Part shown: positions 1-64,000 of the stretch, in pieces
Position numbering within the stretch: position 1 is the stretch's first letter
Layout: each line of letters begins with the position of its first letter
Origin: Spirosoma linguale DSM 74
GTDB lineage: Bacteria > Bacteroidota > Bacteroidia > Cytophagales > Spirosomataceae
Direction of reading: 5' to 3'
Length of the DNA: 64,000 nucleotides
Assembly: GCA_000024525.1 (NCBI GenBank)
Contig: CP001769.1
Location: forward strand, 5,737,001 to 5,801,000
Notes under the pieces: generated by a model
Database searches by the model: none
Told to the model about the DNA's origin: nothing
Seen by the model: only the letters and a program-made list of their open reading frames with translations
Program-made: the position numbers and the translations under genes

Positions 1-2
1 AC

Positions 3-812
3 CCGGTTATACAGCGTCTGCTCAACACCAGCATTATCTCGGAATTTTTCTTCATCCGCTACAAGGATACCGATCCGCACTTACGGCTTCGTTTCCGGGG
101 CAATCCCCACCTGGAATTTTATCATTTTGTGATTCGGGAGATCGAGCGAGCCATCCGCGACGATGTACAGTCGGGTGTTGTACACAAATTGCAAACCGAT
201 ACGTACCAGCGGGAGATTGAACGGTATGGCCACCGACAGATTCAACTCTGCGAAGGGTTATTTTATACCGATAGCCTGTCTACTTTGTTCTTTCTGAGCC
301 GCACCGGCGAGGCTTTTAACGAGGAAGTTCGCTTTACATATGCTGTTGGGAAGATTGACCGGCTCTTGAGTGGCTCGTCTCTTTCGCTGGATTACCGCTG
401 GAAGTTACTAAATAACCTGAAAGACAGCTTCTTTGACGAATTTAACGGTAAAACTGAACTACGCAGACAACTCAACGACAAGTATCGCAATTACCGGTCA
501 GCGTTGAACACAGCCTTTGGTATCGATTATCAATTCATGTTAACGAATGAACCAAACGCAGCCAGCCAGCTAACCTTACTCAAGCAACTTACTGCATCCT
601 ATGAATCCGAAAACCAATTGATGAGTACGTTGACCAGCCTTATTCACATGATTGTGAACCGCATTTTTCCATCAAAACAGCGGGCCTACGAACTGATTAT
701 TTACCATTGTCTGGCAAAACATTACGACTCCATACGGGCGCGGACAGATCAGACCACCCTCACCAACCAAGACGCCCCCATTGTCCAGCCCGCAATTTCA
801 GATATACCATGA
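3..812 (+). CDS. Lantibiotic dehydratase C-terminal domain (SpaB_C-like), 5' truncated by window edge
   Basis: The reading frame is open from base 3, so the gene starts outside the window; a GTG at 129 is internal. About 269 residues are visible. The motif FFFIRYKDTDPHLRLRFRG near the start, the segment EGLFYTDSL in the middle and HMIVNRIF near the end match the C-terminal domain of class I lanthipeptide dehydratases and thiopeptide-type biosynthesis proteins. In that family this domain eliminates glutamate from glutamylated Ser/Thr of a precursor peptide. Whether it is a separate protein or the end of a full LanB cannot be told here. The stop codon overlaps the start of the next small ORF. 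The family call is secure; the product is unknown. Confidence 0.82.
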   Translation, partial: PVIQRLLNTSIISEFFFIRYKDTDPHLRLRFRGNPHLEFYHFVIREIERAIRDDVQSGVVHKLQTDTYQREIERYGHRQIQLCEGLFYTDSLSTLFFLSRTGEAFNEEVRFTYAVGKIDRLLSGSSLSLDYRWKLLNNLKDSFFDEFNGKTELRRQLNDKYRNYRSALNTAFGIDYQFMLTNEPNAASQLTLLKQLTASYESENQLMSTLTSLIHMIVNRIFPSKQRAYELIIYHCLAKHYDSIRARTDQTTLTNQDAPIVQPAISDIP

Positions 813-946
813 AGCTCAACAAATCGACAGCCACCGCAGAAGACAGCAGGGGTTTACCAGTTTGGGACAATGTCTGGCTTTATGGTCCGAATCCGAGCTT
901 ACTAAAACTAAAGCCAGGTGAAATCGACACCTTGCGGCTTCGGTAA
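809..946 (+). CDS. Small 45-aa ORF overlapping the dehydratase stop; function unknown
   Basis: The ATG shares bases with the TGA of the upstream dehydratase frame (ATGA), an arrangement typical of translational coupling. The 45-residue product starts MKLNKSTATAEDSRG and ends LKLKPGEIDTLRLR. It has several Ser/Thr but no Cys, so it cannot be a conventional lanthipeptide precursor with thioether rings. It could be a coupled small protein, an atypical RiPP substrate, or chance. The same frame is open back to 707, but there it only shadows the dehydratase. The product matches no family I know. Confidence 0.35.
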   Translation: MKLNKSTATAEDSRGLPVWDNVWLYGPNPSLLKLKPGEIDTLRLR

Positions 947-1079
947 AATCACAGAACCTACCGCTTATTTATCAGCCTATATCGACCAAAAGCGGGTGGT
1001 TAAAAGTTAAAATAGATTATTGATAGATAACCTGACTATTAAAATCGATAAAGTACATAAATCTCTTATGGGTTTATAA

Positions 1080-2264
1080 TCACTCCAGCCAGATCAACGG
1101 GTTGCGGATGGGCAGGTTACGCAATACCTCCTCTACTTTCGGATCGTGGTCGAGGGTCTTCCAGGTAGCCAGCCAATCGGATTTGTCGAAAGCAGCTGCA
1201 CCCAGGACCAGAAACGGCTGCGCAACCGGCCAGTCGTTCCAGTACATGACATCCGGTTTCAGCGGCCATTTGCGTTTGTCCGCGACGTAGGGATACAGGT
1301 ACGAAATCCCTTTTTCAATACTGCGGCCGTCGGGGGTTTGATACGTCCAGAGGTCATGGTCTTTGTCGGAGAGAATCTGGCAGATCATCACCATCGCGTC
1401 GAGGTTGAAGATCGAATAGCCATAGGGCTTTGTCCGGCGTAGCTCCAGCGGAAAACTGCCGTCGGTAGCCATCTGGTTCGGCAGCAGAACCGTTTTGTAC
1501 CGCTCCCGGCAGGCTTCCAGGACTTTCTCATTGCCCGTCAGTCGGGCAAAGGCCGCCACTTGCATCACCCAGCAGGTGCCGTGATTGTTTTTGGCCTCTT
1601 TTTCATCCTGGCTGTACGGATGCGTGAGCAGCCAGTTCAGGTACTGCCCGAACCATATTTTAGCACCCGCCAGCACCCGTTTATCCGCCGACTTCGCCTG
1701 CTCCATCGCTCGAATACCCTGCGCTACTTCCATAAAATGAATGGTGTCGATAATGCCGATGCCCCGCCCCGTGGCGCGCCCTTTAATGGCCTGGGCGTAC
1801 TGCAATGACGGACTCATGCGGGTGGTGCTGTCCACAAACCACGCATCCAGATGCCGGAACGCCTGCCGAACATACGTTTCGTTGCCGGTAAGCTTATAGG
1901 CCGATGCCAACGCGCCCACCACCCGGCTGAACCGGATCATGGCCTGTCGATGGGCGACAAAATTGTCGGGGTTGGTCATCCCGTCGCGCTGAACGTACGG
2001 CCCCTGCGGGTTCAGCGAATCGGGCCACCAGTAATCCCCTTCCGAAAAAAAGTCATGTCGGCTCCCCGCCGATCGGGGGCTCGTTTGCGCCGTTACGGTA
2101 ATGGGCGTTTGCGTCATGGCCCAGGCAGCCTGTTTAAGTACCAGCGGCCGTAACGTCTGGCTAACGGCTTTCCGGACGGCGGCTCTATCCGTTCGCCCGT
2201 TCACCCATCCGGCGAGGGGAATCAGCAGGATAAGCAGACAACCGGAGGTTATTTTTTTCGTCAT
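1080..2264 (-). CDS. Secreted alginate lyase family protein
   Basis: A 394-residue protein with a signal peptide (about residues 1-23). It resembles the alginate lyase superfamily (PF05426, an alpha/alpha-barrel polysaccharide lyase fold). Supporting motifs are GDYWWPD at about 76-82, RDG at 93-95, HR at 105-106 and NNHG at 226-229; the Asn/His of the last motif is typical of the active site in this superfamily. It probably cleaves uronic-acid polysaccharide in the periplasm or outside the cell, but substrate cannot be read from sequence. The start lies 10 bp after the stop of the upstream PHP-like gene on the same strand, so the two are very likely one operon. Confidence 0.8.
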   Translation of the reverse strand: MTKKITSGCLLILLIPLAGWVNGRTDRAAVRKAVSQTLRPLVLKQAAWAMTQTPITVTAQTSPRSAGSRHDFFSEGDYWWPDSLNPQGPYVQRDGMTNPDNFVAHRQAMIRFSRVVGALASAYKLTGNETYVRQAFRHLDAWFVDSTTRMSPSLQYAQAIKGRATGRGIGIIDTIHFMEVAQGIRAMEQAKSADKRVLAGAKIWFGQYLNWLLTHPYSQDEKEAKNNHGTCWVMQVAAFARLTGNEKVLEACRERYKTVLLPNQMATDGSFPLELRRTKPYGYSIFNLDAMVMICQILSDKDHDLWTYQTPDGRSIEKGISYLYPYVADKRKWPLKPDVMYWNDWPVAQPFLVLGAAAFDKSDWLATWKTLDHDPKVEEVLRNLPIRNPLIWLE

Positions 2265-2273
2265 CTTGATGAG

Positions 2274-4379
2274 TTAGTTGGTGGCCCCCGGTTGGGCGTT
2301 AGTTGTAAGCCATACCTGTTGTGTAAAGGCCCCGTTCACGGCGGCATCCCACACCTCCAGCCGCACCCATTTTTTACCTGTCAGGTTGGTATTGAATGTG
2401 AATTTCTGTTTGCCGAAGGGCCGGGTGTTCGTCAGGTCGATACGCTCGCGGAATACCTGTTTACCATCGCCGGAGATGATCTCAGCGAAGGTTAACGGAA
2501 ACGTCCAGTCGATGTCGACCATAATGCGGGCTTTACCATCCGGCTTAAGAGCAAGTGAATCGCCAGCGCCTTTTCCGTTCACGGTGAAAGTGGGCAGCAG
2601 CACTTCGCCGGTCGAAACAAAGAACTTGCCTTGTTGCATGGCATCCAGCACCGGTTGCCAGCCCTGGTTATAGTCGGGCAGTTTGTCGAGTTGCAGGTAG
2701 TTTACATTGAGGTGAGCGTACATTTCATTTTCCGGCTCAATAGTAAACAGGTCGGCTTCGGCAATAACGTGTTTTTTAAGCCCCCAGTTAGCCATATCGT
2801 CCATCAAATCCAACACCCGGCGGCTCAGCCTCGGCTCCGACAAATCGGCGGGGATATTTTTCCAGGCCGCGCCGAAGAACCGGTCTGATCTATAAAATTC
2901 TTCGTCCTTGTACTTATCCGGGAAACCGGTCGAGCCTTTGGTGCGGGCATGGGCGGTCCAGGCGAGTCCGTTTTCGGCTTCGAGCAGTTTCAGCATGTCC
3001 GTTTTGTCGGCAATGCGGTACACTTTACCGTACCTCGGGTCGTCCGTTACAAACGGCATCTCGGGCTTACGCGACATGATCCAGTACACCGGTTTTGGGA
3101 AGAAATCCAGCCAGTGACCACCAAAGAACTCATTGGGCTCTTCGCCGGGCAGCAGCAACAACTTCTTATCTGACCAGCGCTGACACATGTCGTGTAACGT
3201 TTTCAGTTCCAGCAGCCGCTGTTCGTCGGGACCTTTAGGGTGCGCCGTGTAGTGAAATTCGGCCAGATGGACAATGTCGACGCCCGAGTTTTTAAAGACC
3301 TTTACAAAGTTGGGCGTTTCGGGTACCGGCTTGCCAGCCAGCAGAACACTCATCACGTATTCATTATGAAAATGGCTCGACATGGTCTTATAACCAGGCA
3401 GCGCGGGGTATTTGTCGTTATGCGTAAATTTCTTCACCTCGGCCAGCGCTTTGTCGGGCGTATCGGTGCTGAGCAGGCAGAAAAAGTTGAGCCGCTGCCG
3501 GGTTTTGGGTGGGGCGTTTACCCAGGGTACCCATCGTTTGTCGCCCATGAGATCCTGCCGGATGCCGATGCCAAAGTCGGGCACGAGGCTTCGATACCCA
3601 CGGCCATACCAGGTAAAATCGAGGTTAAAGGCTTCGTCCAGCGGATAGAAATATTGGTGCGGAGCCGGAAAAACAGCCAGACTACCCTGATTTCCAGACC
3701 CAATAATGGCCCGATATTTCACGCCCTGCGCTTTGTTGAGCTGGTTCGGGTCAGCCGGTACGCGTTGCATATTGCCGTCGGTGTCGGCCCAGGCAATGGT
3801 GTCCCAGACCGGGCGTTTGCCCGTTAGCCCAGCATCGTAGAGAATGGCCGTCGAATCGACTTCTGTGGCCATCACGGCAGCAATATTAATCAGCGGACTT
3901 CCCGTATACACCGTAATTTCGATAGCGCCGGTAAACGTGGCGGCCTGCACATCCGACACCCGGACAATTGTTCGGGTGCCCTGGCTTATCACGCTGACTG
4001 CTCGCTTAGTGAGTTCAACGGCATATGACTTGTGAGGCAGTTTATTGGTCTTGTCGAAGAAGATATTCCAACCGTTCTGCGACACCAGATCCCGCTTGCC
4101 AACGGTCAGCACAAAAGCCGGGTCGAGCGCGTGGGCAATTTCACGAAAGTTTCCTTTCTGAGATAATTGCATACTGCTGAACAAGGGCTTTCCCGCAGCC
4201 AGGTCGATAACCAGCCTTGCCGTTTCGTTTGGGTTGGCGGGCCAGCTTACTGTAAGCGTATTTCCCTGACGGACGGCCGTCGCTCCGCTTGCCTTCTGAA
4301 AACCAGACAGATCGACCGGCACCTGTGCATACGTCAGGGCGCTGGTTATGAGTAATAGAAGGGACAGAATTTCTTTCAT
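2274..4379 (-). CDS. Secreted protein with PHP-like metallohydrolase domain
   Basis: The start is taken at ATG 4379, because the frame upstream begins only with TTG. The product has 701 residues and a signal peptide (MKEILSLLLLITSALTYA). The first ~300 residues look like a beta-rich domain. From about residue 330, SHFHNEY, then AEFH, GEEPN...GGHW (about 411 on) and AHAR (about 478) follow the spacing of metal-binding motifs in PHP/CehA-type phosphoesterases. A C-terminal beta domain follows FFVSTGEVL. The match is by motif only. Operon linkage to the downstream lyase suggests a role in polysaccharide or sugar-phosphate use, which is inference. Confidence 0.55.
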   Translation of the reverse strand: MKEILSLLLLITSALTYAQVPVDLSGFQKASGATAVRQGNTLTVSWPANPNETARLVIDLAAGKPLFSSMQLSQKGNFREIAHALDPAFVLTVGKRDLVSQNGWNIFFDKTNKLPHKSYAVELTKRAVSVISQGTRTIVRVSDVQAATFTGAIEITVYTGSPLINIAAVMATEVDSTAILYDAGLTGKRPVWDTIAWADTDGNMQRVPADPNQLNKAQGVKYRAIIGSGNQGSLAVFPAPHQYFYPLDEAFNLDFTWYGRGYRSLVPDFGIGIRQDLMGDKRWVPWVNAPPKTRQRLNFFCLLSTDTPDKALAEVKKFTHNDKYPALPGYKTMSSHFHNEYVMSVLLAGKPVPETPNFVKVFKNSGVDIVHLAEFHYTAHPKGPDEQRLLELKTLHDMCQRWSDKKLLLLPGEEPNEFFGGHWLDFFPKPVYWIMSRKPEMPFVTDDPRYGKVYRIADKTDMLKLLEAENGLAWTAHARTKGSTGFPDKYKDEEFYRSDRFFGAAWKNIPADLSEPRLSRRVLDLMDDMANWGLKKHVIAEADLFTIEPENEMYAHLNVNYLQLDKLPDYNQGWQPVLDAMQQGKFFVSTGEVLLPTFTVNGKGAGDSLALKPDGKARIMVDIDWTFPLTFAEIISGDGKQVFRERIDLTNTRPFGKQKFTFNTNLTGKKWVRLEVWDAAVNGAFTQQVWLTTNAQPGATN

Positions 4380-4452
4380 AAGCGACAATACAGGAAGGGA
4401 AACTGATAGTATGTAAGTAACAAAACGACAGCGAAAATCTACCCGAAACGAC

Positions 4453-4523
4453 TGTAGTACCGACCGTCCCGGTCGGGCGTAAAACGGGTTACGTCACACC
4501 CGACCGGGACGGTCGGTACTACA
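4453..4523. repeat. Long inverted repeat, 28-bp arms
   Basis: Arms at 4453-4480 and 4496-4523 are complementary with a single mismatch, around a 15-nt spacer. Each arm contains its own small palindrome, GACCGTCCCGGTC. It lies between two divergent genes, so it is not simply a terminator for either. Confidence 0.9.
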
Positions 4524-4555
4524 ATTGGTACCAAAACTTAAACCCTCATAGACAC

Positions 4556-5902
4556 ATGAAACCAACACGCAGGGATTTTTTGAAAAAGTCAGCCGTAGCC
4601 GCTACGGGCGCGGGCCTGATCAGTCTCCCGACGCTGGAGGCCATTGCCAGCCAGCGGAAACGCATTTCGGCTAATGACAAGCTACAGGTTGGCCTGATCG
4701 GCTGCAACGGCATGGGCTGGTCGGACCTTCGTTCGCATTTGCTACAGAGCGACGTGCAGTGTATTGCCCTGGCCGATGTGGACCAGAGTGTGCTCGACAA
4801 ACGCTCGGCTGATGTGGAAGCGATGCAGCACACTAAACCGCAACTGTACAAAGACTACCGCAAACTGCTCGAAAACAAGGACATCGACGCCGTCATCATC
4901 GGCACGCCCGACCACTGGCACTGCATGGCCATGATCGACTCGGTAGCGGCCGGGAAGCACGTGTACGTAGAGAAACCCCTGGCCAACAGCATTGAAGAGT
5001 GTAATCTGATGCTGGCAGCGGCAAAAAAATACAACAAGATCGTGCAGGTCGGCCAATGGCAGCGTAGCGGCTCGCACTACGAGAAAGCCATCGAATACAT
5101 CCGGTCGGGCAAGCTGGGCAACATCCGACTGGTGAAAGTCTGGGCGTATCAGGGCTGGATGAACCCTGTTCCCGTTCGTCCCGACAGTGCGCCCCCGGCG
5201 GGCGTCGACTACGCGATGTGGCTGGGCCCGGCACCCAAACGCCCGTTCAACCCGAACCGGTTTCACTTTAATTTCCGGTGGTTCTGGGATTATGCCGGTG
5301 GGCTCATGACCGACTGGGGCGTCCACGAAATCGACATTGCGCTCTATGCCATGAACGCCAAAGCGCCCAAATCCGTAATGGCCTCGGGTGGTAAGCTGGC
5401 CTACCCCGACGATGCCTCCGAAACGCCCGACACCTTACAGGCTGTTTACGAATACGATGGCTTCAATATGCTCTGGGAACACGCCACGGGCATCGACGGC
5501 GGTAACTATGGCCGGACGGAAGGCATCGCGTTCATCGGCAACAACGCCACGTTGGTCCTAAACCGCGACGGCTGGTCGATCCTGCCCGAAACGGAAACCA
5601 AAAACGGCATCAAGGTGTACAAGGTGGAAGACATACCGGACCAGACCCGCAACGGCGAGTACCTGAACGAGCACACCAAGAACTTCGTACAGGCGGTAAA
5701 AGCCAACGATCCGAAACTACTGAAATGCGGCATCGAAACGGGCAGCATTGCGGCCATTAACGCGCATATGGGCAACATCGCCTACAAAACCGGCCGGAAA
5801 GTGTATTGGGACTCAGCCGCCAAAGGCTTCAAAAACGACCCGCAGGCCAACGCTCTAATAGCCGCCCACTACCACAACGGCTGGAAACTGCCCGTCGTTT
5901 AA
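4556..5902 (+). CDS. Gfo/Idh/MocA family oxidoreductase, Tat-exported
   Basis: A 448-residue protein with a twin-arginine signal (TRRDFLKKS at residues 4-12, then a hydrophobic stretch), so it is likely exported folded with its nicotinamide cofactor. The Rossmann start VGLIGCNGMGW, PDHWH and the EKP motif near residue 139 are diagnostic of Gfo/Idh/MocA dehydrogenases. C-terminal residues form the substrate and dimer domain, with WDYAGGLMTDWGVHEID typical of the Bacteroidota secreted subgroup. These enzymes oxidise or epimerise sugars and inositols; the substrate is not deducible. Transcription diverges from the lyase operon. Confidence 0.9.
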   Translation: MKPTRRDFLKKSAVAATGAGLISLPTLEAIASQRKRISANDKLQVGLIGCNGMGWSDLRSHLLQSDVQCIALADVDQSVLDKRSADVEAMQHTKPQLYKDYRKLLENKDIDAVIIGTPDHWHCMAMIDSVAAGKHVYVEKPLANSIEECNLMLAAAKKYNKIVQVGQWQRSGSHYEKAIEYIRSGKLGNIRLVKVWAYQGWMNPVPVRPDSAPPAGVDYAMWLGPAPKRPFNPNRFHFNFRWFWDYAGGLMTDWGVHEIDIALYAMNAKAPKSVMASGGKLAYPDDASETPDTLQAVYEYDGFNMLWEHATGIDGGNYGRTEGIAFIGNNATLVLNRDGWSILPETETKNGIKVYKVEDIPDQTRNGEYLNEHTKNFVQAVKANDPKLLKCGIETGSIAAINAHMGNIAYKTGRKVYWDSAAKGFKNDPQANALIAAHYHNGWKLPVV

Positions 5903-5906
5903 CCAA

Positions 5907-6107
5907 CCCCCGGACGCAAGTCCGGGGCCATCCACAGTCAGCCCCTTCGGGGTTGGGAAAGAGGGAGGAGTTAAGCGCTTATGCCCCGAACTGTCGTCCG
6001 GGACCAGCACCGTACAATACAGAACAACCAAACATAAAACGAGTTTACTAACAAACAATAACCCCAAAGGGGTTGACCGTGGATAACCCCGGACATCAGT
6101 CCGGGGG
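5907..6107. repeat. Imperfect long inverted repeat with internal CCGGAC hairpins
   Basis: Arms at about 5907-5954 and 6060-6107 are imperfect reverse complements over about 48 nt. Each contains a smaller hairpin of the form CCCCGGAC...GTCCGGGG and a CCCC...GGGG stem. Two further related pieces lie at 5985-6003 and 6113-6121. The right arm fills an apparent N-terminal extension of the next gene, which argues against starting that gene at TTG 6073. Confidence 0.8.
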
Positions 6108-6132
6108 CAGACTACAGTCCGGGAGACAACAC

Positions 6133-7125
6133 ATGGAATACAGACAACTTGGAGAATCAGACCTAAACCTATCTGTCATAACTTTTGGTGCATGGGCCGC
6201 TGGCGGCTGGATGTGGGGTGGCACCGAACGACAGGGCGCCATCGATGCTATCAAAGCCGCGTATGATTTAGGCGTAACATCAATTGACACGGCACCCATT
6301 TATGGACAGGGTACCAGCGAAGAAATCGTCGGCGAGGCCATTAAAAGTATCCCCCGCGACAAAGTCCAGATTCTGACCAAATACGGCATGCGCTGGGATC
6401 TGGCAAAGGGTAATCTTGCCTTTAAAAGTCAGGATAACGACGGCAACCCCATCGACGTGTACAAATATTCGGGCAAGGAAAGCATCATTAAAGAGTGCGA
6501 AGACAGCCTGAAACGCCTGGGTACCGATTACATCGACCTCTACCAGATGCACTGGCCCGACGTGACCACGCCCATTGAGGAAAGCATGGAAGCCGTTCTG
6601 CGGTTGATCGAGCAGGGCAAAATCCGGCAGGCGGGTGTCAGCAACTACAATGTCGAGCAGATGAAACGAGCCGAAACAGTACTTAAACTGGCCTCCAATC
6701 AGGTACCGTTCAGCATGATTAACCGGGGTATCGAGGATGAAGTAGTCCCGTATTGCCTCGAAAACAAGAAAGCGATTCTGGCTTACAGTCCCATGGAACG
6801 CGGGTTGCTAACGGGCAAAATCAAGCCCGGCCATCAGTTTGCCCCCGGCGACCACCGCGCTGGCTATCGGTTCTTTCAGGAAGAGAACATCAAAAAGACA
6901 GACGACTTTCTGGAAAAGATCAAACCGCTGGCCGAGAGCAAAAACGCCAGTCTAAGCCAGTTGGTCATTCGCTGGACCATCGAGCGTCCGGGCATTACGG
7001 TTGCCCTGGTGGGTGCCCGCAACGCCGAACAGGCCGTTCAAAACGCCAAAGCGATTGATATTCAATTAGCTGCCGATGAGATTGCGTTTATTAATGAGCA
7101 GCTGGAAGCGGTGGAGTTGGTGTAA
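6133..7125 (+). CDS. Aldo/keto reductase
   Basis: The product has 330 residues from ATG 6133, preceded by GGGAG. An in-frame TTG at 6073 would read through the upstream inverted repeat and is rejected. The catalytic tetrad of the aldo/keto reductase superfamily is present: D52 and Y57 in DTAPIYGQG, K83 in LTKYG and H140 in YQMHWPD. The C-terminal NADPH-binding half contains VALVGARN. It probably reduces aldehydes or keto sugars in the cytosol. The gene is convergent with lepB, with a long inverted repeat between the two stops. Confidence 0.9.
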   Translation: MEYRQLGESDLNLSVITFGAWAAGGWMWGGTERQGAIDAIKAAYDLGVTSIDTAPIYGQGTSEEIVGEAIKSIPRDKVQILTKYGMRWDLAKGNLAFKSQDNDGNPIDVYKYSGKESIIKECEDSLKRLGTDYIDLYQMHWPDVTTPIEESMEAVLRLIEQGKIRQAGVSNYNVEQMKRAETVLKLASNQVPFSMINRGIEDEVVPYCLENKKAILAYSPMERGLLTGKIKPGHQFAPGDHRAGYRFFQEENIKKTDDFLEKIKPLAESKNASLSQLVIRWTIERPGITVALVGARNAEQAVQNAKAIDIQLAADEIAFINEQLEAVELV

Positions 7126-7126
7126 C

Positions 7127-7290
7127 TACCCCACCCCCTTCCCCTCCCCTTGAAAAAGGGGAGGGGCTAGAAAGTGATCAAAGTAAGCTTCTCTAAATTT
7201 GACGTCTTCAGTAACCAGATCAGGCAAAGTCTAAAAGGGCCAGCATTAGCCCCTCCCCTTTTTTTAGGGGAGGGGGAAGGGGGTGGGGTA
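7127..7290. repeat. Inverted repeat between convergent genes, about 44-nt arms
   Basis: Arms at 7127-7170 and 7246-7290 are near-perfect reverse complements, rich in CCCC/GGGG runs. Each arm also folds alone (CCCCTCCCCTT with AAGGGGAGGGG). It starts 2 bp after the aldo/keto reductase stop and ends 4 bp before the lepB stop, so it may end transcription from both sides. Confidence 0.85.
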
Positions 7291-7294
7291 AGCA

Positions 7295-8464
7295 TTACCC
7301 AATCAACCGAAACAGCCGGTTCCAGCGGATTTTATGCCAGATATCGGTCGGGACGGGGTCGAGTGACATCCAGACGAATACGGCTTTGCCCACGATATGA
7401 TCTTCCGGCACAAAGCCCCAGTAGCGGGAATCTTCGGAGTTGTGCCGGTTGTCGCCCATCATAAAATAATAATCCTGTTTAAAGGTATAGGTCGTAATCG
7501 GCTGACCGTCTACCCGGATACCCGTTGGCGTTACGTCCACTACGCGGTTGTCTTCGTAGCGTTTGATGATGTCGCCATACACGGCAATCGTTTGCTTATT
7601 AACAGGTATGGTCATTCCTTTTTTTGGTACGGTAAGCGGCCCGAAATTATCCTGATTCCAGGTGTAAGCCGCGCTGCCCATGATGCCGGGGCCACCCTGA
7701 CCGGCCGGTTCGATCATCGGCTCTACTGATTTCACCCAGTCGAACGATTTGAATTTTTGCATGACCTCTTCCGTCATATTTACCCGGTAACCCACCTGCA
7801 CCGATTGTTTGGTCTGCTCGTTGTAGGCTTCCAGCGGCTGCCAGTTGATGAAGGGCCCCTCGGATGATTTGAAATCATTGACAATGTCGTATTTCCGGAA
7901 GAACCGGTCGTCGAGCACTTCGCTGGTTTTGACAAAGTAGGTCGTTTCGGAGCGGGCGGGCGCGGGCAATAGTTTGCCATTTACAAACACCTGCGTCTGG
8001 CGGATGGTCAGCACATCGCCCGGAATACCGATGCATCGTTTAATGAAATTCGTCTTCAGATCGGTTGGGTAAGCGGGCTCGTTTGCCTTGGGGGGCGGAT
8101 AATTGAACACCACCACATCGCCATTTTTGACGGTTGTAAAACCCGGCAGCCGGTAGATAGGCAGTTGAATAGCCGTGCTGTACGATGGTATCTCCGTACC
8201 CCAGATTTTCTGATGGGTCAGTGGCACCTGTAGGGGCGTTTTTGGCGTCCTAATCCCATAATGAAGCTTACTGACAAACAGAAAATCACCAACCATGAGG
8301 CTATTTTCCATCGAAGGGGTCGGTATGGCGTAAGCCTCGAACGTTAAAAAACGAATCAACGTGGCGGCTATCACCGCAAAAAGCACCGAATCGAGCCACT
8401 CCCGAAGTGCAGATTTCTTCGGCCTGGCCGATGTGGCGCCAGCCTTTGCTTCCTTTTTACCCAT
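7295..8464 (-). CDS. lepB: Signal peptidase I
   Basis: The product has 389 residues from ATG 8464 (the longer frame to 8518 has a less likely N-terminus). It is the membrane-bound serine protease that removes Sec signal peptides. An N-terminal membrane segment lies at about residues 26-42. The catalytic Ser is S51 in PTPSMENSL, the general base Lys is K142 in [10 protein letters not shown], and the C-terminal box [16 protein letters not shown] is intact. It is longer than E. coli LepB because of an insert between the Lys box and the GDN box (roughly residues 155-310), which is common in Bacteroidota. Confidence 0.95.
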
Positions 8465-8605
8465 AACTTGACAGATTAAACGTGGAACGATCACCCACCA
8501 CAGGCTGCCAATCAGCAATCTGTAGCGGGTGATCGAAAGATACGCGTCGGTCCTGCCGAAGGCATGTTTTTTTACAGGGATGGTGCTATGACTGTCTGAA
8601 TTGCA

Positions 8606-10573
8606 TTACCTGTCCGGTTTCATTTGCCCAAACCAGACCGCCATTTCGTTTGGCCCCCGGTGCGACCAGGCGTAGTACGGAATCAGCGTCACGCTTTTAC
8701 CGGCTTCCTGCCCCGACAGCGACAGAATACCGCCTAATTTGTCGGGCTGCATCAGTGGCCGGAACGTCGTTCCGGCAGGCACCGCCAGGGACAGCGCCTG
8801 TCCACCATTGTCGACACCTTCAGCGCAGTATACCAACGGCCCTCGCTCAATAGCCACCTTCTTGCGGTCGTCGGTCACCTGTTCGTTGGCTTTCACTTCC
8901 CGAACGGGCATATCGAGCGTCCACTCCAGCCGGTCGCCGGGTTTCCAGGTTCGGCTAATGCGGGCGTAGCCATTCTCTATTTTATACGGCACCGGTTTTC
9001 CGTTCACCAGCAAAACAGGTGTTTTAGCCGTCGTATTTACGTACTCGTACAAGTATCCCGGCATGGGTGTACCCGACGCCCAACCGGGCAGGCGCAACTG
9101 AATGGTAAAGGTCTGCGCCAGTTTGGGCTGCACCGTTATCGCCACATTTCCATCCCATGGATAATTTGTTTCCTGCCTGATCTGCACTGATTTCCCATTG
9201 ACCGACAGTTTCGACTGGTTAGTCAGGAACAGGTTGATGAACAGGTTATCGCCCTTGGTGGCGTACACATAACCGGGCAGCGAAGGCAGAAACCGAACCA
9301 CATTGGTAGGGCAGCAGGACGTTCCGAACCAGGGTGCCCGCGTAGCCGCCTGTCCTACGTTGAACTTCCGCTTGCCGTCCGAAGCCAGCGGATTGACGTA
9401 GAAGAACGAGTCGCCTTCGAGCGAAACACCGGCCAGAAAACCGTTGTACAGCACCCGCTCAAACACATCCATGTATTTCGATTCGCCGGTGAGCAGAAAC
9501 ATCCGGTGGTTCCAGAGCATATTGGCCACGGCCGCACAGGTTTCGGCATAAGCGACATCGTTGGGCAGTTCATAGGCCTCCCCGAAGGCTTCGCCATGTC
9601 CACGGGCACCCAGCCCCCCGGTAAGGTACTGTTTCCGTTCAACCACATCGTTCCAGATCGCCAGCAGCGCATCCATGTAAGCTTTGTCTTTCTGGATAGC
9701 GGCAATGTCGCTCATAGCCGCATACATGTAGCCCGCCCGGACCGAGTGACCAACGGCGGTTTTCTGCTGCGTTACAGGTAGGTGGTCCTGCAAATAACTG
9801 GCCCCCTGACCGGTTTTGGCGGGATCTGGGAACAACGGACGTTTATCGGCACGGCCGCGCATATCGAGCAGAAAACGGGCGAAATCGAGGTATCGTTTGT
9901 CGTTAGTAACACGGTAGAGTTTGACCAGACCGATTTCTATTTCCTGATGCCCGGGTACCACAATCAGCTTATCGGGACCGATGGTCCGCATCAGGTAATC
10001 GGCGTTTTTGAGGGCTATGTTCAGGAACGAGCGTTTGCCGGTAGCCTGAAAATGAGCCACGGCGGCTTCGTACATATGCCCGACGTTGTAAAGTTCATGA
10101 CTACCCGCCACGTACGAAAAGCGCGTTGGCCCGGCCTGATCGTCTTTGATGTTGGCGCTGTCTTTCAGGATAGTCCGGATGGTGTAGAGATAGCCGTCCG
10201 GCTCCTGGGCCGCAGCGAAAAGGGTAATGAGGCTATCCAGATAGCGATCCAGTTTGGCGTCATAGTGCGTTTGCAGGGAATACGAAGCGCCTTCAACGAC
10301 CTTGAACACATCGGAATCGTCGTACCGTTTTCCTTTGAATGTTCCTTTCGCCAGCCCACCCGCTATGGCGAAATTAGCGATGCGGCCGGTCTCTTCGCAT
10401 TTCTTAAAATCGAACGGAAGCGTGACGGTGCGATTCGTGACGAGTCGGGGTTGCCAGAAACCGCCGTTGATGGTAACACTCGTGAACGGAACCGGAACAA
10501 TGGGGTAATCCTGCGCGTAGGAGATGGTCGCTAACAGACTAATTAACAAGCCGAAAGCTATTCTTTTTGTCAT
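8606..10573 (-). CDS. Glycoside hydrolase family 127 (DUF1680), beta-L-arabinofuranosidase-like
   Basis: The product has 655 residues from ATG 10573, with signal peptide MTKRIAFGLLISLLATISYA. The N-terminal catalytic alpha/alpha barrel carries GGFWQPR, CEETGRIANF and DSDVFKVVEGASY, all typical of GH127. The catalytic residues of this family are a Glu and a metal-bound Cys; here they correspond to E344 in YAETCA and the pair C420/C421 in TSCCPTN. The beta-rich C-terminal part follows. It likely releases L-arabinofuranose from plant arabinans or arabinogalactan proteins in the periplasm. It stands alone, upstream of lepB on the same strand. Confidence 0.9.
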   Translation of the reverse strand: MTKRIAFGLLISLLATISYAQDYPIVPVPFTSVTINGGFWQPRLVTNRTVTLPFDFKKCEETGRIANFAIAGGLAKGTFKGKRYDDSDVFKVVEGASYSLQTHYDAKLDRYLDSLITLFAAAQEPDGYLYTIRTILKDSANIKDDQAGPTRFSYVAGSHELYNVGHMYEAAVAHFQATGKRSFLNIALKNADYLMRTIGPDKLIVVPGHQEIEIGLVKLYRVTNDKRYLDFARFLLDMRGRADKRPLFPDPAKTGQGASYLQDHLPVTQQKTAVGHSVRAGYMYAAMSDIAAIQKDKAYMDALLAIWNDVVERKQYLTGGLGARGHGEAFGEAYELPNDVAYAETCAAVANMLWNHRMFLLTGESKYMDVFERVLYNGFLAGVSLEGDSFFYVNPLASDGKRKFNVGQAATRAPWFGTSCCPTNVVRFLPSLPGYVYATKGDNLFINLFLTNQSKLSVNGKSVQIRQETNYPWDGNVAITVQPKLAQTFTIQLRLPGWASGTPMPGYLYEYVNTTAKTPVLLVNGKPVPYKIENGYARISRTWKPGDRLEWTLDMPVREVKANEQVTDDRKKVAIERGPLVYCAEGVDNGGQALSLAVPAGTTFRPLMQPDKLGGILSLSGQEAGKSVTLIPYYAWSHRGPNEMAVWFGQMKPDR

Positions 10574-11214
10574 AAACAGGGTCGTTTGCAAACTGGATAC
10601 TGCGGCTTACCCGGTCTAGACTTTCATCTTGCGTACTACCCAACGCAGGCAGTATGCAAGATGAACAATGTACTACTAAACCAACTAGATCCCAGGCAAA
10701 TGAAGGTAAACCGACTTGTTAGCCCGATCATTTAGTTGAAGCAGTTTTTGGGCAAAACCTACCGTCTTTCAAGCGAGATTTTTGGGCAGTATACATGGCT
10801 GGCAACTACTAATGAAAAAGCGTTGATATATTTTATAAACAGGCCTTTATCGACTACGCTACTCACTATTTAGGATTCCCTTATTATGATACTTTTCACG
10901 CCTGATAACTAACAAGTTGGCCGGACAATTTTTAACCGTCGAATACGTCCGGGGCTGCTCAACGGATGGTTTGCCATGTTACGTAAGCATATAGGCCCAA
11001 TAGTTTGCATTGTTAGCTCAATACGTACAACCGGGATTCTTTTACAATCACATTTACCTACTCTTTTTGGCTTTTAGAAGACAAGGTTTTCGACTGATGT
11101 TCAATAAGTAACGCTCTTTCTACGGTTAGTATGTGTTTTTTAAAATCACATTATCCGTAGAGCAAGTAAATGGACTTGATGCTTTCGAACCGGCGTGTAC
11201 CAACGATCCCCACC
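10574..11214. other. Gene-free interval upstream of the curli region
   Basis: This 641-nt stretch holds no convincing gene. A perfect 10-bp inverted repeat (TTCATCTTGC at 10623-10632, GCAAGATGAA at 10656-10665) lies near the GH127 start. The last ~110 nt resemble the stretch before 20118, so the upstream regulatory region of the curli module was duplicated too. No clear TAnnTTTG promoter was found. Confidence 0.6.
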
Positions 11215-11616
11215 ATGCAGATTTTTATGTTTTTCGGCTTACTTTTTCTTTCCATACAAGCAGTCGCCCAACAGCCTCTCCCCAATACTACCCCTGCCGC
11301 AGATTCCCTACCCGAGGGTAAATCCAGGTTAACCAGTTCGTCGGTTTCGATTAGCCAGCAGGGAAGCAGCAACCGGGTTGTCCTTGTTCAGCAGGGCGGG
11401 GGCAGTTCCATCCAGATCAACCAGCAGAGTGAACCGGCATCCGGGGCTCAACAGATCGGGAAGCCGGGAAATCAAATCAGTTTGACCCTTGAGGCAGGAA
11501 CCCAGACCACCATCAGCCAACAGGGGCCCGGGCCGCAGGTGACTGCTGTTCATGACTTACCTGCGCCTGTAGGTAGTAAGCTCAAACGCCGGAGCAGGCC
11601 CGTAGGCCACCAGTAA
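11215..11616 (+). CDS. Small secreted curlin-like protein, copy 1 (candidate amyloid nucleator)
   Basis: The product has 133 residues from ATG 11215 (signal peptide MQIFMFFGLLFLSIQAVAQ); ATGs at 11170 and 11179 would give a longer start. The mature part holds Q-rich alternating strands (SVSISQQGSSNRVVLVQQG, SSIQINQQS, ISLTLEAGTQTTISQQG) resembling curlin repeats, and ends in a basic tail KLKRRSRPVGH. It is a close paralogue of the protein at 20118, and each copy is about 50 bp upstream of a curlin gene. A minor or nucleating subunit like CsgB is a plausible role, but this is inference. Confidence 0.65.
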   Translation: MQIFMFFGLLFLSIQAVAQQPLPNTTPAADSLPEGKSRLTSSSVSISQQGSSNRVVLVQQGGGSSIQINQQSEPASGAQQIGKPGNQISLTLEAGTQTTISQQGPGPQVTAVHDLPAPVGSKLKRRSRPVGHQ

Positions 11617-11668
11617 CCGTTACAGGCATTCCCCAAGTCATTAGTCATATATCCACTTTTTTGTACAC

Positions 11669-11936
11669 ATGAAAACCCTACTTAATACCAGCAAACGGCT
11701 GGTTTCCCTGAGCGTTGTGTCCTACGCTCAGTCGAATGTATCTACTCTAAACCAAATAGGAGTAGGTCAGGAAGCAGCCATTAACCAGAAGGGATCGGGG
11801 ATCGGGGCTCAAGGCTACCATCAACCAAACGGGCAACAGGAATGCCCACAACTATGGTGTTGTTACGCAGTCGGTCGGGCCTCAAACCGCCACCATCAAT
11901 CAAACAGGGGGTGCTATCAACGGCATTGACCTATAG
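11669..11936 (+). pseudogene. Frameshifted, truncated curlin gene (copy of the gene at 20592)
   Basis: The first ~45 codons match the start of the curlin gene at 20592, including SNVSTLNQIGVGQEAAINQKG. Near 11794-11812 the intact copy reads GGATTGGGCCAAAATGCC, while here bases are changed and the frame shifts. After the shift the other frame resumes the curlin sequence (ATINQTGNRNAHNYGVVTQ ...) and stops at 11934-11936. Read in the original frame it ends at 11929 with a non-curlin tail. The homologous gene continues for another ~330 codons that are absent here. It is therefore a remnant, unlikely to make a fibre subunit. Confidence 0.85.
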
Positions 11937-12021
11937 CTAACCGGGACAACAACCGCACATTTACGTCAACTTTCACTAACACATCCCACAACTTACTGAT
12001 TAACTGCACCGCTCTATTTTG

Positions 12022-15006
12022 ATGGAACATTTTGTACGAATGGGGACGGCTCCCCGTAATCCGTTTCTTTACCTGCTGCTCTGGGCAGGCCTTTGGCTGC
12101 TCTCCGCTCCCGCGCTGTTTGCGCAAACTGGTCTGCAACAGTCGCTGATTGCCAACCCCGATAATGCCGGAACTTACCAGGGCTACCAGGGCCAGCCGAT
12201 TGTGTTTAACAACGCGCTGTATGGCTTGTATCTGAACGAGAGTGGGGTCTATCAATTAGCCAAATACAATGGCACGAGTTTGACCCTGATTGCCAATCCC
12301 GATAATGCCGGAACTTACGAGGGCTATGATAGCGGTCTGATTGTGTTTAAAAACGCGCTGTATGGCGTTTATAGGAACGCGAGTAGAGTCTATCAATTAG
12401 TCAAATACAACGGCACAAGTTCGACCTTAATTGCCAACCCCGATGAGGCCCCAACTTACCTGGGCTATTATGGCCAGCCGATTGTGTTTAACGACGCGCT
12501 GTATGGCAAGTATATGAACAAGAGTGGGGCGTATCAATTAGTCAAATACAATGGCACGAGTTTGACCCTGATTGCCAACCCCGATAATGCCGGAAATTAC
12601 CAGGGCTACCATGGCGATCCGATTGTGTTTAACAACGCGCTGTATGGCCGGTATATGAACGCGAGTGGGGCCTATCAATTAGCCAAATCCAATGGCACGA
12701 GTTTGACCCTGATTGCCAACCCCGATAATGCCGAATTTTACCAGGGCTATGTAGACGATCTAGACTATCCGATTGTGTTTAATAACGCGCTGTATAGCCA
12801 GTATCTGAACGCGAGTGGGGCCTATCAATTAGCCAAATACGATGGCACGAGTTCTACTCTGATTGCCAACCCCGATAATGCCGGAAGTTACGAGGGCCAC
12901 TCGATTGTGTTTAACAACACCCTGTATGGCCAGTATCTGAACGCGAGTGGGGTTATTCAATTAGCCAAATACAATGGCACGAGTTCGACACTGATTGCCA
13001 ACCCCGATAATGCCGGAAGTTACCAGCGCTCCCCGATTGTGTTTAACAACGCCCTGTATGGCCAGTATCTGAACGCGAGTGGGGTCTATCAATTAGCCAA
13101 ATACGATGGCACGAGTTCGACCTTGATTGCCAACCCCGAAAATGGCCCAAGTTACCGGGGCTATATGAGCGATCCGATTGTGTTTAACAACGCCCTGTAT
13201 GGCAAGTATATGAACGCGAGTGGGGTTATTCAATTAGTCAAATACGATGGCACGAGTTCGACCCTGATTGCCAACCCCGATAATGCCAAAGGTTGCGATG
13301 GCCACTCGATTGTGTTTAACAACGCCCTGTATGGCAAGTATCTGAACAAGAGTGGGGTCTATCAATTAGTCACTGGGGTACCCTGTGCATTGTCGCTGAG
13401 TATCAACCCCTCCTCGCTAACGATAACAGCGGGTGGCTCGGTCACGCTTACCGCTTCCGGAGCTACGACCTACACCTGGAGCAACGGCAGCACGGCCAAC
13501 CCGCTTATCGTCAGCAACGTCACCAGTGCCACGGCCTTTTCAGTGACGGGCGTAACGGGTACGTGTTCGGCCACGGCCACGGCCAGCGTGAGCGTGGCCA
13601 CCATCACGGCGGGTACGACCTCGGGAACCATCACGGCTTGCGCGGGTACGGCATCGGCATTGCCCGCCGTGCAGCAATTCAACGTTTCGGGCAGCACTCT
13701 TTCAGGAAACATCGTGGCTAGTGCCCCGCTCGGTTTCGAGCTTTCCACCACTGCCAGCACTGGCTATGCGGCCTCTCTGACGCTCACTCAATCGAGTGGC
13801 GTAGTGGCCAACACCACCATCTACGTGCGCTCGTCTGCCTCGGCCAGCGGGAACCTTTCGGGCAATGTGAGTCTGGCTTCGAGCGGAGCGACGACGCAAA
13901 ACGTAGCCGTGAGTGGAACGGTTACCCCCCTGGCCACCATTACGGCCCAGCCCGTGGCCAGTTCATCGGTGTGCGCGGGCACGACGGTCACCGTCTCGGT
14001 GAGCACCAGTGGCCCGGTGAGCAGCTATCAGTGGTATAAAGGCGGCACCCTGCTCAGCGGCCAAACCTCGGCTACGCTCACCCTGACCAACCTCAGCACC
14101 ACCGATGCGGGCAGTTATTCGGTCGTGGTCACGGGCAATTGCAACAGCCTCACCTCAACCGCCTTTAGCCTGACAATCGTTGCCCGGCCCGACGCGCCCG
14201 CCCTGACCCCCGCCAGCTCTAGTCTGGCAGCGACTCTGACACCCCTCTCGCTGACGGGCTTTGCACTGGCAACCACCGGCAATAGCCTCCACTTCTTCCA
14301 AGCCGGAGGTAGTGAACTCAGCCCGCCCACCATCAATATTACCACTGCCGGGGTAATGAGCTTTTGGGTCGGCCAGACCAGCAACGCCAGCGGCTGCAAG
14401 AGTTCACTCACGCCATTGAGTCTGACCATCACGGCCACCCCCACCAGCCAGACGGCTACCCCCACCAGCCAGACCGTTTGCCGCAGCACCAACGTTACCC
14501 TGAACGTCACCGTGGAGGGAACCGCCTACCAGTGGTACAAAAACGGTACTACCCTAGCCAACAAACTTACCGAACTCACCAGTGCCCAGCGCGGTACGAC
14601 CACCGCCACCCTGACACTGGTCAATTTGCAAACCACCGCCGACTACTACTGCAAAATCACTACTCCCAACGGCGTTCAGACTGTGGGGCCCCTGAAGGTG
14701 AGTGTCAACTTTGGCTGTTCGGCCCGGCCTGCGGCCGAGGAAGCAGACTTGCAACTATTGGTACTGGTCAGGCCAAACCCTATCGTAGACGGCCACCTGC
14801 GGGCCCTGGTGAAGGGGGCTCAGGGGCAAGCCCTGAACGTAGCCCTCTACAGTCTGCAAGGGGAGTTGGTGAACCAGCAGGTCTGGGACTCAGCCCCGGC
14901 CGAGGTCAATCTAGATTGGGATATCAGCCAGCGCAGCATGGGTGTGTTACTCTTGCGGGCCCAGACCCCAACTCAGCAGCAAACCATCAGGCTTATCCAA
15001 AATTAA
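12022..15006 (+). CDS. Giant secreted repeat adhesin with type IX secretion C-terminal sorting domain
   Basis: About 994 residues from ATG 12022 (a second ATG at 12040 directly precedes the signal peptide ending SAPALFAQ). Nine tandem 44-50-residue repeats begin LIANPDNAG and carry PIVFNNALYG and YQLAKYNGTS. Then come Ig-like domains (VYQWYKGG- and AYQWYKNG-type strands) and a C-terminal ~80-residue sorting domain beginning VRPNPIVDGHLRA, ending TIRLIQN. The last part marks it as cargo of the type IX system, so it should be anchored at or released from the cell surface. The nine-repeat part may form a beta-propeller; its ligand is unknown. Confidence 0.8.
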   Translation: MEHFVRMGTAPRNPFLYLLLWAGLWLLSAPALFAQTGLQQSLIANPDNAGTYQGYQGQPIVFNNALYGLYLNESGVYQLAKYNGTSLTLIANPDNAGTYEGYDSGLIVFKNALYGVYRNASRVYQLVKYNGTSSTLIANPDEAPTYLGYYGQPIVFNDALYGKYMNKSGAYQLVKYNGTSLTLIANPDNAGNYQGYHGDPIVFNNALYGRYMNASGAYQLAKSNGTSLTLIANPDNAEFYQGYVDDLDYPIVFNNALYSQYLNASGAYQLAKYDGTSSTLIANPDNAGSYEGHSIVFNNTLYGQYLNASGVIQLAKYNGTSSTLIANPDNAGSYQRSPIVFNNALYGQYLNASGVYQLAKYDGTSSTLIANPENGPSYRGYMSDPIVFNNALYGKYMNASGVIQLVKYDGTSSTLIANPDNAKGCDGHSIVFNNALYGKYLNKSGVYQLVTGVPCALSLSINPSSLTITAGGSVTLTASGATTYTWSNGSTANPLIVSNVTSATAFSVTGVTGTCSATATASVSVATITAGTTSGTITACAGTASALPAVQQFNVSGSTLSGNIVASAPLGFELSTTASTGYAASLTLTQSSGVVANTTIYVRSSASASGNLSGNVSLASSGATTQNVAVSGTVTPLATITAQPVASSSVCAGTTVTVSVSTSGPVSSYQWYKGGTLLSGQTSATLTLTNLSTTDAGSYSVVVTGNCNSLTSTAFSLTIVARPDAPALTPASSSLAATLTPLSLTGFALATTGNSLHFFQAGGSELSPPTINITTAGVMSFWVGQTSNASGCKSSLTPLSLTITATPTSQTATPTSQTVCRSTNVTLNVTVEGTAYQWYKNGTTLANKLTELTSAQRGTTTATLTLVNLQTTADYYCKITTPNGVQTVGPLKVSVNFGCSARPAAEEADLQLLVLVRPNPIVDGHLRALVKGAQGQALNVALYSLQGELVNQQVWDSAPAEVNLDWDISQRSMGVLLLRAQTPTQQQTIRLIQN
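12145..13371 (+). repeat. Nine tandem ~140-bp coding repeats
   Basis: Each unit encodes LIANPD...PIVFNNALYG...GTSST. The units are very similar at DNA level, with long identical stretches such as GATTGTGTTTAACAACGC. Units 5 to 7 differ in length by small insertions or deletions in one loop, which suggests recent expansion and recombination between units. Confidence 0.9.
14182..15006 (+). repeat. Segmental duplicate of 17540-18343 (shared adhesin C-terminus)
   Basis: The last 825 bp of this gene are almost identical to the last 804 bp of the next adhesin gene. The 21-bp length difference is explained by a tandem duplication at 14431-14472 (ACGGCCACCCCCACCAGCCA and its near copy). The shared part encodes an Ig-like domain plus the type IX sorting domain. 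Confidence 0.9.
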
Positions 15007-15019
15007 CAGCTGTGGACCG

Positions 15020-15052
15020 ATCGCTCAAGGCCACGGCATGGATTTGAGCGAT
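15020..15052 (+). terminator. Hairpin after first adhesin gene
   Basis: A stem of ATCGCTCAA (15020-15028) with TTGAGCGAT (15044-15052) begins 13 bp after the stop. A related stem follows the second adhesin gene, so it was copied with the shared 3' end. No strong T-run follows. Confidence 0.45.
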
Positions 15053-15103
15053 ATAGCTACCTCAGTGCCCGTTTAGTTTATTAACAAGCCTGATTCCATA
15101 TCC

Positions 15104-18100
15104 ATGTACCTACTGAAACCAATTCAAATGCTAAAATTTTACCCGCCAACCGGCCTCGATAGGTCGGCGACTAACTCGTTTCGTCCTGACGCCAGTTGGG
15201 TCAGCCGACTAACCTGCTTAGTCGTATTTCTTTTACTGAGCCTGAGCAGCCCATTGCTAGCGCAATATAATTCCAACGCCGTAACAGTTGCCGGTACCGG
15301 TACCGCTGGTTCAGCCGCTAATCAGTTAGATAGTCCCTTCGGTATTTATGTTGACGAAGCCGGAAGCATGTATGTAGCTGATTACAACAACCACCGCGTC
15401 CAGAAATGGGCCTCGGGGGCTACCTCCGGAACTACTGTAGCCGGTACCGGTACCGCTGGTTCAGCCGCTAATCAGTTAAATCATCCTCTTGGTGTGTATG
15501 TAGACGGAGCGGGAGCCATCTATGTGTCTGACACCGATAACAATCGCGTCCAGAAATGGGCCTCGGGAGCTACCTCCGGAACTACAGTGGCCGGTACCGG
15601 TACCGCCGGTTCAGCTGCGAATCAGTTGAATTATCCTATAGGTATCTATGTAGACGGAGCGGGAGCCACCTATGTGGCTGATGCTTCTAACTCACGCATT
15701 CAGAAATGGGCTGCGGGAGCCACATCCGGTACTACCGTCGCCGGGGGGAATGGACAAGGCTCAGCTGCCAATCAGCTTTGGAGTGCAGCGGGTGTGTATA
15801 TAGACGGAGCAGGAGCCATTTATGTGGCTGACGGCGGAAACAACCGCATCCAGAAATGGGCCTCAGGGGCCACATCCGGTACCACCGTGGCCGGTACCGG
15901 AGTATATGGACCCGCCAGCAATCAACTATCATACCCATTTGCTGTGTATGTTGATGGAGCGGGCACGATGTATGTGAGCGACCAGCAATCTCACCGCATT
16001 CAGAAATGGACTGCGGGGGCGACCTCGGGTACCACCGTAGCCGGGGGGTACGGCAATGATGCTCTGGTGCCTTATCAGTTAAATTACCCAAGAGGTATTT
16101 ATCTTGACAGGGCCGGAGCCATCTATGTAGCCGACCAACGCAACAACCGCATCCAGAAGTTTAGTCGCATCAATCCACTCGTCAACCCTTCCCTGACCAT
16201 CGCCACAACGAGTCAGACCAGTTGTACAGGCGCATCGGTGAGCTTCACCGCCACTTCCACCAATGGCGGCACCAGCCCCGCTTACCAGTGGAAAAAGAAC
16301 GGCTCCAATGTGGGCACCAGTGACGCTACCTATACCGATGCGGCCCTGACTAGTGGCGATGTCATTAACTGCGTGCTCACCAGCAATGATCAATGGGCCT
16401 CCCCTACCACGGCCACCAGCAATAGCCTGACGATGACGGTCAACCCGCTACTTACCCCGGCCCTCACCCTTGCCATTACCACCGGCAGTCAGACCAGCTA
16501 TGCGGGCACCGCCATCACGTTTACCGCTACGCCTATCAATGGCGGTACCAACCCCAGATACCAGTGGAGAAAGAACGGCACCAACGTGGGCACCAACAGT
16601 GCCACCTACACTGATTTCGCCCTGGCCAACAATGACCTGATCAGCTGTATACTTGTCAGCAACGTCACCTGCTATACCACGCCCACCGCTGACAGCAATA
16701 GCCTGAAGATGACCGTCATCGCTCTGGTAACGCCTACCCTCACCATCGCCACCGGTAGCCAGACCAATTGCGCAGGCAAATCAGTCAGTTTCACCGCTAC
16801 GCCTACCAATGGCGGTAGCAGCCCCGCCTACCAGTGGAAAAAGAACGGCTCCAACGTGGGCACCAACAGTGCCACCTATACCGATGCCGCCCTGGCCAAC
16901 AATGACGTGATCAGTTGTGTGCTCACCAGCAATGCCCCCGGAACTACGACCAGCACGGCCACCAGCAACAGCCTGACGATGACGGTCAACCCGCTACTTA
17001 CCCCGGCCCTCACCCTTGCCATTACCACCGGCAGTCAGACCAGCTATGCGGGCACCGCCATCACGTTCACCGCTATGCCTACCAATGGCGGTACCAACCC
17101 GGCCTACCAGTGGAAAAAGAACGGCTCCAACGTGGGCACCAACACGGCGACCTACACTGATTTCGCCCTGGCCAACAATGATGTTATCAGTTGTGTGCTC
17201 ACCAGCAACGTCACCTGCCCCACCACGCCCACCGCTACCAGCAATGACCTGACCATGACCGTCATCGCTCTGGTAACGCCCACCCTCACCATCGCCACCA
17301 CCAGTAGCCAGACCAGTTGTGCAGGTACATCAGTCAGTTTCACCGCTACGCCTACCAATGGCGGTAGCAGCCCCGCCTACCAGTGGAAAAAGAACGGCTC
17401 CAACGTGGGCACTAACACGGCGACCTACACCGATGCCGCCCTGGCCAACAGTGACGTGATCAGCTGTGTGCTCACCAGCAATGCCCCCGGAACTACGACC
17501 AGCACGGCCACCAGCAATAGCCTGACGATGACGGTCAACGCCCGGCCCGATGCGCCCGCCCTGACCCCCGCCAGCTCTAGTCTGGCAGCGACTCTGACAC
17601 CCCTCTCGCTGACGAGCTTTGCACTGGCAACCACCGGCAATAGCCTCCACTTCTTCCAAGCCGGAGGTAGTGAACTCAGCCCCCCTACCGTCAGTATCGC
17701 CACTGCCGGGGTTATGAGCTTTTCGGTCGGCCAGACCAACAACGCCAGCGGCTGCAAGAGTTTACTCACGCCATTGAGTCTGACCATCACGGCCACCCCC
17801 ACCAGCCAGACCGTTTGCCGCAGTAGCAACGCCACTCTGAACGTCACTCTGGTGGGAACCGCCTTCCAGTGGTACAAAAACGGTACTACCACAGCCAACA
17901 AACTCACCGAGCTGACCAGTGCCCAGCGCGGTACGACCACCGCCACCCTGACACTGGTCAATTTGCAAACCACCGCCGACTACTACTGCAAAATCACTAC
18001 TTCCACCGGCGTTCAGACCGTGGGGCCCCTGAAGGTGAGTGTCAACTTTGGCTGTTCGGCCCGGCCTGCGGCCGAGGAAGCAGACTTGCAACTATTGGTA

Positions 18101-18343
18101 CTGGTCAGGCCAAACCCTATCGTAGACGGCCACCTGCGGGCCCTGGTGAAGGGGGCTCAGGGGCAAGCCCTGAACGTAGCCCTCTACAGTCTGCAAGGGG
18201 AGTTGGTGAACCAGCAGGTCTGGCCCTCGGCACCCGCCGAAGTCAATCTGGATTGGGACATCAGCCAGCGAACCACGGGAGTGTTACTCTTGCGGGCCCA
18301 GACCCCAACTCAACAGCAAACCATCAAGATTATCCAGAATTAA
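15104..18343 (+). CDS. Secreted NHL-propeller/Ig-repeat adhesin with type IX sorting domain
   Basis: 1079 residues, with a signal anchor at about residues 36-54; an ATG at 15128 is an alternative start. Six NHL repeats (GIYVDGAGAIYVADxxNNRIQKW type) make one complete six-bladed propeller (about residues 60-355). Five Ig-like units of about 90 residues follow, with AYQWKKNGSNVGTN, alternating in two types A-B-A-B-A. The C-terminus (from VNARPDAPALTP) is shared with the upstream adhesin and ends in the type IX sorting domain. It should be exported by the type IX system to the surface. The gene follows the first adhesin by about 100 bp. Confidence 0.82.
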   Translation: MYLLKPIQMLKFYPPTGLDRSATNSFRPDASWVSRLTCLVVFLLLSLSSPLLAQYNSNAVTVAGTGTAGSAANQLDSPFGIYVDEAGSMYVADYNNHRVQKWASGATSGTTVAGTGTAGSAANQLNHPLGVYVDGAGAIYVSDTDNNRVQKWASGATSGTTVAGTGTAGSAANQLNYPIGIYVDGAGATYVADASNSRIQKWAAGATSGTTVAGGNGQGSAANQLWSAAGVYIDGAGAIYVADGGNNRIQKWASGATSGTTVAGTGVYGPASNQLSYPFAVYVDGAGTMYVSDQQSHRIQKWTAGATSGTTVAGGYGNDALVPYQLNYPRGIYLDRAGAIYVADQRNNRIQKFSRINPLVNPSLTIATTSQTSCTGASVSFTATSTNGGTSPAYQWKKNGSNVGTSDATYTDAALTSGDVINCVLTSNDQWASPTTATSNSLTMTVNPLLTPALTLAITTGSQTSYAGTAITFTATPINGGTNPRYQWRKNGTNVGTNSATYTDFALANNDLISCILVSNVTCYTTPTADSNSLKMTVIALVTPTLTIATGSQTNCAGKSVSFTATPTNGGSSPAYQWKKNGSNVGTNSATYTDAALANNDVISCVLTSNAPGTTTSTATSNSLTMTVNPLLTPALTLAITTGSQTSYAGTAITFTAMPTNGGTNPAYQWKKNGSNVGTNTATYTDFALANNDVISCVLTSNVTCPTTPTATSNDLTMTVIALVTPTLTIATTSSQTSCAGTSVSFTATPTNGGSSPAYQWKKNGSNVGTNTATYTDAALANSDVISCVLTSNAPGTTTSTATSNSLTMTVNARPDAPALTPASSSLAATLTPLSLTSFALATTGNSLHFFQAGGSELSPPTVSIATAGVMSFSVGQTNNASGCKSLLTPLSLTITATPTSQTVCRSSNATLNVTLVGTAFQWYKNGTTTANKLTELTSAQRGTTTATLTLVNLQTTADYYCKITTSTGVQTVGPLKVSVNFGCSARPAAEEADLQLLVLVRPNPIVDGHLRALVKGAQGQALNVALYSLQGELVNQQVWPSAPAEVNLDWDISQRTTGVLLLRAQTPTQQQTIKIIQN
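16165..17539 (+). repeat. Higher-order A-B-A-B-A Ig-domain repeat
   Basis: Type A units carry S(V)SFTATPTNGG and end with TATSNSLTMTV; type B units carry SYAGTAITFTA and a VTC.TTPTA segment. The A-B pair recurs with a period of about 545 bp (compare 16445 with 16991), so amplification used a two-domain unit. Confidence 0.8.
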
Positions 18344-18351
18344 TAGCCGAT

Positions 18352-18392
18352 GTCTATCGCTCAGTTCCGGACAACGGCCCTGAGCGATAGAC
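18352..18392 (+). terminator. Perfect 13-bp stem after second adhesin gene
   Basis: GTCTATCGCTCAG (18352-18364) pairs with CTGAGCGATAGAC (18380-18392) just after the stop at 18343. It is the counterpart of the weaker hairpin at 15020 and a likely end of the adhesin transcript. Confidence 0.6.
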
Positions 18393-18436
18393 CCCCTGAG
18401 TAGTAGTTTATCTTTTATCTATTTAATTTTTTATCA

Positions 18437-19849
18437 ATGAACCGTATACTTCTTTCGGCCCTGCTATTGACAGCGATCACCAGCCAGGCCCAGACCAATA
18501 CATCTGTGCTGAGCCAGACCGGCATCAGCCAGACCGCAACCGTTTTCCAACAGGGTAGCGGTAACCAGCTTACGCTGAATCAGAACACCGGTACCGGCAT
18601 AACGGCTAATATTGGTAACGTGGCCAGTACCACCCAGGTGGGGGCCAGTACCAACGGAAGCACTAACCAGGCCTTTATTCAACAAGTCAACGGCTCCTAT
18701 TACAATACCGGCAACATTCTACAGACAGGCGGATCGGGCAACGCAGCGACCATTGAGCAGGCCAACAATGCCGGCGGAACCGGGCTTTATGGCATCGGTA
18801 ATGGCAACACAGCCAGCATCAGCCAGACGGGGGCCTATAACACCGATGTACTAATTCGCCAGGTGGGCGGTGATCTGGGTGCCAGCCAGCAAAACAAGGC
18901 CACCATTTCTCAGGTGGGCAGCAAAATGAGCACTACCGGAGGCACGGTCATCGAGCAAGTTAACCAGTCGATTGCCAATACGGCCACCATTTCTCAAGGC
19001 GTACTAAGCACAGACGCAACTACTAACACGGCTACATTACTACAGAACAACAATAGCCAGCGTAACACGGCCACTATCAGCCAGGAGAAATCCGGCCAGA
19101 CAGCCGACTTACGGCAGACCGACGGCAGCAACGACAACAGGGCCAGTATTGAGCAGTTGGGAACCAACGGATCGGCTACGCTTTACCAGAGTAACCTGGC
19201 GAGTAATAATACCGCCAGCATTCTACAAAGCGCCACCAGCGCAGGTAGCCAGGCCACTATTTATCAGACTAATACCAGCACCTACAATACGGCAACTATC
19301 GATCAGGCATCGACAAACAGCGCGGCTCTGATTAGTCAGGACAATCAGGCCGCCAATCAGGTAGCGACCATCGGGCAGGGAACGAACGGTAATAACAACG
19401 TAGCCGCCATTACCCAGACCTATACCCATGCACTGGGAGACGATGCCACCAGCAACAGGGCCACCATTAATCAAAACCTGACCTCTTCGGGTAGTGTGGG
19501 CAACCAGGCCACCATTACGCAGGGCTTTTCGGAGGGCCAATCGACGGTAACGGGTAGGAAGGTTCCTTCTGACCTCAACCAGGCAACGATCAGCCAGGAA
19601 GGTGACGCTCATGTGGCCAGCCTGATGCAGGGTGGCCTGAGTAACCAGGCCACCCTAACCCAGACGGGTACGGGTAATGTAGTAAAAGGCGTTGATTCGG
19701 GTTCGATTATTAGTGATACCGCCCAGCAGTTAGGTGATATGAACCTGTTAAACGTAATTCAGGGGGGATCGAGTGTAGCCAATGTACTTCAGATCGGCAC
19801 CGCCAACATGGCGACAATCAGCCAAAACAACGCCCAGAAACCTCAATAA
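18437..19849 (+). CDS. Curlin-repeat protein, CsgA-like major fibre subunit
   Basis: 470 residues with signal peptide MNRILLSALLLTAITSQAQ. The rest is built of about 20-residue curlin-type repeats rich in Gln, Asn, Thr, Ser and Ala, with strands of the type ATISQ, ATIEQ and ATLLQNN separated by short Gly/Asn turns (GSGNQLTLNQNTG at the start). It is several times longer than E. coli CsgA (151 residues). It should be secreted through CsgG and polymerise as amyloid. It lies between the type IX adhesins and the second nucleator-subunit pair. Confidence 0.85.
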   Translation: MNRILLSALLLTAITSQAQTNTSVLSQTGISQTATVFQQGSGNQLTLNQNTGTGITANIGNVASTTQVGASTNGSTNQAFIQQVNGSYYNTGNILQTGGSGNAATIEQANNAGGTGLYGIGNGNTASISQTGAYNTDVLIRQVGGDLGASQQNKATISQVGSKMSTTGGTVIEQVNQSIANTATISQGVLSTDATTNTATLLQNNNSQRNTATISQEKSGQTADLRQTDGSNDNRASIEQLGTNGSATLYQSNLASNNTASILQSATSAGSQATIYQTNTSTYNTATIDQASTNSAALISQDNQAANQVATIGQGTNGNNNVAAITQTYTHALGDDATSNRATINQNLTSSGSVGNQATITQGFSEGQSTVTGRKVPSDLNQATISQEGDAHVASLMQGGLSNQATLTQTGTGNVVKGVDSGSIISDTAQQLGDMNLLNVIQGGSSVANVLQIGTANMATISQNNAQKPQ

Positions 19850-20027
19850 GGCTGACATCACACCTCGTATCGACTGCAACCGGGAGCAACTGGTGGTCTT
19901 TAGTATCTGCCATCAACCTCCGGCCAGCTATCAACTATAAAACGTACCGGCTGTTGGAAAGAGAAGGCTTGGTGTGTTACATGATATATGGGGTCAATAG
20001 GTTTCATTATTAGCCCAACACCCACGC

Positions 20028-20053
20028 TTGAAAGGCTATTTCAATTATGTTTG
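20028..20053 (+). promoter_or_regulatory. Candidate Bacteroidota promoter before the second curlin module
   Basis: TATGTTTG at 20046-20053 fits the -7 consensus TAnnTTTG. A TTG at 20028-20030 sits 15 nt upstream, slightly closer than usual. It is 65 bp before the small secreted protein gene. Confidence 0.35.
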
Positions 20054-20117
20054 ACTATTCCCGTTGTCTTTCAAAAGAAAAGTTGTGGGCTGATAATCAA
20101 TAAGTTTGTCTCTTTCT

Positions 20118-20540
20118 ATGGTACCAGCTATCCCCACCCTACAAGTTTTTATGTTTTTTGGTTTACTTTTTCTTTCGCTACAAGCAGTCGCCCAACAGTC
20201 TCTCCCCAACACTAGCCCTGCCACAGATTCCCTACCCGAGGGTCGATCCAGATTAACCAACTCGTCGGTTTCGATCAGCCAGCAGGGAAGCAGCAACCGC
20301 GTTGTCCTTGTTCAGCAGGGCGGGGGCAGTTCCATTCAGATCAGCCAGCAAAGTGAACCGGCATCCGGGGCCCAGCAGATCGGCAAGCAGGGGAATCAAA
20401 TCAGTTTGACCGTTGAGGCAGGGACCCAGGCTACCATCAGCCAACAGGGGCCCGGGCCACAGCTGGTCGACATTCACCACTTGCCTGCGCCCGTAGGTCG
20501 TAAGGCCAGACGCCGGAGCCGCCCCCCAGGCCACAAGTAA
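20118..20540 (+). CDS. Small secreted curlin-like protein, copy 2 (candidate amyloid nucleator)
   Basis: 140 residues from ATG 20118; the Met used in copy 1 is Leu here (LQVFMFFGLLFLS), which supports an upstream start. The mature region is nearly identical to copy 1: SVSISQQGSSNRVVLVQQGG, SSIQISQQS, then a basic tail KARRRSRPPGHK. The conserved core and tail between two diverged copies point to selection on both. The intact curlin gene starts 51 bp downstream. Role as a CsgB-like nucleator or anchor is inference; the family is not one I can name. Confidence 0.68.
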   Translation: MVPAIPTLQVFMFFGLLFLSLQAVAQQSLPNTSPATDSLPEGRSRLTNSSVSISQQGSSNRVVLVQQGGGSSIQISQQSEPASGAQQIGKQGNQISLTVEAGTQATISQQGPGPQLVDIHHLPAPVGRKARRRSRPPGHK

Positions 20541-20591
20541 ACGATACAAGCATACCCGATTCATTATTCATACATCCACTTTTTTTTACAC

Positions 20592-21839
20592 ATGAAAACA
20601 GTACTAATTGCCAGCATTATGCTGACTTCAGTGAGCGTTGTGTCATACGCTCAGTCGAATGTATCTACTCTGAATCAGATAGGAGTAGGTCAGGAAGCAG
20701 CCATTAACCAGAAGGGATTGGGCCAAAATGCCACCATCAACCAAACGGGCGACAGGAATGCCCACAACTATGGTGTTGTTACGCAGTCGGGCGGCCCTCA
20801 AACCGCCACGATCAATCAAATAGGCGGTACCATAAACAGCTACGTTAATATACAACAGACAGGCGAAACCGCTTCTGATCAAAGTTCAGCCAATACGGCA
20901 ACGGTAACCCAGGAAGGTTTGGCAACGGCCTGGGAAACTTGGTCTCGTACTTGGGTTCATGAAGCACGTCGCACTATTGAAGAAACACTCAGGACTTCAT
21001 GGGGACAAGGAGGAGCGGTTGATGTGTATCAGTCTGGAAAAAGAAATTCGGTCACTGTTTCACAGTCCGGTGCTGAAACCATTGGTGAGCTGGTTACAGT
21101 TAAACAGATCGGCAATGGCAATAGTGGAGTTATTACCCAAACAATTGTAGCGGATCATTTTTACTTCAGAGAAATAAATAGTGTAAAATTACGCCAAACT
21201 GGAGATAATAATACCGCTACGTTAAGTCAAATAGCGGCCGGAAACGATTATATAAGTGTTGTTCAGACTGGCAATAACAACAGTAGTACGGTTAGTCAAA
21301 CCGGAGCAGGAGAGAACATCAGTGCAACTGTTACACAGACGGGGTCTTTCAATTCAGCTACGGTTAACCAAAATCCAGCTGATGGAGCAACTACAAGGAT
21401 TACACAAACAGGCGACTATTTCAGCGCTACTGTCACACAGAATAGTAATAATATCGCTGTGATCGACCAGCGCAATTCAGGTCTAAGTGGCAGTTCAGTC
21501 ACTGTTTTGCAGGATGGTAGCCGTAACTTAACAAATATTACTCAAGGCACGGATGAACTCTCGGTTAATAACGCCGTTGCCAACGTGACTCAAACCGGCG
21601 ATGACAACTCGGTCAAGTTGTTTCAAACTGGTTCAGATCAGACAGCTACTATTTCTCAAACCGGTAATGGGAACAGATTATTAGGTATAGAAGGTGAAAC
21701 ATCTTTCGCGTCTCAATCTGGCGCAGGAAACACCCTAACGCTTACCCAAACGAATGAAATCGGTGGCCCTGGTAATCAGGCTTTCGTTAATCAGCAAGGC
21801 TACGCCAACGCTGCCACTATTACACAAAGAGCTCAATAA
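20592..21839 (+). CDS. Curlin-repeat protein, CsgA-like fibre subunit
   Basis: 415 residues with signal peptide MKTVLIASIMLTSVSVVSYA. Curlin-type repeats run through the whole mature protein (STLNQIGVGQEAAINQ, ATINQTGDRN, ATVTQNSNNIA, ATISQTGNGN), each about 18-23 residues with Gln/Asn ladders. A less regular insert at about residues 110-145 (TAWETWSRTWVHEARR) interrupts them. It is the intact relative of the remnant at 11669 and is paired with the small protein at 20118. It is likely exported via CsgG in the downstream csgEFG genes. Confidence 0.87.
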   Translation: MKTVLIASIMLTSVSVVSYAQSNVSTLNQIGVGQEAAINQKGLGQNATINQTGDRNAHNYGVVTQSGGPQTATINQIGGTINSYVNIQQTGETASDQSSANTATVTQEGLATAWETWSRTWVHEARRTIEETLRTSWGQGGAVDVYQSGKRNSVTVSQSGAETIGELVTVKQIGNGNSGVITQTIVADHFYFREINSVKLRQTGDNNTATLSQIAAGNDYISVVQTGNNNSSTVSQTGAGENISATVTQTGSFNSATVNQNPADGATTRITQTGDYFSATVTQNSNNIAVIDQRNSGLSGSSVTVLQDGSRNLTNITQGTDELSVNNAVANVTQTGDDNSVKLFQTGSDQTATISQTGNGNRLLGIEGETSFASQSGAGNTLTLTQTNEIGGPGNQAFVNQQGYANAATITQRAQ

Positions 21840-21859
21840 TATCTCCTGATTCATTCGTT

Positions 21860-21914
21860 AGCCTTCGTGTTTTTTCTTGTCTGCTCGTAAAGCGAACAAG
21901 AAAACACGAAGGCT
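21860..21914. terminator. Strong hairpin after curlin gene
   Basis: AGCCTTCGTG... (21860-21880) pairs with ...CACGAAGGCT (21896-21914), with a two-base length difference in a T/A run. It starts 20 bp after the stop and could end the curlin transcript before the csgE group. Confidence 0.7.
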
Positions 21915-21958
21915 GACCTATTCATATTCCTAATCGTTTCCTGCCCCCCGTACGGATC

Positions 21959-22453
21959 ATGCGCCAGTGCATTGCACTACTTTTTTACCTGCTTCTTCTA
22001 ACGCAGGTTACGGTTGCCCAACCAACTTCAGAGGTTTTCATTACCCAATTAACGGCGGCCACAGTAACCGGCTCGGGCCGTACCAACGCGGCTTTGCCCA
22101 ACACAGGAGGTAACGAACTGATCATTCAACAGGCAGGAAATAATAACACGGTGGGCGTACAGAACAATGGTGTGGGCAACCAACTTCAGGCCCTGCAAAC
22201 CAATACAGAGGGGAGCAATAATCAAATCGACCTACAACTAACTGGCGACAACAACAACTACAAACTAACGCAGGACGGTAGTAATAATGTATTTCGCCTG
22301 CCGAACGCAACCACCAGCAATGCGCAGTTGGAAGTAACCCAGGAAGGGAATGGCAACGCCATTAGTAGTCAGGGCAACCTGACCACAACGTCAGTCCATG
22401 TGATCATTCACCAGACCGGTGGCATGAGAATACAACTACTTCCGCCCAATTGA
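21959..22453 (+). CDS. Small curlin-like secreted protein, probable minor fibre subunit
   Basis: 164 residues with signal peptide MRQCIALLFYLLLLTQVTVA. Repeats of curlin type appear as ELIIQQAGNNNTVGVQNNG, QIDLQLTGDNNNYKLTQDG and LEVTQEGNGNAIS. It is the first gene of a tight run with csgE, csgF and csgG. Position and length resemble a CsgB or small CsgA subunit, but sequence alone does not decide which. Confidence 0.7.
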   Translation: MRQCIALLFYLLLLTQVTVAQPTSEVFITQLTAATVTGSGRTNAALPNTGGNELIIQQAGNNNTVGVQNNGVGNQLQALQTNTEGSNNQIDLQLTGDNNNYKLTQDGSNNVFRLPNATTSNAQLEVTQEGNGNAISSQGNLTTTSVHVIIHQTGGMRIQLLPPN

Positions 22454-22470
22454 ACCAGCCATTTCCGGCC

Positions 22471-22992
22471 ATGTGCTATTGTCCTAAACCTGCCCACTAT
22501 TTTTTCACCATCCTGTTTATGCTTCTCTGCGGCAGCCTGGCTTTTGCCCAGAATCCGGCTTCGGAAGAAGACATGGAGAGTTTGGCGATTGACGAACGAC
22601 TATCCGAACAAGGCCCCCAAACCCTCATCCTGGACAATAGCCGAACCAAAATTGGCCGTGAATTTTACGACAGTTTTTTTCGGGAGTTTGTTCTTCCAGC
22701 GCCCACCACGCCAGCCGACTCCAGCGGACTGAGTAAAAAAGCACAGGATTTAGAAACAGACAGCTGGGTCATCACCATTGAAGAACTGCCCTCCACATCG
22801 GCCACCAGCAATATCATTTCAGTATCCATCAACGACGAATTAATCTGGCAGCAATTTGTGCAGGTTCGAATAGACTTGATCGAAGACTATGCGCTCAACG
22901 CCGTTGAAACGCTTCGCCAGTACATCATCTCGTATGAGCAAACGCAACAACAACTCCAGACGGAGGACCAGAAAGGCACTGGGCTCCATTAA
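22471..22992 (+). CDS. csgE: Curli assembly protein CsgE
   Basis: The product has 173 residues from ATG 22471; the frame extends back to TTG 22450, over the previous stop, but the ATG directly precedes the signal peptide. The core TKIGREFYDSFF and the later SVSINDELIWQQF match CsgE, the periplasmic cap of the CsgG channel that delivers subunits. A Thr/Ser-rich insert of about 20 residues after FVLPAPTTP is not in E. coli CsgE. It lies 20 bp before csgF. Confidence 0.88.
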   Translation: MCYCPKPAHYFFTILFMLLCGSLAFAQNPASEEDMESLAIDERLSEQGPQTLILDNSRTKIGREFYDSFFREFVLPAPTTPADSSGLSKKAQDLETDSWVITIEELPSTSATSNIISVSINDELIWQQFVQVRIDLIEDYALNAVETLRQYIISYEQTQQQLQTEDQKGTGLH

Positions 22993-23012
22993 CCGGCCCT
23001 CATCCCATAACC

Positions 23013-23438
23013 ATGTCAATAGTAAGTAGACTTATGGTGCTGCTGATTGTCTCAGCTGGCAGTACTCAGGCTCAGGCCCTGGTGTATCATCCTAACAACC
23101 CGGCTTTTGGCGGTAACACCTTTAACTACCAGTGGATGCTCAGTTCGGCCCAGGCCCAGGACCGACTCACCGATCCGACCTTAAAAAAAACGACTGCCAC
23201 CGCCACCAAAACCAGCAACCAGCTCAGCGACTTAGCCACCAGCATTCAACGCCAATTGCTCAGCCGGATTACCAACGACTTACTAAAAAACCAGTTTGGC
23301 GAGAACAGCTCGCTTAAGGAAGGAACCTACAAATACGGTGACTTTACGGTAACGATCCGGAATCAGTATGACGGTATTTATATCCGTATTGTCGACAATC
23401 AGGGGGGCGAAACGTCTATTCAGGTGCCCTACTTCTGA
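23013..23438 (+). CDS. csgF: Curli assembly protein CsgF
   Basis: 141 residues with a signal peptide ending STQAQA. The mature N-terminus LVYHPNNPAFGGNTFN, followed by LSSAQAQD and DP, is the hallmark of CsgF, which plugs into the CsgG pore on the outside and couples secretion to nucleation. C-terminal GGETSIQVPYF ends a beta segment, as in the family. It sits between csgE and csgG, in the same order as in many curli operons. Confidence 0.93.
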   Translation: MSIVSRLMVLLIVSAGSTQAQALVYHPNNPAFGGNTFNYQWMLSSAQAQDRLTDPTLKKTTATATKTSNQLSDLATSIQRQLLSRITNDLLKNQFGENSSLKEGTYKYGDFTVTIRNQYDGIYIRIVDNQGGETSIQVPYF

Positions 23439-23483
23439 TAGTCGCTGACTAGCGCGCCATACCAATGATCATCCCATCGATGC

Positions 23484-24920
23484 ATGAAATTCTACCGATC
23501 AGTGATTACCTATTCCCGAATTATACCCTTTAGTTGCCTGTGGGTTTTATCAGGCTGCGCTGCCTACCTCCACCAGCCCACCGGATTGCAACGAGCCCGG
23601 CTGGGCGAAGAAACCACCACCACAGCCGCCTTGCGAAACCTACCCAAGGCCAAAGAAAAAGTGGTCGTTGCTGTTTATAAATTCAGAGATCAGACTGGCC
23701 AATATAAGTTATCGGAAACCGGCTCCACCTTTTCAACTGTAGTCTCGCAGGGAACCACCAACATCCTGCTCAAAGCCCTTGAAGAAAGCGGCTGGTTCAC
23801 CACCATCGAGCGGGAAAACGTCAGTAACCTGTTGAACGAACGGAAAATTATCCGTTCCAGCGTGGCTCAGTATAAAGAGGGAGAGAATCTTCCACCCCTA
23901 CTTTTTGCCGGTGTTATTCTGGAAGGAGGCATTGTTTCCTACGATGCCAATATCATCACGGGCGGGGCTGGCTTACGGTATTTTGCAACGGGTGGATCGA
24001 CCCAATACCGTCAGGACCGGGTAACGGTTTACTTACGGGCAGTGGCCACTCGCTCGGGCAAAATCCTGAAAACGGTTTATACCTCCAAAACGATTCTTTC
24101 CCAGTCGGTCGATGCCGGTATTTTTCGGTACGTCACCTTCAAAAAACTACTGGAAGCAGAAACCGGCTTTTCGACAAACGAACCTTCGCAGATGGCCGTT
24201 ACGGAAGCGATTGAAAAAGCCGTTCAGGCCTTAGTACTGGAAGGTATTCAGGATGGGCTTTGGGCGGTGTCTGACAAAGACACTGGGGTGGCCAAACGTG
24301 AGCTGGATCGCTACGATGCCGAAAAGGTGAACATGAGTCAAACGGACGTGTATGGCGTGCAATCGCCCCAGATCAGAACACCCTCTCGATTCACTGTTCA
24401 ACCATACGCATCCGTATGGCGTTTTTCCGGCGATTATGCAGGCAGTGTGATCCGGCCCGCTTATGGCCTGACCGTTGATCTGTACCTGAAACCAGCCTGG
24501 GGACTTCAGGTAAATGCCGGTAATGGTACGCTGGCCTGTGGCCAAGGATTTTCGGGTAACTTCACACTGCTCAACGGCAACATTGTCTGGCGCAGCTTGC
24601 CCTACCAGCGCTTTTCGCCCATTCTCACGTTGGGAGGAGGAGTCCTGTATAACCGCAACGCTAATGACGTATTTCGCGTTGCAGGCCTACTACATGCCAC
24701 CATCAATGCCGGTATCGGATGTCAATACGCTCCCAACGGCATCTGGGGATTCCGGTCTATGCTCAACTACCACCAGTCGTTAAACGATCAGGTTGACGGA
24801 CTGCGGGCGGGGCAATTCAATGATTTTGTTCTACAAGCATCGTTTGGAGTAACCCTTTCAATTGGACACTTACGCCAGAGCCAGCCAACAGCTCAAAAAA
24901 AACGAGTAAAGAGTAAGTAA
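23484..24920 (+). CDS. csgG: Curli secretion channel CsgG with extra C-terminal barrel-like domain
   Basis: 478 residues against about 277 in E. coli. The lipobox LSGC puts the lipidated Cys at residue 25. The CsgG domain (about 50-258) is clear: VVVAVYKFRDQTGQYK, LLNERKIIRSS, GGAGLRYFATGGSTQYRQD, SKTILSQSVDAGIFRY. At the gate the Phe of E. coli (FST) is kept, but the Tyr and Asn before it are not obviously conserved. Residues ~290-460 form a Gly/aromatic beta-rich stretch like an outer-membrane barrel (PYASVWRFSGDY, GVTLSIG). The tail is basic. It should form the outer-membrane export pore for curlins. Confidence 0.92.
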   Translation: MKFYRSVITYSRIIPFSCLWVLSGCAAYLHQPTGLQRARLGEETTTTAALRNLPKAKEKVVVAVYKFRDQTGQYKLSETGSTFSTVVSQGTTNILLKALEESGWFTTIERENVSNLLNERKIIRSSVAQYKEGENLPPLLFAGVILEGGIVSYDANIITGGAGLRYFATGGSTQYRQDRVTVYLRAVATRSGKILKTVYTSKTILSQSVDAGIFRYVTFKKLLEAETGFSTNEPSQMAVTEAIEKAVQALVLEGIQDGLWAVSDKDTGVAKRELDRYDAEKVNMSQTDVYGVQSPQIRTPSRFTVQPYASVWRFSGDYAGSVIRPAYGLTVDLYLKPAWGLQVNAGNGTLACGQGFSGNFTLLNGNIVWRSLPYQRFSPILTLGGGVLYNRNANDVFRVAGLLHATINAGIGCQYAPNGIWGFRSMLNYHQSLNDQVDGLRAGQFNDFVLQASFGVTLSIGHLRQSQPTAQKKRVKSK

Positions 24921-24923
24921 GCC

Positions 24924-26453
24924 ATGAATAACAGCTATTATCTTGTTCGCCGTCTAGTTGGCTGGCTGAATCTATTAACGATTGTTTCTATAATTGGGAG
25001 TTGCACGGAAACGACTTTTGTCGACGTCCAGACATTTGGTTCGGTACGCGGTCAGGTCTTGCTCAGTACCACCCGGGAGCCAGTACAAAAGGCGCTGGTT
25101 CGACTGAGTCCATCCGGCCAACTTATGGAAACCGATACGGATGGGCGATTTCGTTTCGATAGCTTACCACCCACCCGGTATACCGTTACGGTGACGAAAG
25201 AAAAGTATGCTACTGAGTTAGCTACCGTCGATGCCACCGTCAGTTACGTGTCTCTGCTCACGATATTGATGCGGGATGATAAATCGCAGAATAAACCTCC
25301 TACGGCTCCAACGGTTGTGAGCCCAGCCCCTGGTAGTACTACAGTAACGACAGCCGTTACCCTCAAATGGGCCGCTACGGACCCTAACCGGGATACATTG
25401 ACCTATCAGGTCATGCTGTATAAGGCCGGCGACATAACCAATGTAATGTCGTTTACCGGACTCACCGTCGACTCGCTGGCGCTATCCGGTCTGGCTTACA
25501 ACACAACTTACTATTGGCATGTTGCCGTCAGTGATGGAATCAGTACGACCAATGGCCCGGTCTGGTCGTTCAGAACAATCCCTTTCTCAGCCTATAGCTA
25601 TGTATTTTGTCGGCGTGTGTCGGGTATGTACCAATTGTTTTCCGGCAATGGCAATAAACTGCCGGTTCAGCAACTCACAACGGAAGGCAGCAACTGGCGT
25701 CCTATCGTAAGCCCTAACCGCCAGCAGATTGCCTTTATATCGAACCGCAATTCTGAACTTCACCTTTACCTGATGGATCAGGATGGAAGCCATGTTCGAC
25801 AAGTCACCGACGTGCCTATCGGTGGAATTTTGGGGACTGATTTGTCATTTTGTTGGTCGCCAGACGGCACCGAGCTGGTCTATCCGGCTTACGAGAACCT
25901 GTATGCTGTTCGGACAGATGGCACCGGGTTACGGACAGTTGCCAAGGCGCCTACTGGACGTTTTTTTGCCGGATGTGACTGGAGCGGCCAGCGTAATCAA
26001 CTCGTTGCCCGCACTACTGGCGGTAATTTGTATAACAATGAGTTAATTCTAATTTCGGTGTCGGGAAATACCCAGAAACTCCTGCTTGCCAGGCCCACCA
26101 ACCGGATAGGTAACCCTGTGTTCTCCCTTGACGGAACGCAGATACTTTTTGCAATGGACGTCAGTATTTTTCAGAATGCAAAAGGTCGTCAACTAGACTC
26201 CAGAATTCATAAGCTCGATATCGCCACGGGCGTTGTAAGCAATCTGTCACTTGATCCTGGCAACCTGCTTACTATAAGTAAGCCAACTGGTACGAATGAC
26301 CTCGATCCCCGGTTTTCGCCAACGGGCGGCAAAATCATTTTTATAAATAGCGAAAATACGGACCAGGGAAGCAGTTCGATTATGACAATGGCAACAGACG
26401 GGACAAGCCGGACCGTTTTGTTTTCACTGGGTGAAATGCCTTTTTGGCAATAG
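24924..26453 (+). CDS. Lipoprotein with CnaB-like, FN3 and TolB-like propeller domains
   Basis: 509 residues; lipobox IIGSC gives Cys27. Residues ~38-115 resemble a carboxypeptidase-regulatory/CnaB fold (GSVRGQVLLSTTREPVQKA), ~125-215 a fibronectin type III domain (PPTAPTVVSPAPGS, YNTTYYWHVAVSDG), and ~220-509 a TolB/PD40-type propeller (RQQIAFISNRNSELHLYLM). It begins 3 bp after csgG stops, so it is very likely cotranscribed. It could bind fibres or polymers at the surface; this is inference. Confidence 0.75.
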   Translation: MNNSYYLVRRLVGWLNLLTIVSIIGSCTETTFVDVQTFGSVRGQVLLSTTREPVQKALVRLSPSGQLMETDTDGRFRFDSLPPTRYTVTVTKEKYATELATVDATVSYVSLLTILMRDDKSQNKPPTAPTVVSPAPGSTTVTTAVTLKWAATDPNRDTLTYQVMLYKAGDITNVMSFTGLTVDSLALSGLAYNTTYYWHVAVSDGISTTNGPVWSFRTIPFSAYSYVFCRRVSGMYQLFSGNGNKLPVQQLTTEGSNWRPIVSPNRQQIAFISNRNSELHLYLMDQDGSHVRQVTDVPIGGILGTDLSFCWSPDGTELVYPAYENLYAVRTDGTGLRTVAKAPTGRFFAGCDWSGQRNQLVARTTGGNLYNNELILISVSGNTQKLLLARPTNRIGNPVFSLDGTQILFAMDVSIFQNAKGRQLDSRIHKLDIATGVVSNLSLDPGNLLTISKPTGTNDLDPRFSPTGGKIIFINSENTDQGSSSIMTMATDGTSRTVLFSLGEMPFWQ

Positions 26454-26700
26454 TCATTGGACATTCATTGAAAGCAGCTTTTTGACCTTAGTAAAACCTG
26501 GAGGAATATTTCCTGATAACTGGATTTGTCTGCACACAAAGCCCCCCCTGATACGTCATACCAAACTAGTTTATCAAATGAATATTGAATGGATAGAGAC
26601 CAGCCAGAATTAAAGAACTCACACAGAGTAGATAACCTCCGTTTTTGACATTAAAGGTAGAGAACAAATCAAGCCTGTTAACCATTCTGCTTTTACTGCC

Positions 26701-27984
26701 ATGACGCTCCAGTCGAACCGCCGTGATTTTATTAAACAAGGTAGCGCGGCTGCCTTGAGTCTAGCCCTGTTTCCCAGCTTTAAACGTAAAGTAGCGCCCA
26801 GCGACAAGCTCCGGGTAGCCCATATTGGCGTGAACGGCATGGGTACCAACCACCTCAACTGGTTCGCCAACCTGCCCGAAGTCGATGTAGTGGGGCTCTG
26901 CGACCTGGATCAGACCCACCTCGACAAAGCGCTGAATACCTTACAAAAAATCCACCCGGACACCACCGCGAAGACCTACTCCGATTTTCGCTACCTCCTA
27001 GACCGCAAAGACATCGACGCCATCACCTGCGCCACCCCCGACCACTGGCATGCTCAAGTAGCCATCATGGCGTTTCAGGCCGGAAAGGATGTATACGGCG
27101 AAAAACCACTTTCGTACAATGTTCGGGAAGGGCAGCAGATGCTGAAAGCCCAGAAACGCTACGACCGGATTTTTCAACTCGGCACCCAGATTCACGCGGG
27201 CGATAATTACCACCGGGTTGTCGAACTGATTCAGGCGGGGGCCATCGGCAAAGTGCATACCGTCCGGCTCTGGAAAACGGGTTTTCCGCCGGTGCTTGGT
27301 CCAGCGCAGTACCAGACGCCCCCAGCCACGCTCAACTGGGATATGTGGCAGGGACCCGCCCCGGTTTCGCTGTACACACCCGAACGCTGCCATTTTACCT
27401 ACCGCTATTTTCTCGATTATTCCGGCGGGGTATTTCAGGATTTCTGGTGCCACATTGCCGATGTGGTCTGGTGGGCTATTAACCCAACCGGACTAAAACG
27501 GGTGAGTGCTAAGGGTGAAGCGCCCGAAGGTATCGGCGATGCCCCCAAGTGGATTGACATCGACTATGAATTTGAGGGTCTGAACCTACACTGGACCAGC
27601 ACCCCGCCCAATGTACCTGGTGCTGAAAAGCGGGGCATCGGTGCGTATTTTGAAGGCGATAAAGGAACGCTGCTCTGCGATTATAACACCCGGGAAATCA
27701 CCATTAACGGCGTAGTCATGAACGACATTGCCGAAATCCCCATCACGATCCAGCGCTCGCCGGGGCACCAGCAGAACTTTGTCGACGCCGTGAAAGCGCG
27801 TACGCAACCGGAATCAAATCTGGCCTATGCCCGCATGATGACCATGCCCATGCACCTCGGTCTGATCTCCTACCGGCTGGGCCAGCCGCTGGAATGGAAC
27901 GCTAAAAAAGAAAAGTTCCGGCATAACGCCGACGCCAACGCCATGCTGTCGAGGGAGTACCGGAAAGAATGGAATCTGGCATGA
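26701..27984 (+). CDS. Gfo/Idh/MocA family oxidoreductase, Tat-exported
   Basis: 427 residues with twin-arginine signal (NRRDFIKQG, residues 6-14). The nucleotide-binding strand VAHIGVNGMG, the PDHWH motif and the EKPLSYNVREG motif fit the Gfo/Idh/MocA family. A conserved C-terminal region FWCHIADVVWW is typical of the secreted Bacteroidota subgroup. It is similar in architecture to the protein at 4556 but clearly diverged, so the two probably act on different sugars. It ends before a cluster of hairpins and is convergent with the heme lipoprotein gene. Confidence 0.9.
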   Translation: MTLQSNRRDFIKQGSAAALSLALFPSFKRKVAPSDKLRVAHIGVNGMGTNHLNWFANLPEVDVVGLCDLDQTHLDKALNTLQKIHPDTTAKTYSDFRYLLDRKDIDAITCATPDHWHAQVAIMAFQAGKDVYGEKPLSYNVREGQQMLKAQKRYDRIFQLGTQIHAGDNYHRVVELIQAGAIGKVHTVRLWKTGFPPVLGPAQYQTPPATLNWDMWQGPAPVSLYTPERCHFTYRYFLDYSGGVFQDFWCHIADVVWWAINPTGLKRVSAKGEAPEGIGDAPKWIDIDYEFEGLNLHWTSTPPNVPGAEKRGIGAYFEGDKGTLLCDYNTREITINGVVMNDIAEIPITIQRSPGHQQNFVDAVKARTQPESNLAYARMMTMPMHLGLISYRLGQPLEWNAKKEKFRHNADANAMLSREYRKEWNLA

Positions 27985-28003
27985 TATGGTAAGCAACAGG
28001 GAA

Positions 28004-28104
28004 AGTCGTTAAAACGACTCATCATTGCCGCGTTTTGTTTAGCCCACGGTTTAAACCGTGGGCTGCTATTTGTCAATCAATTTCGCAAACGGTTTCAACC
28101 GTTT
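28004..28104. repeat. Three consecutive palindromes between convergent genes
   Basis: AGTCGTT/AACGACT (28004-28010, 28013-28019), a perfect 24-bp palindrome AGCCCACGGTTT/AAACCGTGGGCT (28041-28064), and AAACGGTT/AACCGTTT (28087-28104) follow each other. They lie between two converging genes and may end transcription from both sides. Confidence 0.8.
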
Positions 28105-28116
28105 TCTTCGTTTCTA

Positions 28117-29637
28117 CTACCGCGTCTTATTTCTCAGCACAATAAAAGGCAAATTCGTACCCCAGGTAGGTTTCAGCCCTTGCTGAATGACAAACGTTTT
28201 TGAGAAATTACCGAGTACAATATCGGCGTCGCCGTCCTGATCAATGTCGTTTACGTCCATGCAAATCCAGCGACCGTAGGTACTGACAGGCACGGCATGG
28301 GGTTGAAACTGCAGGGGTTTCTGCTGCTCGAAAAACAGGAAGCTTTCAGCGGGATTGGTTTTAAAATCAGCGAAGAACGCAATGGTAGCAATGTCCAGAT
28401 CACCGTCTTTGTCGAAGTCCGTAGCGATGGCTTTGGTGCAGCCGTTAATGGGGTAGAAATACGCCTGTTTGTAGGCAAAGCCGCCCTGATTCAGGTAGAT
28501 ATACAACCCATGATAAGGCTTTAGTATTTTAGAATAATCGCTATTGTCGCCACAGGTGTACAGAATATCCAGCTTACCGTCTTTATTAAAATCGACCAGT
28601 TCAAAACTCGTGGAGCCGTAGACGGACGGAAACCGGAGCAGGTTTTTCTCCGTAAATCCCCCTTTTTTGTCATTCAGAAACAGCCAAATACCTTCATCGG
28701 CGTGGGCGAAAAGCACCATCAGATCGGGCCAGCCGTCGTTATTAAAATCGCCCGTAATGGCTTGGCTCGCGCCGGGTGCTTCTTTGATGGGTACTTTTGT
28801 GAATTGATGATTTAGCTGCTGCTTCATCCAGTAGAGCCCACCCGCATTATGCCCGAATCCGCAAACGACCCAATCCGTTAGCCCGTCTTTATTGATATCA
28901 ACAGGTACTGACTTCAGCGGACGGGGCAATTGCGTCGCAATGGTTGATGAATCCGGTCTGCTTTTGCCGTTCACTGCCAGCGAGATCAGTTCTCCTCTGG
29001 CAATATCAGCCGCCTGCATGGTACCCAGCGTGGTAAACAAACCCCGCTCCCGCCCTCGCTCATCGCGGAAAAACTGCGCATCGACAGTCGCCGAATTAAA
29101 CTGCCGGAACAGCGTTGGTTTGAGGTATTCGTCCCATCGGGTCACGTCACTCCGCAGCGCATCGCTGGTGTAAAGCTGGTGCCCGATGGTGTCCATCGCA
29201 ACCATGGTCGTCATGGCCGTTTGAGTGGTATCAGCCTGCGGTTTTTCGAGCGAAAACATAGCCCAGCCATCTACAACGGGTTTTGGCTTATCGGCAGGAT
29301 TGAGGGTTTCCGGTGCCAGCGTCTGGTAATAGGCGATCAACTTCTGCCAGTTGTCGAACGAAATCGCGGCTTTCGGCCCGGCATAATAAAGCCCATCAGG
29401 ATATACCTCCAACCCCAGATTTGACGCCATCGCGGGTAAAACGTGCTTCGTCCAGGTCTCTTTGTCGAGTAGTTCAGGCGCCGGTACGAGATGGCAACTG
29501 CCGCAATGTTGTCCGGCCAGTCGTTTCCCTTCCGCAATGCGTGGATCGTTTTCCTGTCCAGATTGACAACTGCCAATGAGTATAGCAAGCGTGGCAACGG
29601 CCAGAAAAGAGGTGTAATAGTGAGAAAGGGAAGTCAT
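28117..29637 (-). CDS. Heme c and FG-GAP repeat lipoprotein
   Basis: 506 residues from ATG 29637 (the ORF has a GTG three bases upstream). The lipobox IGSC places the lipid Cys at residue 24. A single c-type heme site CGSCH (45-49) begins a small cytochrome-like domain. The remainder carries repeats such as DINKDGLTDW, DFNNDGWPDL, DFNKDGKLDI, DFDKDGDLDI, the Ca-binding FG-GAP/VCBS type, which form a beta-propeller. The combination is found in surface-attached Bacteroidota proteins, often linked with glycan or c-type cytochrome oxidoreductases. Its substrate is unknown. Confidence 0.8.
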   Translation of the reverse strand: MTSLSHYYTSFLAVATLAILIGSCQSGQENDPRIAEGKRLAGQHCGSCHLVPAPELLDKETWTKHVLPAMASNLGLEVYPDGLYYAGPKAAISFDNWQKLIAYYQTLAPETLNPADKPKPVVDGWAMFSLEKPQADTTQTAMTTMVAMDTIGHQLYTSDALRSDVTRWDEYLKPTLFRQFNSATVDAQFFRDERGRERGLFTTLGTMQAADIARGELISLAVNGKSRPDSSTIATQLPRPLKSVPVDINKDGLTDWVVCGFGHNAGGLYWMKQQLNHQFTKVPIKEAPGASQAITGDFNNDGWPDLMVLFAHADEGIWLFLNDKKGGFTEKNLLRFPSVYGSTSFELVDFNKDGKLDILYTCGDNSDYSKILKPYHGLYIYLNQGGFAYKQAYFYPINGCTKAIATDFDKDGDLDIATIAFFADFKTNPAESFLFFEQQKPLQFQPHAVPVSTYGRWICMDVNDIDQDGDADIVLGNFSKTFVIQQGLKPTWGTNLPFIVLRNKTR

Positions 29638-29654
29638 CACACGTAGTGCTCACT

Positions 29655-29722
29655 GTCTGGGCCAATCTCCAGATTGGCCCTATCATTAACAAAAGTGGGC
29701 CAATCTGGAGATTGGCCCAGAC
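29655..29722. repeat. Perfect 26-bp inverted repeat
   Basis: Arms at 29655-29680 and 29697-29722 are exact reverse complements around 16 nt. Each arm also folds into a GGGCCAATCT/AGATTGGCCC hairpin. It lies between two genes in tandem on the minus strand, 6 bp after the stop of the upstream peptidase gene in transcription order... that is, before the peptidase's 3' end on this strand. Confidence 0.95.
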
Positions 29723-29727
29723 GAAAC

Positions 29728-31845
29728 TTACTGCCGCTCCCCAACCAAATTGAGCATGAACGCGTATTCCAGCGCGATTTCCTTGAGCGCCTGAAAACGG
29801 CCCGAGGCACCGCCGTGACCCGCTTCCATGTTGGTGTGAAGTAATAATTGGTTATTATCCGTTTTCATTTCCCGAAGCTTGGCCACCCATTTGGCGGGTT
29901 CCCAATACTGCACTTGTGAATCGTGCAAGCCCGTAGTCACGAGCAGGTTTGGGTACGCTTTTTTCTCCACGTTATCGTAGGGCGAGTACGATAGCATGTA
30001 ATCATAATATTCCTTGTTTTTCGGATTGCCCCACTCTTCAAACTCGCCCGTAGTGAGCGGAATGCTTTCGTCGAGCATGGTCGTTACCACATCCACGAAG
30101 GGCACGGCGGCCACTACCCCCCGGTACAGTTGCGGAGCCTGGTTAATAACGGCACCCATCAGCAAACCACCCGCGCTGCCGCCCATAGCAAAGAGCTTAT
30201 CGGCGCTGGTGTACTTGTTCTTGATGAGGTATTCCGAAACGTCGACAAAATCATTGAAGGTGTTTTTCTTCTTGAGCATCTTGCCATCTTCGTACCAATG
30301 CCGGCCCATCTCCTGCCCGCCCCGAATATGGGCAATGGCGAAGATAAAGCCCCGGTCGAGCAGGCTCAGGCGGGTTGAACTAAAGCCGGGATCGGTGGAG
30401 TAGCCGTACGAGCCGTAGGAATACTGGAGCAAAGGAGCCGAGCCATCTTTCTTCGTGCCCTTGCGGTACACCAGCGAAACGGGCACTTTCACGCCATCGC
30501 GGGCGGTAGCAAAAAACCGCTCCGATGTATAGTTGTTCTTATCAAATCCACCCAGTACCTCCTGCTGCTTTTTGAGCGTTTTCTCCTTCGTATCCATGTT
30601 GTAGTCGAAGGTAGAACTGGGCGTTGTAAGCGACGAGTAACCGTAACGTAGCACGTTGGTGTTGAAATCCGGGTTGTAGCTGATACCCGCTACGTAGGCC
30701 GCTTCACCGAAATCGAGGTACTCATCGGCCTTCGTTTTTTGATTGATGACCCGGATGTTGGTCAGCCCGGCTTTGCGTTCGCCCAATACGAGGTGATTGG
30801 CGAAGATGTCCATATTCTCCAGATACACGTCGGCCCGGTGGGGAATCACTTCCTTCCAGGCAGCACGATCAGCCGTTTTACCTTCCGGTACTTCCATCAG
30901 GCGGAAGTTCTCGGCTTTCCAGTTCGTGCGGACGTAAAACTTGTCTTTGTAATGAACTATGTCATACTCGTGGCCTTTCTGGCGGGGCAGGAACGGAACA
31001 AACTCACCCAGTGGTTTGCTGGCTTCCAGTAACCGGTATTCGGTGGCGACGCCGTTGTGATCGGAGCCGATGGTGATGTATTTCTTTGATTTCGACCGGC
31101 CCAGCCCCATGTAAAACTGGTTGTCTTTTTCTTTGTAGACCAGCACATCGTTTTTTGCGTCCGTACCCAGCACGTGCCGGTAAACCTGATAGCCAAGGAG
31201 GGTTTGCGGGTCTTTTTTGATGTAGAACAGCGTCTTGTTATCCGTAGCCCAGGCAAAGCTGCCTCCTTCGGTGTTGGGAATAGCTTCGGGGTAGAGTTTA
31301 CCCGTTTTCAGGTTTTTCACCCGCAGGGTATAGAGCCGACGGCTGACGGTATCTTCGGCAAAAATGGCCAGTTCATCGTTGTCCGATACTTCAAAGCCCC
31401 CGAACTGGTAATAGTTGTGGCCTTTTGCCATGGCGTTGCCATCGAACATAACTTCTTCGGTGCCCTGCAAGGAGCCTTTCTTGCGGCAGTAGATCGGGTA
31501 TTCGCCCCCCGTTATGAAGCGGGTGTAATAATAATAGTTGCCTTCTTTGTAGGGCACCGATTCGTCCTGCTGCTTAATGCGCCCTTTCATCTCCTCAAAC
31601 AACTTGGTTTGCAGGTCTTTTACGGGCGCCAGCACCTGCTCGACATAGGCATTTTCCTGGTTCAGGTACTTGATCACCTCCGGATTTTCGCGTTCGTTGA
31701 GGTAATAGTAATTGTCGGTTCGCTTATGACCGTTTGTGATCAGTTCTTTGGGTTTAACGGCCGCTTTGGGCGGGGTTATCGGTTGTGCCTGGGTCATGCT
31801 ACAGAGCGTGAGAGAAATAATGAACAGTTGACAAGTCCGTTTCAT
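29728..31845 (-). CDS. ptrB: Prolyl oligopeptidase family S9 (oligopeptidase B-like)
   Basis: 705 residues with signal peptide MKRTCQLFIISLTLCSMTQA, so it is probably periplasmic. The first ~430 residues form the seven-bladed propeller that gates access. The catalytic domain carries the nucleophile S557 in GGSAGG, preceded by HIRGGQEMGRHWYEDG, then the Asp in GLHDSQVQYWEP and the His in EAGHGGASGRF. It likely cleaves short peptides after basic residues, as in oligopeptidase B, but the S1 pocket cannot be verified here. Confidence 0.9.
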   Translation of the reverse strand: MKRTCQLFIISLTLCSMTQAQPITPPKAAVKPKELITNGHKRTDNYYYLNERENPEVIKYLNQENAYVEQVLAPVKDLQTKLFEEMKGRIKQQDESVPYKEGNYYYYTRFITGGEYPIYCRKKGSLQGTEEVMFDGNAMAKGHNYYQFGGFEVSDNDELAIFAEDTVSRRLYTLRVKNLKTGKLYPEAIPNTEGGSFAWATDNKTLFYIKKDPQTLLGYQVYRHVLGTDAKNDVLVYKEKDNQFYMGLGRSKSKKYITIGSDHNGVATEYRLLEASKPLGEFVPFLPRQKGHEYDIVHYKDKFYVRTNWKAENFRLMEVPEGKTADRAAWKEVIPHRADVYLENMDIFANHLVLGERKAGLTNIRVINQKTKADEYLDFGEAAYVAGISYNPDFNTNVLRYGYSSLTTPSSTFDYNMDTKEKTLKKQQEVLGGFDKNNYTSERFFATARDGVKVPVSLVYRKGTKKDGSAPLLQYSYGSYGYSTDPGFSSTRLSLLDRGFIFAIAHIRGGQEMGRHWYEDGKMLKKKNTFNDFVDVSEYLIKNKYTSADKLFAMGGSAGGLLMGAVINQAPQLYRGVVAAVPFVDVVTTMLDESIPLTTGEFEEWGNPKNKEYYDYMLSYSPYDNVEKKAYPNLLVTTGLHDSQVQYWEPAKWVAKLREMKTDNNQLLLHTNMEAGHGGASGRFQALKEIALEYAFMLNLVGERQ

Positions 31846-31919
31846 AAGAGGACATTGGTTCAGTTTGTTTCAGAAGAATATTCGTAAAATTACGACTTTT
31901 AAGAAGCCCTGAATTACTG

Positions 31920-31952
31920 AAACCTATAAGGTTTCAAAAACCTTATAGGTTT
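31920..31952. repeat. Palindromic inverted repeat upstream of DUF3431 gene
   Basis: AAACCTATAAGGTTT (31920-31934) and AAACCTTATAGGTTT (31938-31952) are reverse complements and each is nearly palindromic alone. It ends 3 bp before the next ATG and lies between divergent genes. Confidence 0.85.
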
Positions 31953-31955
31953 GCT

Positions 31956-32633
31956 ATGACCGAACTCGTTGTTGCTCATTATACCGAAAATCTGAACTGG
32001 CTGCGAAACCTGCCCGCCAGTCTGCAAAAAACGGTGTATACCAAAGGACCAGAGGTACTGGCAGAATTAAACCATATTCTCCTGCCTAACATCGGCCGGG
32101 AAGCGCACACTTATTTACATCATATTGTGAACCGGTACGATTCTCTGGCCGAGTGGACGGTTTTCTGCCAGGGCAAACCCTTCGATCATGCCTATGATTT
32201 CAAGAAGACGATGCACGGCTTTTCAGCTGACCCTGATGCCATTAGCCAGACGGGCTTCAGATGGCTGGGACATTTGATCGATACAGATGATAATCAGGGT
32301 GATCGACTCTTCAGGCCGTGGAGCAAAAATGAGGATGGACGCGGGCTCGATCTCCGGGGGTTTCATCGCGCGGTATTTGATACCGACGGGCCAGCCCTGT
32401 ATACCTTCGTGCTGGGCGCTCAATTTGCCGTTCATCGAAACATTTTGCGCCAACGGTCCTTATCATTCTATACCCACGCCATGCACCTATCAACTTCGTT
32501 CCCCGACGCAGCGCATTGTTTTGAGCGAAGTTGGGACCGTATTCTGGGGGTTGTGGGTATTGATCCCGGCTGGCTGGCAGGCAGGCAAACGGTTCAGCTA
32601 AAACCAATGAAACATCAGTCTGCCAGCGACTAA
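31956..32633 (+). CDS. DUF3431 domain protein
   Basis: 225 residues; no signal peptide. The motif LPNIGREAHTYLHHIVNRYD and the segment TVFCQGKPFDH are typical of DUF3431 proteins. Function is unknown for the family. C-terminal residues are basic. The gene starts right after a palindrome (31920-31952) that must lie in or next to its untranslated leader, unless the transcript begins in it. Confidence 0.7.
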   Translation: MTELVVAHYTENLNWLRNLPASLQKTVYTKGPEVLAELNHILLPNIGREAHTYLHHIVNRYDSLAEWTVFCQGKPFDHAYDFKKTMHGFSADPDAISQTGFRWLGHLIDTDDNQGDRLFRPWSKNEDGRGLDLRGFHRAVFDTDGPALYTFVLGAQFAVHRNILRQRSLSFYTHAMHLSTSFPDAAHCFERSWDRILGVVGIDPGWLAGRQTVQLKPMKHQSASD

Positions 32634-32831
32634 ACACCAGCGCCCTGACACAGGAAGTAAATTGAATTTTATCAATAAATGATTCGTAAAAACCGGCATA
32701 TTTAATAAATAATTTAATACGTTGCCAACGTAAGCGAACGCTTTACGAGTCGTTTGCGTCTAATCAGTCAGCATCTGAAATCAGCAGTTATTTTCGTATC
32801 TTTATCCAGGAATTCTACCATCCATTTTCTC

Positions 32832-34325
32832 ATGGCCCGCACATTTTACGTGCCTCGTTTTCGGCTCGTGCTGTTCTGTATCGGTACAGCCGGTACGTTA
32901 ACTGCTTTTCACCCCGACAAACTTTCTTTTCGAAAGGCGTTTGCCCGTATCAACAACGAGGTAAGTGCCCACAGCCGCGCTTATGAAACACTTGCCGACG
33001 CATCTCAACGGGTAGGCCACCGCCTGACGGGTAGCCGAAACGGTACTCTTGCCGAAACGTACGCCTTCAATCTGCTGTCGTCTTATGGATACAAAGACGT
33101 TCGCTACGAGCCATTCGAGGTAGAAGCCTGGATGCGCGATACTGTTACCCTGGCCATTGTCCCTAACAAAAGCGACAATTTTCGGGATGTGCCGGTAGTG
33201 GCGCTGGCTCACTCGCCCATCGAAGCACACGTAAACGGCGAGATTGTGGACGTGGGCAATGGGCTCGAAGGCGATTTTGAGGCCTTAAAAGATAAACTGA
33301 AAGGCAAAGTCGCCCTGGTTAATATTGGTCTGGCAGCTCCGACGAAAGGAGCCCGCAACCTCCACCGTTCCGAAAAAACGGCACTGGCCATTCAATACGG
33401 AGCCAAGGGCGTTATTATGGTCAACCTCGTTCCGGGTAATGTATTGCTCACGGGTACCGCTTCGGTAACGGGTAAACTGATTCCCATTCCATCGGTATGT
33501 ATTTCGCTCGAAAGCGGTCAGGCTTTACGGGCCTGGATGCAGGAAGAGCGCGAAAAACTTCATGCCGAGATCAACATGACCAATACGAGCCGGAAAATAC
33601 GGGCTCGCAACGTGGTGGCAACATTGAAAGGCTCTGAATTTCCCAACGAAAAGATCATCGTGGGCGGCCATCTGGATTCCTGGGATCTGGCCACCGGCGC
33701 TATCGACAACGGCATTGGCTCATTTGCCGTCATGGACATTGCCCGTACCTTCAAAGCCCTGAAACTGAAACCTAAACGAACCATCGAATTTGTCCTATTC
33801 ATGGGCGAAGAACAGGGGTTGCTGGGCTCAAGAGCAATGGTCGAAAAGCTCAAAAAAGCGGGTGAGCTGGACAATGTTCGGTACATGATGAACCTCGACA
33901 TGACCAACGACCCCTCGGGCCTGAACGCCTTTGGCCGCAGCGATATGGTTCCTTTCTTAAACATGGTGGGCGAAACGATGAAAGAAGTTGAACCGGCTTT
34001 TGCCAACCAGATGGAAAATCAGGCCGGCCTTCACTCCGACCATCAGCCGTTTATGCTGGAGGGCGTTCCGGTGGTGGGCATGAATGGACACCTCGCCCGG
34101 GAAGTGCTTGACTGCTATCACGCCAACTGCGACCGTATGAATCTGGTCGATGCCAGTCAGTTGAAAAATACCGTTCGTTATTCGACCATGCTGCTGTTTG
34201 CCCTCGCCGACGCCGATGCCATTCCAACCCAGCGCCAGACCGACAACCAAACCCGCGATTATCTGACGGCGCAGGGCTTACGTACCCCTCTACAAATTGC
34301 CAACGAATGGCGCTGGAAAGAATGA
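32832..34325 (+). CDS. M28 family zinc aminopeptidase with PA insert
   Basis: The product has 497 residues from ATG 32832; an in-frame upstream start at 32754 is less likely because the chosen Met begins a signal-like segment. The zinc site of M28 peptidases is visible: H280 (GGHLDSWD), D292 (AIDNG), E326/E327 (GEEQG) and a later His in MNGHLAREV or DCYHANCD. A protease-associated domain lies at about residues 130-250. It is probably secreted and removes N-terminal residues from peptides. It directly precedes ftsL with 93 bp between. Confidence 0.9.
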   Translation: MARTFYVPRFRLVLFCIGTAGTLTAFHPDKLSFRKAFARINNEVSAHSRAYETLADASQRVGHRLTGSRNGTLAETYAFNLLSSYGYKDVRYEPFEVEAWMRDTVTLAIVPNKSDNFRDVPVVALAHSPIEAHVNGEIVDVGNGLEGDFEALKDKLKGKVALVNIGLAAPTKGARNLHRSEKTALAIQYGAKGVIMVNLVPGNVLLTGTASVTGKLIPIPSVCISLESGQALRAWMQEEREKLHAEINMTNTSRKIRARNVVATLKGSEFPNEKIIVGGHLDSWDLATGAIDNGIGSFAVMDIARTFKALKLKPKRTIEFVLFMGEEQGLLGSRAMVEKLKKAGELDNVRYMMNLDMTNDPSGLNAFGRSDMVPFLNMVGETMKEVEPAFANQMENQAGLHSDHQPFMLEGVPVVGMNGHLAREVLDCYHANCDRMNLVDASQLKNTVRYSTMLLFALADADAIPTQRQTDNQTRDYLTAQGLRTPLQIANEWRWKE

Positions 34326-34418
34326 GGCAAACCCGGTTTTTGAAAAATTAGCCGCTACCGGGCGGAACCCCTAACGAGGATTTTGTTTCTTTGTGGTACG
34401 ATCGTCTCCTAACCCATC

Positions 34419-34814
34419 ATGGCTAAGAATACCTTCCGGCAACCCGAGCGTATAGCCAAACAGAAACAACGCCGTAAGCTGCGGCTGGCGTCCTGGCTCA
34501 ATGACTTTATTGGTCTGGACCGCCTGTTTGGGGAAGATAATGCCTGGCCAATTCAGCATATCGACCGCATTCTGTGGGTTACGTTTCTGCTCATCCTGTA
34601 CATTGGCCTCAATCACAACGCCGAACGCCTGGTTCGGCGGACACAGCGGGTCAAAGCGCAGGTCGATGAGTTACGGTCGCAGTTTACCGTTCTTCAGGCC
34701 GACTTTAACAAAAGCGGCAAGCAATCGGAAATAAGCAAACGTGTGGCGGCTATGGGTCTCGCCGATAGCCAAACCCCACCTCATAAAATCGTTGTCAAGA
34801 CCGATGAACATTAA
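34419..34814 (+). CDS. ftsL: Cell division protein FtsL-like
   Basis: 131 residues with a basic cytoplasmic start, one membrane segment (about residues 48-65, ILWVTFLLILYIGL) and an outer coiled-coil-prone part with spaced Leu and Val. The order ftsL-ftsI-murE is the canonical dcw order, which supports the name. Sequence conservation in FtsL is low, so the call rests on topology and place. Its last 11 bp overlap the ftsI start, suggesting coupled translation. Upstream mraZ and rsmH are absent. Confidence 0.85.
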   Translation: MAKNTFRQPERIAKQKQRRKLRLASWLNDFIGLDRLFGEDNAWPIQHIDRILWVTFLLILYIGLNHNAERLVRRTQRVKAQVDELRSQFTVLQADFNKSGKQSEISKRVAAMGLADSQTPPHKIVVKTDEH

Positions 34815-36933
34815 GCAGGACATCATTCAGCGGGCCAATCACGTCTTTTACGTTGTCATTTTTCTGGCAGTCTGCGTAGTGTTTCGGCTCGTGTCGGTGC
34901 AGTATTTCAAAAAAGACTTAAAGGGCAGATTCTGGCGGGAGCGAGTAGCGGCAACGCTCATACAGCGGGATACCATCCGGGCCATGCGCGGGAACATCTA
35001 CGCCCATGACGGCTATTTATTGGCGACCTCGTTGCCCAGCTATGTCGTTGGCTTAGACCCTACAATGGCCAAGCCCGATTATTTCAACAAGAAAGTAGAC
35101 TCCCTGGGTCTGCTGCTGTCTCAGCTTTACGGCGATCGCTCGCGGCAGGACTATACGGATATGATTGTTGATGCCCGCAAACGAAAACGCCGGTATGTGT
35201 TGCTCAACCGACGGCGCGTTACGTTTCAGGAGCGGCAGAAAATGCTTACCTGGCCCTTTTTCCGATCATCGGCTAAGGTGGCCGCCCGGGGCGGTGTGCT
35301 TCGCCCCTACTACGAGCGCTACCACCCCTACGGTCAGATGGCCGAACGAACGATTGGGAACCTGGACGCAAAAACGGGCCGGGGTCTCATTGGTCTTGAA
35401 GCGAGTTTCCAACCGGCACTGGCGGGTAAGAATGCCGTTGGTCTGGTTGAAGTACTGTCGGGCGGGATTCGTAAACCCGTCGATGATGGCCCCGAAATGA
35501 AGCCCGAACCGGGCATGGATCTGTACACGACCATCGACGTCAACTACCAGGATATGGCCGAGTCGGCGCTCCGCTCGACACTCGAAAAATACAACGCGGC
35601 CAAAGGATGCGTGGTCGTGATGGAAGTTGCCACCGGCGAAATCCGGGCGATGGCTAACCTCTCCCGCGTGAGCAGTACCACAGGCCCCAACCGCTACGTC
35701 GAGAACTTCAATCACGCCCTGGCTGGCCGCACCGACCCCGGTTCGACGTTTAAGCTGGCCACCATGATGGCCCTGATGGAAGAAAAAGCCATATCGCTCA
35801 ATCAGCTGGTAGCAACGGGCGATGGCTCTACCCGTTACAATGGAATCGAAATCCGCGATGCCAGCCGAACGGGTAAAGGGACAATTACAGCCCGGGAAGT
35901 TTTCGAGAAATCGTCCAATGTGGGAATTCATATGCTGATGCGCAGTTATTTCTATAAGCGACCCGATTTGTACTGCCAGTACCTGCGCAAATTTCACCTG
36001 ACCCAGCCAACGGGTATTCACATGAAAGGCGAAGCCATCCCCGTTGTGCGCAATCCCGATATGAAAGGCTGGAGCAAAGTATCGCTCACCTCCATGTCGT
36101 ACGGCTACGAAATGCAGATCACTCCTCTGCAAATGCTGGCCTTTTATAACGCTGTGGCCAACGGAGGACGATGGGTACGCCCCGTGCTCGTGAAGCAGAT
36201 TAAACTGGCCGACGAGCTTATTGAGGACAACAAACCGTATGTGGCCCCGGACCCCATCTGTTCGAAAGAAACCGCCCGTAAAGCCCAGGAGCTGCTGCGG
36301 GGCGTGGTAGAACATGGAACGGCCAAACACATTAACAATCCGTTTTATGCGATTGCCGGTAAAACCGGAACGGCCCAGAAAGTCATCAACGGCAAGTACC
36401 AGGTTGGGCGTTATTACACCTCGTTTATCGGGTATTTCCCGGCCAACAACCCAAAATACAGCATGATTACCGTTGTTGATAATCCAGAGGGCGACAACAT
36501 TGATATGCTGTACGCCGGAGCCGTAGCAGCTCCTGTGTTCAAGGCCGTAGCCGACCGCATTGTGGCCTACGATTACCAGATGCACGCGCCCATTCGGGTA
36601 AGGGCTTCCCGGCCGCAATCAACAACGGATGTAGTAGCCGGTTATGCCGATGATCTGCACGTGATTGGGTCGACACTGAATATGCGGAACGAACCCTCGA
36701 CCGAAGGCTGGGTGGAGGCAACACCACGCGGAGGCTGGAAAGCCAGGCCCACCCGCACTGACCGCGTACCTGATGTGCGCGGCCTGACCCTCCGTGATGC
36801 GCTTTATTTGCTCGAAAACCGGGGATTTCGGGTTCTGGTCGATGGCCGGGGCAAGGTAAAGGAACAATCTGTTGAACCGGGAACCGGGATTGAGAAAGCG
36901 GCAGGCAAAGTGATTACGCTCACGCTGGGCTAA
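34804..36933 (+). CDS. ftsI: Penicillin-binding protein FtsI/PBP2 family with PASTA domain
   Basis: 709 residues from ATG 34804, overlapping ftsL. It is a class B transpeptidase that cross-links septal peptidoglycan. An N-terminal membrane segment lies at about residues 14-30 and a dimerisation domain follows. Catalytic motifs are S314TFK (DPGSTFK), S370SN (EKSSNVG) and K520TG (GKTGTAQK). A C-terminal PASTA domain (VPDVRGLTLRDALYLLENRG) is present, a feature shared with SpoVD-like proteins. Confidence 0.95.
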   Translation: MNIKQDIIQRANHVFYVVIFLAVCVVFRLVSVQYFKKDLKGRFWRERVAATLIQRDTIRAMRGNIYAHDGYLLATSLPSYVVGLDPTMAKPDYFNKKVDSLGLLLSQLYGDRSRQDYTDMIVDARKRKRRYVLLNRRRVTFQERQKMLTWPFFRSSAKVAARGGVLRPYYERYHPYGQMAERTIGNLDAKTGRGLIGLEASFQPALAGKNAVGLVEVLSGGIRKPVDDGPEMKPEPGMDLYTTIDVNYQDMAESALRSTLEKYNAAKGCVVVMEVATGEIRAMANLSRVSSTTGPNRYVENFNHALAGRTDPGSTFKLATMMALMEEKAISLNQLVATGDGSTRYNGIEIRDASRTGKGTITAREVFEKSSNVGIHMLMRSYFYKRPDLYCQYLRKFHLTQPTGIHMKGEAIPVVRNPDMKGWSKVSLTSMSYGYEMQITPLQMLAFYNAVANGGRWVRPVLVKQIKLADELIEDNKPYVAPDPICSKETARKAQELLRGVVEHGTAKHINNPFYAIAGKTGTAQKVINGKYQVGRYYTSFIGYFPANNPKYSMITVVDNPEGDNIDMLYAGAVAAPVFKAVADRIVAYDYQMHAPIRVRASRPQSTTDVVAGYADDLHVIGSTLNMRNEPSTEGWVEATPRGGWKARPTRTDRVPDVRGLTLRDALYLLENRGFRVLVDGRGKVKEQSVEPGTGIEKAAGKVITLTLG

Positions 36934-37017
36934 ACAGAATCACAAAAATTAGGTAGTCCCGGCATCAACCCTTTTTTTTGCAGCCGATAAACGAACGTCA
37001 TGTTCGTTGCCCTACGC

Positions 37018-38496
37018 ATGCAACTAAAAGATATTTTCTATAAAATTCCGCTGCTGGCTACGTCCGGCAGTATGAATACCGAGGTAACAAGCCTGACGAT
37101 GGACTCGCGCAAAGCCGGTCCGGGCAGCCTGTTTATTGCCGTTCGCGGCACCGTTACGGACGGCCATGCGTATATCGAAACGGCTATTCAGCAGGGAGCG
37201 ACCGCTATCCTGTGCGAAGAAATCCCGGCCGAAACCAACCCGGACGTTGCTTATATCCGGGTGCAGAATTCGGCCCGAACGATGGGGTTGGTGGCCGCTA
37301 ACTTCTACGACCAGCCTTCACAAAAACTCAAACTAATTGGGGTAACGGGTACCAATGGCAAAACGTCGGTAGCTACCTTGCTCTTCCGGTTGTTTCGCGC
37401 CCTGGGCTACCGCTGCGGACTCCTGTCGACCGTTCAGAATCAGATCGATGACGATGTAATTCCGGCCACCCACACCACACCCGACGTCATCACGACCAAT
37501 CAATTACTGACCAAAATGCTGGCGCACGGCTGTACGCACGTATTCATGGAGGTCAGTTCGCACGCGGTTGTGCAGGAACGAATTGCCGGATTGAGTTTTG
37601 TAGGTGGAATTTTCACCAACATCACCCACGACCACCTCGATTTTCACGGTACGTTCGATAATTATATTCGCGCAAAAAAGGGGTTCTTCGACCAGCTCCC
37701 GGCATCGGCCTTTGCCCTAACCAATGTAGACGACAAGCGTGGGCTGGTCATGCTTCAGAATACAGTGGCCCGCAAGGAGACGTACTCTCTCCAAACACTA
37801 GCGTCTTTTAAAGGAAAAATTCTGGCTGACAGCCTGTTCGGGCTGAACATGCTCATCGACGAGCGCGAAGTGTGGTTCAAGCTCATCGGCCAGTTTAACG
37901 CCTATAACCTCCTCAGCGTCTATGGTACGGCTATTCTGCTGGGCGAAGACCCAACCGAAGTTCTGACAATGCTATCGGGCATTACCCCCCCGCCCGGTCG
38001 GTTCGAGCAGGTTGTTTCGGACGACAAGATTGTTGGTATTGTTGACTATGCTCATACGCCCGATGCCCTGCAAAACGTATTGGAAACCATTAACGAGCTG
38101 CGCAGTACAGATGAACAGGATTACATGCCCCAGATCATTACGGTCGTGGGCTGTGGCGGCAACCGGGACACCTCCAAACGACCCATTATGGCCGATATAG
38201 CCTGCCGGTTAAGCAACCGCGTTATCCTGACCTCCGACAATCCACGGAACGAAGACCCCATGGACATTCTGGAGCAGATGCAGGCTGGTGTCTCACCGGT
38301 CGATTTCAAAAAAACGATCACCATCGAAGACCGGCACGAGGCCATCCGCAAAGCCGTTGAACTGGCCAAACCACATGACATAATTCTGGTAGCCGGTAAA
38401 GGCCATGAGACCTATCAGGAGATAAAAGGAATCAAATATGATTTCGATGACCGGGTCGTACTGCGGGACGCTTTCGCAGACCGTCGAAATCAGTAA
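37018..38496 (+). CDS. murE: UDP-N-acetylmuramoylalanyl-D-glutamate 2,6-diaminopimelate ligase
   Basis: Reported from ATG 37018 (492 residues); ATG 37000 would add six residues. It adds meso-diaminopimelate to the UDP-muramyl dipeptide in the cytosol. GTNGKT is the ATP-binding P-loop of Mur ligases, and DNPRNEDP is the meso-diaminopimelate recognition motif, which tells it apart from the lysine-adding type. It follows ftsI by about 80 bp. Confidence 0.96.
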   Translation: MQLKDIFYKIPLLATSGSMNTEVTSLTMDSRKAGPGSLFIAVRGTVTDGHAYIETAIQQGATAILCEEIPAETNPDVAYIRVQNSARTMGLVAANFYDQPSQKLKLIGVTGTNGKTSVATLLFRLFRALGYRCGLLSTVQNQIDDDVIPATHTTPDVITTNQLLTKMLAHGCTHVFMEVSSHAVVQERIAGLSFVGGIFTNITHDHLDFHGTFDNYIRAKKGFFDQLPASAFALTNVDDKRGLVMLQNTVARKETYSLQTLASFKGKILADSLFGLNMLIDEREVWFKLIGQFNAYNLLSVYGTAILLGEDPTEVLTMLSGITPPPGRFEQVVSDDKIVGIVDYAHTPDALQNVLETINELRSTDEQDYMPQIITVVGCGGNRDTSKRPIMADIACRLSNRVILTSDNPRNEDPMDILEQMQAGVSPVDFKKTITIEDRHEAIRKAVELAKPHDIILVAGKGHETYQEIKGIKYDFDDRVVLRDAFADRRNQ

Positions 38497-38519
38497 CTTT
38501 GAAAATCAATTATGAATGA

Positions 38520-38578
38520 GTGAATGATAGAATGAGTGAATTACGTCACGGAAATTATTCACTCATTTTATCATTCAC
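38520..38578. repeat. AT-rich inverted repeat between murE and mraY
   Basis: GTGAATGATAGAATGAGTGAAT (near 38520-38541) pairs with ATTCACTCATTTTATCATTCAC (38557-38578), with one mismatch. It sits within the dcw operon, so it must be transcribed unless a promoter follows. Confidence 0.8.
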
Positions 38579-38614
38579 CGCTACGGCGGACCGTTCATTC
38601 TATTATTCGCCATT

Positions 38615-39823
38615 ATGCTCTATTACCTCTTCCAGTTTCTTGACGAACGCTATAACTTTCCCGGCGCGGGGGTTTTCCAGTACATCTCCTTCCGGGCGCT
38701 GGGTGCCGTAATCACGTCGCTTCTGATCGCAGCCATCTTCGGGCGACGCATTATCGACACCCTGCGAAACCTTCAGATTGGCGAGTCGATCCGCGATTTG
38801 GGGCTGGAAGGGCAAATGCAGAAACGAGGGACCCCAACCATGGGCGGATTTATCATTCTGGCCTCCCTGCTGATTCCGGCGCTGCTCTTTGCGAAACTAA
38901 CAAATGTCTACGTCGTGCTGGCGCTGGTATCTACCGTCTGGACCGGCATGATCGGCTTTCTGGACGACTACATTAAAGTATTCAAGAAAAACAAAGAGGG
39001 CCTGGAGGGGAAGTTTAAAGTAGTTGGACAAGTGGGTCTGGGCCTTATTGTCGGGCTAACGCTGTACTTCAACGACTACGTAAAGATCAGGAAGTACGCT
39101 CCCCGCCTGTTCAGCACCTCGAATGTGCCAGATGTGTACACCGATATTAAGTCGACGCTCACCACGGTGCCCTTCGTCAAAAACAACGAGTTCGACTATA
39201 GCTCGTTGCTGTTCGGGTTTCTACCGGATAGTTACACCTGGATTATCTATGTGCTGATCTGTATTTTTATCATCACGGCCGTTTCCAACGGGGCAAACAT
39301 TACCGACGGCATCGACGGTCTGGCGGCTGGTACGTCCGTCATTATCGGCCTAACCATTGGCGTACTGGCTTATTTATCGGGTAACAAGGTTTTCTCGCAG
39401 TACCTGAACATCATGTACATTCCGAATGCCGGTGAGCTGGTAATTTTCTGCGCGGCTTTTGTGGGGGCCTGCGTTGGCTTTCTCTGGTACAACTCCTACC
39501 CGGCGCAGGTATTCATGGGCGACACGGGTAGTTTAATGTTAGGGGGCGTAATTGCGGTGTTGTTTCTGGCGATCCGAAAGGAGTTGATGATTCCGATCAT
39601 CTGCGGCATTTTCCTGGTCGAGCTGGTCTCCGTCATTATGCAGGTCAGCTATTTTAAATACACCAAACGAAAGTATGGCGAGGGTAGGCGAATTTTCCTG
39701 ATGTCGCCCCTGCACCACCATTTTCAGAAGAAAGGCTACCACGAAGCCAAGCTCGTTACGCGCTTCTGGATCGTCGGCATTATCCTGGCGGTACTGGCTT
39801 TAGCCACGCTGAAGCTGCGGTAA
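38615..39823 (+). CDS. mraY: Phospho-N-acetylmuramoyl-pentapeptide transferase
   Basis: 402 residues, about ten membrane segments. It makes lipid I by moving phospho-MurNAc-pentapeptide to undecaprenyl phosphate. The motifs [25 protein letters not shown] and [11 protein letters not shown] of the catalytic site are all present. The long loop between 115-170 residues (about [13 protein letters not shown]) is longer than in E. coli. It is the last dcw gene before the inserted block. Confidence 0.97.
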
Positions 39824-39844
39824 GTATGATTTCTCATTATCCCC

Positions 39845-39875
39845 TTGTTTTTCAGCGGTATATCTCCTATATTTG
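39845..39875 (+). promoter_or_regulatory. Bacteroidota-type promoter of rplM
   Basis: TTG at 39845-39847, then 20 nt, then TATATTTG at 39868-39875, an exact match to TAnnTTTG. It is 75 bp before the rplM start and so gives the translation block its own promoter inside the dcw region. Confidence 0.75.
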
Positions 39876-39949
39876 CACTCCCGTTTCAGGACGGACCTGT
39901 TTTTTATGCAGGTAAGTAATTATAAATCAAACAATTAGTCTCCTTAATA

Positions 39950-40393
39950 GTGAATACGCTCAGTTACAAAACCATCTCTGCCAACAAAGAAACGGCGCAG
40001 AAGGAATGGATTGTGGTTGACGCTCAGGGTGAGGTGCTTGGTCGGCTGGCCAGCAATATCGCACGTCTGATTCGCGGCAAACACAAAACCAACTTCACGC
40101 CACACGTTGACTGCGGAGACAACGTGATTGTCATCAATGCCGACAAGGTTCGCCTGACCGGTGCCAAGATGACCGATAAAGTCTACGTCCGCCATACGGG
40201 TTATCCCGGTGGTCAACGGTTTGCATCGCCCCGGTTGTTGCTTGAAAAGCACCCTGAGCGTATCATCGAGCACGCCGTAAAAGGTATGTTGCCGAAAAAC
40301 CGGCTCGGTCGGCGGTTGTATACCAACCTGTACGTTTACGCCGGTGGTCAACACCCGCACGAGGCTCAGCAACCAACCGCAGTTAAATTTTAA
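39950..40393 (+). CDS. rplM: Ribosomal protein L13
   Basis: 147 residues from GTG 39950, close to the normal ~142. Motifs [29 protein letters not shown] and RAVKGMLP-type (here [14 protein letters not shown]) are diagnostic of L13. It starts the pair rplM-rpsI, 6 bp before rpsI, as in most bacteria. The start codon GTG is slightly unusual, but no nearer ATG fits. Confidence 0.98.
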
Positions 40394-40399
40394 GTCATA

Positions 40400-40786
40400 A
40401 TGGATCGTATTAATACCATTGGCCGCCGTAAAACTGCCATCTCCCGCATCTACATGTCGGCGGGCAGCGGAGCCATCTCGGTGAACGGAAAAGATTATAA
40501 ACAATATTTTCCTACCGAAGTACTGCAAATCATTCTGAACCAACCCTTTGCTACCGTAAACGGTGTTGGTGGTTACGACGTTAAAGTGAACGTTCGCGGT
40601 GGCGGTGTGGCCGGACAAGCCGAAGCTACCCGTATGGCTATTGCCCGGGCACTGGTCGAGATGAACGCTGAGTTCCGTCCAGCCCTGAAAAAAGAAGGAT
40701 TCCTGACACGGGATTCGCGTATGGTAGAACGGAAAAAATACGGCCGTCGGAAAGCCCGTCGTCGGTTCCAGTTCTCGAAACGTTAA
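40400..40786 (+). CDS. rpsI: Ribosomal protein S9
   Basis: 128 residues, the usual length. GRRKTAISRIYM, GGGVAGQAEATRMAIARAL and the end KARRRFQFSKR, with basic C-terminal tail that reaches the P-site tRNA, are typical. It shares the rplM promoter. Confidence 0.98.
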   Translation: MDRINTIGRRKTAISRIYMSAGSGAISVNGKDYKQYFPTEVLQIILNQPFATVNGVGGYDVKVNVRGGGVAGQAEATRMAIARALVEMNAEFRPALKKEGFLTRDSRMVERKKYGRRKARRRFQFSKR

Positions 40787-40811
40787 TAACCAAAGTATAA
40801 TGCACAATGAA

Positions 40812-40866
40812 GAATGGATAATGAACGTGTTTTCATTGTACATTTTACATCAGTCATTATTCATTC
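40812..40866. repeat. Short imperfect inverted repeat after rpsI
   Basis: GAATGGATAATGA (40812-40824) and TCATTATTCATTC (40854-40866) pair with one mismatch. A second pair, CACAATGAA and TTCATTGTA, overlaps it. No T-run follows, so a terminator role is uncertain. Confidence 0.5.
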
Positions 40867-40949
40867 AATCTAAAGTCCAGACTACCCTTAGATGATGCCG
40901 ACGGGTGGTGCTGCGTATTTTTTAACAACATTCATTTTCAAAGTCTGAA

Positions 40950-41783
40950 ATGGCACAAATTGAATATAAAGACCTCCTCGACGCTGGTGTGCACTTTGGT
41001 CACCTTACGCGTAAGTGGGACCCTCGGATGGCTCCGTATATCTTCATGGAGAAAAACGGCATCCACATTATTGACTTAAACAAAACGGTTGCGGCACTAG
41101 ACGAAGCCTGCAATGCCATCAAAGGGATTGTTCGCTCGGGCCGGAAAGTGATGTTCGTCGCTACGAAGAAACAGGCTCAGGAAATCGTTTCGGAAGAAGC
41201 GCGTCGCCTGAAAATGCCTTACGTTACCGATCGCTGGCAGGGCGGTATGTTAACAAACTTCGCTACGATCCGGAAATCGCTGAAGAAAATGCAAACGCTG
41301 GATAAAATGCTGAAAGACGAGGAGACCGTTAAAAGCATTGCCAAGCGTGAGCGTTTGACCCGCAGCCGCGATAAAGAAAAACTGGAGCGCGTACTAGGCG
41401 GTATTGCCGACCTGACCCGTTTGCCAGCTGCTCTGTTCGTAGTTGACGTGAAACGTGAGCACATCGCCGTTGCCGAAGCACACCGTCTGGGTATCCCCGT
41501 ATTTGCCATGTGCGATACGAACTCGAACCCCGAAGAGGTAGATTTCGCTATCCCGGCTAATGATGACGCTTACAAGTCAATTTCGCTGATTACGCTTGCC
41601 ATCGGTAAGGCCATCGAAGAGGGTCTGATGGAGCGGAAACAGGATAAAGACGACCAGCGTGTTCAGGAAGAAGAAGAAGCCAAGCGTTCTGAAGATCTTG
41701 CCCAGGCTAAAGCCGAAGGTGAATCGCAGCCCGAGGCTACTGCTGCTCCTGCCGCTGTTGCTGAAGACGAGCAGGAAGCATAA
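40950..41783 (+). CDS. rpsB: Ribosomal protein S2
   Basis: 277 residues against about 241 in E. coli. [19 protein letters not shown], the [20 protein letters not shown] region and [20 protein letters not shown] are the S2 signatures. The extra ~35 residues are an acidic, Ala-rich tail ([16 protein letters not shown] ...), which is common in Bacteroidota S2. It is followed by tsf as in most bacteria. Confidence 0.98.
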
Positions 41784-41878
41784 TATAGTTATTGAGGTAT
41801 TAAGGTATTGAGCTGATAGGTCGTAGCGTCTTTCTACGTATAGCAACTTACTAACCTTATAACTTAGCAACTTTATAG

Positions 41879-41912
41879 GAATAGCCCGTAGCCAGCCGCT
41901 ATGGGCTATTCC
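41879..41912 (+). terminator. Hairpin between rpsB and tsf
   Basis: GGAATAGCCC (41879-41888) pairs with GGGCTATTCC (41903-41912), followed by ATTTC. It may reduce read-through between the two genes. Confidence 0.5.
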
Positions 41913-41979
41913 ATTTCAGGACACAAGTAGTAAGTACCAAACATTTTTTGGCAATTTAAATCGATAATCACCTATTACT

Positions 41980-42813
41980 ATGGCAATTACCGCTGCTGAC
42001 GTAAACAAACTTCGGCAAGAGACTGGAGCCGGCATGATGGACTGTAAAAAAGCCCTCACCGAAGCCGATGGCGATTTTGAAAAAGCAAAAGAGATTCTGC
42101 GCAAGCAGGGTCAGAAAATAGCCGACAAACGGGCTGATAACGCAACGGCCGAAGGTATCGTACTGGCTCACGTTAGCCCGGATGGTACAACAGGTAAAGT
42201 AATCGCTCTGGCCTGCGAAACGGAGCCTGTATCGAAAGTTGCCGATTTCCAGAATCTGGCAATGGCCATCATGAGCACCGCTGTTGCTTCGGATGTTACG
42301 GATAAAGCAACCTTACTGGCAACGCCACAGGCGGATGGCCGGGCTCTTCAGGACCACATTACGGACCTGATGGGTAAAATCGGTGAGAAAATCGATGTCG
42401 CTTCGTTTGAAACGGTATCTGCCGATAAAGTTGTATCATACATTCACTCGAACGGCAAACTGGGCGTATTGGTAGGTCTGAACAACACCAATGGTACCGA
42501 CGTAACCGAGGTGGGCAAAGATATCGCCATGCAGATTGCGGCTATGAAACCCGTAGCCCTCGATAAAGATGGTGTTGACGCGACTATCGTTCAACGCGAA
42601 ATCGAAATCGGTAAAGAGCAAGCTCGTCAGGAAGGCAAGCCCGAGGCCATGCTCGAAAAAATCGCCATGGGTAAGCTGAACAAATTCTACAAAGACAACA
42701 CATTGTTGAACCAGGAGTTTGTAAAAGACACCTCTCTGACGATCAGCCAGTTGCTTGAAAAAACTAGCAAAGGCCTGACAGTATCTGCATTTAAGCGGGT
42801 AGCTATCGGCTAA
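41980..42813 (+). CDS. tsf: Elongation factor Ts
   Basis: 277 residues. VNKLRQETGAGMMDCKKALTE at the start is the N-terminal domain that contacts EF-Tu, and VALACETEPVSK with DFQNLA begins the core. It regenerates EF-Tu-GTP. Ends in a strong intrinsic terminator at 42837. Confidence 0.98.
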   Translation: MAITAADVNKLRQETGAGMMDCKKALTEADGDFEKAKEILRKQGQKIADKRADNATAEGIVLAHVSPDGTTGKVIALACETEPVSKVADFQNLAMAIMSTAVASDVTDKATLLATPQADGRALQDHITDLMGKIGEKIDVASFETVSADKVVSYIHSNGKLGVLVGLNNTNGTDVTEVGKDIAMQIAAMKPVALDKDGVDATIVQREIEIGKEQARQEGKPEAMLEKIAMGKLNKFYKDNTLLNQEFVKDTSLTISQLLEKTSKGLTVSAFKRVAIG

Positions 42814-42836
42814 TTATAACGAGTGTACTTTTATAA

Positions 42837-42870
42837 AAAATACCCGGCCTCTCAGTCGGGTATTTTTTTT
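42837..42870 (+). terminator. Intrinsic terminator of tsf
   Basis: AAAATACCCG (about 42837-42847) pairs with CGGGTATTTT and runs into a run of eight T. This is the clearest rho-independent terminator of the window. Confidence 0.9.
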
Positions 42871-43007
42871 GTGGGTCAGTCAATAACTAATTACTTGACT
42901 AAAACTCACTCAGAAGCACCCTGCATTGCCCACACAGCATTAGGGACACTTGTAGGTAATGTTACTTTTTGCCCGGATCTATGTCTCATTAACCACCACT
43001 GTACAAA

Positions 43008-43616
43008 ATGGAACATATTTCTGATGAGGAGTTGGTTCGCCTGTATGTTACGACACAGCGGAACATCTATTTTGAGCGTCTTTATGAGCGTTACTGTAAC
43101 AAGGTGTATCGAAAATGTCTGTCGTTCACAAAAGACCCGGTTCGTGCCGAAGATTTGACACACGACGTCTTTTTAAAATTAGTCGTTAAACTCAGCAGCT
43201 TCCGCGAGCAGGCGAAGTTCTCAACCTGGCTGTACTCAATAACGTACAACTATTGTACAGATCAGCTGAGAGCGCACAATATGCGTAAGGAGGTTTACAT
43301 GGATGACAGTTGGGACCGGCTGGATACGGGCATAGATGATGGACTCGGAGAAATAGCCGAAATGGAAGCTCAGAAACTGGAAAAGGCTTTACATCAGCTC
43401 CCGCCTGAAGAACAAACAATGCTTCTGATGAAGTATCAGGATGACATCAGCATCCGGGAGATTGCCAACTTCGTGGGGATAACAGAAAGTGCGGTGAAAA
43501 TGCGACTTAAGCGATCGCGGGATAAACTACGAAAATATTACCTCGAAGGGATTGTATTCTGGCTACTGGTAGCGGCCAAATTGGCGCTCTCCATCCGCTG
43601 GTCCTTTCGTTACTAA
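43008..43616 (+). CDS. ECF-type RNA polymerase sigma factor with hydrophobic C-terminal end
   Basis: 202 residues. Region 2 (FERLYERYCNKVYRKCLSFTKDP, with the AEDLTHDVFLKL helix and FSTWLYSITYNYCTDQLR) and region 4 (LPPEEQTMLLMKYQDDISIREIA, ITESAVKMRLKRSRDKLRKYY) identify an ECF sigma factor. The last ~17 residues, GIVFWLLVAAKLALSIR, are hydrophobic, which is unusual. No anti-sigma factor follows; instead two genes including a mechanosensitive channel, so response to envelope stress is a possibility. Confidence 0.9.
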   Translation: MEHISDEELVRLYVTTQRNIYFERLYERYCNKVYRKCLSFTKDPVRAEDLTHDVFLKLVVKLSSFREQAKFSTWLYSITYNYCTDQLRAHNMRKEVYMDDSWDRLDTGIDDGLGEIAEMEAQKLEKALHQLPPEEQTMLLMKYQDDISIREIANFVGITESAVKMRLKRSRDKLRKYYLEGIVFWLLVAAKLALSIRWSFRY

Positions 43617-43622
43617 AACGTT

Positions 43623-43829
43623 ATGGAAACAACAAACCCATTTAAAGAACTCGAACCGGATGGCATTTGCCCCCCTCATCTGCAACATGAGCTGGTCACC
43701 GAAATTGACCTTATCCGCAATACAATTACGATTATAGAAATCTATATCGGCGATTTATTCAGCCTGGTTTCCGTGCTGGCAAACCCACCTCATCTGACAT
43801 CAAATGATACCACCAACTCGATCCTATGA
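43623..43829 (+). CDS. Small 68-aa hypothetical protein
   Basis: ATG 43623 is 6 bp after the sigma factor stop, and the ATGA overlap with the channel gene at 43826 supports real translation. The product has a polar start (TTNPFKELEPDG) and a hydrophobic stretch about residues 32-52 (ITIIEIYIGDLFSLVSVLA), possibly a membrane helix. The family is not recognised. Its place between a sigma factor and a channel suggests a regulatory or accessory role, but nothing more can be said. Confidence 0.5.
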   Translation: METTNPFKELEPDGICPPHLQHELVTEIDLIRNTITIIEIYIGDLFSLVSVLANPPHLTSNDTTNSIL

Positions 43830-44653
43830 AGCAGCTCCCGAATTTGACTGAAATTCTGCGCAACACCTTTCAGACGCTCATTGACCAGTTTATTGACTTT
43901 GTTCCACGAATTATAGGCGCACTCGTCATTTTACTGATTGGTATTGGCGTTGCCCGGCTGGCAGCCTTTGTTGTTCAACGGGTTTTGGGCCAGGTAGGAT
44001 TCGATAAAATTGGCGACCGGCTCAATCAAATCAGCGTCATCAAGCAGCTTAATACTGAAATTAAGCTTAGTGAAATTATCGCCAAGGTTCTTTACTACTT
44101 TATTCTGCTGGTATTCATTATGGCTGCAACCGAGACGCTGGGGGTAGCGGCTATCACCGAGATGGTTTCATCGCTGGTGAACTTCATTCCAAAACTACTG
44201 GCAGCCGCCATTATGCTACAGGTGGGGGTGTTACTGGCAGATACCCTACGAGGAGCCGTAGTGAACCTGTGCCAGTCGTTCAATATTGCTGCTGGTCGTT
44301 TGCTGAGCATGATTGTTTTTGTCTTTTTCCTGATTGTTACCATTATCAGCGCACTGGGTCAGGCAGGTATCAATACTGAACTACTCGAATCAAGCTTTAA
44401 TCTCATCATAGGTGGAGTCATCTTTGCTTTTGCCATCGGGTACGGCATTGCCTCACGCGATATAATGGCAAACGTATTGTCGTCTTTCTACACGAAAAAC
44501 AAGTATAAAGAGGGGCAACTGGTTCAGATTGATGATGTAAAAGGAGAAATCATAAAGATTGATACCCTCTCAATAACACTGCGCACTGGTGACACAACAA
44601 CCGTAGTACCACTTCAGACACTCCAGTCTAAAAATGTGGAGGTGTTTAATTAA
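43826..44653 (+). CDS. Small-conductance mechanosensitive channel family protein
   Basis: 275 residues with several membrane segments (about 24-50, 88-110, 120-140, 155-178, 190-212) and an MscS-like cytosolic beta domain at the end (GQLVQIDDVKGEIIKIDTLSITLRTGD). Sequence GRLLSMIVFVF and GYGIASRDIMANVLSSFY resemble the pore-lining helix and the region after it. It releases osmolytes when the membrane is stretched. Start overlaps the previous small gene. Confidence 0.85.
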   Translation: MKQLPNLTEILRNTFQTLIDQFIDFVPRIIGALVILLIGIGVARLAAFVVQRVLGQVGFDKIGDRLNQISVIKQLNTEIKLSEIIAKVLYYFILLVFIMAATETLGVAAITEMVSSLVNFIPKLLAAAIMLQVGVLLADTLRGAVVNLCQSFNIAAGRLLSMIVFVFFLIVTIISALGQAGINTELLESSFNLIIGGVIFAFAIGYGIASRDIMANVLSSFYTKNKYKEGQLVQIDDVKGEIIKIDTLSITLRTGDTTTVVPLQTLQSKNVEVFN

Positions 44654-44713
44654 ACCGAGTTTGGTTAATTGTTATGGAGCTACTGGTTAATCGTTATTTG
44701 TTGTAAATCAATA

Positions 44714-44756
44714 ATTAACCAATGACTCAATAACCATTAACCAATGACTCAATAAC
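44714..44756 (+). repeat. Tandem 21-bp repeat with inverted copy
   Basis: ATTAACCAATGACTCAATAA occurs twice (44714 and 44736) with a 22-bp period. Nearby TTGGTTAATTGTTAT at 44661 is a partial inverted copy. It lies between the channel and DUF3078 genes. Confidence 0.75.
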
Positions 44757-44775
44757 TCCTTAACTCATACCATCA

Positions 44776-45732
44776 ATGAAGCAAACTTTACTCTGTCTGA
44801 CTACTTTACTATGGATAGATACGGCATCAGCGCAGGATTCAAGCCGGGTCACAACAAATTTCAAGGATACGGTAGCCGTTAAAATTGACACCTCGTATTG
44901 GCAGCGCTCCTTCAGTGGCGGAGTTAATTTCAACCAGGCTTCATTCAGCAACTGGTCTGGGGGCGGTGTCAACTCTATTGCCATTGGGGGTGTTGTAGCC
45001 GCCCGTGCTTTCTACGAAAAGGGGAAAACTTCCTGGGATAATACCGCTGACCTTCAGTTAGGGTACGTGACGCAGTTAGGAAATACCCGCAAAGCAGCCG
45101 ATCAGATTATTATCATCTCGGTACTGGGTCATAAAATAGCACCCAAGTGGGACTTGTTTGTTTCCGGCACCTTCAATACGTTTTTTACCGCCGGTTATCG
45201 TTACGACAAACTCCCTGCTGATCAAACCAGCCTGAAGGTATCCAATTTTTTCGCCCCGGCACAGCTGACATTTTCCACAGGGTTGGCCTATAAGCCCAAC
45301 GACTGGTTTGCGTTGCGGATCAGTCCGGTAGCACCCCGGTTTACCTTTCTGGCCGACCAAAGCGTTCGGGTACGCCAAGATGCTACAACAGGCCTTTATG
45401 TCAGAGACCCCAGCCAAAAGGCGTATGGCGTTGATCCCGGAAAAAGCAGTCGTACCGAATGGCTGGCTTTCCAGTTACAGGCCGCTCTGACTAAATCACT
45501 CAGTGAAAACGTATCGATAAACGCCCGGTATCAACTCTTCACAGAGTATGCGCAGTTAGACAATATCAATCACCGTATCGACCTGATTCTGACGGCCAAA
45601 ATAAGCCGGTACCTAAACACAACCTTTGGCCTAATTGCGCTTTACAATAAAGATTTTAGCGCCGACCTGCAGATTCAGCAAACGCTTGCCATTGGCCTCT
45701 CCTACAACCTGAGTTCTTTCCGCAAAAAGTAA
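44776..45732 (+). CDS. DUF3078 outer-membrane protein
   Basis: 318 residues with signal peptide ending IDTASA. WQRSFSGGVNFNQASFSNWSGGG and WDNTADLQLGYVTQLG are characteristic of DUF3078. Alternating aromatic strands run to the C-terminal SYNLSSF, typical of an outer-membrane beta barrel. Function is unknown for the family. It lies between two channel genes. Confidence 0.85.
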   Translation: MKQTLLCLTTLLWIDTASAQDSSRVTTNFKDTVAVKIDTSYWQRSFSGGVNFNQASFSNWSGGGVNSIAIGGVVAARAFYEKGKTSWDNTADLQLGYVTQLGNTRKAADQIIIISVLGHKIAPKWDLFVSGTFNTFFTAGYRYDKLPADQTSLKVSNFFAPAQLTFSTGLAYKPNDWFALRISPVAPRFTFLADQSVRVRQDATTGLYVRDPSQKAYGVDPGKSSRTEWLAFQLQAALTKSLSENVSINARYQLFTEYAQLDNINHRIDLILTAKISRYLNTTFGLIALYNKDFSADLQIQQTLAIGLSYNLSSFRKK

Positions 45733-45813
45733 AGAGTTGTAACCCATAAAAGATCTTACTCAACCCCGTAATCTTAATCTAACTTCATTTTCTACCTAAA
45801 CTAAGTTGTTCTT

Positions 45814-46146
45814 ATGTTAAGCGAGTTTCGTACGTTCATTGCACAGGGCAATGTATTGGATTTGGCCGTTGGTGTCATCATTGGCGCTGCTTTCGGCAAA
45901 ATTGTAAACTCATTCGTTGAAGACATTATCAATCCAATTCTGGGATTGGTGATGGGAGGAACTGATTTTAGTCAGTTAAAAATTGTATTGAAAGAAGCGG
46001 TCGGCGAGGTTCCGGAAGTCGCCATCCGATATGGTAACTTTCTAAATACGTTTATCCAGTTCATACTCATTGCCTGGGTCATTTTTATGATCGTCAAAGC
46101 GGCTAACCGCGCTCGCTTATCAAACTCTTTATCGCCCAAAGAATAG
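45814..46146 (+). CDS. mscL: Large-conductance mechanosensitive channel
   Basis: 110 residues against 136 in E. coli; the C-terminal helix is short. FRTFIAQGNVLDLAVGVIIGAAFGKIVNSFVEDI is the first membrane helix with the gate, and FLNTFIQFILIAWVIFMIVKA the second. It opens under severe osmotic downshift. It ends the inserted block, just before a terminator and murD. Confidence 0.96.
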   Translation: MLSEFRTFIAQGNVLDLAVGVIIGAAFGKIVNSFVEDIINPILGLVMGGTDFSQLKIVLKEAVGEVPEVAIRYGNFLNTFIQFILIAWVIFMIVKAANRARLSNSLSPKE

Positions 46147-46169
46147 TCGACCAGGTTAATTTTTTACGT

Positions 46170-46203
46170 AAAGAGCCCCGGCTTATGGCCGGGGCTCTTT
46201 TTT
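46170..46203 (+). terminator. Intrinsic terminator of mscL
   Basis: AAAGAGCCCCGGC (46170-46182) and GCCGGGGCTCTTT (46188-46200) pair perfectly and run into TTT. It separates the mscL transcript from murD. Confidence 0.9.
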
Positions 46204-46235
46204 ATGCGTTATTTTGCCAGTTGTAATGTTTACTT

Positions 46236-47585
46236 ATGGCAGTTCAAAAGATAGTTATCCTTGGCGGGGGCGAAAGCGGTGTAGGCGCTGCCTTATTGGC
46301 GCAAGCCAAAGGTTTCGCTGTGTTCCTATCCGACAGAGGCACTCTAAAAGAAAGTTACCGGACTACACTCCAGGCAGCCGGTATTCCTTTCGAAGAAGGC
46401 CAGCATACCGAAGCGCAGATTTTAGACGCAACGGAAGTTGTGAAAAGCCCGGGCATTCCCTCAACGGTTCCGTTGGTCCAAAAACTCATTGCGCAGGGTA
46501 CACCCGTTATTTCGGAAATTGAATTTGCAGCCCGTTACACCAAGGCCAGACTCATTGGTATAACCGGTAGTAATGGCAAAACTACGACCACGCTGCTTAC
46601 CTACCACCTACTTAAAACAGCCGGGTTCAACGTGGGGCTAGCCGGTAATATCGGTGATAGTTTCGCCGAACAGGTTATTGCCGATACCTACGACTATTAT
46701 GTACTGGAACTAAGCAGCTTTCAGCTGGATGACATGTACAAAACGCAGCTCGACGTGATGGTGCTGCTAAACATTACCCCCGACCATCTGGATCGCTACA
46801 ACTACGAGTTCCAGAACTATGTAGCGTCAAAGTTCCGTATTTTACAGAACGCCCGTCCTGCCGATAGTTTCATTTATTTCGCGGAGAACCAGCCCATTTT
46901 GGACGAATTGGCAAAGCGTCAGCCCGATGTAAAAAAACTGCCGATTTCCCTGCAGTCAACACCATCACCGGGCGGCTATCTGGCAGACGGTCAGTTAACA
47001 GCGAAGACCCAAACACAATCCTTCGCCATCCAGCAAAGCGAAACGCCATTGCGTGGCCCTCACAACGCACTCAATATGCTGGCAGCTATCCTGGCGGCTC
47101 AGTCTGTAGGGGTGACTAGCGAAGCCATTCAGGCGGGGCTGAAAACGTTCCAGAATGCTGCTCACCGGCTCGAACCAGCGGGCACGATCAACGGAATACA
47201 GTTCATTAACGACTCGAAAGCCACGAACGTCGATTCCGTCTTTTATGCTTTGTCCAGTATGGATACGCCAACCATCTGGATAGCTGGTGGCCAGGATAAA
47301 GGTAATGATTACAGCCAGTTAGATGCCCTGGTGAGCCAAAAGGTAAAAGCATTGATCTGCCTTGGCGTCGACAACCATAAATTAGTCGATTATTTCGGGG
47401 GCAAGGTTCCGCTGATATACGAAACACAGAACATAACGGATGCCATTGCGAAAGGTCTTGAGTTAGGTCAATCCGGCGATGTCGTTTTACTATCGCCTGC
47501 CTGCGCCAGCTTCGATTTGTTCAAAAATTACGAAGACCGAGGGGATCAATTTAAAGCCGCCGTTAAAAAGATGTATGATGTATGA
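46236..47585 (+). CDS. murD: UDP-N-acetylmuramoylalanine-D-glutamate ligase
   Basis: 449 residues. It adds D-Glu to UDP-MurNAc-Ala. GITGSNGKTTTTLL is the ATP P-loop, NITPDHLDRY and HRLEPAGTINGIQFINDSKATN are Mur ligase signatures. The C-terminal residues KKMYDV lie in the left arm of an inverted repeat, so the repeat supplies the end of the coding region. It resumes the dcw cluster after the inserted block. Confidence 0.96.
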   Translation: MAVQKIVILGGGESGVGAALLAQAKGFAVFLSDRGTLKESYRTTLQAAGIPFEEGQHTEAQILDATEVVKSPGIPSTVPLVQKLIAQGTPVISEIEFAARYTKARLIGITGSNGKTTTTLLTYHLLKTAGFNVGLAGNIGDSFAEQVIADTYDYYVLELSSFQLDDMYKTQLDVMVLLNITPDHLDRYNYEFQNYVASKFRILQNARPADSFIYFAENQPILDELAKRQPDVKKLPISLQSTPSPGGYLADGQLTAKTQTQSFAIQQSETPLRGPHNALNMLAAILAAQSVGVTSEAIQAGLKTFQNAAHRLEPAGTINGIQFINDSKATNVDSVFYALSSMDTPTIWIAGGQDKGNDYSQLDALVSQKVKALICLGVDNHKLVDYFGGKVPLIYETQNITDAIAKGLELGQSGDVVLLSPACASFDLFKNYEDRGDQFKAAVKKMYDV

Positions 47586-47628
47586 TATAGGATGTATTCC
47601 TCTGGTAGCCAGCTATATCATACATCAT
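47575..47628. repeat. Inverted repeat overlapping the murD stop
   Basis: ATGATGTATGATATAG (47575-47590) is an exact reverse complement of 47613-47628. The left arm includes the last two murD codons and the stop. More TACATCA-like copies follow to 47647. Confidence 0.85.
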
Positions 47629-47654
47629 ATTTCCTACATTATACATCAAAAAAC

Positions 47655-48776
47655 ATGTTTCTTCGCGACTGGATTCGTACACACCTCAAAGGAGATCGCC
47701 AGATTTGGTGGATTGTCCTTTATTTGTCCATTATGAGCGTTCTGGTCGTATACAGCGCGACAGGAACGAAGGCGTTTCGTGAGCTCGACGGAAATACCGA
47801 AATCTTTCTGCTCAAGCATGGCTCCCTCCTGCTTATCGGGCTGGCCTGTACGTATTTCGCCCATAAGATCAATTACGTTTACTACGCCCGGCTGTCGAAA
47901 TTTGGCTTATGGCTTTCCATTCCGCTCTTACTCTGGGCCTTTTTTAAAGGCTCGACCCTGAACGATGCTTCGCGCTGGGTAACGATTCCCATTATCAACC
48001 AAACGTTTCAACCCTCCGATTTGGCCAAGCTGGCACTTATCTCGAATCTGGCGGCCATGCTGGCAAAACGACAGCGCTTCATGAGCGACCCGATCGTTTT
48101 ATTTAACTTGATTCTGTGGATTGGTGTCATCTGCTCGCTCATCATACTATCGAATACATCAACGGCATTGCTGCTGGGGGCCACCTGCTTCTTGTTGATG
48201 TACATCGGTCGGGTACCGGTTCGGTATCTGGGTTATATGATTGCCGTTTGTGTGGTATTTGGCGGCATAGCTTTAGCAGCCGGACAACGCTTTGGTACGG
48301 CCTCTAACCGAGTAAAAAACTTCATGAGTTCAGACACCATCTTCTACCAGGTCGAACAGTCGTACATCGCCCTGGCCAATGGCGGCCTGACGGGACAGGG
48401 GCCTGGCAACAGCCACCAGCGCAATACCCTCCCGAATCCATTCTCTGACTTTATCTACTCCATCATCGTTGAAGAGTACGGTTTGTTGCTGGGTGGCATT
48501 CCGGTTATACTCGCTTATCTTTGGTTTTTGTGGCGAGGCATGAAAACCCTCCAAAAGGCCACCCGCCCTTTTGGAGGACTGTTGTCAGCGGGCTTAACGT
48601 TCAGCATTGTTTTTCAGGCATTTGCCAGTATTTGTGTAGCTATTGGGTTGGCTCCCGTAACCGGACAACCGCTGCCGTTGCTAAGTATGGGCGGTACATC
48701 GCTGATATTTACCGGTCTGGCCATCGGCATTGTATTGAGTGTAAGCCGGGATGAGGCCGACGAGAGTAAAATTTAA
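47655..48776 (+). CDS. ftsW: Cell division protein FtsW (SEDS glycosyltransferase)
   Basis: 373 residues from ATG 47655. The ORF could be extended back to 47592, but this would read through the inverted repeat. Around ten membrane segments with GNSHQRNTLPNPFSDFI and a conserved VTGQPLPLLSMGGTSL near the end show SEDS family. It polymerises glycan together with FtsI. The dcw place argues for FtsW rather than RodA. Confidence 0.92.
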   Translation: MFLRDWIRTHLKGDRQIWWIVLYLSIMSVLVVYSATGTKAFRELDGNTEIFLLKHGSLLLIGLACTYFAHKINYVYYARLSKFGLWLSIPLLLWAFFKGSTLNDASRWVTIPIINQTFQPSDLAKLALISNLAAMLAKRQRFMSDPIVLFNLILWIGVICSLIILSNTSTALLLGATCFLLMYIGRVPVRYLGYMIAVCVVFGGIALAAGQRFGTASNRVKNFMSSDTIFYQVEQSYIALANGGLTGQGPGNSHQRNTLPNPFSDFIYSIIVEEYGLLLGGIPVILAYLWFLWRGMKTLQKATRPFGGLLSAGLTFSIVFQAFASICVAIGLAPVTGQPLPLLSMGGTSLIFTGLAIGIVLSVSRDEADESKI

Positions 48777-48804
48777 CTCTACCAGCTTCTAAACCTTTAT
48801 TTGA

Positions 48805-49917
48805 ATGAGAATAATTATCAGCGGTGGCGGTACGGGAGGGCATATATATCCCGCTATTGCTATTGCCAACGAACTTAAGGCCATAGATCCTAAAACGGAA
48901 ATTCTGTTTGTGGGTGCTGAGGGTAAAATGGAAATGGAAAAAGTACCCCGCGCTGGTTATACCATCGTGGGCTTGCCTGTAGTGGGCATCAAACGTGAAC
49001 TGACACTGTCGAATCTGGCCTTTCCATTTAAACTGGGCCGGAGTTTACTACGAGCGCAACAGATTGTCCGCGAGTTCAAACCCGATGCCGCCGTAGGGGT
49101 AGGTGGCTATGCCAGCGGACCACTGCTTTTGGCAGCTTCCCTGAAAGGCATACCAACGCTTATTCAGGAACAAAATTCCTATGCAGGCCTGACCAACAAA
49201 GTGCTGGCTCGCTGGGCAAAACGCATTTGCGTGGCTTACCCCGGGATGGACGCTTTTTTTGCGGCAGATAAAATCAAGTTAACGGGCAATCCCGTGCGCA
49301 GTGATATTCAGTTTGCCAGTCAACAGGTTGAAACGGGGCGAAGGCTATTCGGCATTGACGGCAATCACCCAACGCTGCTGATTATTGGCGGCAGCCAGGG
49401 CGCGCGTACCATCAATGAAAGCATTGAAGGAGGGTTGCAACGGTTTGTCGACGCGGGCATACAGCTCATCTGGCAAACGGGACCAGCCTTTATTGAGCGG
49501 GCCAAAGCAGCCGTAGCAGCAACCGGCTCATCGCTCATTAAAGCGTATGACTTTATTTATGACATGGATAAAGCCTATGCCGTTGCCGATTCCGTAGTGT
49601 CGCGGGCGGGTGCCTTGTCGGTATCTGAGTTGTGTCTTGTCGGACGTCCGGCTATTCTGGTTCCCCTACCTACAGCGGCAGAAGACCACCAGACAAAGAA
49701 TGCGATGAGCCTGGTAGAGCATCACGCAGCCCTGCTCGTTAACGACCGGGCCGCTCGTGAAGAGCTGGTAACGGCGGCCCTGAATCTGCTGGCAAACCCC
49801 GCCCAGCAGCAAAAGTTGAGCCAGCAAATAAAAACGCTGGGCAAACCCAATGCCGCCCGTGATATTGCCAATGAAGTAATTAAACTAGCTAAGCCAGAAT
49901 CTGGATTGGCCATATAA
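48805..49917 (+). CDS. murG: UDP-GlcNAc-undecaprenyl-MurNAc-pentapeptide transferase
   Basis: 370 residues. It forms lipid II on the cytosolic face. GGGTGGHIYPAIAIA at the start, LIQEQNSYAGLTNK and GGSQGARTIN are the MurG signatures. The C-terminal acceptor part shows SRAGALSVSEL and ILVPLPTAAEDHQ. It lies 28 bp after ftsW. Confidence 0.96.
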   Translation: MRIIISGGGTGGHIYPAIAIANELKAIDPKTEILFVGAEGKMEMEKVPRAGYTIVGLPVVGIKRELTLSNLAFPFKLGRSLLRAQQIVREFKPDAAVGVGGYASGPLLLAASLKGIPTLIQEQNSYAGLTNKVLARWAKRICVAYPGMDAFFAADKIKLTGNPVRSDIQFASQQVETGRRLFGIDGNHPTLLIIGGSQGARTINESIEGGLQRFVDAGIQLIWQTGPAFIERAKAAVAATGSSLIKAYDFIYDMDKAYAVADSVVSRAGALSVSELCLVGRPAILVPLPTAAEDHQTKNAMSLVEHHAALLVNDRAAREELVTAALNLLANPAQQQKLSQQIKTLGKPNAARDIANEVIKLAKPESGLAI

Positions 49918-49957
49918 CAAATTTTAAGGGCCAGGCCAGCGCTTGGCCCAAACGATT

Positions 49958-51343
49958 ATGACATTAGATCAATTTAAATACATTTATTTTCTCGGCATCG
50001 GAGGAATTGGTATGAGTGCCCTGGCCCGCTGGTTTCAGGTGAATGGCTATGCTGTAGCTGGATACGATAAAACACCCACCGCCCTGACCAACGTACTTGA
50101 ATCGGAAGGAATGGTTATCCACTTTGCGGAAGATGTTGATCAGATTCCGGCCGAATTTCGGGCTAACCCAGCCGAAACATTGGTTATTTACACCCCCGCT
50201 GTTCCCAAAACACACGCGGAGTATCTTTATTTAACCGAACAGGGTTTTACCCTCCAGAAACGATCACAGGTGCTGGGGCTGCTGGCCGGGCAAATGACAA
50301 CCATCGGCGTAGCCGGTACACACGGCAAAACCACAACATCGTCGATGGTTGCGCACATACTCCGTGATTCGGGGGTTAACTGCGCGGCTTTTCTGGGCGG
50401 AATTACCAACAATTACGGCACAAACTTCCTGCTCAATGAACCAGCCGACGACCTCAAATCCGTCGTTTGTGTCGTTGAAGCGGATGAGTTCGACCGCTCT
50501 TTCCTGACGCTCTTTCCCAAATACGCCATCGTAACCTCTACGGATGCCGACCATCTCGATATTTACGGAGCACATGATGCTGTCCTTGAATCGTTCGGCA
50601 AGTTTGTTGGCCAGATTGAGCCCGATGGCGTTCTGTTTATGAAAAAAGGGCTTTCGCTGACGGATAAAACCCAGGCGGCCGTTCGCCCTTATTCGTTGAA
50701 AGAGGGCGACTATTACAGCCAGAACTTACGGATCGAGAATGCGTCATTCGTCTTCGATCTGGTCTATCCGGGTGGTGTCATCGCTGATATTCATTTGTTA
50801 GTTCCGGGTTTTCACAATGTGGAAAATGCCGTGGCCGCCGGAGCAGTAGCGCTTGAAGTTGGCGTTTCGCCAGAAGCCATTCGATCGGCGCTGACGAGTT
50901 ACCGGGGGGTTCGCCGTCGTTTCGAGTATATTTTGAAAACCGATTCGACTGTTTTCATCGACGACTATGCCCACCACCCGGCGGAGGTAGAGGCTTTTTT
51001 ATCGTCGGTAAAAGCACTTTACCCCAATCGTGACATAACGGCTATTTTCCAACCCCACCTCTTTAGCCGCACACGCGACTTTGCCGACGGGTTCGCCGAG
51101 AGCCTTTCTCTGGCAGATCACGTCATTTTATTAGATATTTACCCGGCGCGTGAATTACCAATGGAAGGAGTTACTTCCGATCTGATTTTTCGGAACATAC
51201 ACTCGAAAACCAAAATAAAATGCACCAAAGCTGAATTAGTCAACGTTCTGCGGGAAATGAAGCCTTCTCTACTTGTCACTATAGGGGCGGGGGATATTGA
51301 CCAACAGCTGGAAACAATAAAAACCCTGCTAAAAGACCAATAG
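49958..51343 (+). CDS. murC: UDP-N-acetylmuramate-L-alanine ligase
   Basis: 461 residues from ATG 49958; an in-frame TTG at 49943 is less likely. FLGIGGIGMSALARWF at the start binds UDP-MurNAc, and GTHGKTTTSSM is the P-loop. DYAHHPAEVEAF and FQPHLFSRTRDF are MurC motifs. It catalyses the first amino acid addition in the precursor pathway. Confidence 0.96.
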   Translation: MTLDQFKYIYFLGIGGIGMSALARWFQVNGYAVAGYDKTPTALTNVLESEGMVIHFAEDVDQIPAEFRANPAETLVIYTPAVPKTHAEYLYLTEQGFTLQKRSQVLGLLAGQMTTIGVAGTHGKTTTSSMVAHILRDSGVNCAAFLGGITNNYGTNFLLNEPADDLKSVVCVVEADEFDRSFLTLFPKYAIVTSTDADHLDIYGAHDAVLESFGKFVGQIEPDGVLFMKKGLSLTDKTQAAVRPYSLKEGDYYSQNLRIENASFVFDLVYPGGVIADIHLLVPGFHNVENAVAAGAVALEVGVSPEAIRSALTSYRGVRRRFEYILKTDSTVFIDDYAHHPAEVEAFLSSVKALYPNRDITAIFQPHLFSRTRDFADGFAESLSLADHVILLDIYPARELPMEGVTSDLIFRNIHSKTKIKCTKAELVNVLREMKPSLLVTIGAGDIDQQLETIKTLLKDQ

Positions 51344-51380
51344 ATAAAAATATCCAAAAAACAACCCAGCTTATTTACAG

Positions 51381-52154
51381 ATGTTTTCTACCTTTAAATC
51401 ATCCAAAAAGTGGTTACTCTCGGCAGGAGGTATTTTTACCCTGTTCGGACTTATTGCTTTTACGGAAGTTCGACATGGGCAAAAACGCGTTAAATCGGTT
51501 GTTGTCAGGTTGGATGAGGTTGACGGTCATCGTTTTTTGACACGTCGGGATGTAATTGGGTATCTTACCAACGAGGGGGCCGACCCGGTAGTTGGGGAAA
51601 CCTACGACAATGTCAACCTCCGACGGCTGGAGGAAAGGCTGCGGCAGCATGGTTTAGTAAAAAGTTGTCAGGTCTCCCGTGACTTAAATGGTGACTTGCT
51701 CGTCAGTATAGAGCAGCCTCACCCGTTGGCGCGGCTAATGCCGTCGGGTGATGGAGTTAGAAGTGTATCGGGGCAGTATGTAAGCGAAGAAGGCCGTTTT
51801 TTCCCGATTTCGATGAATTACTCAGCGCGGGTACCGGTTTTAACGGGGAGTTTTTTTGCTCAGAACCGTTCGTTGGCGAACAAACGAAACCAACCGCTGT
51901 TGGAATTGTTAAAGCGCATACATGACGACGCATTCTGGCGGGCGCAAATTACCGAATTATCGGTAGATGAGCAGGGGGATGTAACTATGTGGCCGCAGAT
52001 AGGTAACCACCGGATTGAGTTTGGTCCGCCTACTGAGCTGGATGCGAAGTTTAAGAAGTTAAAATTAGTGTATACGGACGTTTTGCCGGCTAAAGGCTGG
52101 AATCGCTATAGCCGGGTGAGCGTTCAGTACCGAAATCAAATAGTTTGCGAATGA
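51381..52154 (+). CDS. ftsQ: Cell division protein FtsQ
   Basis: 257 residues. Short basic cytosolic start, one membrane helix (about residues 12-28), then POTRA-like (VKSVVVRLDEVDGHRFLTRRDV) and beta domains (GQYVSEEGRFFPI, VPVLTG). Sequence conservation is low, but order murC-ftsQ-ftsA-ftsZ is canonical. It links FtsW/FtsI to the ring. The stop overlaps the ftsA start (ATGA). Confidence 0.88.
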   Translation: MFSTFKSSKKWLLSAGGIFTLFGLIAFTEVRHGQKRVKSVVVRLDEVDGHRFLTRRDVIGYLTNEGADPVVGETYDNVNLRRLEERLRQHGLVKSCQVSRDLNGDLLVSIEQPHPLARLMPSGDGVRSVSGQYVSEEGRFFPISMNYSARVPVLTGSFFAQNRSLANKRNQPLLELLKRIHDDAFWRAQITELSVDEQGDVTMWPQIGNHRIEFGPPTELDAKFKKLKLVYTDVLPAKGWNRYSRVSVQYRNQIVCE

Positions 52155-53548
52155 CATCAACAGGCATGGACGAGAAAATAGTAGTTGGTCTGGACATTGG
52201 CAGTACCAAAGTATGTGCCGTAGCTGGCCGATTGATTCGGAATAATAAAGATCAGGAAACACTCGAAGTATTGGGTGTGGGCGAAACGAATTTGACCGAT
52301 GGTGTAGCGAAAGGTTCTGTCGTTAATGTCAACAATACCGTAAATGCCATCAGACGTGCGGTAGCTGATGCATCGAATCAGTCGAATCTGAACATTCACC
52401 TTGTAAACGTCAGTTTCAGCGGTTCCCATGTCACATCGATCAAATCGAGTGGCAGCATTACCCGCTCGTCGTCGGGAGACGAAGTGCAGACAGAAGACAT
52501 TGACCATCTTCTCAATGACATGTACCGCACGTCCATACCGGCCGATAAGGAAATTATCCATGTGCTGCCAATGGATTTCGTGGTTGATAATGAAACCAGT
52601 GTAAATCAACCCGTTGGTCGAAACGGCGTCAAACTTGGCGCTGATTTTCAGCTCATTACTGCTCAGGCTAACGCAGCTCGCAATATTCGCAAGTGTATTG
52701 TACGCAATAACCTGGCTCAGGATACCATGATGCTGTCTGCCCTGGCATCCGGACTGGCGGTATTGACCGATGAAGAAAAATACGCGGGCGTTGCCCTCGT
52801 CGATATTGGTGGAGGCACTACTGAAATGGCCATTTATTACCGGAATGTCCTGCGTCATGTAGCTGTTTTCCCCTGGGCAGGCAACAGCCTGACCTCGGAT
52901 ATTCAGGCAGGCTGCAAAATCCTCCCGAACCAGGCCGAACTTCTCAAGAAAAAATTTGGCAGCGCTAACCCGAATGAATACAACCTCAACGAGGTAGTAG
53001 CCGTGCCGGGACTGAGCAATCGTAAGCCAAAAGATGTTCTCCTGAAAAATGTAGCTGTTATTATTGAAGACCGGCTCCGTGAAATTGCAGCCCTGGTACA
53101 GGCAGAAATTATTCGGTCAGGTTACGATGGTAAGCTGCTGGGTGGAATCGTTTTAACAGGTGGTTCTGCACTCATTCCGGGTGTTGAGCTTATTTTTGGG
53201 CGGGTAACCGGCGTTGAAGAAGTTCGGGTGGGTTATCCTGAACATTTGGAACCGAATGGTCGCGCCGACCTCGTTGGTGATCCAGCTTATGCAACAGCCG
53301 TTGGACTGGTATGGGCAGGGTACAAAACCATTGATAACCGGATCTCGTTTATCAGCGACCCTAACCGGACTTATAAAGAGGAAGATCAGCCAGTTGGCCC
53401 TACTCGTCCGGTGTACTCACCCGGAAGCAGCGCCACTAAACCGCCGGTAGGCCCTAAACAACCTGAACCGGAGCCGAAGAAAAGCTGGTTTGATAAGCTC
53501 AAGGAGGCACTTCAGCCAACGAGAGGCAGCGAGACCGATACCTATTGA
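52151..53548 (+). CDS. ftsA: Cell division protein FtsA
   Basis: 465 residues from ATG 52151, which overlaps the ftsQ stop; ATG 52166 would be an alternative. VGLDIGSTKVCAVAG and VALVDIGGGTTEMAIYY are actin-like ATPase phosphate-binding motifs, and GGIVLTGGSALIPGV the adenosine motif. A Pro-rich spacer precedes the C-terminal KSWFDKLKEALQP, an amphipathic membrane-binding helix. It anchors FtsZ. Confidence 0.95.
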   Translation: MTSTGMDEKIVVGLDIGSTKVCAVAGRLIRNNKDQETLEVLGVGETNLTDGVAKGSVVNVNNTVNAIRRAVADASNQSNLNIHLVNVSFSGSHVTSIKSSGSITRSSSGDEVQTEDIDHLLNDMYRTSIPADKEIIHVLPMDFVVDNETSVNQPVGRNGVKLGADFQLITAQANAARNIRKCIVRNNLAQDTMMLSALASGLAVLTDEEKYAGVALVDIGGGTTEMAIYYRNVLRHVAVFPWAGNSLTSDIQAGCKILPNQAELLKKKFGSANPNEYNLNEVVAVPGLSNRKPKDVLLKNVAVIIEDRLREIAALVQAEIIRSGYDGKLLGGIVLTGGSALIPGVELIFGRVTGVEEVRVGYPEHLEPNGRADLVGDPAYATAVGLVWAGYKTIDNRISFISDPNRTYKEEDQPVGPTRPVYSPGSSATKPPVGPKQPEPEPKKSWFDKLKEALQPTRGSETDTY

Positions 53549-53557
53549 TGACCGTAC

Positions 53558-53580
53558 CAAACCGGCCTTATGCCGGTTTG
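53558..53580 (+). terminator. Hairpin between ftsA and ftsZ
   Basis: CAAACCGGC (53558-53566) pairs with GCCGGTTTG (53572-53580), a 9-bp stem with a 5-nt loop. No T-run follows, so it may only attenuate or protect the RNA between the two genes. Confidence 0.4.
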
Positions 53581-53629
53581 ATTGCAAGAAGGCACTTTTT
53601 ACACAGAACAGACACCACAGACCGACACG

Positions 53630-55072
53630 ATGAATAGTCAGGGCTATAGATTCGAACTCCCAGATGACAACCCGATCATAATTAAGGTTGTCGGCGTGGG
53701 CGGCATGGGCGGAAACGCCGTTAAGCACATGCACAAACTGAAGATGCAGGATGTGAGTTTTGCGGTATGTAATACTGATCGCCAGGCTCTTATGAGCAAT
53801 CCTGTACCTACAAAACTACAATTAGGTGATGGTCTGGGAGCAGGTACTGAGGCTAAAGCAGGCGAAGATGCTGCCCGTGCCAGCCTCGAAGAAATTCGAA
53901 ATCTGCTGGCCCCCCCCACTAAAATGGTCTTCATTACGGCCGGTATGGGTGGTGGTACCGGTACCGGTGCTGCTCCCGTAGTGGCTGAAGTAGCTCGGGA
54001 AATGGGCTTACTGACCGTGGCCGTTGTGACCGCTCCGTACTGGTATGAAGGTACCGACAAAAAAGAGCAGGCTCGCGAAGGGATCGAAAAATTAAAGAAG
54101 AGCTGCGACACCGTCCTTGTTGTTCTGAACGATAAGCTGGCTGAGTTATATAGTGAACTGACTTGGACAGAGGCCTATGCACACGCCGATGATGTACTGG
54201 CCAATGCCGTGAAAAGTATTGCTGAAATCATTACGACACAAGGCGATATCAACGCTGACTTTGCCGACGTAAAGAAAGTACTTGAGCAGGCCGGGCAGTC
54301 AGTTATGGGATCGGCCGAAGTATCGGGCGAAGACCGGGCGCTACGGGCAATCGAAGCGGCCTTGAACTCGCCTTTGCTTAACGACCATGATATCCGCGGA
54401 GCAAAACGGATTCTGCTGACTATTTCGTCGAGTAAGGAACATGCAATGCGTCTGAAAGAGCAAATGGCTATTTCAGAACACGTGGCTAAGAAGATTCAGA
54501 ATGAGGCCAAAATGTTCAAGTTTGGCGCCATTACAGACGATGCCCTGGGCGAAAGTCTGCGGGTTACCATCATTGCCGCTGGCTTTGATGGAACAACCAC
54601 GCTGATGGAGCAGCTTAAAGACACATCTGTTCAGAATACACCAGCGCCCGTTGAGCCTGATCCAGAACCGGAGATTTTGCCTCAAGAACCCTTCATGCAG
54701 CCCGAGCCGGTAAATGAACTGGTACTGGTGGCTGATGATGGTGAAGAAATCGATCCTAACCCGGTTAGTTTGAGCACTAAGATTGACGACAAACAAACGC
54801 CAACGGGCTATAACGGAACCACGATAATCCGCCCGGAAACACCCGGTATAATTCGCCCACTTCCGCACGATGATTCGGATGTGTTGCTGCTCGATGATGA
54901 AGAACGTCCTAATGATGCCGATATGATTAAGCGGATGGTCGACGCCTTTGTGAAAGGTCAATATCTGGCCGCCGATCTTGACCGCCCTACATTTGAGCGA
55001 AACAAAACGATGCTTTACTCCTTACCTATGTTATCCGAACAGGAGTTTGTGCGATCGAAACTGAATGATTAG
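53630..55072 (+). CDS. ftsZ: Cell division protein FtsZ
   Basis: 480 residues from ATG 53630; an in-frame TTG at 53582 follows the hairpin and is less likely. The tubulin signature GGGTGTGAAP lies near residue 107, and VGGMGGNAVKHM at the start binds the GTP phosphate. A long acidic linker follows residue ~330. The conserved C-terminal peptide, about NKTMLYSLPMLSEQEFV, is of Bacteroidota type. It polymerises as the division ring. Confidence 0.98.
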   Translation: MNSQGYRFELPDDNPIIIKVVGVGGMGGNAVKHMHKLKMQDVSFAVCNTDRQALMSNPVPTKLQLGDGLGAGTEAKAGEDAARASLEEIRNLLAPPTKMVFITAGMGGGTGTGAAPVVAEVAREMGLLTVAVVTAPYWYEGTDKKEQAREGIEKLKKSCDTVLVVLNDKLAELYSELTWTEAYAHADDVLANAVKSIAEIITTQGDINADFADVKKVLEQAGQSVMGSAEVSGEDRALRAIEAALNSPLLNDHDIRGAKRILLTISSSKEHAMRLKEQMAISEHVAKKIQNEAKMFKFGAITDDALGESLRVTIIAAGFDGTTTLMEQLKDTSVQNTPAPVEPDPEPEILPQEPFMQPEPVNELVLVADDGEEIDPNPVSLSTKIDDKQTPTGYNGTTIIRPETPGIIRPLPHDDSDVLLLDDEERPNDADMIKRMVDAFVKGQYLAADLDRPTFERNKTMLYSLPMLSEQEFVRSKLND

Positions 55073-55101
55073 TTAACCGTTATTTGGTGAAGCATACTTA
55101 C

Positions 55102-55132
55102 ACGGCAGAAACTCGACGCGGGTTTCTGCCGT
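55102..55132 (+). terminator. Hairpin after ftsZ, likely end of dcw operon
   Basis: ACGGCAGAAA (55102-55111) and TTTCTGCCGT (55123-55132) pair perfectly, followed by TTCATTT. It lies 30 bp after ftsZ. Confidence 0.7.
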
Positions 55133-55145
55133 TTCATTTACGCCT

Positions 55146-55850
55146 ATGGAGTCAACTTCTACTAACGTAAAGAGCGCACTTCTCGCGCTGGCCGATCCCC
55201 AACGGGCTGTGCTGGTTGCTCGTTTTTTTAAAACCGGACCGGGACAGTATGGCGAAGGGGACCAATTTATGGGTCTGTCGATGCCTCAGCAGCACACTAT
55301 AGCGAAGCAATACGTCCGTCTGCCTCTTCACGAAACAGAATTATTGGTACACGATGCTTTTCACGAGTGCCGCATGGTGGGATTACTTATCTGGGTTAAC
55401 CAAAACCGTAAGGCAACAGCCGTACAGCAGGAACTTATACTGGAGCGGTATCTGGCTAATCGGCGCTACATCAACAATTGGGATCTGGTTGACGTGAGTT
55501 GCCCGCATATTCTCGGGTCACACCTTATAAAAGGAGACCGGTCGATATTATATAACTTGGCGAGTGAAGAACACCTGTGGAGTCAGCGAATAGCCATTGT
55601 ATCGACTCTGGCACTTATTCGCCAGGGTCAGTTTTCAGATACGTTTGCCGTTGCCGAACAACTTTTATCACATAAACACGACCTCATTCACAAAGCCATT
55701 GGCTGGATGCTCCGGGAGGTAGGGAAGCGCAATCCCGATGCGCTGGAAGAATTTCTACACGACCACATCCAGCGAATGCCCCGAACGGCTCTACGCTATG
55801 CCATCGAACGGTTTGAGCCAGCGCGACGGCGGTATTACCTGGAACTGTAA
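55146..55850 (+). CDS. DNA alkylation repair protein, AlkD-like
   Basis: 234 residues made of helical HEAT-like repeats. KTGPGQYGEGDQFMGLSMP near the start, NWDLVDVSCPHILG in the middle and HDLIHKAIGWMLREVGKR near the end match the DNA_alkylation family (PF08713). These enzymes excise positively charged alkylated bases such as 7-methylguanine or 3-methyladenine. It lies between ftsZ and a long inverted repeat, convergent with ffh. Confidence 0.85.
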   Translation: MESTSTNVKSALLALADPQRAVLVARFFKTGPGQYGEGDQFMGLSMPQQHTIAKQYVRLPLHETELLVHDAFHECRMVGLLIWVNQNRKATAVQQELILERYLANRRYINNWDLVDVSCPHILGSHLIKGDRSILYNLASEEHLWSQRIAIVSTLALIRQGQFSDTFAVAEQLLSHKHDLIHKAIGWMLREVGKRNPDALEEFLHDHIQRMPRTALRYAIERFEPARRRYYLEL

Positions 55851-55852
55851 TC

Positions 55853-55934
55853 AGTAAAGAAGTCAAATGTGGTCAAGTATGGCCAGTAGTTGCAAACAAC
55901 TTGACCATACTTGACCACATTTGACTTCTTTACT
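55853..55934. repeat. Perfect 30-bp inverted repeat between convergent genes
   Basis: Arms at 55853-55882 and 55905-55934 are exact reverse complements with a 22-nt loop. It starts 2 bp after the repair gene stop and ends 9 bp before the ffh stop, so one structure could end both transcripts. Confidence 0.95.
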
Positions 55935-55943
55935 AACAGACGC

Positions 55944-57263
55944 TTAGCGCATCATTTTATTCAGCTTGCCCGACGACTGCATGGTGTTCATCTTCTTCAT
56001 CATCTTGCGCATTTCGTCGAACTGCTTCAATAGATTGTTAACCTGCGTGATGCTGGTACCGCTACCGGTGGCAATGCGCTTTTTGCGGCTGCCGTCAATG
56101 ATGTCGGGACGGCTGCGCTCTTTGGGTGTCATAGAACTGATAATCGCTTCGATTGGCTTGAACGAATCGTTATCGATATCCAGATCTTTAATCATTTTAC
56201 CCATCCCCGGAATCATCCCGAGCAGGTCTTTAACATTACCCATTTTCTTGATCTGCTGCAACTGCGACAGGAAATCGTCGAAGTCGAACTGATTCTTGCG
56301 CATTTTCGCGTTAATACGCTTGGCTTCGTCTTCGTCGAAAGCCTGTTGAGCGCGCTCGACCAGCGAGATCACGTCGCCCATGCCCAGGATACGGCTGGCC
56401 ATACGGTCGGGATAGAACACATCGAGTGCTTCCATCTTCTCCCCCGTACTGATAAATTTGATCGGCTTGTTAACAACCGTCTTGATCGACAAAGCCGCTC
56501 CACCACGGGCATCGCCGTCCAGTTTTGTTAATACAACACCGTCGAAATTTAACCGCTCGTTGAATGTCTTGGCCGTATTGACCGCATCCTGTCCGGTCAT
56601 CGAATCCACAACAAACAGTGTTTCGGATGGGGCAATGGCGCGCTTAAGGGCTTCAATTTCCTGCATCATCGCTTCATCGACAGCCAAACGGCCGGCGGTG
56701 TCAACGATTACGATTTTCTTGCCGGTTTTGCGGGCCAGGGCAATAGCATTCTGGGCAATCTGAACAGCATTTTTGTTTTCCGGCTCGGCGTACACCTCCA
56801 CCCCAACCTGCTCACCCAGTACTTTCAGCTGATCGATAGCCGCCGGACGATAGATATCGGCAGCTACCAGTAATACATTGCGTCCCTGTTTTTTCAGGTA
56901 CGATGCGAGTTTACCAGAGAAGGTTGTTTTACCGGAACCCTGCAAACCAGCAATCAAAATAATGGCGGGATCGCCCTTGATGTTGATGTTCTGCGCTTCG
57001 CCACCCATCAATTCGGTCAGCTCTTCCTGAACGATCTTGACAAACAGCTGACCGGGCTCAACCGAAATAAGCACCTTTCGATCGAGGGCCTTATCGCGGA
57101 TACGGTCCGTAATATCTTTGGCTACTTTATAGTTAACGTCGGCATCGGTGAGCGCACGACGAACTTCTTTAATCGTCGCAGCAACGTTAATTTCTGTGAT
57201 ACGGCCCTGTCCCTTTAGGGTTTTGATGGCCTTATTTAGCTTATCCTGAAGATTCTCAAACAT
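55944..57263 (-). CDS. ffh: Signal recognition particle protein Ffh
   Basis: 439 residues, usual length. N domain, then the GTPase with GLQGSGKTT (106-114), DTAGRLAVDEAMM and TKLDGDARGGAALS, then the Met-rich M domain (GNVKDLLGMIPGMGKM, RSRPDIIDGSRKKRIATGSG). It binds signal sequences and 4.5S RNA and delivers nascent membrane proteins. The C-terminus (MMKKMNTMQSSG) is Met-rich as expected. Confidence 0.98.
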   Translation of the reverse strand: MFENLQDKLNKAIKTLKGQGRITEINVAATIKEVRRALTDADVNYKVAKDITDRIRDKALDRKVLISVEPGQLFVKIVQEELTELMGGEAQNINIKGDPAIILIAGLQGSGKTTFSGKLASYLKKQGRNVLLVAADIYRPAAIDQLKVLGEQVGVEVYAEPENKNAVQIAQNAIALARKTGKKIVIVDTAGRLAVDEAMMQEIEALKRAIAPSETLFVVDSMTGQDAVNTAKTFNERLNFDGVVLTKLDGDARGGAALSIKTVVNKPIKFISTGEKMEALDVFYPDRMASRILGMGDVISLVERAQQAFDEDEAKRINAKMRKNQFDFDDFLSQLQQIKKMGNVKDLLGMIPGMGKMIKDLDIDNDSFKPIEAIISSMTPKERSRPDIIDGSRKKRIATGSGTSITQVNNLLKQFDEMRKMMKKMNTMQSSGKLNKMMR

Positions 57264-57285
57264 AGTCTATGACAAAACAACGATA

Positions 57286-57293
57286 CAAAGATA
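57286..57293 (-). promoter_or_regulatory. Candidate -7 box of ffh
   Basis: Read on the minus strand this is TATCTTTG, fitting TAnnTTTG, 22 bp upstream of the ffh ATG. No good TTG was found at 17-23 nt upstream. Confidence 0.45.
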
Positions 57294-57640
57294 ACAGTTT
57301 CTGCCGGGCGTTTTTGCAGAGAAATACTAGTAAGCCCTACTTACACGTTATTTTCTGGAAGCCAATTTGTTATAGTGTTCATGTAATCATCGAAAAGGCT
57401 TATTATTGTATAAGATCGATCTGATTAATGACCTGACAAAATAAAAGTTGGTCTACTGGCCGTTTAAGCATTAAACTACTGGCACTATGTTTGATCTTTG
57501 CTAAATAGGCTCGTTTATTTTAAAATCACTCAATCCAATTATATGAAGCAATAATACTATTCTATATATTTGTAATGATTGCTTTATCATTTGCAGGGAT
57601 TACGAATAAGGTTCTATACTAATTCCTAACCTATTGCCCC
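57294..57640. other. AT-rich divergent intergenic region
   Basis: About 350 nt between ffh and the small secreted protein gene. It is AT-rich and carries the promoter boxes of both neighbours at its two ends. No ORF or RNA gene was recognised in it. Confidence 0.6.
57539..57572 (+). promoter_or_regulatory. Candidate promoter of the small secreted protein gene
   Basis: TATATTTG at 57565-57572 is an exact TAnnTTTG match. A TTA at 57539-57541 sits 23 nt before it in place of TTG. The start codon follows at 57641. Confidence 0.5.
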
Positions 57641-57982
57641 ATGAAAACTTACTTAACGACAACAAAATCAGGCTATTTAGCCATTCTTTTAGTGATAGCC
57701 TGTCCGTTTGTGTCATCGCAAAGTGAGGCAATGTCATCTATGAATGCATTCACCGTTGTGTCGACAAAGACGAATGCACCTTCGATCGATACGCAGACCC
57801 GGCCCGTTAAACTGGAAAAAGACGCTGTACTGGTACGTAATGCCCCGGCCAAAGCAGAGCCAGTGGCTCCGGCAACGGCAGCCAAGAAGACCGAAGAGAA
57901 AAAGACGATCAGCCGGTGCTGGAAACGCCTGATGAATATGGCTCGCGAAATACGACACGCCCATTCAAACAGCAAGAAATAA
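57641..57982 (+). CDS. Small secreted hypothetical protein
   Basis: 113 residues. A basic start and hydrophobic stretch (GYLAILLVIACPFVSSQSEA) give a signal peptide of about 30 residues. The rest is rich in Ala, Pro, Thr and Lys, with a basic end ISRCWKRLMNMAREIRHA. No family is recognised. A promoter box before it and a hairpin after it suggest an independently transcribed gene. Confidence 0.6.
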   Translation: MKTYLTTTKSGYLAILLVIACPFVSSQSEAMSSMNAFTVVSTKTNAPSIDTQTRPVKLEKDAVLVRNAPAKAEPVAPATAAKKTEEKKTISRCWKRLMNMAREIRHAHSNSKK

Positions 57983-58001
57983 ATTAAGCTCACTTCATTA
58001 T

Positions 58002-58035
58002 AATGCCCCATGGTCAATTCAGGCCGTGGGGCATT
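58002..58035 (+). terminator. Hairpin after small secreted protein gene
   Basis: AATGCCCCA (58002-58010) pairs with TGGGGCATT (58027-58035), followed by TGCGTTTT. It is a probable intrinsic terminator. Confidence 0.65.
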
Positions 58036-58112
58036 TGCGTTTTAACTACCCCGGCTAGGAAAACCTTAACATAGACCACCTATAGTTAACGGTCCCGTAA
58101 CATAGGCACTCC

Positions 58113-58120
58113 TAATTTTG
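58113..58120 (+). promoter_or_regulatory. Candidate -7 box of the susC operon
   Basis: TAATTTTG fits TAnnTTTG; a TTA (58086-58088) lies 24 nt upstream. It is about 100 bp before the SusC start. Confidence 0.5.
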
Positions 58121-58218
58121 CGCCACTCAGAAAGGAATAGTATCAGGAAAATTTCTACTTAATCTTTAGGTAAACTTCCAACTTACTATTCTTCTGTTTT
58201 TCATGAAACAATGCTAAC

Positions 58219-61200
58219 ATGATGAAAAGCTTTTACTACAAAACAATGCCATTGTATACCCAAAAGACGCTACTCTTATCGGTAGCTCTGCTGGCTATGC
58301 TCTGTAGCCTGTCCTATGCCCATGGTTTACGCAGGCCGGTTACTGTGATCGACCAAACCATCACCGGTACGGTTAGCGACGATAAAGGTGAAGTACTTCC
58401 CGGCGTCAGTGTGGTTGTAAAAGGCACACAACGGGGTACCACGACCGATGTCCAGGGACAGTATAAACTCAACGTTCCGGACGGAAAAGCCACGCTGATC
58501 TTCTCATTTGTCGGCTACCTGCCGCAGGAAGTTCAGGTGGGAAACCAAAGTATCATCAGCGTTACCCTTAAAACCGACTCCAAGTCGCTGGAAGAGGTGG
58601 TCGTGGTAGGCTATGGCACGCAGAAGAAGGTTAACCTGACCGGGGCCGTAGATCAGGTTACGAGCGAAGTACTCGAAAACCGCTCCCTTCCCAACCTCAG
58701 TCAGGGTTTACAAGGCACTATTCCAAACCTGAACCTGGTTATGGGCGATGGCAAACCGACACAATCGCCGACCTACAATATTCGCGGAACAACCTCCATT
58801 GGTCAGGGTGGTAATGCGCTGGTGCTGATCGACGGCGTGGAAGGCGACCCCAGCCGACTGAATCCCAACGATGTAGCCACGGTATCGGTGCTGAAAGATG
58901 CCGCTTCGGCCGCTATCTATGGCGCGCGGGGTGCCTTTGGCGTCGTGCTGATTACCACCAAAAGCCCGACCAAAGACCGAACGAGCATTACGTATTCGGT
59001 CAATCATTCCATCAAAAGCCCGACCACCGTTCCGAAGTACGTAACGAATGGCTATCAATTCGCGAAGATGTTCAACGAGGGCTGGTCGGCCTGGAACGAT
59101 TATTCGCAGACGCCCCAGAACGTCAACAAAACGGTGCGCTTTTCGCCCGCTTACCTGACCGAGCTGGAGCGCCGTAACAATGACCCGACCCTGCCAAAAA
59201 CCGTAGTCGACCCCACCACGGGCGAGTATGTGTATTACGAAAACATGGATTGGTACGGGGAGCTTTACAAGAAAAACACCAGCGCCACCGAGCATAACCT
59301 GTCATTTTCGGGCAGCAGCGGCAAAGCCGACTTCTACGTGACGGGCCGCTACTACACCCAAGACGGCATTTTCAAGTACAATTCCGACGATTACAAGATT
59401 CTGAGTTTGCGCGCCAAAGGCTCTATCCAATTGTATCCGTGGCTGAAGATTGGCAACAACGCCGATTTCTCGTCCATGAAGTACCATAACCCGCTCAACG
59501 TGGGCGAAGGCGGCAGCATCTGGCGTAACATCTCGGACGAAGGCCACACGGTTGCCCCGATGTTCAACCCCGATGGTACCCTCACTTACTCGGCTGCTTA
59601 TACCGTTGGTGATTTCTGGTATGGCAAAAACGGCATCGACATGGACCGGCGCGTATTTCGGAATACAGCCGATTTCTCGACGAAGTTCTTCGATGACAAG
59701 CTGCGTGTGAACGGTAACTTTACTTTTCAGACAACCGACAACAACGAGTTCCGGACCCGCGTACCAGTTCCCTATAGTCGTAAACCGGGGGTTATCGAGT
59801 ATGTCGGCACGAACTTTAACGATCTGCAAAACCTCTACCGCGAAACGCAGTACATGGCGACCAACCTCTACGCTGAGTACGAGCCGCGCTTCAGCCCGAA
59901 TCATTACGTAAAAGCGCTGGTGGGCTACAACTACGAGCAGTCGAACTTCAAACGGCTCGAATTGGTCCGAAACGGCCTTATCTATCCCGACGCCAAAGAC
60001 ATCAACCTCGCACTGGGTCAGTCAATTACAACCAGTGGCGGCTCGGAGAAGTGGGCTATCCTGGGCGGTTTCTACCGATTGAACTACGCTTTTAAAGACC
60101 GGTATCTGGTCGAACTGAATGGCCGCTATGATGGCTCGTCCAAATTTCCGACCAACCAGCGATACGCCTTTTTCCCATCTGTTTCGGGTGGCTGGCGCGT
60201 GTCGAACGAATCGTTCTGGAAAGTATCGCCCAAAGCCATTACGGATCTGAAAATCCGGGCTTCGTACGGTTCGCTGGGCAACGGTAGCATTGGCTCATAC
60301 GCGTTTCAGGAGCAGTTCAACATTTCGCAGTCGGCACGGGTGCTCAATGGCGTGAAGCCCCAAAAAACGGGTCAGCCCACCGTTATTCCTGACGGTCTGA
60401 CGTGGGAAACTTCCACCACCTCCGATCTGGGTATCGACTTGGGGATGCTTAACAACCGCCTGACTTTTACGGGCGATGCGTACATCCGCAAAACAACGGG
60501 CATGTTCACGACGGGCATGACCTTACCGGCTGTTTTCGGTACCGATGTACCCAAAGGCAACTATGCCGACCTGACCACCAAAGGCTGGGAAGCCGTGCTG
60601 ACCTGGCGGGATAAACTGAAAGTTGCCAGCAAGCCCTTCAATTACGAAGTTCGGCTGACGATGTCCGACTACCAGGCCACCATCGACAAGTTCAACAACC
60701 CGAATCAGCGTCTGACAGATTATTACGCGGGCCAGAAAGTGGGTGAAATCTGGGGATTCGAAACGGCCGGATTCTTTACCTCGGCTGATGACATCGCTAA
60801 ATCACCCAAACAAACCCTGTATAAAGCCTCCAACACGGGCCAGTTGCTGCCGGGCGATATTAAGTTCCGCGACATCAACGGCGATGGAGTAATCAACAAC
60901 GGCGACAATACTGTAGGCAACCCCGGCGACCGGCGCATTATCGGCAACTCGACACCCCGGTACACCTATGGCGTGATGCTCAATGCCGACTGGAACAACT
61001 TCTTCTTTTCGACTTTCTTCCAGGGCGTTGGCCAGCAGGATTGGTGGCCGGGTTCGGAAGCCGGGATTTTCTGGGGACAGTATAACCGGCCTTACAACAA
61101 GCTGCCTGAATGGCAACTAGGCAACATCTGGTCGGAACAAAACCCGGATGCCTATTTACCACGCTACCGGGGTTACGTAGCCCAGAACGGCTCAGGTGAA

Positions 61201-61521
61201 CTGGCTCAGGCCCAGACCAGATACTTGCAAAATGCAGCTTATGTACGCATGAAAAATATCCAGTTTGGCTACAACCTGCCCCGAACGCTGATTCAGAAAG
61301 TGGGCATGAGCAGTGCGCGGGTGTTTGTATCGGGCGAAAATCTCTTCTCCTGGTCACCGTTATACAAAATCACCCGGGATTTAGACATTGAAAATATTGG
61401 CCGTTCGGATGCGGTTTTAAACCCGCCGACCAACAGCGACCCCAACAGTAATAACAGTGGCAACGGCAACAACTACCCGATCCTGAAAAGCTTCACGATG
61501 GGTTTATCGGCCACGTTCTAA
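58219..61521 (+). CDS. SusC/RagA-type TonB-linked outer-membrane transporter
   Basis: 1100 residues with signal peptide ending about residue 36. A carboxypeptidase-regulatory-like domain (ITGTVSDDKGEVLPGVSV, about 49-125) precedes the plug (VVVGYGTQKKVNLTGAVDQV, then IRGTTSIGQGGNALVLIDGV) and a large 22-strand barrel ending FTMGLSATF. There is no N-terminal STN domain, so no linked anti-sigma system is needed. It imports glycan or peptide pieces across the outer membrane with energy from TonB. It is followed by susD with 19 bp between. Confidence 0.96.
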   Translation: MMKSFYYKTMPLYTQKTLLLSVALLAMLCSLSYAHGLRRPVTVIDQTITGTVSDDKGEVLPGVSVVVKGTQRGTTTDVQGQYKLNVPDGKATLIFSFVGYLPQEVQVGNQSIISVTLKTDSKSLEEVVVVGYGTQKKVNLTGAVDQVTSEVLENRSLPNLSQGLQGTIPNLNLVMGDGKPTQSPTYNIRGTTSIGQGGNALVLIDGVEGDPSRLNPNDVATVSVLKDAASAAIYGARGAFGVVLITTKSPTKDRTSITYSVNHSIKSPTTVPKYVTNGYQFAKMFNEGWSAWNDYSQTPQNVNKTVRFSPAYLTELERRNNDPTLPKTVVDPTTGEYVYYENMDWYGELYKKNTSATEHNLSFSGSSGKADFYVTGRYYTQDGIFKYNSDDYKILSLRAKGSIQLYPWLKIGNNADFSSMKYHNPLNVGEGGSIWRNISDEGHTVAPMFNPDGTLTYSAAYTVGDFWYGKNGIDMDRRVFRNTADFSTKFFDDKLRVNGNFTFQTTDNNEFRTRVPVPYSRKPGVIEYVGTNFNDLQNLYRETQYMATNLYAEYEPRFSPNHYVKALVGYNYEQSNFKRLELVRNGLIYPDAKDINLALGQSITTSGGSEKWAILGGFYRLNYAFKDRYLVELNGRYDGSSKFPTNQRYAFFPSVSGGWRVSNESFWKVSPKAITDLKIRASYGSLGNGSIGSYAFQEQFNISQSARVLNGVKPQKTGQPTVIPDGLTWETSTTSDLGIDLGMLNNRLTFTGDAYIRKTTGMFTTGMTLPAVFGTDVPKGNYADLTTKGWEAVLTWRDKLKVASKPFNYEVRLTMSDYQATIDKFNNPNQRLTDYYAGQKVGEIWGFETAGFFTSADDIAKSPKQTLYKASNTGQLLPGDIKFRDINGDGVINNGDNTVGNPGDRRIIGNSTPRYTYGVMLNADWNNFFFSTFFQGVGQQDWWPGSEAGIFWGQYNRPYNKLPEWQLGNIWSEQNPDAYLPRYRGYVAQNGSGELAQAQTRYLQNAAYVRMKNIQFGYNLPRTLIQKVGMSSARVFVSGENLFSWSPLYKITRDLDIENIGRSDAVLNPPTNSDPNSNNSGNGNNYPILKSFTMGLSATF

Positions 61522-61540
61522 CCAAAAACATTGACTAATC

Positions 61541-63313
61541 ATGACTATAAACTATAGCTGGCTTCTCCTGATCGGGCTTTTTGCCGCCGGATGCAGTGAG
61601 CTGGAACAGGTTCCTCAATCGACAGCCTCCAAAGACGCGGTATTTAGCAGCACCGGCGGGCTGGATTTATATGCCAACTCGTTTTACGATAACCTGCCCT
61701 CCGGCAACGACATTATCCGCAGCGACGAGATGGCCGATTTCTCGGCCCGGACCCAAGTGCCCGACTTCCTACGGGATGGCGCGTATGGCCCGCGTCAAAG
61801 CACCGGCTGGGATTGGCGGCCCCTACGGAACATCAACTATTTTATCGCCAACTGCACAAACCCGGCCGTTCCCGCTGAAACCCGTCGGCATTATATCGGG
61901 CTGGCCCGGTTTTTCAGAGCCTGGTTTTACTTCGATAAAGTAAAACGCTTTGGCGATGTGCCCTGGATTGGCAACGCTATGAATGTTGATGATGCATCCT
62001 TGTATAATGCTCGCGACCCACGCGCTACGGTGATGGATTCGGTACTGGCCGACCTCGATTATGCTACCCAGAACATCCGCACAACGGGCGACAATACCCG
62101 TAGTCTGATTACCAAATATGTGGCTTATGGCTTCAAGTCGCGGGTGTGTTTGTTTGAAGGGACGTTCCGGAAGTACCGCACCAGTTACAACCTGGGCAGC
62201 ACCGCCGATAAGTGGCTGAACGAATCGGTGAAAGCGTCCGAGGTGGTCATGAAAGAAGGCGGGTTCAGCCTCAACGAAACGGGTGGCACGGATAAATCTT
62301 ACCGGCAGCTGTTTACCAACAACACGCCGGTTACCAACGAAATCATGCTGTCGGCTGTTTCGGACGCTACGCTGAGTGTGTATAACGACGCCAACTGGTG
62401 GTGGACCAGCGCGACCTATGGCTCGCGGGTGAGCCTGATCCGAACCTTTGTCAACACCTACCTGAACATCGACGGAACACCCTTTACCGATAAGCCGGGC
62501 TACCAGACAATGACGTTCATGGACGAGGTAAAGGGTCGCGATAAGCGGTTGCAGCAAACGATTCGGCTGGGCAATTACACCCGTACGAACGCCGGGGCAG
62601 TTGAAGCCGCGCCACCTGTTTTCTCTTATACGTACACGGGCTATATGCCAATCAAGTGGTCGCTGGATGATACGTATTACGATGGTGGCACGCGCAACAT
62701 CAACTCCATATCCATCATGCGGTATGCCGAAATCTTGCTGAACTACGCCGAAGCGAAAGCCGAACTCGGTACGCTTACCAACGAAGACTGGGCAAAAACC
62801 GTAGGTGCCCTGCGGAAACGAGCGGGCATTACGGCAGGGTTATCGGTAAAACCGGTGGTGGTTGACACCTACCTGAAAGCCAACTACTTCCCGGACATTA
62901 CGGATGCAGCCCTGTTGGAAGTTCGTCGGGAGCGGGGTATCGAGCTGGTATTCGAGGGCTTCCGGTTCGCCGACATCATCCGCTGGAATCGCGGTCCGTT
63001 GATGGAACAGACCTGGAATGGCTTTTATGTACCAGTCCTCGACAAACCGCTGGACTTGAATGAAGACGGCAAGAACGATGTGGTTTTCTATAAAGTCAAA
63101 CCCGCTACGCAACTGGCTGGCGTAACCTACATCAACGTAGCCGAGACGGTTAACGGCGTACCCAATCCGCAGCGGCTCAAAAACGACACCTCTGGCGAGT
63201 TAACCTGGCTGAATAATATCCCCAGAAAATGGGATGAAAAATTTTATCTCTATCCTATTCCGGAGAACGACCGGCTGATCAATCCCAAACTAGGCCAGAA
63301 CCCCGGCTGGTAG
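61541..63313 (+). CDS. SusD/RagB-type surface substrate-binding lipoprotein
   Basis: 590 residues; lipobox FAAGC places the lipid Cys at residue 18. SKDAVFSSTGGLDLYANSFYDNL, ARFFRAWFYFDKVKRFGDVPW and ILLNYAEAKAEL are SusD signatures, and LLEVRRERGIELVFEGFRFADIIRW near the end is highly typical. It captures the ligand and forms a lid over the SusC pore. Which ligand is not clear, but the neighbour is a nuclease/phosphatase-fold enzyme. Confidence 0.96.
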   Translation: MTINYSWLLLIGLFAAGCSELEQVPQSTASKDAVFSSTGGLDLYANSFYDNLPSGNDIIRSDEMADFSARTQVPDFLRDGAYGPRQSTGWDWRPLRNINYFIANCTNPAVPAETRRHYIGLARFFRAWFYFDKVKRFGDVPWIGNAMNVDDASLYNARDPRATVMDSVLADLDYATQNIRTTGDNTRSLITKYVAYGFKSRVCLFEGTFRKYRTSYNLGSTADKWLNESVKASEVVMKEGGFSLNETGGTDKSYRQLFTNNTPVTNEIMLSAVSDATLSVYNDANWWWTSATYGSRVSLIRTFVNTYLNIDGTPFTDKPGYQTMTFMDEVKGRDKRLQQTIRLGNYTRTNAGAVEAAPPVFSYTYTGYMPIKWSLDDTYYDGGTRNINSISIMRYAEILLNYAEAKAELGTLTNEDWAKTVGALRKRAGITAGLSVKPVVVDTYLKANYFPDITDAALLEVRRERGIELVFEGFRFADIIRWNRGPLMEQTWNGFYVPVLDKPLDLNEDGKNDVVFYKVKPATQLAGVTYINVAETVNGVPNPQRLKNDTSGELTWLNNIPRKWDEKFYLYPIPENDRLINPKLGQNPGW

Positions 63314-63344
63314 AATATCGGCAGGAATTTGTTTATTAAGAGGT

Positions 63345-63460
63345 GAAGGGAGCTGGCGCGAGCATTGGCTCGTGCCAGTTTCTATAAAGCCAGTATTCAC
63401 TGGCGCAAGCGAATGCTTGCTTTATAAACTGATACGAGCCAATGCTCGCGCTAGCCCTTC
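63345..63460. repeat. Imperfect long inverted repeat, about 44-nt arms
   Basis: Arms at 63345-63390 and 63419-63460 are imperfect reverse complements with the shared core GCGCGAGCATTGGCTCGT. Each arm contains its own GAGCATTGGCTC-like stem. It lies between susD and the phosphatase gene in the same direction. Confidence 0.85.
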
Positions 63461-63498
63461 ATCCCCAACTAATAGTAACAATTTTAAACTCAACCCAA

Positions 63499-64000
63499 AT
63501 GCGTATACTGATTTTCGTTTTATTAAGTAGCCTGATGCTTACTCAGACCACTTTTGCCCAAAAAGATACACCCATCAACGTGGCGACCTATAACCTCCGC
63601 TACAACAACAAAGGCGACGGTATCAATGCCTGGCCGAATCGGAAAGAGAATGTGAAAGCCCTGATCCGGTTTCACGAATTCGATCTGTTCGGAACGCAGG
63701 AAGCACTGCGCGATCAGTTGAATGATGTAGCCGAACTGAATGAGTTCGCGTTTCTGGGTGCCGGTCGCGACGATGGGAAAGAAGCTGGAGAACACTCAGC
63801 CGTTTTCTACAGAAAAGATCGATTTAAGCCTTTGCAGTCGGGCAATTTCTGGCTAAGTGAAACGCCCGACAAACCCGGCAAAGGCTGGGATGCTACCTGC
63901 TGCAACCGCATCTGCTCGTGGGCGAAATTCAATGACCTGAAAACGAAGAAAGACTTCTATTTTTTCAGCGTTCACTTCGATCATCAGGGCGTAGAGGCCC
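63499..64000 (+). CDS. Secreted endonuclease/exonuclease/phosphatase family protein, 3' truncated by window edge
   Basis: 167 codons are visible from ATG 63499. A signal peptide (MRILIFVLLSSLMLTQTTFA) is followed by INVATYNLRYNN, the catalytic-core start of this superfamily, then DLFGTQEAL with the metal-binding Glu, AGEHSAVFYRKDRF and FYFFSVHFDHQG. The fold is shared by DNases, sphingomyelinases and sugar phosphatases. As it follows susC/susD, extracellular phosphate or nucleotide scavenging or glycan use is likely, but uncertain. Confidence 0.9.
   Translation, partial: MRILIFVLLSSLMLTQTTFAQKDTPINVATYNLRYNNKGDGINAWPNRKENVKALIRFHEFDLFGTQEALRDQLNDVAELNEFAFLGAGRDDGKEAGEHSAVFYRKDRFKPLQSGNFWLSETPDKPGKGWDATCCNRICSWAKFNDLKTKKDFYFFSVHFDHQGVEA

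Follow-up and report, generated by a model that had tools for sequence, protein, structure and literature searches.

The stretch of DNA analysed here (the window) covers 64,000 nucleotides of contig CP001769.1 of the soil bacterium Spirosoma linguale DSM 74, whose genome comprises 8,491,258 bases in 9 contigs. It contains a curli region in which all genes lie on the forward strand, in the order small gene, csgA remnant, two large proteins, csgA, small gene, csgA, A2, csgE, csgF, csgG and a gene for a TolB-like protein. The genes csgE, csgF and csgG adjoin the curlin genes, as in a curli (type VIII secretion) operon. The features are as follows.

11215..11616, + strand: small basic curlin, upstream copy (133 aa, with signal peptide and curlin repeat; last 20 residues net +4)
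11669..11929, + strand: csgA remnant, not a working curlin (frameshifted and cut off; 86-aa ORF)
12019-15006, + strand: large protein, first of two
15104-18343, + strand: large protein, second of two
18437..19849, + strand: long curlin, csgA, of the major-subunit type (470 aa, calculated pI 4.5)
20118..20540, + strand: small basic curlin, downstream copy (mature protein of calculated pI 11.5; net charge of tail +7; start codon either TTG at 20106 or ATG at 20118)
20592..21839, + strand: csgA, intact long curlin partner, beginning 51 bp past the small gene (415 aa, calculated pI 4.7)
21959..22453, + strand: A2, second minor curlin, between csgA and csgE (164 aa, calculated pI 4.8)
22450..22992, + strand: csgE (PF10627)
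23013..23438, + strand: csgF (PF10614)
23484..24920, + strand: csgG (PF03783)
24924-26453, + strand: TolB-like protein (CarboxypepD_reg and TolB-like propeller matches)

The two large secreted proteins between the curli genes, which read in the same direction, are 76% identical in their C-terminal parts. The first contains a 141-bp tandem repeat in 8.8 copies, and its match to a T9SS sorting domain is slightly below the cut-off (22.3 vs 23 bits). The csg locus of Spirosoma fluviale is without these two proteins. Many of the Bacteroidota curli loci examined have, after csgG, a CarboxypepD_reg/TolB-like protein of the type encoded at 24924-26453; the annotated csg region of E. coli K-12 has none.

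The small proteins are curlins with a basic tail

In both small proteins a leader resembling a signal peptide is combined with one or more curlin repeats (PF07012, 24.4 and 21.6 bits vs a gathering cut-off of 20.7) and a tail rich in Arg and Lys, in agreement with a preliminary description of this DNA, which had recognised a conserved core and a basic tail. When sequences of the PDB were searched with a family profile (33 sequences, both window copies among them), 8c50 was matched at an E value of 2.6e-28 and E. coli CsgA (8enq) at 1.2e-4. AlphaFold2 predicted for a window copy, with modest confidence (mean pLDDT 63), six strands between residues 40 and 112, forming about three repeats, and a coil tail. 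For a full-length relative (mean pLDDT 75.7) the prediction was of eight strands (residues 22-112), about four repeats, and an unstructured coil tail from residue 113. A Foldseek search returned no match at an E value of 0.001 or better. In most aligned relatives the repeat begins directly after the leader. The window copies and the S. fluviale protein have about 20 additional residues before the repeat and are missing the stretch that precedes the tail, and the window proteins therefore look like a shortened branch of the family.

The small gene was duplicated and its upstream copy lies beside a dead csgA

The segments 11197-11924 and 20121-20840 are 85.7% identical over 728 columns, so the likeness of the two small genes is not due to chance, and their products are 85% identical. 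The proposal that these are paralogous secreted proteins is thereby confirmed. It had also been stated that each lies about 50 bp before a curlin gene. The distances to the next gene are indeed 52 bp for the upstream and 51 bp for the downstream copy, but the neighbour of the upstream copy is a remnant: it follows the downstream csgA for the first ~40 codons, after which a 7-bp length difference shifts the frame, the similarity block stops ~83 codons into csgA, and the 86-aa ORF gives no PF07012 match.

The region 10961-11924, comprising the upstream copy and the sequence ahead of it, is collinear with the sister genome, that of S. fluviale (78.8%); for the downstream copy the match with that species begins only at 20124. 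Because it retains the collinear front region, the upstream copy seems, from this comparison, to occupy the older position. The dN/dS ratio was 0.31 between the window copies and 0.22 for each against S. fluviale. For the upstream branch, a hand estimate from three pairs, with small numbers, gave ~0.27, from which the upstream copy is apparently still constrained despite its dead partner. On these ratios, both small genes of the window look to be under constraint.

Remnants were also seen in S. fluviale, at 12521-12842 and 14076-14382 of the stretch examined there (L032), between three tandem csgA genes. In each, sequence like the start of A2 runs into the last ~36 codons of the small gene, and these are footprints of tandem duplication.

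Strong homologues belong to one family and accompany long curlin genes

To assess the distribution of the small protein, 198 related genomes were searched with a family profile. Some match was obtained in 42 of them, many being long curlins. Restricting the hits to strong and short ones (E value below 1e-15, open frame under 200 aa) left 33 homologues in 21 genomes, all of one family and including Spirosoma, Fibrella, Fibrisoma and Siphonobacter, genera that we take to be Spirosomataceae. Two of the 33 (L051 and L090) are at contig ends and were left out of the linkage count. For 29 of the 31 testable genome-wide hits, a long curlin gene occurs on the same strand no more than 300 bp away. The two exceptions are the upstream window copy, whose neighbour is the csgA remnant, and L053, which precedes a long curlin by about 540 bp. 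Adding seven weaker members from csgF loci, whose linkage is biased because they were found only through such loci, gave 35 of 38, with a third exception (L078) adjoining A2. Constant linkage to curlin genes was the check that the preliminary description had set for itself; no homologue away from curlin genes was seen among the 31, or among the 38 with the csgF-locus members.

Three arrangements could be distinguished. In type I, the small gene stands immediately before csgA. The downstream window copy and its type I relatives, which read in the same direction as csgA, occupy the position of csgB, and in 16 pairs the two ORFs were predicted in that order, without overlap, 27-63 bp apart. Four type I genes (L038, L041, L052 and L053) have no csgE, csgF or csgG within the 18-kb stretch examined; all but L053 keep the 27-63 bp spacing. 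Type II members have a Lys-rich tail and come after a long curlin gene rather than before csgA, mostly between it and A2 or csgE. Type III proteins, from Fibrella and Rudanella, are shorter (109-120 aa) and their tails are weaker.

The search for CsgF gave 49 loci, spread over 42 of the 198 genomes, and all 49 loci were examined for a short basic curlin, defined as a protein with a curlin repeat, at most 185 aa and a pI above 8.5. Because this rule itself demands a high pI, the resulting counts are no test of charge. Such a protein is present at 33 of the 49 loci and absent by the rule from 16; among the latter, L069 does carry the protein, with a pI of 8.3, and for at least three (L065, L080 and L087) little upstream sequence is available. 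Of 80 named Bacteroidota loci, 23 have such a protein by the rule, of which one (L155) is probably a false positive. Milder basic small curlins occur at two Dyadobacter loci, two Litoribacter loci, one of three Belliella loci, one Mongoliibacter locus and one Seramator locus. None was found by the rule in the examined loci of Flavobacteriaceae, Hymenobacter and Pontibacter, and three Pontibacter loci contain no curlin of any kind. A further 36 loci drawn across the phylum contained 32 short curlins; two of these had a tail of at least +4, and one of the two is probably spurious.

The pairing of small protein and curlin that had been proposed is borne out as linkage, but not as a fixed 1:1 relation: one small gene of the window has a dead partner, and at one S. 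fluviale locus three tandem csgA genes share a single small gene. The latter ratio is more in keeping with a minor subunit in substoichiometric amounts than with a 1:1 partner. The S. fluviale genome has one further small gene, at a second csg locus.

Positive charge is retained while the tail diverges

To follow the charge, 40 small proteins (33 genome-wide and 7 from csgF loci) were collected with a profile from which the last 28 residues had been removed. The calculated pI was above 8 in all 40 (median 9.98), in 2 of 107 long curlins (median 4.68) and in 1 of 41 A2 proteins (median 4.99), values that come from a crude signal-peptide cut, which failed on some long ORFs (e.g., L034, L043, L044 and L067). 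These charge counts, like the locus counts, ignore shared descent. The last 20 residues carried a net charge of at least +4 in 32 of the 40 small proteins; the eight below this value include those of the Fibrella/Rudanella type (+1 to +3). By size class, such tails were found in 33 of 53 short curlins, a class into which the dead window fragment and a small number of spurious ORFs also fell, in 2 of 126 long curlins and in 0 of 40 A2 proteins.

Without its tail, the small protein is near neutral (median -2). Mean pairwise identity was 38% for cores and, taking the best of four offsets, 24% for tails. Judged from these alignments, the sequence of the tail drifts and its positive charge stays. 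A search of databases yielded 76 homologues, 63 of them not identical to alignment rows over the last 60 residues. A tail of at least +4 was present in 59 of these 63, a count that lends support but is no unbiased test, since the profile included the tail, and some of the 63 are near-identical to alignment rows.

A basic minor subunit beside an acidic major one was taken as a feature of CsgB from the E. coli K-12 control, and this combination was found here too, with CsgA of Siphonobacter as an exception. At three Siphonobacter loci (L042, L047 and L049) the small protein is basic and CsgA, with pI values of 6.0, 8.95 and 7.15, is not clearly acidic, which weakens the case for charge pairing with CsgA.

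Comparison with CsgB

The available part of a 2012 survey distinguishes CsgB from CsgA in Gammaproteobacteria only and reports csgC as absent from Bacteroidetes (PMC3521004), and a 2025 survey, in its portion at hand, names CsgB only within complete csgBAC operons (PMC12822426). With csgC reported missing there, it would follow that neither survey names a CsgB in Bacteroidetes, as far as these portions go (PMC3521004, PMC12822426).

By profile, the small proteins are far from the CsgB equivalog NF007506 (13.7 and 12.5 bits vs a curated cut-off of 165), and the CsgA model gave 18.2 and 11.1 bits. In its general features the small basic curlin resembles E. coli CsgB: each is a small curlin-repeat protein encoded directly before csgA on the same strand, with a gap of 40 bp in E. 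coli and 51 bp in the window. Each is also basic beside an acidic CsgA and positive at its C-terminal end. In the control the calculated pI and the charge of the last 20 residues were 9.30 and +4 for CsgB and 4.51 and 0 for CsgA, signal-peptide lengths being those that we assume for these proteins. The basic end shared with CsgB, which the preliminary description had pointed out, is thus real and conserved in the family. The likeness has limits. In the small proteins the charge lies beyond the predicted strands, in a tail rich in Pro, Arg and Lys, whereas in CsgB it lies in the fifth repeat; repeats of about 22 residues number 4-5 in CsgB, while about three are predicted for the window copies and about four for the full-length relative; and, unlike in E. 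coli, a second minor curlin is present. According to the part of the study seen, the R5 repeat of CsgB is positively charged and CsgB minus R5 is less ready to form amyloid, but this variant still enters CsgF condensates, so the basic end is dispensable for contact with CsgF (PMC10133297).

A candidate role in starting curli fibres

Taken together, position, linkage and charge make the small basic curlin a candidate for a lineage-specific minor curli subunit that works like CsgB, orthology to CsgB being left aside; we hold this tentatively, at close to even chances. The protein would be exported through the CsgG channel, as CsgA is. Its short solenoid could present a curlin edge as a template for the folding and stacking of CsgA, and the disordered basic C-terminal tail might block its end against further stacking. 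The tail may also hold the protein to the cell surface, through CsgF or outer-membrane polyanions. Fibres would then originate at the cell and elongate in a single direction.

The main competitor for this role is A2, a short, curlin-like, secreted protein of the same operon. Unlike the small basic curlin, it is acidic, commoner in the loci examined, and encoded after csgA and ahead of csgE. With a permissive rule (low score threshold), A2 was detected at 42 of the 49 csgF loci and at 68 of the 80 named Bacteroidota loci, usually after the long curlins and often as the last curlin gene ahead of csgE or csgF. Most aligned members end in a C-terminus of the IEQTGG type, and the window A2 has no Pfam match over the cut-off. 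A2 may be the ancestral nucleator. It could even be the nucleator of Bacteroidota curli in general, with the small basic curlin as an accessory: its core would be incorporated into the fibre or cap it, and its tail would tether the fibre to polyanions (lipopolysaccharide, exopolysaccharide or DNA). Such a division of labour is favoured by the wide occurrence of A2, set against strong small-protein homologues that come from a single family of the 198 relatives, and by Siphonobacter, where the basic tail is retained though CsgA is not clearly acidic. On the other hand, A2 is acidic like CsgA and in this unlike E. coli CsgB, and in the window and at other type I loci it is the small gene, not A2, that holds the csgB position before csgA. 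We regard nucleation by A2 as rather unlikely on this evidence. The earlier proposal of a CsgB equivalent specific to this group is thereby qualified: the specificity stands for strong homologues, all of one family within the 198 relatives searched, but the equivalence is not backed by NF007506 and has a rival in the commoner A2.

The small protein might instead act before export, as an electrostatic anti-nucleation chaperone that keeps CsgA soluble and replaces CsgC. The inhibitors CsgC and CsgH resemble it as basic partners of an acidic subunit; in the part of the report at hand, they inhibit CsgA through positive charge and have a mean pI two units above that of the major subunit (PMC4838910). 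The reported absence of csgC from Bacteroidetes would leave room for such a substitute (PMC3521004). However, CsgC and CsgH are described there as having their own fold and a defining cysteine pattern, and they are not curlins (PMC4838910), whereas the small protein has a curlin repeat; the window copies contain no cysteine, and hence no pair of the CxC or distant kind. CsgH-like sequences are moreover reported in Bacteroidetes, in the same part of that source, so a stand-in for CsgC may be unneeded (PMC4838910). We consider a chaperone improbable. More improbable still is an ordinary extra fibre subunit without dedicated role, multiplied by locus recombination and with an incidental basic tail: the window and S. 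fluviale loci do show duplication and debris, and some operons lack the protein, which would suit it, but charge is retained across divergent tails and the upstream copy is intact next to its dead partner.

Curli nucleators might be recognisable across phyla by charge inversion, that is, by a small basic curlin beside acidic fibre subunits, and not by sequence. The Spirosomataceae would show this inversion as a hyper-basic tail separate from the repeats, a form that differs from E. coli CsgB and was perhaps reached independently. This generalisation is speculative and we think it doubtful. The charge rule and the two distinct minor-curlin families would provide candidates for the curli starter or anchor in a phylum in which curli operons are widespread, and possibly a second way of building a surface-tethered amyloid nucleator. 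As far as the literature searched shows, novelty is limited to the family itself, the charge rule and the candidate role, because three database homologues have already been named "minor curlin subunit" by automatic annotation.

Other curlin genes in the genome

The genome of the window contains a second curli locus with csgE, csgF and csgG (L034; contig 1, 7357000-7368000). It has its own type II small basic curlin, with the tail KKKNQKGKQK, and no A2 gene by the rule applied. Three more curlin genes, encoding proteins of 392, 241 and 441 aa (L033, L035 and L036), are distant from both csg loci.
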